Program-made: the position numbers and the translations under genes | The notes under the pieces: model-generated | The model's input: the letters and a program-made list of their open reading frames with translations, nothing else | Told to the model about the DNA's origin: nothing | Databases searched by the model: none | Part shown: in pieces, positions 1-6,757 of the stretch | Layout of the letters: every line of letters begins with the position of its first letter | Position numbering within the stretch: the first letter of the stretch is position 1 | DNA from: DASVDK01 sp036562265 [NCBI: Thermodesulfobacteriota bacterium] | GTDB taxonomy: Bacteria; DASVDK01 | DNA: 6,757 bases | Reading direction: 5' to 3' | Assembly: GCA_036562265.1 (NCBI GenBank) | Contig: DATCKS010000424.1 | Coordinates: 1-6,757, forward strand

Positions 1-25
1 CGGCGGGCCTCCGGCGCGCCTTCCT

Positions 26-39
26 GAGGCGCGCGCCTC
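26..39. repeat. Perfect 14-bp GC palindrome
   Basis: GAGGCGCGCGCCTC reads the same on both strands. A near-copy of the GC core (GGCGCGCC, itself palindromic) lies just upstream at 13-20. There is no adjacent T-tract, so it is not a standard intrinsic terminator. In DNA this GC-rich it may mean little. Confidence 0.45.
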
Positions 40-77
40 TCTGACCATCTCGACGCGGCCCTCGTGCCTCGAAGTCG

Positions 78-101
78 CGCCTGGCGGGCGATTGCCAGGC
101 G
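78..101. repeat. Inverted repeat, 8-bp stem
   Basis: CGCCTGGC at 78-85 and GCCAGGCG at 94-101 are perfect reverse complements around an 8-nt loop. It could fold as an RNA hairpin at the end of a transcript, but no run of T follows on either strand. Confidence 0.5.
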
Positions 102-163
102 TAGGGGGCCTCTCCACGCGGGATCCGTGCCGCGCGGCGCGTCCTGATCGCAAGCTGTCAAGC

Positions 164-183
164 GAATTCTTCAGAATTCTTCA
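164..183. repeat. Tandem duplication of a 10-bp AT-rich unit
   Basis: GAATTCTTCA occurs twice head to tail, at 164-173 and 174-183. It is a small AT-rich island in a strongly GC-rich region. A minus-strand TTGACA hexamer sits next to it at 156-161, but I see no matching -10 at normal spacing. Confidence 0.6.
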
Positions 184-201
184 ACGACGCACGCTGCTCT
201 C

Positions 202-225
202 CCAACTCGGTCCGAACCGAGTTGG
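202..225. repeat. Perfect hairpin, 10-bp stem and 4-nt loop
   Basis: The left arm CCAACTCGGT (202-211) and right arm ACCGAGTTGG (216-225) pair perfectly around the loop CCGA. A second pair of arms, GCTCTC at 196-201 and GAGAGC at 235-240, can extend the helix on the outside with a 9-nt bulge on the right (226-234). No T-tract follows on either strand. It may be a stable transcript-end structure, a protein-binding palindrome or part of a small RNA; the sequence does not decide. Confidence 0.6.
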
Positions 226-409
226 CCGCATGGAGAGAGCCGGTCGCGCGCTGTGCACCGCCTCCGCGCCGGGGAGGCCGTTTCCCGGCTCGCGCAGAGG
301 AGGAGGTTTCTCGCCATCGGGATCTACATGGGGATCTACGCGTGAGCGCGGGTCACCGTGGCATGAAGCGCGGGGAACGAGTCGGCTGCGGCCCGTGGAA
401 GGCGAGCCC

Positions 410-504
410 GTCAGGCCCCCGACGTGTGGCCGCCCGGAAAACGGACAGGCCTGACCCCATGGAAAATGGAAAGGCCTGACACCAAGAAGGCCGCCCGTCA
501 GGCC
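410..504. repeat. REP-like cluster of GGCCTGAC/GTCAGGCC motifs
   Basis: The 8-mer GGCCTGAC or its complement GTCAGGCC occurs four times in 95 bp: GTCAGGCC at 410-417 and 497-504, GGCCTGAC at 448-455 and 473-480. The two inner copies belong to a 20-bp direct repeat spaced exactly 25 bp apart (436-455 and 461-480), identical at 18 of 20 positions; the second copy reads GGAAAATGGAAAGGCCTGAC. Inner and outer copies form two opposed stem-loops. The copy at 497-504 includes the azlD stop codon. Short intergenic palindromes built on GTCAGGCC with an AT-rich neighbour resemble the REP elements that accompany Y1 (IS200-like/RAYT) transposases; this assignment is from memory. It could also end or stabilise the azl transcript. 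Confidence 0.55.
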
Positions 505-797
505 ACGGCGCGGAGGGCGACGACCGTGGCGACGCCGACGGCGATCGTCGCGAGGAGCGGCAGGCGGGTCGCGGCGACCGCCGTGACGAGGGCCGCCGTC
601 GTCTCCGGCCAGCCGGTGGCCAGCGCCGTCGGGGCGATCACCGCCACGAGGACGGCCGGCGGGATGGCGTCGAAGGCGGTCCTGGCTCGCCCGCGGAGCG
701 CGAGCCTGCCGCCGACGAAGAGACCGGCGATCCGGGTGAGGTAGGTGACGACCGCCATCACGACGATCGTCGCGAGCGTCACCGGATCGACGCTCAT
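498..797 (-). CDS. azlD: AzlD family branched-chain amino acid transport subunit
   Basis: This 99-residue, very hydrophobic protein has the size and position of AzlD, the small partner of AzlC in exporters of branched-chain amino acids and analogues such as 4-azaleucine (compare YgaH of the E. coli YgaZH valine exporter). It acts in the inner membrane. An early segment containing VVTYLTRIAGLF (about residues 15-26) matches the conserved TYL-R region of the family; a segment rich in Pro, Ala and Val (about 45-63) and a C-terminal helix (about 78-98) suggest three to four membrane passes. The ATG overlaps the azlC stop codon in an ATGA arrangement, with GAGG four bases before it, so translation is probably coupled. 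It is the last gene of the minus-strand series; its stop lies inside a palindromic repeat. Family assignment is firm; the substrate is inferred. Confidence 0.9.
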   Translation of the reverse strand: MSVDPVTLATIVVMAVVTYLTRIAGLFVGGRLALRGRARTAFDAIPPAVLVAVIAPTALATGWPETTAALVTAVAATRLPLLATIAVGVATVVALRAVA

Positions 798-1483
798 GTT
801 GCCTCGTCCGGCCCCGCGGCCCAGTAGGCGGCGGCGATCCCGGCGAAGGCGCCGGCCGCCACGTGCCAGGGCGGCCCGACGGTGACGTGGGTCAGCGCCG
901 AGGCCGCGCCGCTCGCGGCGATCGTGACCCCGGTGACGCGGCCCCGCCAGAAGGCGGCGACGAGCCCGATGAAGAGCGCCGTGAAGGCGAAGTCGGCGCC
1001 GATCCGATCGGGGTCGCCGACGAGCGAGCCGAGCCAGGCGCCGAGCAGGGTCGAGCCGACCCAGACGGGGAGGAGCGCCGTCGCCATCGGGAACCAGTAC
1101 CCCGGCCTCACCGGCTGCGTCAGGGCGCGCCGCTCGGCGAGGGCCCAGGACTCGTCGGTGAGGACGTAGAAGCCGACGAGCCGCTCAAGCCGGGAGAAGC
1201 CGGCGAGCTTGGGGCCGAGCGAGGCGCCCATCAGCACGTGGCGGGCGTTGACGAGGAGGGTCGAGAAGGCGAGCGCGAGGACCGGCACCGGATAGGTCCA
1301 GAGCTGCAGGGCCGCGAACTGCGCCCCGCCGGCGAAGACCAGGAGCGACATCAGCCCGGCCTCCGCAACGGACAGCCCCCTGGCCGCGCCGAGCGCGCCG
1401 AAGAGCGCGCCGATGGGGACGGCGGCCACCACGACCGGCGCGATGTCGCGCAGACCCTCGCGCGCCTCCGCGCACCCGCTCAT
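794..1483 (-). CDS. azlC: AzlC family branched-chain amino acid permease
   Basis: This 229-residue integral membrane protein is the large subunit of an AzlCD-type exporter. Family signatures are visible in order: the amphipathic start GLRDIAPVVVAAVPIGALFG (about 10-29), FAGGAQFAALQL (50-61, the family's FAGS-QF motif), the polar segment LLVNARHVLMGASL (76-89, the usual N-RH--(M/Y)GASL motif), and TDESWAL (109-115). Further membrane segments follow to a C-terminal helix near residues 206-222. Length is normal for the family (about 230). Its ATG overlaps the AraC-family stop by four bases (ATGA), and its own stop overlaps the azlD start the same way. There is no strong Shine-Dalgarno of its own, so coupling to the regulator is likely. 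Expected role: export of branched-chain amino acids or analogues with AzlD, driven by the membrane potential or proton gradient. The substrate is not proven by sequence. Confidence 0.93.
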   Translation of the reverse strand: MSGCAEAREGLRDIAPVVVAAVPIGALFGALGAARGLSVAEAGLMSLLVFAGGAQFAALQLWTYPVPVLALAFSTLLVNARHVLMGASLGPKLAGFSRLERLVGFYVLTDESWALAERRALTQPVRPGYWFPMATALLPVWVGSTLLGAWLGSLVGDPDRIGADFAFTALFIGLVAAFWRGRVTGVTIAASGAASALTHVTVGPPWHVAAGAFAGIAAAYWAAGPDEAT

Positions 1484-2343
1484 CGGGAGACCGCCCTGCG
1501 GTAGGCGGCCGGCGTGACGCCGACGCGGGCCTTGAAGACGCGGGTGAGGTGCGCCTGGTCGGAGAACCCGGTGGCCGCGGCGACCTCGGCCGGGGAGTCC
1601 CCCCGCCGCAGCCGCGCCCTGGCGGCGTCGACCCGGCAGTTGACGAGATAGGCGTGCGGCGTGAGGCCGGTCTCGCGCCGGAAGGCGCGGATGAGGCGGT
1701 GGCGCGTGAGGCCGGCCTCGGCCGCGAGATCGGCGAGCGTGAGGTCTTCGCCGTGGCGCTCGGCGAGCAGCGCCTTGACGCGCGCCACCGGACCCGGCTC
1801 GCGCCCCACGGCCGCCGGGACGATGCGGGCATGCCGGACGAGGCAGTGCGCGTAGGCGCCGAAGAGCCGCTCGTCCGCCGCGAGCGCGTCCGCTCCCGCC
1901 TCCAGCAGGCGGTGCGCGGCGGCGAAGAGCGCGACGCCCTCGGGATCGTGGACCACCGGCTCCGGGAAGAACGGGCTACCCACGGCGGCGCGTTCCGAGA
2001 CCTCCGCCGCGATGCGCCTGAGCAGCGCGGCCGTCGGATAGGTCGTGCGGTAGCTGTAGCCCTCGCCGTACGGGGCGCCGTCGTGCACGTCCTCGGGGTT
2101 CGTGAAGATGAAGTCGCCCGGGCGTGCGTAGCAGAGGCGGCCGCGGACGGTCAGGCTCTCGCAACCGGCCGAGACCGCGCCGATCACGTAGGTGTCGTGC
2201 GCGTGCAGGGCGTACCGATGGGTGCGGAAGGTCGCCGCGAGGCACTCGAGCCCGTCGAAGCGCTCGGCCGTGAAGAAGCGCGCCCGCTCGCCCTCCGCAA
2301 GGGGCGCAGTCGGCGGGGCGCCGGCTCGCGTGATCGTCTCCAT
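1480..2343 (-). CDS. AraC family transcriptional regulator
   Basis: This is a 287-residue one-component regulator. The N-terminal half is a cupin-type sensor (about 22-110), with the HAHDTYVIG region at 47-55 and ARPGDFIFTNPEDVH at 73-87, the usual His and Glu positions of the AraC ligand-binding fold. The C-terminal half has both AraC helix-turn-helix units: LTLADLAAEAGLTRHRLIRA (201-220), and SPAEVAAATGFSDQAHLTRV (250-269) leading into KARVGVTPAAYR. The gene is the first of a 4-bp-overlapping trio with azlC and azlD, so it probably controls that exporter in response to an amino acid; an AraC-type regulator next to azlCD is a familiar arrangement. It follows the MFS gene by 48 bp. In that gap I see only a weak AGGA about 13 bases before the ATG and a weak TACACT -10-like hexamer. 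The ligand cannot be told. Confidence 0.92.
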   Translation of the reverse strand: METITRAGAPPTAPLAEGERARFFTAERFDGLECLAATFRTHRYALHAHDTYVIGAVSAGCESLTVRGRLCYARPGDFIFTNPEDVHDGAPYGEGYSYRTTYPTAALLRRIAAEVSERAAVGSPFFPEPVVHDPEGVALFAAAHRLLEAGADALAADERLFGAYAHCLVRHARIVPAAVGREPGPVARVKALLAERHGEDLTLADLAAEAGLTRHRLIRAFRRETGLTPHAYLVNCRVDAARARLRRGDSPAEVAAATGFSDQAHLTRVFKARVGVTPAAYRRAVSR

Positions 2344-2391
2344 CGGCCTAGTGTAGTCCTTCGCCGACGCCGCCTGTCTTGAAGAAAAGTC

Positions 2392-3588
2392 TCAGCCCCG
2401 CTTCGGCTCCGGCAGGAAAAAGGCCGCCACGAGGCCGAGGACCGGGGTGAGGGCGGCCGTCCAGAGCGCCGCCGGCAGGCCGAAGCGGTCGGCCACCATG
2501 CCGAGCACCCACGCGCCGATGCCCCCCGCGCCGATCGCCAGGCCGACGATCAGTCCCGAGGCCATGCCGTGGTGGCGCGGCAGGTAGGCCTGCGCGAGGA
2601 CCACCGAGGTGGTGAAGGTGGCCACCAGGACGAAGCCGAGGCCGGCCAGGAGCGCGAAGTGCACCCAGATCGGCATCGAGCGGGTGGCGAGGAGGAAGAG
2701 GACGGCCAGCGGCGTGCCGAGGACGAACGCGCTGATCATGAAGCGCCGCGCGCCGATCCGGTCGGCGAGGACGCCGCCGACGAGCGTGCCGACGGCGCCG
2801 GCGCCGAGGAAGACCGAGAGGAGCGGCCCGGTGAGCCGCGGATCGGCCCCGAGGACGTCCCGGTAGTAGAAGGGGATGTAGGTCGTGAAGCCGAGCTGCG
2901 ACCAGGAGCGGAACATGACCACGACGACGAGCAGCACCATGGCGCCGACCAGCGTCGGCGCGACGCCACCCGCCGCGGCCCGCTTCGCCGCGGTCTGCCG
3001 CGCCAGGTAGGGCTGCACGGCGAAGAGCAGGGCGGCGACGAGGAGCGGGTGCACCGCCATGCCGAGCGAGCCGGCCGCCCCGAAGCGCGCCAGGTACAGC
3101 GCGATCAGGGCCGGCCCGACGGCGATGCCGATGTTGCCGCCGACCGAGAACCAGGAGATCCCCGTGGCCTTGTAGTCGCCGGCCACGCTGGCCGCGGTCT
3201 TGTACCCCTCGGGGTGGTAGGCCGCGATGCCGACGCCGGCGACGACCGTCAGGGCGAGGACCGTCCAGTAGGACGGGGCGAGCCCGATCAGGGCGAACCC
3301 GACGCCGGCCAGGAACACCGCCCAGGGGAGCAGCCACCTCCGGGCGCTCCGGTCCGAGAGGTAGCCGAAGGCCGGCTGGATGACCGACGAGGTCAGGTTC
3401 GAGATGAGGATGATCGCCCCGGCCGCCTCGTACGACAGGCCGTGCACGTCGCGGAGCGTCGGCAGGATGGCCGGAAAGGCCCCCTGGATGCTGTCGACCG
3501 TGAGGTGGCCCACGGCCAGGAGGCCGAGCATCTTCGCATTGGGCTTGACGCGCTCGCGCGGGAAGGCGGCTTCGGCGACGCTGCTCAC
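2392..3588 (-). CDS. Fsr-type (fosmidomycin resistance-like) MFS exporter
   Basis: This 398-residue major facilitator transporter has about twelve membrane segments. It resembles the Fsr family: GHLTVDSIQGAFPAILPTLR (27-46) in helix 1, the motif-A-like loop GYLSDRSARRWLLP (75-88), VGIAAYHPEGYKTAA (119-133, the family's FHPE/YHPE motif after helix 4), SWFSVGGNIGIAVGPAL in helix 5, and a second motif-A-like GGVLADRIGARRF in the C-terminal half. Fsr proteins export fosmidomycin and related small anions, but natural substrates are poorly known. The frame stays open far upstream, inside yedA, but that part is Arg/Gly/Pro-rich shadow. I chose GTG at 3588, which overlaps the yedA stop as GTGA and has GAGG eight bases before it; ATG at 3531 is the alternative. 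It probably belongs to the gntR-led operon. Symbol fsr is left out because substrate identity is unproven. Confidence 0.87.
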   Translation of the reverse strand: MSSVAEAAFPRERVKPNAKMLGLLAVGHLTVDSIQGAFPAILPTLRDVHGLSYEAAGAIILISNLTSSVIQPAFGYLSDRSARRWLLPWAVFLAGVGFALIGLAPSYWTVLALTVVAGVGIAAYHPEGYKTAASVAGDYKATGISWFSVGGNIGIAVGPALIALYLARFGAAGSLGMAVHPLLVAALLFAVQPYLARQTAAKRAAAGGVAPTLVGAMVLLVVVVMFRSWSQLGFTTYIPFYYRDVLGADPRLTGPLLSVFLGAGAVGTLVGGVLADRIGARRFMISAFVLGTPLAVLFLLATRSMPIWVHFALLAGLGFVLVATFTTSVVLAQAYLPRHHGMASGLIVGLAIGAGGIGAWVLGMVADRFGLPAALWTAALTPVLGLVAAFFLPEPKRG

Positions 3589-4520
3589 GCTGCGGACCTC
3601 GCGCGGCCGAGGAGCACGAGCGCGACGCCGGCCAGGATGACGACCATCGACACGATGGTCGTCCCGGTGATCCGCTCGCCGGCGACCAGCGCCCCGAGGA
3701 CGACCGCCACGACCGGATTCACGTAGGCGTAGCTCGTGGCCAGGGCGGGCCGCACGCGCCCCAGCAAGTAGATGTAGGCGCTGTAGCCGACGAGCGAGCC
3801 TGCCACGATCAGGTAGACGAAGGCCCAGAGGGCCCGGGCCGACGGCCAGGCCGTCAGCCGCTCGCCCACCGCGAGCCCGAGCAGGACCAGCGCCGCCCCT
3901 CCGACGAGGAGCTGGGCGGCCACCGCCATGAGGCCCGACGGCATCGACAGGTGTCGGCTCCAGGCCGATCCGAAGGCCCAGCATACCGCGGCGAGCAGGA
4001 GGGCGACGGCCCCCGCCGGGTGGGCCCGGAGATCGGCGCCGGTGTTGAGCAGGACCACGCCGGCAAGACCGAGGGCGAGACCGGCCCACTCCACCCGGCT
4101 CGGCCAGCGGCCGAAGAGGCCGGCGAAGAGGCCGGTCCAGATGGGGGTCGTGGCGATCACGACCGCCGCGACCCCGGAGGCGACCCACTGCTCGGCATAG
4201 GCGACGCCGCCGTTGCCCCCGACGAGCAGGAACGTGCCGACGATGCCCGCGCCTCGCCACTCGGCCGCCGTCGGGGCCGGCGCGCCGTGCAGCCGGAGCA
4301 GCGGGTAGAGGAGGGCCCCCGCGATGACGAAGCGGATGCCGCCCATGAGGAAGGGGGGGAAGCCCTCGATCGCCATGGCGATGGCGAGGTAGGTCGAGCC
4401 CCAGATGACGTAGAGCAGCCCGAGCGCCGTGTAGATGCCGGCGCGGCTGCCGGCCCGACCGGACGCCTCGACGGCGGCCGCGGCGTCTTCCCGGGACGCC
4501 GTCCGGCCGGCTACCGACAC
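3585..4520 (-). CDS. yedA: YedA-type drug/metabolite exporter (EamA domains)
   Basis: This 311-residue DMT-superfamily transporter has two EamA repeats and about ten membrane helices. It matches E. coli YedA closely from memory: YVIWGSTYLAI (37-47), PFLMGGIRFVIAGALL in helix 2, GGNGGVAYAEQ (101-111), SGVAAVVIATTPIWTGLF (115-132), GLAGVVLLNTG, CWAFGSAWSRHLSMPSGLMA (180-199) and PALATSYAYVNPVVAVVLG (258-276). YedA-like proteins export small metabolites, amino acids or drugs from the cytoplasm. An upstream extension of the frame to 4820 is Arg-rich and overlaps gntR, so it is rejected. GTG at 4520 is the only sensible start before helix 1. It overlaps the 86-aa gene by 10 bp and has no clear Shine-Dalgarno, so it may depend on reinitiation after that gene. 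The stop overlaps the start of the MFS gene by 4 bp. Confidence 0.9.
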   Translation of the reverse strand: MSVAGRTASREDAAAAVEASGRAGSRAGIYTALGLLYVIWGSTYLAIAMAIEGFPPFLMGGIRFVIAGALLYPLLRLHGAPAPTAAEWRGAGIVGTFLLVGGNGGVAYAEQWVASGVAAVVIATTPIWTGLFAGLFGRWPSRVEWAGLALGLAGVVLLNTGADLRAHPAGAVALLLAAVCWAFGSAWSRHLSMPSGLMAVAAQLLVGGAALVLLGLAVGERLTAWPSARALWAFVYLIVAGSLVGYSAYIYLLGRVRPALATSYAYVNPVVAVVLGALVAGERITGTTIVSMVVILAGVALVLLGRARSAA

Positions 4521-4771
4521 ACGACGCTCAGGAGCGCGACGGCGCCGGCCGCCGCCGCCACGAGGGCCGCGACGTCGATCACGCGCGAGCGATCGGTAGC
4601 GAGGCTCGTCGACAAGACGGGGCGTACCGTGCGCGAGTCCTCGGGGAGGGGCACCGGGACGATGACGTGGAGCCAGGCGTAGCGGCTCGACGCGCCGGCG
4701 GGCGGCTCCTCGTGGGCCGTCGCGAGCCGCGTCCAGGCGCGCCGCGTGAGCGTCGGGGACAGAGAGCTCAT
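4511..4771 (-). CDS. Unrecognised 86-aa protein with one C-terminal membrane helix
   Basis: I do not recognise this protein. It is 86 residues long: a polar, basic N-terminal part (residues 1-30), a stretch WLHVIVPVPLPEDSR (33-47), then a hydrophobic helix of Ala, Val and Leu (about 65-84) ending in Cys-Arg. Basic residues before the helix (TDRSR, 59-63) suggest the N-terminus stays in the cytoplasm with a C-terminal tail anchor. Evidence that it is real: AGGAGGT at 4777-4783 lies five bases before the ATG, the ATG overlaps the gntR stop as ATGA, the stop overlaps the yedA start by 10 bp, and without it there would be an odd 250-bp hole in a packed operon. It could be a small accessory of the YedA-like exporter or serve mainly to couple yedA translation; both are guesses. 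Confidence 0.68.
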   Translation of the reverse strand: MSSLSPTLTRRAWTRLATAHEEPPAGASSRYAWLHVIVPVPLPEDSRTVRPVLSTSLATDRSRVIDVAALVAAAAGAVALLSVVCR

Positions 4772-5766
4772 ACCGCACCTCCTGCGGGGACCAGCTTGCG
4801 TCGCACGAGGTCCGCCGCAAGCTCCTTCACCATCTCGATGCTGCCGCGATCGATCTGCTTCTCGACCAGGATTCGCTGCTGCCCGGGCGCAAGAAGCGGC
4901 TCCACGATCGACTGCGACCCGTCGGCGTAGACGACCACGTCGGCGCCGGCGAGCGCCTGCGGCACCCCCTCGGGCTCGACGATGTGCGCGAAGGCGATCG
5001 GCCGCTCGGGGCCGATGACGTTGCGCAGCGAGGTCACGAGGCCGCGCGCGCAGACGGGGCTCACGCCCACGGCGGCGATGCGCGCCTGCTCGTCGAGGGC
5101 CATGATCCGCATGAGCGTCTGGATCGACGGCCCCATGTACAGGCCGGCCACCTTGATGCCGGTCCCCTCGAGGAGCCCCTCCACCTCGTTCACGTGGAAG
5201 AAGGTCGTGACCGCCAGGTCGACGTCGCCGAGCGCCTGCCGCCCGGCGGCGATGCGCGCCGCCAGCTCCTCGACCGTGGCGATGGAGAGCCGCGCCCCCA
5301 GCTCGGTGGCGAACGCGTCGCGCATGTCGTCGAGGTCGACGGCGTTGCACTCGACGAGGAGCACGTGGGCCTGCGTCGTACCCCCCTCGGGCGCCTGCGC
5401 CACGGCGGTCGCGGCGTCGAGGAACTCTCGGGCCGTGACGCCGAGGGCGCGCACCCTGTCGAACGCCTCGCGCACGGCCGCCATGACCTCCGCGTGGCGG
5501 GCGTCGACCGCCGATCCGATCGACTCCGCGACGAACGTGCCCCGCCCCTGCTCGACCCGCAGGAGACCCTGCGCCTCCAGCTCCCGGTAGGCGATGGCCA
5601 CCGTGTTGTGGTTGATCCGCAGGTAGCCGGCGAGCTGGCGCACCGTCGGAAGCTGCTCCCCGGGCTTGAGCGAGCCGGAGCGGATGAGGCTGCCGAGCTG
5701 CGCCGTGAGCTGCCGATGGATCGAGAACGGGCTACGCTTGTCGATCGCGAGGCCGGGGACGGACAC
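4768..5766 (-). CDS. GntR family regulator with large C-terminal effector domain
   Basis: This is a DNA-binding regulator of 332 residues from the GTG start chosen here. The N-terminal GntR winged helix-turn-helix spans about 14-81: PGEQLPTVRQLAGYL (35-49), the recognition region RINHNTVAIAYRELEAQGLL (50-69) and the wing GRGTFVAE (74-81). A helical linker follows. From about 134 an alternating alpha/beta domain begins with HVLLVECNAVDLDDM and continues with DVDLAVTTFFHVNEVEGLL, a layout like a periplasmic-binding-type ligand pocket (inference). It is not the short tail of YtrA regulators, nor clearly a FadR, HutC or aminotransferase (MocR) domain. The frame extends to a TTG at 5814, but that codon lies inside the palindromic operator and about at the predicted transcription start, with no Shine-Dalgarno. 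GTG at 5766 has AGGAG 11 bases upstream. It heads the exporter series and faces a divergent DUF1285 gene, so autoregulation and control of the exporters are likely. Confidence 0.88.
   Translation of the reverse strand: MSVPGLAIDKRSPFSIHRQLTAQLGSLIRSGSLKPGEQLPTVRQLAGYLRINHNTVAIAYRELEAQGLLRVEQGRGTFVAESIGSAVDARHAEVMAAVREAFDRVRALGVTAREFLDAATAVAQAPEGGTTQAHVLLVECNAVDLDDMRDAFATELGARLSIATVEELAARIAAGRQALGDVDLAVTTFFHVNEVEGLLEGTGIKVAGLYMGPSIQTLMRIMALDEQARIAAVGVSPVCARGLVTSLRNVIGPERPIAFAHIVEPEGVPQALAGADVVVYADGSQSIVEPLLAPGQQRILVEKQIDRGSIEMVKELAADLVRRKLVPAGGAV
4777..4783 (-). promoter_or_regulatory. Strong Shine-Dalgarno for the 86-aa gene
   Basis: Read on the minus strand this is AGGAGGT, a full match to the 16S anti-SD, five bases before the ATG at 4771. 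It lies inside the last codons of gntR. It is the best ribosome binding site in the minus-strand series and the main reason to accept the small gene. Confidence 0.75.
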
Positions 5767-5784
5767 GGGTGCCGGGACTCCTGA

Positions 5785-5815
5785 TTGTCTGGTGTCTATA
5801 TCCAAACTGTACAAT
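5785..5815 (+). promoter_or_regulatory. Predicted promoter of the DUF1285 gene
   Basis: TACAAT at 5810-5815 matches the -10 consensus at five of six positions. TTGTCT at 5785-5790 is a partial -35 at a longish 19-bp spacing. Transcription would start near 5822, about 17 bases before GTG 5839. The -10 overlaps the left TGTACA arm of the operator, so a protein bound there should block it. Confidence 0.4.
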
Positions 5816-5826
5816 TACACTGTACA
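5808..5826. promoter_or_regulatory. Probable GntR operator, TGTACA-N7-TGTACA
   Basis: TGTACAATTACACTGTACA has two identical 6-bp palindromic arms 7 bp apart, giving a dyad centred on 5817; it can also be read as ACTGTACA directly repeated every 13 bp (5806-5813 and 5819-5826). An inner dyad TACA-C-TGTA (5816-5824) overlaps it. The site sits in the short AT-rich spacer between the divergent gntR and DUF1285 genes and overlaps promoter-like hexamers in both directions, as expected for autorepression by a dimeric winged-helix protein. Binding is inferred from position. Confidence 0.6.
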
Positions 5827-5845
5827 CTCGAGGTCGGCGTGTCAA
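5819..5845 (-). promoter_or_regulatory. Predicted gntR operon promoter
   Basis: On the minus strand a perfect TTGACA (-35) lies at 5845-5840. Possible -10 hexamers are TACAGT at 5824-5819 (spacer 15) or AGTGTA at 5821-5816 (spacer 18); neither is strong. Transcription would begin near 5805-5812, inside the operator, leaving a leader of about 40 nt before GTG 5766. The -35 overlaps the first codons of the divergent DUF1285 gene. Confidence 0.45.
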
Positions 5846-6327
5846 GTGATTTTCCCGTGAGCCCATTCGGGCCGAAGATCGCCATCGACCCGGACGGCGT
5901 CTGGCTGGTGGACGGCGATCCGGTCGTCCACCCGACCGTCCTGGCCGAGCTGGTCGGGCGCCTCGCCCGCCGGCCGGACGGTACCCACGTCATCCGCGCC
6001 GGCGGCGGCGAGGTCGTCGTCGACGTGGCGGAGGCCCCCTTCGTGGTCCGGACGCTCGAGGTGGAACGGGGGGCGGATGGTCGCATCGCCCGGATCGACG
6101 CGCGGCTCAGCGACGGGACCGAGGAGGCGATCGATCCGAAGACGCTGCGCCGCCTGGCCGCTCCGGCGGGGGGGCCGGACGGTGCCCGCTTCGCCTGCAG
6201 CGTCAAGGGAGGGCGTTTCGAGGCCCGGCTCTCACGCTTCGCCACCTACCATCTCCTCGCCGAGGCGGAGCCCACAGAGGACGGCCGCGCCCGGCTCGAG
6301 ACGTCCAGCGGGACGGTGATCCTCTAG
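5839..6327 (+). CDS. DUF1285 family protein
   Basis: This is a 162-residue soluble, probably cytoplasmic protein of unknown function. It fits the DUF1285 pattern: IAIDPDGVWLVDGDPVVH (14-31), a helix LAELVGRLARRPDGTHVI (35-52), the hallmark VVVDVAEAPFVVRTLEV (59-75, usually V-V-D-APFVV), and the closing RFEARLSRFATYHLLAEAE (126-144). Length is normal for the family. There is no signal peptide or membrane segment. The frame opens at 5785, but earlier codons lie in the promoter and operator. GTG at 5839 has GAGG five bases before it (5830-5833); GTG at 5857 is a second option without a Shine-Dalgarno. It is transcribed away from gntR across a shared spacer, so co-regulation with the exporter operon is likely. 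The role of DUF1285 is unknown, and I assign none. Confidence 0.82.
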   Translation: MSSDFPVSPFGPKIAIDPDGVWLVDGDPVVHPTVLAELVGRLARRPDGTHVIRAGGGEVVVDVAEAPFVVRTLEVERGADGRIARIDARLSDGTEEAIDPKTLRRLAAPAGGPDGARFACSVKGGRFEARLSRFATYHLLAEAEPTEDGRARLETSSGTVIL

Positions 6328-6352
6328 GGGGTGCCGGAGCAGCGCACCACCC
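6327..6352 (+). terminator. Weak hairpin directly after the DUF1285 stop
   Basis: GGGGGTGC (6327-6334) can pair with GCACC-A-CCC (6344-6352, one bulged A) around a 9-nt loop. It begins on the last base of the stop codon, where a terminator would be expected. No T-tract follows, so it is at best a Rho-assisted or transcript-stabilising structure. Confidence 0.3.
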
Positions 6353-6432
6353 ATGTAACGTGCTTCCCGGTCGATAGCCGGTTACAGCATGGAGCCCGAC
6401 CAGTAACGTGTCAAGCGGGGTTCAGGCGTTAC
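6351..6432. repeat. Alternating GTAACGTG / GTTAC repeats
   Basis: GTAACGTG occurs at 6355-6362 and again at 6403-6410, 48 bp apart. Each copy is followed by an inverted GTTAC (6381-6385 and 6428-6432, 47 bp apart). The first unit extends to CCATGTAAC (6351-6359) against GTTAC-AGC-ATGG (6381-6392), with CCGG/CCGG paired inside. Multiple short ATGTAAC-like repeats of this style remind me of the ends of IS21/IS481-type insertion sequences, but no transposase is present, so it would be a relic at most. Confidence 0.4.
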
Positions 6433-6623
6433 GGGTCGTGACTTGCCGGACGTCGACGAGGTGACCGTCCCGAGGCACGACCCCGACCGGAATCCAGTCC
6501 GCCCCGTCCGCTCCCTTCCCGCACCGAACGCGCCAAGCCCGCGACTTGCGGGGCCGCCGCGCCGGCACGCCTGCTGCTCCTCCACCGCCTGTCGCGCCTC
6601 GGGCCGGTCCGGGGCTCCTTCGG

Positions 6624-6629
6624 GGAGGG
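6624..6629 (+). promoter_or_regulatory. Shine-Dalgarno of the partial gene, in a small hairpin
   Basis: GGAGGG lies seven bases before the ATG at 6637. The upstream CTCC (6615-6618) can pair with GGAG (6624-6627) around the loop TTCGG, which would cover the Shine-Dalgarno. This may be chance in GC-rich sequence. Confidence 0.5.
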
Positions 6630-6636
6630 ACTCGAG

Positions 6637-6757
6637 ATGTTCGTGCGGGTGCTGAGGAACGAGCGTGGCGTGCCAGCCCACAAGCTCGCCGACGTGGAAC
6701 TGGTCTTCGACGAGGGGCCGCTCGCGGGGCTCAAGCTCGTCGGCACGGCCATCTGGG
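6637..6757 (+). CDS. Unrecognised protein, N-terminal part only (runs off the window)
   Basis: Forty codons are visible from ATG 6637 to the window edge with no stop. The start is well supported by GGAGGG at -13 to -8. The peptide begins MFVRVLRNERGVPAHKL and continues with a beta-strand-like stretch VELVFDEGPLAGLKLVGTAIW (the last about 20 residues seen). Alternating hydrophobic residues suggest a small beta-rich cytoplasmic protein; there is no signal peptide or membrane helix. The pattern of a strand, a short polar turn and G-(T/F)-(A/S)-(I/V)-W is faintly like SpoVG-type small proteins, but this is weak and I do not assign the family. It lies downstream of the DUF1285 gene on the same strand, 309 bp away, so it is probably a separate transcript. 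Confidence 0.6.
   Translation, partial: MFVRVLRNERGVPAHKLADVELVFDEGPLAGLKLVGTAIW

What the first reader, a model, noticed from the sequence alone, without database searches (positions are those of the whole stretch)
5785..5845. Shared operator between divergent gntR and DUF1285 genes
The only strongly AT-rich spacer in the window holds TGTACA-N7-TGTACA. A perfect minus-strand TTGACA flanks it, and a plus-strand TACAAT overlaps one arm. A single bound dimer could switch the exporter operon and the DUF1285 gene together. The motif is not the FadR- or HutC-type operator I know, and not the AGTGTA-N13-TACACT pattern reported for YtrA.
Basis: partly seen in the sequence, partly recalled or inferred. 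Interest (0 to 1): 0.6.

Follow-up and report, generated by a model that had tools for sequence, protein, structure and literature searches.

The report
GntR repressor operator shared by divergent genes
A short mirror-image DNA sequence between two genes that point away from each other is most likely the docking site of the repressor encoded next to it, and it looks like a slightly compressed version of a site type already known for one branch of that repressor family.

Summary
The dyad is real: TGTACA (5808-5813), N7, TGTACA (5821-5826), between gntR (start GTG 5766, minus) and a DUF1285-like gene (start GTG 5839, plus). As a bare dyad it is weak: 498 of 5000 shuffled spacers hold some perfect 6-bp dyad with gap 12 or less. 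Its half-site makes it convincing. No orthologous spacer could be found, so I examined other GntR regulators. In short YtrA-type ones with an Nx[NK]T recognition helix (window: NHNT), exact TGTAC-N(10-16)-GTACA lies within 150 bp upstream in 28 of 30 and 9 of 14 (second set); in short ones with other helices 0 of 29 and 0 of 16. The window has TGTAC-N9-GTACA. A TTGACA-like box recurs 12-20 nt upstream of such sites in 21 of 37; the window's lies at 13. So the operator is well supported, but 'not YtrA-like' needs correcting: it is the YtrA half-site (TGTA...TACA) with closer spacing. The protein is not a YtrA-subfamily member: it carries about 250 further residues without a Pfam match, and long GntRs with such helices showed no such site (0 of 7). 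Binding, and control of the DUF1285-like gene, are inferred.

The parts
5808..5826 (.). Operator TGTAC-N9-GTACA (TGTACA-N7-TGTACA), centre 5817; outer A/T pair extends it to 5806-5828
5840..5845 (-). TTGACA, probable -35 box of gntR, 13 nt before the first arm; candidate -10 hexamers inside the operator: TACAGT (5824-5819, 15-nt spacer) or CAGTGT (5822-5817, 17-nt spacer)
   Evidence: position recurs in 21 of 37 operator-bearing regulators; not found by the consensus scan
5810..5815 (+). TACAAT, possible -10 box of the DUF1285-like gene; the only TTGNNN upstream at near spacing is TTGTCT 5785-5790, 19-nt spacer
   Evidence: sequence only
4768..5766 (-). gntR: GntR winged helix plus about 250 residues without a Pfam match; GTG start 5766, AGGAG at 5782-5778
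4511..4771 (-). 86-aa ORF overlapping the gntR stop (ATGA)
   Evidence: no Pfam match
3585..4520 (-). EamA exporter, YedA-like (NF008432 above cut-off)
2392..3588 (-). MFS transporter, start GTG 3588 overlapping the eamA stop
5839..6327 (+). DUF1285-like gene, GTG start 5839, GAGG at 5830-5833

Best explanation
The dyad is the operator of the neighbouring GntR protein. A dimer places one winged helix on each TGTAC half-site. The site covers the probable -10 region and start of the gntR promoter (TTGACA as -35), so binding represses gntR and the exporter genes that overlap it end to end. The same site overlaps the TACAAT of the opposite promoter, so the DUF1285-like gene is probably repressed too, until a ligand of the C-terminal domain releases the protein. 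Shown: sequence, gene layout, and half-site and -35 position shared with other regulators of the same helix class. Inferred: binding, repression, ligand release, control of the DUF1285-like gene.
For: Exact TGTAC-N(10-14)-GTACA upstream of 28 of 30 short regulators with an Nx[NK]T helix against 0 of 29 others; second set drawn with the window's own head as query 9 of 14 (N11, N14, N16) against 0 of 16. The best match to the window's regulator in 299 genomes, L003 (NHNTI helix), has CTGTACT-N8-AGTACAG. TTGACA-like box 12-20 nt upstream in 21 of 37, against 1, 3 and 0 of 37 in the next bins and a shuffled mean of 1.7, maximum 7. Half-sites equal 11 of 12 positions of the YtrA operator. One relative with the same C-terminal domain, L029, has TGTA-N12-TACA.
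Against: No orthologous spacer was seen. The window's N9 is shorter than any exact TGTAC-GTACA site counted (10, 11, 12, 14, 16), though L135 has TGTA-N11-TACA, the same span. Long regulators with Nx[NK]T helices had 0 of 7 such sites, and the window's protein is long. Of 10 relatives with the same C-terminal domain none has an exact TGTAC dyad; L024 has one with a mismatch, inside the upstream gene. Of the 30, 22 are one cluster at 50% identity. L121, the second-best head match, has no such site. The published survey says divergent layout is very rare in YtrA regulons (PMC4494728 section 12).
Confidence: 0.75

Rival explanations
1. The site is the GntR operator but serves gntR and the exporter genes only; the DUF1285-like gene is not regulated through it.
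For: The plus-strand promoter is weak on paper: TACAAT with TTGTCT at 19 nt and no consensus hit. None of 14 DUF1285 loci of about 3.2 kb in sampled Pseudomonadota has a GntR head nearby, so the pairing is not general there.
Against: The site ends 12 nt before the plus-strand start codon and would cover any promoter placed in the 72-bp spacer; published single sites in divergons usually regulate both operons (PMC4494728 abstract).
Confidence: 0.3
2. The dyad belongs to another regulator (for example a MarR-type protein; the stretch TACAATT-A-CACTGTA resembles an OhrR site recalled from memory) and the GntR protein binds elsewhere.
For: The core also reads as a shorter dyad; no binding data exist.
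Against: Half-site class and -35 position match those of GntR regulators with the same helix type; no MarR-type gene was found among the eight window proteins scanned.
Confidence: 0.1
3. Chance dyad in an AT-rich promoter spacer.
For: Some 6-bp dyad with gap 12 or less occurs in 498 of 5000 shuffled spacers.
Against: The half-site pair seen with related regulators occurs in 51 of 20000 spacer shuffles and 2 of 2000 window shuffles.
Confidence: 0.07

Closest known systems
YtrA of Bacillus subtilis and its operator AGTGTA-N13-TACACT (PMC8060467, passage)
   Same: TGTA...TACA half-sites, 11 of 12 hexamer positions equal; YtrA-type winged helix
   Different: Spacing two bases shorter; the window's protein has about 250 residues after the head instead of a short tail; EamA/MFS exporters instead of an ABC transporter; divergent layout
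Short GntR regulators with Nx[NK]T helix in sampled Pseudomonadota (L003, L014, L086, L107, L055 and others)
   Same: TGTAC/GTACA arms, TTGACA-like box 12-20 nt upstream in many
   Different: Spacing N10-N16; base after TGTAC is T or C, not A; short proteins
GntR proteins on Deinococcus, Rhizobium, Neorhizobium, Sulfitobacter and Alloyangia plasmids (alignment A1)
   Same: Winged helix plus a homologous C-terminal domain, 23-29% identity overall; a profile of 8 C-terminal parts built without the window scores it 48.4 bits, best of 2000 shuffles 10.9
   Different: Other recognition helices, other neighbours (peptide ABC transporters, creatininase family), no exact TGTAC dyad upstream

Membership tests
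GntR superfamily | N-terminal GntR winged helix (PF00392) | tested here: met
   59.4 bits, cut-off 27
YtrA subfamily | Winged helix closest to YtrA-type regulators | tested here: met
   Top PDB matches are short GntR proteins 3by6 and 4ham; best genome match is the short regulator L003. MocR heads also match
YtrA subfamily | Reduced C-terminal domain of about 50 residues (PMC4494728, passage) | tested here: not met
   About 250 residues follow the head
YtrA subfamily | Long operator with distant half-sites | tested here: met
   TGTA-N11-TACA by sequence; binding not tested
YtrA subfamily | Usually in an operon with an ABC transporter | tested here: not met
   EamA and MFS transporters follow
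FadR, HutC and MocR subfamilies | FCD, UTRA or aminotransferase C-terminal domain | tested here: not met
   No such domain at E 0.01 for the whole protein or E 10 for the C-terminal 250 residues
DUF1285 (plus-strand gene) | Match to the Pfam model PF06938 | tested here: not met
   No match at E 10
DUF1285 (plus-strand gene) | Homology over most of the protein to DUF1285 members | tested here: met
   hhalign 97%, 140 columns, to 14 DUF1285 proteins; hmmsearch 35.9 bits, best of 2000 shuffles 6.6; PDB 2re3 E 0.0012, which a Pfam-matched DUF1285 protein hits at 1.7e-64

The most novel reading that the evidence does not exclude
The regulator is a separate GntR branch in which a YtrA-type DNA-reading head sits on an undescribed ligand domain, reads an unusually tight TGTAC-N9-GTACA site, and couples an exporter operon to a DUF1285 gene, so that one ligand links export to whatever DUF1285 does.
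Probability: 0.3. Interest if true: 0.45.

Novelty: new variant of a known kind. Interest (0 to 1): 0.3.

Why it matters
It gives a concrete, testable operator for a GntR protein whose C-terminal domain has no Pfam match, and suggests a simple rule: among short YtrA-type regulators sampled here, an Nx[NK]T recognition helix goes with TGTAC/GTACA arms while spacing varies by group. If the DUF1285-like gene is co-regulated, that is a clue to the role of a family without known function. Otherwise it is an ordinary autoregulated divergon.

Tried and rejected
Orthologue search: genome contigs gave one weak locus, a Pseudomonas GntR head; viral contigs none; no genome is held for the window. The full-length family was rare in sampled Pseudomonadota: 1 of 398 genomes at E 1e-25 with profile A1; with the single window protein 1 of 151 relatives of that genome at E 1e-20, the centre genome itself not reaching it.

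Relatives with the same C-terminal domain (10: L023-L029, L031-L033) as a footprint: they carry other dyads upstream, no exact TGTAC pair. L030 is an aminotransferase-type regulator and was dropped. A plasmid search with the C-terminal part alone found nothing at E 1e-3; the profile test is what supports that homology.

Structure prediction without an alignment was poor: GntR mean pLDDT 50.6, DUF1285-like 38.8; no fold search was run. Profile A1 against PDB matched winged helices, with little beyond residue 150.

A first DUF1285 profile was built from wrong reading frames for most loci and discarded; one search replaces it. The direct-repeat reading was rejected because related sites have inverted, non-palindromic arms (TGTACT...AGTACA, TGTACC...GGTACA). 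No Rfam family in the window. Literature: GntR+YtrA+operator+TGTACA gave 0 papers; AGTGTA+TACACT+GntR 3; YtrA/GntR/TGTAC/GTACA (three of four) 205, of which I saw 12 in the listing, none titled as such an operator. The site tables of PMC4494728 are in supplements that could not be read, so the motif may be listed there.

Full report
What is there. The window (73% GC) holds a minus-strand run of gntR, an 86-aa ORF, an EamA exporter and an MFS transporter with overlapping stops and starts, followed on the same strand by an AraC-type gene, azlC and azlD. A DUF1285-like gene points the other way. gntR starts at GTG 5766 (AGGAG at 5782-5778), the DUF1285-like gene at GTG 5839 (GAGG at 5830-5833), leaving 72 bp. 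The two TGTACA copies lie at 5808-5813 and 5821-5826.

Is it more than chance? Alone, a dyad of this size is not: 498 of 5000 shuffles of 5770-5838 hold some perfect 6-bp dyad with gap 12 or less. Two near copies of one self-palindromic hexamer are rarer (30 of 20000), and TGTAC-N(9-14)-GTACA occurs in 51 of 20000 spacer shuffles and 2 of 2000 window shuffles.

The regulator. Pfam finds the GntR winged helix only (residues 19-80). PDB and NCBIfam matches are to that head; short GntR proteins 3by6 and 4ham lead the PDB list. The last 250 residues have no credible Pfam match (best E 9) but are homologous to GntR proteins on Deinococcus, Rhizobium, Neorhizobium, Sulfitobacter and Alloyangia plasmids: 23-29% identity overall (A1), and a profile of eight C-terminal parts built without the window scores the window's part 48.4 bits against 10.9 for the best of 2000 shuffles, although a plain plasmid search with that part found nothing at E 1e-3. 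Ten such relatives have other recognition helices (such as VAPMTV, AHVTV, SPVTV) and no exact TGTAC dyad within 150 bp upstream. L024 has one with a mismatch, inside the gene upstream. L029 has GTGTAT-N10-ATACAC, that is TGTA-N12-TACA.

The key comparison. The best match to the window's regulator in 299 sampled Pseudomonadota genomes was a short regulator, L003, with helix NHNTI against NHNTV in the window. In front of it lies CTGTACT-N8-AGTACAG. This led to a count. Of 103 loci given to the script, 80 passed; the others had no head match, a start too near a locus end, or a duplicate N-terminus. Of the 59 with proteins up to 170 aa, exact TGTAC-N(7-16)-GTACA within 150 bp upstream occurs in 28 of 30 with an Nx[NK]T helix and 0 of 29 without. 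The 30 form 5 clusters at 50% identity, one with 22 members; 4 of 5 contain hits. A second set was then drawn with the window's own head as query: 60 loci, 7 dropped as already counted or duplicate, 53 counted. Short Nx[NK]T 9 of 14; short others 0 of 16; long (over 200 aa) Nx[NK]T 0 of 7; long others 0 of 16. Of the 5 short misses, L133 has the site with one mismatch, L136 with two, L128 has TGTATTATTGTGCTAATACA, and L121 and L127 have nothing convincing; L121 is the second-best head match of the two searches. So the rule holds for short YtrA-type proteins, not for every GntR with that helix, and the window's protein is long.

Spacing. Exact sites had N10 (L003), N11 (L014, L086, L107, L145, L146, L148), N12 (L055, L073), N14 (the 22-member cluster and L123, L124, L130, L134, L144) and N16 (L139). 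The window's N9 is the shortest. More loosely, TGTA-N(9-18)-TACA occurs upstream of 58 of 90 short regulators (shuffled mean 2.5, maximum 7) and 1 of 43 long ones. Many without the Nx[NK]T helix have TGTAT...ATACA, and L135 has TGTA-N11-TACA, the window's span. B. subtilis YtrA, AGTGTA-N13-TACACT (PMC8060467, passage), fits the same pattern. So the window's operator is of YtrA kind with close spacing.

Promoters. The consensus scan found none. In 21 of 37 operator-bearing short regulators a TTGACA-like box (5 of 6 or better) lies 12-20 nt upstream of the first arm, against 1, 3 and 0 of 37 in three further bins and a shuffled mean of 1.7, maximum 7. The window's minus-strand TTGACA lies at 13 nt, L003's TTGACT at 12. 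I read it as the -35 box of gntR with the -10 inside the operator. On the plus strand TACAAT overlaps the left arm and would place the start near 5822, 17 nt before the DUF1285 start codon; this is from sequence alone.

The other gene. The DUF1285 label holds as distant homology: no Pfam match, but PDB 2re3 at E 0.0012 and a 140-column profile match to 14 DUF1285 proteins. None of those 14 loci (about 3.2 kb each) has a GntR head, so the pairing is not general in that sample.

How it most likely works. A dimer on the dyad blocks the gntR-exporter promoter and probably the opposite one; a ligand bound by the C-terminal domain relieves this. [quoted passage not shown] The same paper calls divergent layout very rare for YtrA regulons (section 12), another sign that this is not a plain YtrA. 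Binding, repression, the ligand and the effect on the DUF1285-like gene are inferred.

Papers: PMC4494728 (outline with abstract, passages, sections 12 and 15), PMC8060467 (one passage), PMC6746942 (passages), PMC12772383 (term search without hits).

Noticed in passing
loci L052-L080, L084, L096 (NNKT/NSKT group): A conserved operator TGTACC-N12-GGTACA in front of short GntR regulators, with a TTGACT-like box upstream in many; useful as a regulon seed.
   Followed up: partly
window 4771-5500 (minus), alignment A1: GntR C-terminal domain of about 200 residues without a Pfam match, shared with plasmid-borne GntR proteins beside peptide transporters and creatininase-family genes.
   Followed up: partly
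L023 and L027, upstream of their gntR genes: Dyads AGAATAAT-N3-ATTATTCT and AATGAT-N3-ATCATT at like positions: probably the operator of that Rhizobium branch.
   Followed up: no
window 427-476: Two adjacent 25-nt direct repeats, 76% alike, in the stretch downstream of azlD.
   Followed up: no
window 201-222: Hairpin-like inverted repeat CAACTCGG/CCGAGTTG (read from the sequence).
   Followed up: no
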